Positions 1-7,704 of a DNA stretch of 7,704 bases are shown here, piece after piece. Numbering within the stretch: the stretch's first letter is position 1; the number at the start of each line of letters is the position of its first letter. Source of the stretch: Chloroflexota bacterium. GTDB lineage: Bacteria; Chloroflexota; Anaerolineae; Promineifilales; Promineifilaceae. The DNA is taken from assembly GCA_008501785.1 (NCBI GenBank), contig QQUD01000337.1, forward strand, positions 1 to 7,704. Reading direction: 5' to 3'. The translations under genes were made by a program, and so were the position numbers. The notes beneath the pieces are model-generated. The model did not search any database. It was not told where the DNA came from and saw nothing but the letters and a program-made list of their open reading frames with translations.

Positions 1-2087
1 CAACACCACTACCGACCAACACACCAACACCACTACCGACCAACACACCAACGCCACTACCGACCAACACACCAACACCACTACCGACCAACACACCAAC
101 GCCGATTCCGACCAACACACCAACGCCACTACCGACCAACACGCCAACACCACTACCGACCAACACACCAACGCCGATTCCGACTAACACATCTACGCCA
201 ATACCGACCAACACACCAACGCCGATTCCGACCAACACACCAACACCACTACCGACCAACACACCAACGCCGATTCCAACCAACACACCAACCCCGATAC
301 CGACCAACACGCCAACGCCGATCCCACCAACGCCGACCTTCACACCGACTCCAATTCCACCGACACCAACGGCAACCAACACACCGCCACCACCACCGCC
401 GACGGCTACACCGACGAATACGCCACCACCACCAACAGCAACGCCTATCCCAACATCACTAATCTATGTCAGTTCCAGCACCAGCGGTACGGTTGGTAGT
501 GTCGTCTTCAGAGATGAAGATATCCTGGCCTACAATCAAACCAGCGACACCTGGTCGATGATTTTTGATGGTTCGGATGTTGGTGTGGGCAGCAGTGATC
601 TCAAAGGCTTTTTGCTATTGAATGATGGCAGCATCCTGATGGCATTCGGGAGTTCCTTTAATTTGTCTGGTGTGGGTTACGTGGATGAATCGGACATTGT
701 CCAATTCTCCCCCACCTCAGTCGGCACAAACACAGCAGGCAGCTTTGAGATGTTCTTTGATGGTGGGGATGTCGGTCTGAGCGGTTACAGCGAAAACATT
801 GATGCGATTGGAGCAACGCAAGACGGCCGTTTAGTCATCAGCACATTTGGCTCCTTCAGTGTCAGCGGCGTATCCGGTCGGGACGAAGACCTGCTAGTTT
901 TCAATGCCACCAGCTTCGGCTCATCAACCAGCGGCAGCTTTGACCTGTACTTTGATGGGTCAGACGTTGACTTGACCAACTACAGTGAAGATGTCGAAGG
1001 AACCTGGATCGATCCCACAACGGATGAAATCTACTTGACGACAAAGGAAAACTTCTCTGTCTCCGGTGTCAACGGCGATAAGTCGGACATCTTCATCTGC
1101 GCCCCTGGTTCATTGGGAAGCAGCACGAGTTGTACATTCAGCGCATTCTGGGATGGATCTGCAAAAGGGTTTGCTGGCGAACGAACAGACGGCATTAGTA
1201 TTGGCGACAACGCCACCATCATTGTGCCAGGACCGGGGCCAACACCAACCAGCACGCCGATTCCACCAACACCAACCAGTACGCCAATTTCACCGACGCC
1301 AACCAGTACGCCGACACCTATACCCGGTGACGCCATCATCTATGTCAGCTCCAGCTCTAGTGGCACGGTGGGAGGCGTCTCCTTTAATGACGAAGATATT
1401 GTGGCTTATGATACTGCCAACAACACCTGGTCGATGGTTTTCGATGGTTCAGATGTTGGTTTGGGAAGTCAAGACCTCACAGGCTTTTACTTCATGGATG
1501 ATGGCAGCATTTTGATGACTTTCAACCGCCTCTTCACTTTATCTGGTGTAGGTGAAATCGATGATTCTGACATCGTCCAATTCATCCCTACCACAACGGG
1601 ACCAAGCACGGCAGGGAGCTTCAACTTCGCATTCGACGGTTCAGATGTCGGTCTCACCAGTAATGGAGAAGACATTGACGCGATTGGCATGGCACCAGAC
1701 GGTCGTTTCGTCATTAGCACCGTCGGTTCCTTCTCAGTTAGCGGTGTTTCCGGTAAGGATGAAGACCTGTTGATATTTAATTCAATCAGCTTCGGTCCAT
1801 CAACCAGCGGCAGTTTTGACCTTTACTTTGATGGGTCAGATGTTGGCTTGACTACCCGCAGTGAAGATGTGAATGGAACATGGATTGATGTAACAACTGG
1901 TGAAATCTACTTAACTACGACAGGTGATTTCTCTATCCCCGCTATTAATGGAGATAGATCAGACATCTTTATCTGCGTGCCTAGCTCGCTTGGAAGCAGC
2001 ACGAGTTGTACGTTTAGCCTCTTCTGGGATGGGTCTGCCAACGGGTTTGGCGGTGAAAAACTAGATGGGTTTTCAATAGCCAAATAA
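1..2087 (+). CDS. Pro/Thr-stalk protein with two tandem four-unit repeat domains (5' partial)
   Basis: The frame is open from base 3 to the TAA at 2085-2087, so the true start lies upstream of the window; the first ATG, at 558, is inside a domain and is not the start. In order: a TPxPTNTP stalk (3 to about 458), domain 1 (about 459-1209), a Pro/Thr linker (about 1228-1328) and domain 2 (1335-2084). The two domains align without obvious gaps and look roughly three-quarters identical by eye. Each holds four units of about 65 residues, with a recurrent [12 protein letters not shown] motif and an acidic DEDI/SDIV-type motif, suggesting blades of a beta-propeller-like fold. The only cysteines seen are a pair spaced C-x11-C in the fourth unit of each domain, which would fit a disulfide in an exported protein. 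Repeats of this type occur in large Chloroflexota surface proteins, but I know no assigned function. No sorting signal is visible after the final FSIAK. The signal peptide, if present, is outside the window. Confidence 0.9.
3..314 (+). repeat. 24-bp tandem repeat encoding a TPxPTNTP stalk
   Basis: Thirteen consecutive 24-bp units begin at 3, 27, 51 and so on up to 291. Each encodes T-P-(L/I)-P-T-N-T-P. The third codon varies between CTA, ATT and ATA. The unit at 171-194 is degenerate and ends in Ser (TCT). After 314 the repeat decays into irregular Pro/Thr/Ala sequence with runs of four to six prolines, up to about 458. The array continues off the left edge, so its true copy number is unknown. 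Such Pro/Thr linkers are common spacers in exported Chloroflexota proteins. Confidence 0.95.
1239..1316 (+). repeat. 27-bp repeat encoding a PTPTSTPIP interdomain linker
   Basis: Two full 27-bp units (1239-1265 and 1266-1292) and a third partial one (1293-1316) encode [13 protein letters not shown] segments between the two repeat domains. The unit length (9 residues) and the Ser-containing motif differ from the 8-residue stalk repeat upstream, so the two linkers expanded independently. Confidence 0.85.
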
Positions 2088-2107
2088 AGATAATCGGCTT
2101 GATTTGG

Positions 2108-2144
2108 AAAAGAGAGGGTTAAATGTAAGGATGCCCTCTCTTTT
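2108..2144 (+). terminator. Rho-independent-type terminator after the repeat protein
   Basis: A perfect 11-bp inverted repeat pairs AAAAGAGAGGG (2108-2118) with CCCTCTCTTTT (2134-2144) around a 15-nt loop. The descending arm ends in a T run. It lies 20 nt after the stop codon of the repeat protein and ends its transcription unit. The A/T-symmetric ends mean it could also work on the opposite strand, but no minus-strand gene ends here. Confidence 0.8.
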
Positions 2145-2584
2145 CAGTTTCTATATAAGCCACAGGTAGCAAAAAAGTGCTCACCATCAATTTTTCATCG
2201 AACCTTCTGTAAAATATTTTACATTTTCACAGTTGACAGATGCGCCATAATCTCGCATTATATTAAGTGAACTTGTCTTACTCAAAGCGAACGATTGCAA
2301 GCGAACAGGTGTTGTGTCGCATCCAAATTAACCGGATGCTGACTAATTCGCCCCGAAATTTTTGAACCCAACAAGTAAACACTCTAACTATTTGGTTCAA
2401 CCTGCCAATTACTAATTTGCTTAACTCAACAATTTTTTTAACCCTGTAATGAAAACATTGACGACTAAAATTAAATAAATTTAACCACGTAACTGCAAGG
2501 ACGCTGCGTTTTTATTGTTAGCTTATCCTTGGCTCGGGGCCAATTGCCCCTGCCAAAAGCCTATATTCCCAAGGAGAAACACGA
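2145..2584 (+). other. Long AT-rich intergenic/leader region before the tail-collar operon
   Basis: No credible coding sequence is seen in these 440 bases. Contents: a promoter candidate (2233-2261); a direct repeat AGCGAAC at 2286-2292 and 2300-2306; an inverted repeat GCATCC/GGATGC (2319-2324 and 2334-2339); an inverted repeat TTGAACC/GGTTCAA (2362-2368 and 2394-2400); and a GC-rich short hairpin GGGGC/GCCCC (2536-2540 and 2546-2550) about 20 nt before the Shine-Dalgarno. If the promoter call is right, the leader is roughly 315 nt, long for a bacterial operon. I do not recognise a known riboswitch class. Confidence 0.6.
2233..2261 (+). promoter_or_regulatory. Candidate sigma70-type promoter for the tail-collar operon
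   Basis: A perfect -35 hexamer TTGACA (2233-2238) is followed, after a 17-nt spacer, by CATTAT (2256-2261), which matches 4 of 6 positions of the -10 consensus. An overlapping TATATT at 2259-2264 is a second option but gives a 20-nt spacer. Transcription would start near 2268. The surroundings are AT-rich, so chance matches are possible, but a perfect -35 with optimal spacing is the best promoter candidate I see in the window. Confidence 0.45.
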
Positions 2585-3082
2585 ATGTCTGAACCTTTTT
2601 TAGCTGAAATTCGCATTGTGGGGTTTAACTTTGCCCCGCGCGGCTGGGCGTTTTGTGATGGGCAAATCTTGCCAATCAATCAAAATCAGTCGTTATATTC
2701 CCTTTTAGGTACGACTTATGGTGGTGACGGTCGTACCTCTTTTGCGCTGCCCGATATACGTGGTCGTGTCCCTATTCATGTTGGCAACGGCCACCGCCAA
2801 GGTCAAAAAAGTGGAGAAGAGACGCACACATTGAGCGCAGCCGAGATGCCGCAGCATAAACACGCGATTCAAGCGTCAGCCAACACTGCAAATTCAAATA
2901 GTCCAAGTGGTCATGTGCTCGCACAATCAATCCCGCTTTACAGTGAACCAACGAATCTAGTAAATATGAGAAGCGGCACGATAACCAATGTCGGAGGAGG
3001 GCAAGCACATAATAACATGCAACCTTGCCTTGCCGTCAATTTCTGTATCGCATTGCAGGGGCTTTTCCCATCGCGTAATTAA
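2585..3082 (+). CDS. Phage tail collar domain protein (MdpB-like), paralog 1
   Basis: A 165-residue protein of the microcystin-dependent/phage tail collar family (Tail_Collar, as found in short tail fibre proteins). Family marks: FAPRGWAFCDGQ (16-27), LLGTTYGGDGRTSFALPDIRGR (40-61), the H-x-H pair H91/H93, the NNxQP motif (143-147) and the C-terminal FPSR. It is shorter than its two neighbours because the stretch after residue 69 is trimmed: it lacks their PGLxxRRLG segment. No signal peptide or membrane segment is seen, so export would need a non-Sec route or a phage-tail-like particle. The start is fixed by AAGGAG (2571-2576), 8 nt before the ATG. It is first in a four-gene operon. The family's true role in bacteria is not settled, and an adhesin or particle-tip role is inference. 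Confidence 0.92.
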   Translation: MSEPFLAEIRIVGFNFAPRGWAFCDGQILPINQNQSLYSLLGTTYGGDGRTSFALPDIRGRVPIHVGNGHRQGQKSGEETHTLSAAEMPQHKHAIQASANTANSNSPSGHVLAQSIPLYSEPTNLVNMRSGTITNVGGGQAHNNMQPCLAVNFCIALQGLFPSRN

Positions 3083-3086
3083 GGAG
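3080..3086 (+). promoter_or_regulatory. Shine-Dalgarno overlapping the stop codon of paralog 1
   Basis: TAAGGAG combines the TAA stop of the first tail-collar gene with the AAGGAG ribosome-binding site of the second, whose ATG is at 3093. This arrangement favours translational coupling and decides against the longer in-frame extension starting at 2988, which would overlap the upstream gene. Confidence 0.85.
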
Positions 3087-3092
3087 AAAAAA

Positions 3093-3614
3093 ATGTCAGA
3101 ACCATTTGTTGGTGAAATTCGAATGTTTGCCGGAAACTTTGCCCCGCGTGGCTGGGCATTTTGTGATGGACAACTGCTCGCCGTCTCTCAAAATGATGCG
3201 CTGTTTTCCTTATTGGGTACCATCTATGGTGGCGATGGACGGACAACCTTTGGCCTGCCCGATATGCGCGGCCGGTTTCCCATTCATGCCGGAGATGGGC
3301 CAGGGCTAAGCCCCCGGAGATTAGGTGCTAAGTTTGGCACAGAAAAAGAAACGCTTACGGTTAATCAACTTCCAAGTCATTCACATGCGCCAATAAAAGG
3401 GAGCTCTAACACGGCAGATTCCGGAGACCCGGCTGGCAGAGTGCCAGCACAAGGGACGGTCGGCGATCTATATGCCAACTCTACACAAGCGGTAAATTTT
3501 GCTTCATCAGCCGTTACTAATATTGGTGGCAGTCGATCCCATACATACTTGATGCCGTTTTTGTGTATCAATTTTATTATTGCCTTATTTGGCATCTATC
3601 CATCGCGTCAGTAA
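3093..3614 (+). CDS. Phage tail collar domain protein (MdpB-like), paralog 2
   Basis: A 173-residue tail collar protein, second in the operon, beginning 10 nt after the upstream stop. It shares MSEPFVxEIR, FAPRGWAFCDGQLL (16-29), LLGTIYGGDGRTTFGLPDMRGR (40-61), PGLSPRRLG (70-78), H96/H98, and FIIALFGIYPSR at the C-terminus. It departs from the family where the usual HNNxQPF is replaced by SHTYLMPF (149-156). The loss of both Asn and the Gln suggests a changed role for this copy. Residues 99-148 are Gly/Ser/Asn-rich and are the least similar part among the three paralogs. No signal peptide is visible. A structural or adhesive role alongside the other two paralogs is inferred. Confidence 0.92.
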   Translation: MSEPFVGEIRMFAGNFAPRGWAFCDGQLLAVSQNDALFSLLGTIYGGDGRTTFGLPDMRGRFPIHAGDGPGLSPRRLGAKFGTEKETLTVNQLPSHSHAPIKGSSNTADSGDPAGRVPAQGTVGDLYANSTQAVNFASSAVTNIGGSRSHTYLMPFLCINFIIALFGIYPSRQ

Positions 3615-3618
3615 GGAG
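3612..3618 (+). promoter_or_regulatory. Shine-Dalgarno overlapping the stop codon of paralog 2
   Basis: TAAGGAG merges the TAA stop of paralog 2 with the ribosome-binding site of paralog 3 (ATG at 3625), the same architecture as at 3080-3086. It sets the start at 3625 rather than the in-frame ATG at 3580 inside the upstream gene. Confidence 0.85.
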
Positions 3619-3624
3619 AAAATA

Positions 3625-4146
3625 ATGTCAGAACCATTTGTTGCCGAAATTCGAATATTTGCTGGAAATTTTGCCCCGCGCGGCTGGGCATTTTGTGATG
3701 GGCAACTGTTGCCAATTTCACAAAACACAGCCTTGTTTTCACTGATTGGGACGACATATGGTGGAGACGGCCGTTCCACCACCGCACTGCCAAACCTACA
3801 AGGTAGTGCGCCAATGCACCCCGGGCGTGGCCCTGGATTGACATCGCGCAGGTTGGGTCAAAGAGGCGGCGTAGAATTCGTTACCCTATCTGAAGCCCAA
3901 ATGCCTAACCATACCCATACGTTGACAGCGGCTAACGCACGTGCTGGTGTGGGATCGCCAAACGGAAATGCATTTAATAATTCCATTGGTGAAACAGCTT
4001 ATCAGACAACTGCATCAAATCTTGTCACGATGGCATCAGCAATGGATCAAAATGAAGGGGGTAGCCAAGCACACAACAATTTACAGCCTTTCATAGCCCT
4101 CAACTTTATCATTGCCTTAGTGGGACTCTATCCCTCTCGAAGCTAG
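3625..4146 (+). CDS. Phage tail collar domain protein (MdpB-like), paralog 3
   Basis: A 173-residue tail collar protein, third in the operon and again 10 nt after the preceding stop. It has FAPRGWAFCDGQLLPI (16-31), GTTYGGDGRSTTALPNLQG (42-60), PGLTSRRLGQRGG (70-82), H96/H98, a complete HNNLQPF (150-156) and FIIALVGLYPSR. The usual LPDxRGR is altered to LPNLQGS, losing the Asp and both Arg residues. Its first 90 or so nucleotides are close to those of paralog 2, including the leader AAGGAGAAAA, which points to tandem duplication or gene conversion. No signal peptide is seen. It may co-assemble with paralogs 1 and 2, but this is inferred from synteny alone. Confidence 0.92.
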   Translation: MSEPFVAEIRIFAGNFAPRGWAFCDGQLLPISQNTALFSLIGTTYGGDGRSTTALPNLQGSAPMHPGRGPGLTSRRLGQRGGVEFVTLSEAQMPNHTHTLTAANARAGVGSPNGNAFNNSIGETAYQTTASNLVTMASAMDQNEGGSQAHNNLQPFIALNFIIALVGLYPSRS

Positions 4147-4156
4147 GAGCATAAAC

Positions 4157-4396
4157 ATGCGACGAAGAATTGAAAAATACGCAATTTTTTATAATGTTGC
4201 CGCAAACGAAGGGCACATCCTCTTCCAACTTGATGATAATATTGAAGGGCAAGGCACTGCCACCCTTTTACTTGATTCACCACAAGAAGGCATGTTAGTC
4301 CTGGATATTTTGCGGAACGAACAGCCAGTTTATTATGATGAAGACCATCAAATTATCATGACTGGTCTAGAATTTACCGGCGAAGGCGAGGAGTAG
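4157..4396 (+). CDS. Small acidic protein of the tail-collar operon, unknown function
   Basis: A 79-residue protein, basic at the N-terminus (MRRRIEK) and acidic at the C-terminus (GEGEE). It contains alternating hydrophobic stretches suggesting beta strands (KYAIFYNVAA, TATLLLD) and a helix-like segment with LRNEQPVYYDED (52-63). It has no signal peptide, transmembrane segment or cysteine. AGGAG (4145-4149) overlaps the TAG stop of paralog 3 and lies 7 nt before the ATG; the gap between genes is again 10 nt. I recall similar short proteins beside tail-collar genes in other bacteria, but I know no Pfam name or function. Its position as last gene before a terminator suggests a chaperone or accessory role for the tail-collar proteins, which is inference only. 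Confidence 0.8.
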   Translation: MRRRIEKYAIFYNVAANEGHILFQLDDNIEGQGTATLLLDSPQEGMLVLDILRNEQPVYYDEDHQIIMTGLEFTGEGEE

Positions 4397-4409
4397 AACC
4401 ACTCGTCAC

Positions 4410-4457
4410 TGAGCTGATTCGAAACAAAGTGGCATTTTGTCTCGAATCAGCTCATTT
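4410..4457 (+). terminator. Strong hairpin terminator after the tail-collar operon
   Basis: A perfect 13-bp inverted repeat pairs TGAGCTGATTCGA (4410-4422) with TCGAATCAGCTCA (4442-4454). After one mismatch the stem extends inward with ACAAA (4424-4428) and TTTGT (4436-4440), leaving a 7-nt loop. A short T run (4455-4457) and then AT-rich sequence follow. It sits 13 nt after the small gene and only about 30 nt before the methyltransferase start. It may fully terminate, or set a lower expression level for the downstream genes. The T tract is short for a strong intrinsic terminator, so an mRNA-stabilising or processing hairpin is an alternative. Confidence 0.7.
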
Positions 4458-4485
4458 AAATAAATCCCGTTTTGATTAATATCTT

Positions 4486-5532
4486 ATGTCCTTAGAACTG
4501 TTACAAACCAGTACAAACAGATTGCTTAACAGTGATGATCCTGCAATGATTTGCTCAGCTCTGGAAAACATCCACATCATCTGTTCAAAGATTACCGGCG
4601 TGCGCGGTGATGTCTTAGTGGAACGTCACTTTAAACAAACATTTCTAGACGGCGGGAAGGCAATCTCACCCTATTTAGCAGCACGGTGTCTATTAGACCC
4701 CCTTCGTACCGTACGATTCTTGCGTGGCATTTATGCCGGTATCCACGAAGGGTTTCGCCGTTTTCCCGGAGAGCGAATTCATATTGTCTATGCTGGATGT
4801 GGCCCTTATGCAACATTGTTGCTGCCATTAACCACGCAGTTTACACCTGAACAGATACAATTGACACTCATCGATATACACAAACCCTCCATTGATGGTG
4901 TCCGCACACTTATTGAAACACTCGGCCTGGAAGCGTACATTTACAAATGTGTACAAACAGATGCCGTCACATACCAACACCCACCTGAGATACCATTGCA
5001 CATGGTCGTTAGCGAAACCATGCAAGCTGCATTAGCGCAGGAGCCGCAATTGTCAATCATGCGCAACTTTCTACCGCAGCTACACGAGAACGGGCTTTTT
5101 ATTCCGGAAGAGATTGTGGTTGAAGCTTCTTTAAGCAGATCAGAAGAAGAAGATGTTGGATGTCGTACCCACCGAGATGAATTCGATTATCCGGTTGGTC
5201 GAGAAATAGAAATGCAGACGGAACGGATACCATTGGGGCCAATTATCACGCTTAATTCAGCGTCAGCACATCCCGATATGATTGGCTATGAGTGGGAAAC
5301 TATTCCGCTGGCAACTGTTGAGGTGCCACCAAGAGATGTGCAGTTCGATCAATTTTTACTATTAACAACGGTTTCCATATTTGGCCCTTACGGGTTTGCT
5401 CCATATGATTGTGAATTAAGTTTTCCACTGCGCTTATATGATCTAACCAAGGTAGCAAGTGGAAGTCGAATCCATTTTTCTTACGTGTTTGATCGCAAGC
5501 CAGGCTTGCATCATGAACTACTATCTGGATAA
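4486..5532 (+). CDS. Class I SAM-dependent methyltransferase, possibly protein arginine methyltransferase-like
   Basis: A 348-residue protein. IHIVYAGCGPYATLLLP (98-114) is the glycine-rich SAM-binding motif I with G104-C105-G106. LTLIDIH (127-132) gives the acidic residue D130 after strand 2, and TDA (158-160) fits motif III. SETMQAALAQE (176-186) places two Glu residues (E177, E186) nine apart, followed by a helix and NGLFIPEEI, which parallels the double-E loop (SEWMGYCLFYE) and following segment of PRMT1-type enzymes. The C-terminal 140 residues look beta-rich, as in the PRMT barrel, and total length is close to PRMT1; a convincing THW loop is not seen. The ATG at 4486 has an in-frame TAA just upstream (4477) and no clear Shine-Dalgarno; M21 is a later alternative. 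The genes downstream are GNAT and DUF6916. The methyltransferase fold is well supported; arginine specificity is inference. Confidence 0.8.
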   Translation: MSLELLQTSTNRLLNSDDPAMICSALENIHIICSKITGVRGDVLVERHFKQTFLDGGKAISPYLAARCLLDPLRTVRFLRGIYAGIHEGFRRFPGERIHIVYAGCGPYATLLLPLTTQFTPEQIQLTLIDIHKPSIDGVRTLIETLGLEAYIYKCVQTDAVTYQHPPEIPLHMVVSETMQAALAQEPQLSIMRNFLPQLHENGLFIPEEIVVEASLSRSEEEDVGCRTHRDEFDYPVGREIEMQTERIPLGPIITLNSASAHPDMIGYEWETIPLATVEVPPRDVQFDQFLLLTTVSIFGPYGFAPYDCELSFPLRLYDLTKVASGSRIHFSYVFDRKPGLHHELLSG

Positions 5533-5551
5533 ATTTTACAAGACAATTAAT

Positions 5552-6067
5552 ATGAAACAATTAATGATTACCCTGCGCTCGATTACACCCGATGATAAAC
5601 TATTTCTTTGCCGCTTGTATGCCAGTACGCGAGAAGATGAACTATCTGTAGTTCCTTGGAGCGATGCAGAAAAAGAATCGTTTTTAACGATGCAGTTTAA
5701 CGCTCAGCATACCTATTATCAGGAACAGTTTAAGCAAGCTGAGTTTCTTGTTGTTGAACTAGATGGTGAACCAATTGGGCGTCTTTACATTGATCGGCGT
5801 CAAGATGAAATTCGTTTGATTGATATCGCATTACTTACGAGCCATCGGCGTAAAGGAATTGGCTCCATGCTGCTAAAAGATTTGCTCACAGAAGGATCCG
5901 CAGCAAATTTGCCCGTACGTATCCATGTAGAACACAACAACCCCGCACTTAGCCTGTATACACAACTAGGCTTTAAACATATTGAAGATCAAGGTGTTTA
6001 TTTCTTGATGGAATGGTCACCAATAAACAATAAAAATTTAAAAAGTAAGGAATTAGAAAATGCTTGA
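5552..6067 (+). CDS. GNAT-family N-acetyltransferase
   Basis: A 171-residue protein using the ATG at 5552, 19 nt after the methyltransferase stop. The frame is open further upstream, but those starts lie inside the methyltransferase gene and precede the domain. The GNAT fold is recognised by the N-terminal ITLRSITPDD strand, FLVVELDGEPIGRLYID (65-81, strands 4-5), the acetyl-CoA pyrophosphate loop SHRRKGIGSMLL (97-108), and NNPALSLYTQLGF (129-141), the typical motif B end. The C-terminal tail (NNKNLKSKELENA) is Lys/Asn/Glu-rich and overlaps the next gene by 8 nt, so the two are probably translationally coupled. The substrate is unknown. Because GNAT genes recur near tail-collar and DUF6916 genes, acetylation of a cassette protein is possible but not shown. 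No strong Shine-Dalgarno is visible, so coupling to the upstream gene is likely. Confidence 0.9.
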   Translation: MKQLMITLRSITPDDKLFLCRLYASTREDELSVVPWSDAEKESFLTMQFNAQHTYYQEQFKQAEFLVVELDGEPIGRLYIDRRQDEIRLIDIALLTSHRRKGIGSMLLKDLLTEGSAANLPVRIHVEHNNPALSLYTQLGFKHIEDQGVYFLMEWSPINNKNLKSKELENA

Positions 6068-6365
6068 AAAGTTAACCAGTACTGACTTCAAATCATTATT
6101 GAATGAAACATTCCAGGTTAAATTGCAATCAGAAGAACAGTTTTCTGCTGATTTAATTGAGGTAACAGAAGTGGGTCAGGAACCAAATGAAGAAAATAGT
6201 ATTATAAGGCGTGCATTTTCTGCGATCTTCCACATTAAGGGAGACACCTTTTTCCCTCAGCAAATTTGTAGTGTGGAACATGAGACATTGGGTTCGTTAA
6301 CCTTGTTTTTGGTACCACTGGGACCTGCTAAGGATGGTACACGTTACGAGGCTATGTTTACATAA
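6060..6365 (+). CDS. DUF6916 family protein
   Basis: A 101-residue protein that I recognise as DUF6916-like from the N-terminal LTSTDFKSLLNETFQV (5-20), the LIEVTEVG strand (32-39), the middle FSAIFHIKGDTFFPQQ (53-68), and the C-terminal LFLVPLGPAKDGTRYEAMF (82-100). The family is small, beta-rich, and of unknown function, and is commonly found beside phage-tail-collar genes. No signal peptide is seen. TAAGGA (6046-6051), 8 nt before the ATG, supports the start. The gene overlaps the GNAT stop by 8 nt and ends the second gene set. One cysteine (C70) is present. A scaffold, immunity or chaperone-like partner role for tail-collar proteins is speculation. Confidence 0.8.
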   Translation: MLEKLTSTDFKSLLNETFQVKLQSEEQFSADLIEVTEVGQEPNEENSIIRRAFSAIFHIKGDTFFPQQICSVEHETLGSLTLFLVPLGPAKDGTRYEAMFT

Positions 6366-6384
6366 AACAACATTGCCAACTTGT

Positions 6385-6423
6385 TTACAGACGGCCGTTT
6401 CAGTACCGCAGTACTGTTTGTAA
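6385..6423 (+). terminator. Compound stem-loop after DUF6916, possible terminator
   Basis: The outer arms TTACAGAC (6385-6392) and GTTTGTAA (6416-6423) pair over 8 bp with one G-U. Inside, AGTAC (6402-6406) pairs with GTACT (6411-6415) around a CGCA tetraloop. The left arm runs into an 8-bp ACGGCCGT palindrome (6391-6398). It lies 20 nt after the DUF6916 stop, where a terminator is expected, but no T run follows, so an intrinsic terminator is doubtful. Confidence 0.4.
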
Positions 6424-6570
6424 GGTGAATTGCAAGTTTCGGTTTTTAGTCTAGCAACGAACTGTATCCAAAGAAAAGTTGTAGAAAAAACTAAATATTG
6501 ATTTATTGGCAAAACCTCAAATAGATTCTTCAAAGACCATTGTAAACTTTGTAAGACCTATTATCGTGCC

Positions 6571-6619
6571 ATTGAACAAACGGTTCGTGTGTGTCCCGAA
6601 ATCACTACTTTTGTTCAAT
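6571..6619 (+). promoter_or_regulatory. Leader stem-loop immediately before the ribosome site of the surface protein
   Basis: A perfect 10-bp inverted repeat pairs ATTGAACAAA (6571-6580) with TTTGTTCAAT (6610-6619). The 29-nt loop can form an inner TTCG/CGAA stem (6584-6587 with 6597-6600). The 3' arm ends only 3 nt before AAGGAG (6623-6628). The position suggests control of translation or mRNA stability, or an operator if transcription starts downstream. No known class is recognised. Confidence 0.45.
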
Positions 6620-6622
6620 AAC

Positions 6623-6628
6623 AAGGAG
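6623..6628 (+). promoter_or_regulatory. Shine-Dalgarno fixing the surface-protein start
   Basis: AAGGAG lies 7 nt before the ATG at 6636. It fixes the start of a reading frame that opens with a textbook signal peptide and stays open to the window end. Confidence 0.85.
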
Positions 6629-6635
6629 AACTGGT

Positions 6636-7704
6636 ATGCAGCATGCAACACCACAAAAACCTCTGCGTCGCAAAAAGTTTCGACGGATTTCCTCTATTTT
6701 ATTGTTTATTAGTATGGTATTTGGCTTAACGGCCGTTCCCCTTGCCTTCTCCGTTCCCATTCTCACAGCAACCAAAACCGATGTGTTGCTTGTTGATAAT
6801 GATACCGATAACGTCGCTGATCCTGGCGATACCATTCGCTATACAGTCAACCTCCTCAACAGTGGTACGATGGATGCCACGAATGTTGATTTCACTGATA
6901 CCATTGATGCGAATACAACTTTAGTCGCCGGTAGCGTAAAAACGACACCGATTGCGCGCCATGACTCCTACGCAGCCACCGGCAATGTAGGCATTTCAGT
7001 ACCGGCAGGAAGCGGTGTCTTGGTAAACGACAACGACCCTGATGGTACAACGCCAACGCTGACCATTGTTAGCTCGCCTTCCACAAGCGCAAACGGTGGT
7101 AATGTGGCAGTTGCTAGTGATGGTAGCTTTACTTACAATCCACCAGCCGGTTTTGAAGGAACAGATACCTTTTCCTATACAGTTCAGGACTCGGATGGAA
7201 ATCAAGACCCGGCAACCGTATCCATCTCTGTTTCCGATGTGATCTGGTTTATTGACAATAGCGCTGGAGGTGGCGGAGACGGCCGTCTTAGCTCACCCTT
7301 CAACAACATTGCTAGCTTCAACGCCATTCAAACCGGCACCGCACCAAATGCAAAAAGCGGAGACGGCATCTTCCTCTATACTGGCTCTGGTAATTACACC
7401 AGTGGTATTACCCTACTCAACAACCAGTTCCTTATTGGCCAAGGTGCAACGTCTAGCATCGAGAGTATCATAGGTATAACATTGCCAGCCCATAGCAATG
7501 CTTTACCGACGACTGGTGGCACACGTCCAGTCATTACCAACGCCGGTGGCAGCGGCATTACACTGGCAAGCGGTAACCTGCTGCGCGGTCTCAACGTTGG
7601 TAATACCAGCACCAGCAGTGGTGCAGGCATCAACGGCAGTAGTGTTGGTACCCTTACTATTCTAAACATGTCCATTACCGGGCAAGGGAAAGCTGTGGAC
7701 ATTA
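6636..7704 (+). CDS. Large exported DUF11/cadherin-like/beta-helix surface protein (3' partial)
   Basis: The frame has no stop from 6636 to the end of the window, giving 356 residues of a longer protein. Residues 1-20 are strongly basic (RRKKFRR at 11-17), followed by a hydrophobic core (about 20-38), a Sec signal peptide with likely cleavage near 39. Residues 46-101 (TKTDVLLVDNDTDN, ADPGDTIRYTV, NSGTMDATNV, FTDTI) match DUF11 repeats. Residues 108-200 (VLVNDNDPDG, GSFTYNPPAGFEGTDTFSYT) match the cadherin-like/tandem-95 type module. From 201 on (VIWFIDNSAGGGGDGR, GDGIFLYTGSGNY, LLNNQFLIGQGA) it resembles the opening of a parallel beta-helix, Gly/Ser/Asn/Thr-rich with no cysteine. These modules are typical of giant surface adhesins or sheath proteins. 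The rest, including any anchor, lies beyond the window. It appears to be a separate transcription unit from the DUF6916 gene. Confidence 0.9.
   Translation, partial: MQHATPQKPLRRKKFRRISSILLFISMVFGLTAVPLAFSVPILTATKTDVLLVDNDTDNVADPGDTIRYTVNLLNSGTMDATNVDFTDTIDANTTLVAGSVKTTPIARHDSYAATGNVGISVPAGSGVLVNDNDPDGTTPTLTIVSSPSTSANGGNVAVASDGSFTYNPPAGFEGTDTFSYTVQDSDGNQDPATVSISVSDVIWFIDNSAGGGGDGRLSSPFNNIASFNAIQTGTAPNAKSGDGIFLYTGSGNYTSGITLLNNQFLIGQGATSSIESIIGITLPAHSNALPTTGGTRPVITNAGGSGITLASGNLLRGLNVGNTSTSSGAGINGSSVGTLTILNMSITGQGKAVDI

Follow-up and report, generated by a model that had tools for sequence, protein, structure and literature searches.

This locus raises the question of what three consecutive tail-collar genes do in a bacterial genome next to genes for modifying enzymes. 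Our impression is that genes annotated as "phage tail collar" or "tail fiber" on bacterial chromosomes are usually dismissed as phage debris. An earlier note on the window, i.e., the whole 7.7-kb stretch of DNA that was analyzed, had described in it a cassette of seven genes in a given order on one strand. The coordinates and the Pfam matches bear this out, and all seven genes were found at their places on the plus strand. The features are as follows:

3..2087, + strand: upstream TP-rich repeat protein, open reading frame, 5' end outside the window
2585..3082, + strand: tail-collar protein 1, 165 aa (MSEPFLAEIR...GLFPSRN), PF07484, E 1.9e-28, 98.6 bits
3093..3614, + strand: tail-collar protein 2, 173 aa (MSEPFVGEIR...GIYPSRQ), PF07484, E 5.5e-31, 106.7 bits
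3625..4146, + strand: tail-collar protein 3, 173 aa (MSEPFVAEIR...GLYPSRS), PF07484, E 1.2e-27, 96.1 bits
4157..4396, + strand: acidic protein, 79 aa (16 D/E, 5 K/R), no family in Pfam, NCBIfam or PHROGs
4410..4454, + strand: strong hairpin in the gap that separates the small gene from the methyltransferase gene, RNA fold -26.5 kcal/mol
4486..5532, + strand: PRMT-like methyltransferase, 348 aa, predicted PRMT fold
5552..6067 (start by reading), + strand: GNAT acetyltransferase of a cassette-associated subfamily, PF00583, E 2.7e-14
6060..6365, + strand: DUF6916 protein, 101 aa, modelled as a six-stranded beta fold, PF21880, E 2.7e-23
6636..7704, + strand: exported DUF11 and Big_9/cadherin protein, start only, runs past the window (TIGR01451, PF17963)

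All three collar proteins passed the curated PF07484 cut-off of 24 bits. They start with MSEPF and by reading have no hydrophobic N-terminus, in agreement with the earlier claim that they lack signal peptides. The acetyltransferase is a member of the GNAT superfamily (53.9 bits, PF00583 cut-off 20.7), and the DUF6916 protein scored 82.3 bits with PF21880 (curated cut-off 27). The start of the DUF6916 gene overlaps the end of the GNAT gene by 8 bases. The hairpin had a z-score of -5.3, none of 200 shuffled sequences was equally stable, and it was absent from the list of the terminator scan. Because of this hairpin it is uncertain whether the cassette forms a single transcript.

Three collar types outside a phage setting

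The collar proteins of the window were compared with the triad of Ruegeria TM1040. At the same position the identities were 75% (collar 1), 75% (collar 2), and 71% (collar 3), versus 51-59% for the off-diagonal positions, and the three window collars are 55-57% identical to one another. The same-order match was the best one in 74 of 136 pairs of GNAT/DUF6916 triads, versus 20 of 91 other pairs; the order (1,0,2) was likewise common in the GNAT/DUF6916 triads (38/136 pairs). The three collars are thus distinct positional types, i.e., position-specific paralogues.

The collar domain, identified by profile (PF07484), is shared with the T4 short tail fibre gp12, and collar 3 also weakly matched the gp12 structures 1ocy, 1pdi, and 5iv5 in sequence. 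An HxH motif is conserved at collar positions 96 and 98 and is present in all three window collars; it presumably has the same metal role as in gp12. In contrast to gp12, the window collars are only about 170 aa long, with little beyond the tip, and they occur as three diverged paralogues next to modifying enzymes and outside a phage context.

Since its collar fold is one of phage tails, the cluster might be the remnant of a phage, tailocin, or satellite that has acquired enzymes. Several results make this very improbable. The Pfam search of the nine proteins of the 7.7-kb window revealed, as claimed before, no further phage family: the only such matches were the collar and Gp10_C families, both within the collar proteins, which in this stretch do not lie among phage tail genes as a short tail fibre gene would. 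None of 50,697 phage records matched the PRMT-like gene. Clustering alone grouped the genes around 29 cassettes into the four cassette families and only four other clusters with 3 loci each. Lastly, the three positional collar types have been kept across phyla.

Conservation of the cassette

The neighbourhood recurs outside the source genome, as the earlier note had expected. Linkage to collars across phyla was seen for DUF6916, for the GNAT subfamily, and for the PRMT-like enzyme; the set is neither confined to one genome nor linked to collars only as random genes would be. The cassette genes are a conserved unit across phyla, including very distant bacteria. The conserved core is smaller than seven genes and consists of the three tail-collar genes, one GNAT subfamily, and DUF6916. 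The sample comprised 29 fetched DUF6916 regions from 27 genomes, and the DUF6916 profile scored in 26 of these regions. A collar was present in 28 of the 29, the exception (L103) being a sub-cut-off Pfam match. At the genome level collars were found in 26 of 26 DUF6916 genomes searched; the 27th, also sub-cut-off, was left out of this search, and two of the 26 (G001, G002) had entered via collar-bearing loci, while the other 24 were unselected. The GNAT was present in 18 of the 28 collar-bearing DUF6916 regions, versus none of 60 collar loci from Bacteroidota that have no DUF6916 nearby (Fisher 5e-12); these 60 loci were picked by hand from a listing, with most very short frames left out. The small acidic protein had also been proposed as a member of the set, which was not borne out: a search of 124 loci gave no relative of the 79-aa gene (best E 1).

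A Foldseek comparison of the DUF6916 model with the PDB and viral libraries gave nothing at E<=0.001. The fold resembles PilZ/YcgR-N barrels, which may reflect only a common barrel. The c-di-GMP motifs of PilZ domains are RxxxR and [DN]xSxxG, and the window protein carries neither.

The acetyltransferase and the collar N-terminus

The nearest NCBIfam family of the GNAT was rimI (TIGR01575), at 42.8 bits versus a curated cut-off of 86.4, and thus it is not assigned to this equivalog. It resembles the RimI-type N-alpha-acetyltransferases in this best match and in its likely target, a Ser/Ala N-terminus, and differs from RimI in forming a separate subfamily that sits at collar cassettes. A single strong copy, located at the cassette, was found in 18 of the 26 DUF6916 genomes, and all 18 matches are rows of the GNAT profile itself. 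The subfamily was absent at E<=1e-45 in the other 8 genomes, some of which are fragmentary assemblies. Outside the profile rows there were two matches (G258, G180), both near collars. Further scoring covered at most 15 candidates per genome, and the 6 strong ones were again profile rows. Of 17 plasmid matches, 5 were examined.

The collar table comprised 187 proteins: 268 open reading frames, minus 84 that were dropped (28 from duplicate loci, 24 that lacked the FAPxGW-type motif, 20 that had no start codon, and 12 weak ones), plus the three window rows. Of the 43 GNAT-linked collars, which include the three of the window, 40 have Ala or Ser at residue 2, versus 15 of 135 unlinked collars; a first pass with a different start rule had given 39/43 versus 19/135. 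The three GNAT-linked collars of L110, L111, and L114 start with MDPF. The remaining 9 of the 187 collars are linked to DUF6916 without a GNAT and were placed in neither group; they were mixed (4 Ala/Ser, 5 other). In additional loci Ala/Ser was seen in 11 of 15 alphaproteobacterial collars and in 4 of 4 collars of L190/L191. The second collar loci of G413, G951, and G210 (L193-L195) were considered as within-genome controls and rejected, as their N-termini lie outside the motif.

This signature could simply have been inherited with one collar lineage, while the GNAT acts on a lysine, an exported protein, a small molecule, or a polyamine. GNAT-linked collars are indeed clustered on the tree (17 changes versus 38.5 in shuffles), the resolution of the tree is poor, with 5 independent pairs on its starred branches, and GNATs can acetylate lysines as well as N-termini (PMC7339202). 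Against this, using all branches, 14.3 of 17 independent pairs agreed between GNAT linkage and residue 2, and none opposed. With well-supported branches only, 3.6 of 5 pairs agreed and 0.3 opposed, which alone is not significant, because the pairs are too few for the test to have power. In 902 column-by-residue tests the N-terminal columns ranked at the top (13.3 and 12.2), followed by a non-N-terminal column with 5.8, or with -7.2 if the depletion seen at position 116 is counted; Lys by itself reached at most 3.6 and Lys/Arg combined at most 5.5. Linked and unlinked collars also differ at the N-terminus within single genomes: unlinked ones start with MEEF in G730 and with MEGY/MDGT in G762, whereas the linked ones start with MA in two of three cases. 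Inheritance of the signature with an unrelated substrate is thus considered unlikely, though it keeps an appreciable share of the probability. Because linkage tracks Ala/Ser at residue 2, first of the 902 tests, the results suggest that the GNAT is a dedicated N-alpha-acetyltransferase of the collars. The earlier idea that the enzymes of the cassette modify the collars thus gained support for the GNAT, while for the methyltransferase it has only co-occurrence behind it.

The methyltransferase, the exported neighbours, and a possible joint function

The methyltransferase had no Pfam match above the cut-off and none in NCBIfam or PHROGs. In the predicted model, residues 44-348 align to PRMTs, with a Rossmann domain followed by a PRMT beta barrel. 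E177 and E186, which we take to correspond to the double-E glutamates of PRMT1, were invariant in 34 aligned sequences. The enzyme is thus predicted to have the full PRMT fold with both glutamates of the double-E loop. It has no THW string; the THW loop varies among PRMTs. When the PDB was searched with a sequence profile of the family, no PRMT came up at E<=10, and in the alignments the window enzyme was only 9-15% identical to PRMT1/5/6/7/9 and CARM1. These two points and the missing string set it apart from these enzymes, and arginine methylation is a putative activity.

All 11 Bacteroidota genomes that have a full-length PRMT-like match contain collars, versus 69 of 285 others; without the centre genome (G012) the co-occurrence was 10/10 (p 1e-6). 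Among the 80 of 113 methyltransferase loci that were retained, a collar lay within 3 kb in 45 and within 500 bp in 39, in several separate clades. These results speak against an independent housekeeping or regulatory enzyme for which the collar linkage is secondary. This alternative is nevertheless nearly as probable as not, as all 18 rows of one mostly gammaproteobacterial clade had no collar within 3 kb, and 8 of 8 gammaproteobacterial genomes searched that have PRMT relatives had none anywhere. In addition, tree pairs and column tests revealed no collar residue that convincingly tracks the methyltransferase. The C-terminal Arg (PSRN) was tried as a target (71/75 linked versus 88/112 unlinked collars, p 0.003) and dropped, because on the tree 2.8 pairs agreed and 2.3 opposed.

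At collar position 10 a weak excess of Arg over Lys was seen in methyltransferase-linked collars (6.5 versus 2.1 pairs, 924 tests), which is a hint only. A methyltransferase-GNAT fusion (P0022, 426 aa) was discounted, since only one member shows it, and a frameshift or misassembly may account for it.

The cassette had been said to lie between two exported proteins. This holds for the downstream protein, which by reading has a signal-like N-terminus; the window does not include the N-terminus of the upstream one. Homologues of the downstream DUF11/cadherin protein adjoin the cassette in 5 of 29 regions (L098, L111, L113, L114, L118), while the upstream TP-rich protein had none in 124 loci at E 1e-5. 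The recurrent exported neighbour may point to a cell-surface role, with export and display of the collars. A link to Tat-signal proteins was seen in a minority of cassettes and was partly read by hand: there were 8 near matches, of which two (L109, L112) look false by reading, and without both the p value was 0.02. Around other collar loci the link is weak or absent (3/132 near versus 3/384 far; 1/201 near versus 3/202 far).

Taken together, a bacterial, non-phage cassette that makes a three-collar complex, modified in the cytoplasm, is the overall explanation that we hold slightly more probable than its negation. The collar Met is probably removed, and the GNAT then probably acetylates the exposed Ser/Ala N-terminus in the cytoplasm. 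By analogy to T4 gp12, the three collars would trimerise around a metal held by the shared HxH, DUF6916 might, as a small barrel, serve as their escort or cap, and the PRMT-like enzyme might methylate an arginine of a cassette protein. The folded complex would be exported, in some genomes via a Tat-signal partner, and presented at the surface together with the large DUF11/cadherin/Ig-type protein. A more detailed version is quite unlikely, namely a device shared by several phyla: a metal-centred heterotrimer of three dedicated collars that folds in the cytoplasm, has its own N-alpha-acetyltransferase to cap it and, in some lineages, a bacterial PRMT to methylate its arginines, and leaves the cell folded with the help of a Tat-signal partner, a part that DUF6916 would itself play in some genomes, to form a recognition tip on a large cadherin/Ig-type surface protein.

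In literature outside most subscription journals and bioRxiv preprints, no paper was found on DUF6916 or on 'tail collar domain' together with 'GNAT', and the titles and beginnings of abstracts that were found mentioned no PRMT at collars. The cassette points to an undescribed surface structure. As a conserved system with dedicated enzymes, the collars place a DUF family in context and offer a GNAT a substrate that can be tested. A bacterial PRMT-fold family would be gained as well, whose genetic surroundings hint at its target. The alphaproteobacterial copies, in Ruegeria TM1040 and Sinorhizobium, open the GNAT part to a direct test.

Arrangement and conservation of the cassette

The seven genes of the cassette were confirmed at their reported positions, all on the + strand. 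In order, they encode three PF07484 collars, a small acidic protein of 79 aa, a methyltransferase of 348 aa, a GNAT enzyme and DUF6916. Neighbouring collar genes are spaced by 10 bp, the methyltransferase and GNAT genes by 19 bp, and the GNAT and DUF6916 genes overlap by 8 bp. The small gene and the methyltransferase gene are separated by an 89-bp gap that holds a strong hairpin, and, thus, the cassette may be split over two transcripts; this hairpin was absent from the list of a terminator scan of the window.

Features of the window around the cassette
3-2087, upstream TP-rich protein, ~200-aa repeat present twice (by reading), no homologue found among 124 loci
4410-4454, highly stable hairpin in the 89-bp gap ahead of the methyltransferase gene, -26.5 kcal/mol, z -5.3
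4486-5532, +, methyltransferase (PRMT-like)
6636-7704, +, exported DUF11 and Big_9/cadherin protein, running past the window end

DUF6916 was found to be rare, i.e., it occurred in 7 of 240 genomes of the Verrucomicrobiota (phylum of genome G001, counted), in 5 of 297 of the phylum titled Proteobacteria (genome G002 counted), in 8 of 296 Bacteroidota genomes and in 7 of 199 genomes from the phylum to which G003 belongs. Of the 29 regions around DUF6916 matches taken for neighbourhood analysis, 28 contained a collar, 18 the cassette GNAT and four the PRMT-like gene, with shuffled gene order and orientation. The sole region without a collar was L103 (genome G044), the DUF6916 match of which was below the cut-off. 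A genome-wide search of the 26 DUF6916 genomes, G044 left out, revealed collars in all 26. Conversely, the cassette GNAT was found at none of 60 Bacteroidota collar loci without nearby DUF6916, and the PRMT-like gene at five. The neighbourhood proposed in the earlier note is, thus, real and conserved, and it is more specific than had been claimed. Two DUF6916 genes each were seen in L098, L119 and L122, and Tat-like N-termini on copies in L098, L119, L120, L122 and L123.

Judged by sequence matches, the cassette GNAT is a distinct subfamily. A single copy at E<=1e-45, located at the cassette, was present in 18 of the 26 genomes, and the next-best GNATs reached E 1e-25 or worse. All 18 were rows of the search profile itself, and therefore the result shows the absence of further copies and is not an independent find; likewise, all six matches at E<=1e-45 in the 240-genome sample were profile rows. 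Two matches from outside the profile were near collars (G258, 3.5e-42, adjoining; G180, 5e-34, ~1.3 kb away), and a third, weaker one (G039) had no collar in its 16 kb.

Association of the methyltransferase with collars

The PRMT-like gene was present in 9 of the 26 DUF6916 genomes, within ~2 kb of the cassette in four, at 10-19 kb in two and elsewhere in three. Relatives of the methyltransferase include P0028 (Anaerolineae) and P0030 (Chloroflexota), which suggests that the window may come from a Chloroflexota host; P0022 is a single 426-aa open frame joining a PRMT-like protein to a GNAT, either a fusion or a frameshift. Among 80 methyltransferase loci retained out of 113 matched, the fetched stretch held a collar gene in 48, within 3 kb in 45 and within 500 bp in 39, the latter being convergent (29), codirectional (8) or divergent (2). 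In the methyltransferase tree collar linkage recurs in several separate clades: every one of the 37 rows of a Bacteroidota clade shows it, but none of the 18 rows in a clade that is mostly gammaproteobacterial. Collars were present somewhere in 10 of 21 genomes searched, which were mostly picked as lacking a collar near the methyltransferase, and were not found in eight gammaproteobacterial and three others. The substrate of the enzyme in this collar-free clade must be something other than collars. Nine of its loci had few neighbours in common: L051 and L042 share an upstream gene containing GGQ, and genes of 169 aa that resemble each other lie nearby in L008 and L018.

Collar-free PRMT-like clade
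L004, L008, L018, L025, L026, L051 and other gammaproteobacterial loci; methyltransferase at about 10000 (L025, 8291)

In an evenly drawn sample of 296 Bacteroidota genomes, 80 had collars and 12 a methyltransferase match. Eleven matches were full-length, and all 11 genomes had collars; the twelfth (G807) was a 26-position fragment in a genome without collars. Ignoring kinship, Fisher p was 3e-7 without and 3e-6 with G807, and 1e-6 (10 of 10) when G012 was excluded, the centre genome that had entered the sample through its methyltransferase. Both genes lay within ~2.5 kb in 5 of the 11 genomes. Very short collar frames of ~89-131 aa (e.g., G627, G785, G765) also occurred and were excluded from the collar-locus comparison.

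Exported neighbours

In five of the 29 regions, the cassette is flanked by a homologue of the exported protein found at the window end (E 1e-34 to 1e-54). Each of these five genomes had one full-length copy, at the cassette. Two further genomes, G967 and G998, carried full-length copies on contigs other than that of the cassette; the profile was built from the same five proteins, so that copy counts are descriptive. Of 17 plasmid matches, five alphaproteobacterial loci were examined, and in four a large protein, identified by label and not by homology to the window's protein, adjoined triad, GNAT and DUF6916; at the Azospirillum locus no such neighbour was found. The suggested cell-surface role thereby gains a recurrent exported neighbour as its support.

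Neighbours of the cassette
L098, L111, L113, L114, L118: homologues of the exported protein (alignment A3; Pfam, NCBIfam)
Ruegeria TM1040, Phyllobacterium, Sinorhizobium meliloti, Rhizobium plasmids: large protein labelled 'choice-of-anchor' or 'putative Ig domain'
L111:11545-12210; L113:11933-12574; L114:6265-6936: Tat-signal protein, 213-223 aa, adjoining the triad in three Bacteroidota cassettes

The collar triad and the target of the GNAT

Among 17 triads with GNAT/DUF6916 (136 pairs), the same-order match was best in 74 pairs, against a chance expectation of 1/6; in 38 pairs the best match had collars 1 and 2 exchanged. For 14 other triads the same order was best in 20 of 91 pairs (p 1e-23 versus 0.2, the pairs being non-independent). 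Collars 1, 2 and 3 of the window were 75, 75 and 71% identical to those of Ruegeria at matching positions, 51-59% at mismatched positions and 55-57% among themselves. Because collars match position by position, the triad is, as far as sequences tell, ancient: its three subunits are distinct and were inherited or transferred together. PxHxH occurs in all three collars of the window and was 99-100% conserved in two collar sets compared; in T4 gp12 this motif is where the trimer holds its metal. We infer that the three collars form a heterotrimer.

Of 43 GNAT-linked collars, from 19 loci including the window, 40 have Ala or Ser as residue 2, compared with 15 of 135 unlinked collars, which mostly have Asp or Glu at this position. 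Under an earlier start rule, the counts by locus were 19/19 versus 11/86, and 7/7 versus 8/43 in the Bacteroidota sample. It is small residues that become exposed when Met is cleaved off. On a collar tree built without the first eight residues, 17 independent pairs gave 14.3 in agreement and none opposed (all branches, median p 1e-4); well-supported branches alone gave five pairs, 3.6 versus 0.3, which was not significant. Additional alphaproteobacterial collars had Ala/Ser in 11, Thr in 3 and Asp in 1 of 15 cases, and the L190/L191 collars Ala/Ser in 4 of 4.

The two N-terminal columns topped 902 column-by-residue tests, with values of 13.3 and 12.2. Of the remaining columns the highest reached 5.8, and the strongest depletion elsewhere was -7.2. 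It is possible that the GNAT acetylates lysine instead, but no lysine column followed the GNAT to a comparable degree. The best NCBIfam match of the GNAT was rimI, below the cut-off. The earlier proposal that both enzymes modify the collars has, thus, gained specific comparative support for the GNAT, and for the methyltransferase an association only. The simplest reading is that the GNAT would be a dedicated N-alpha-acetyltransferase of the collars.
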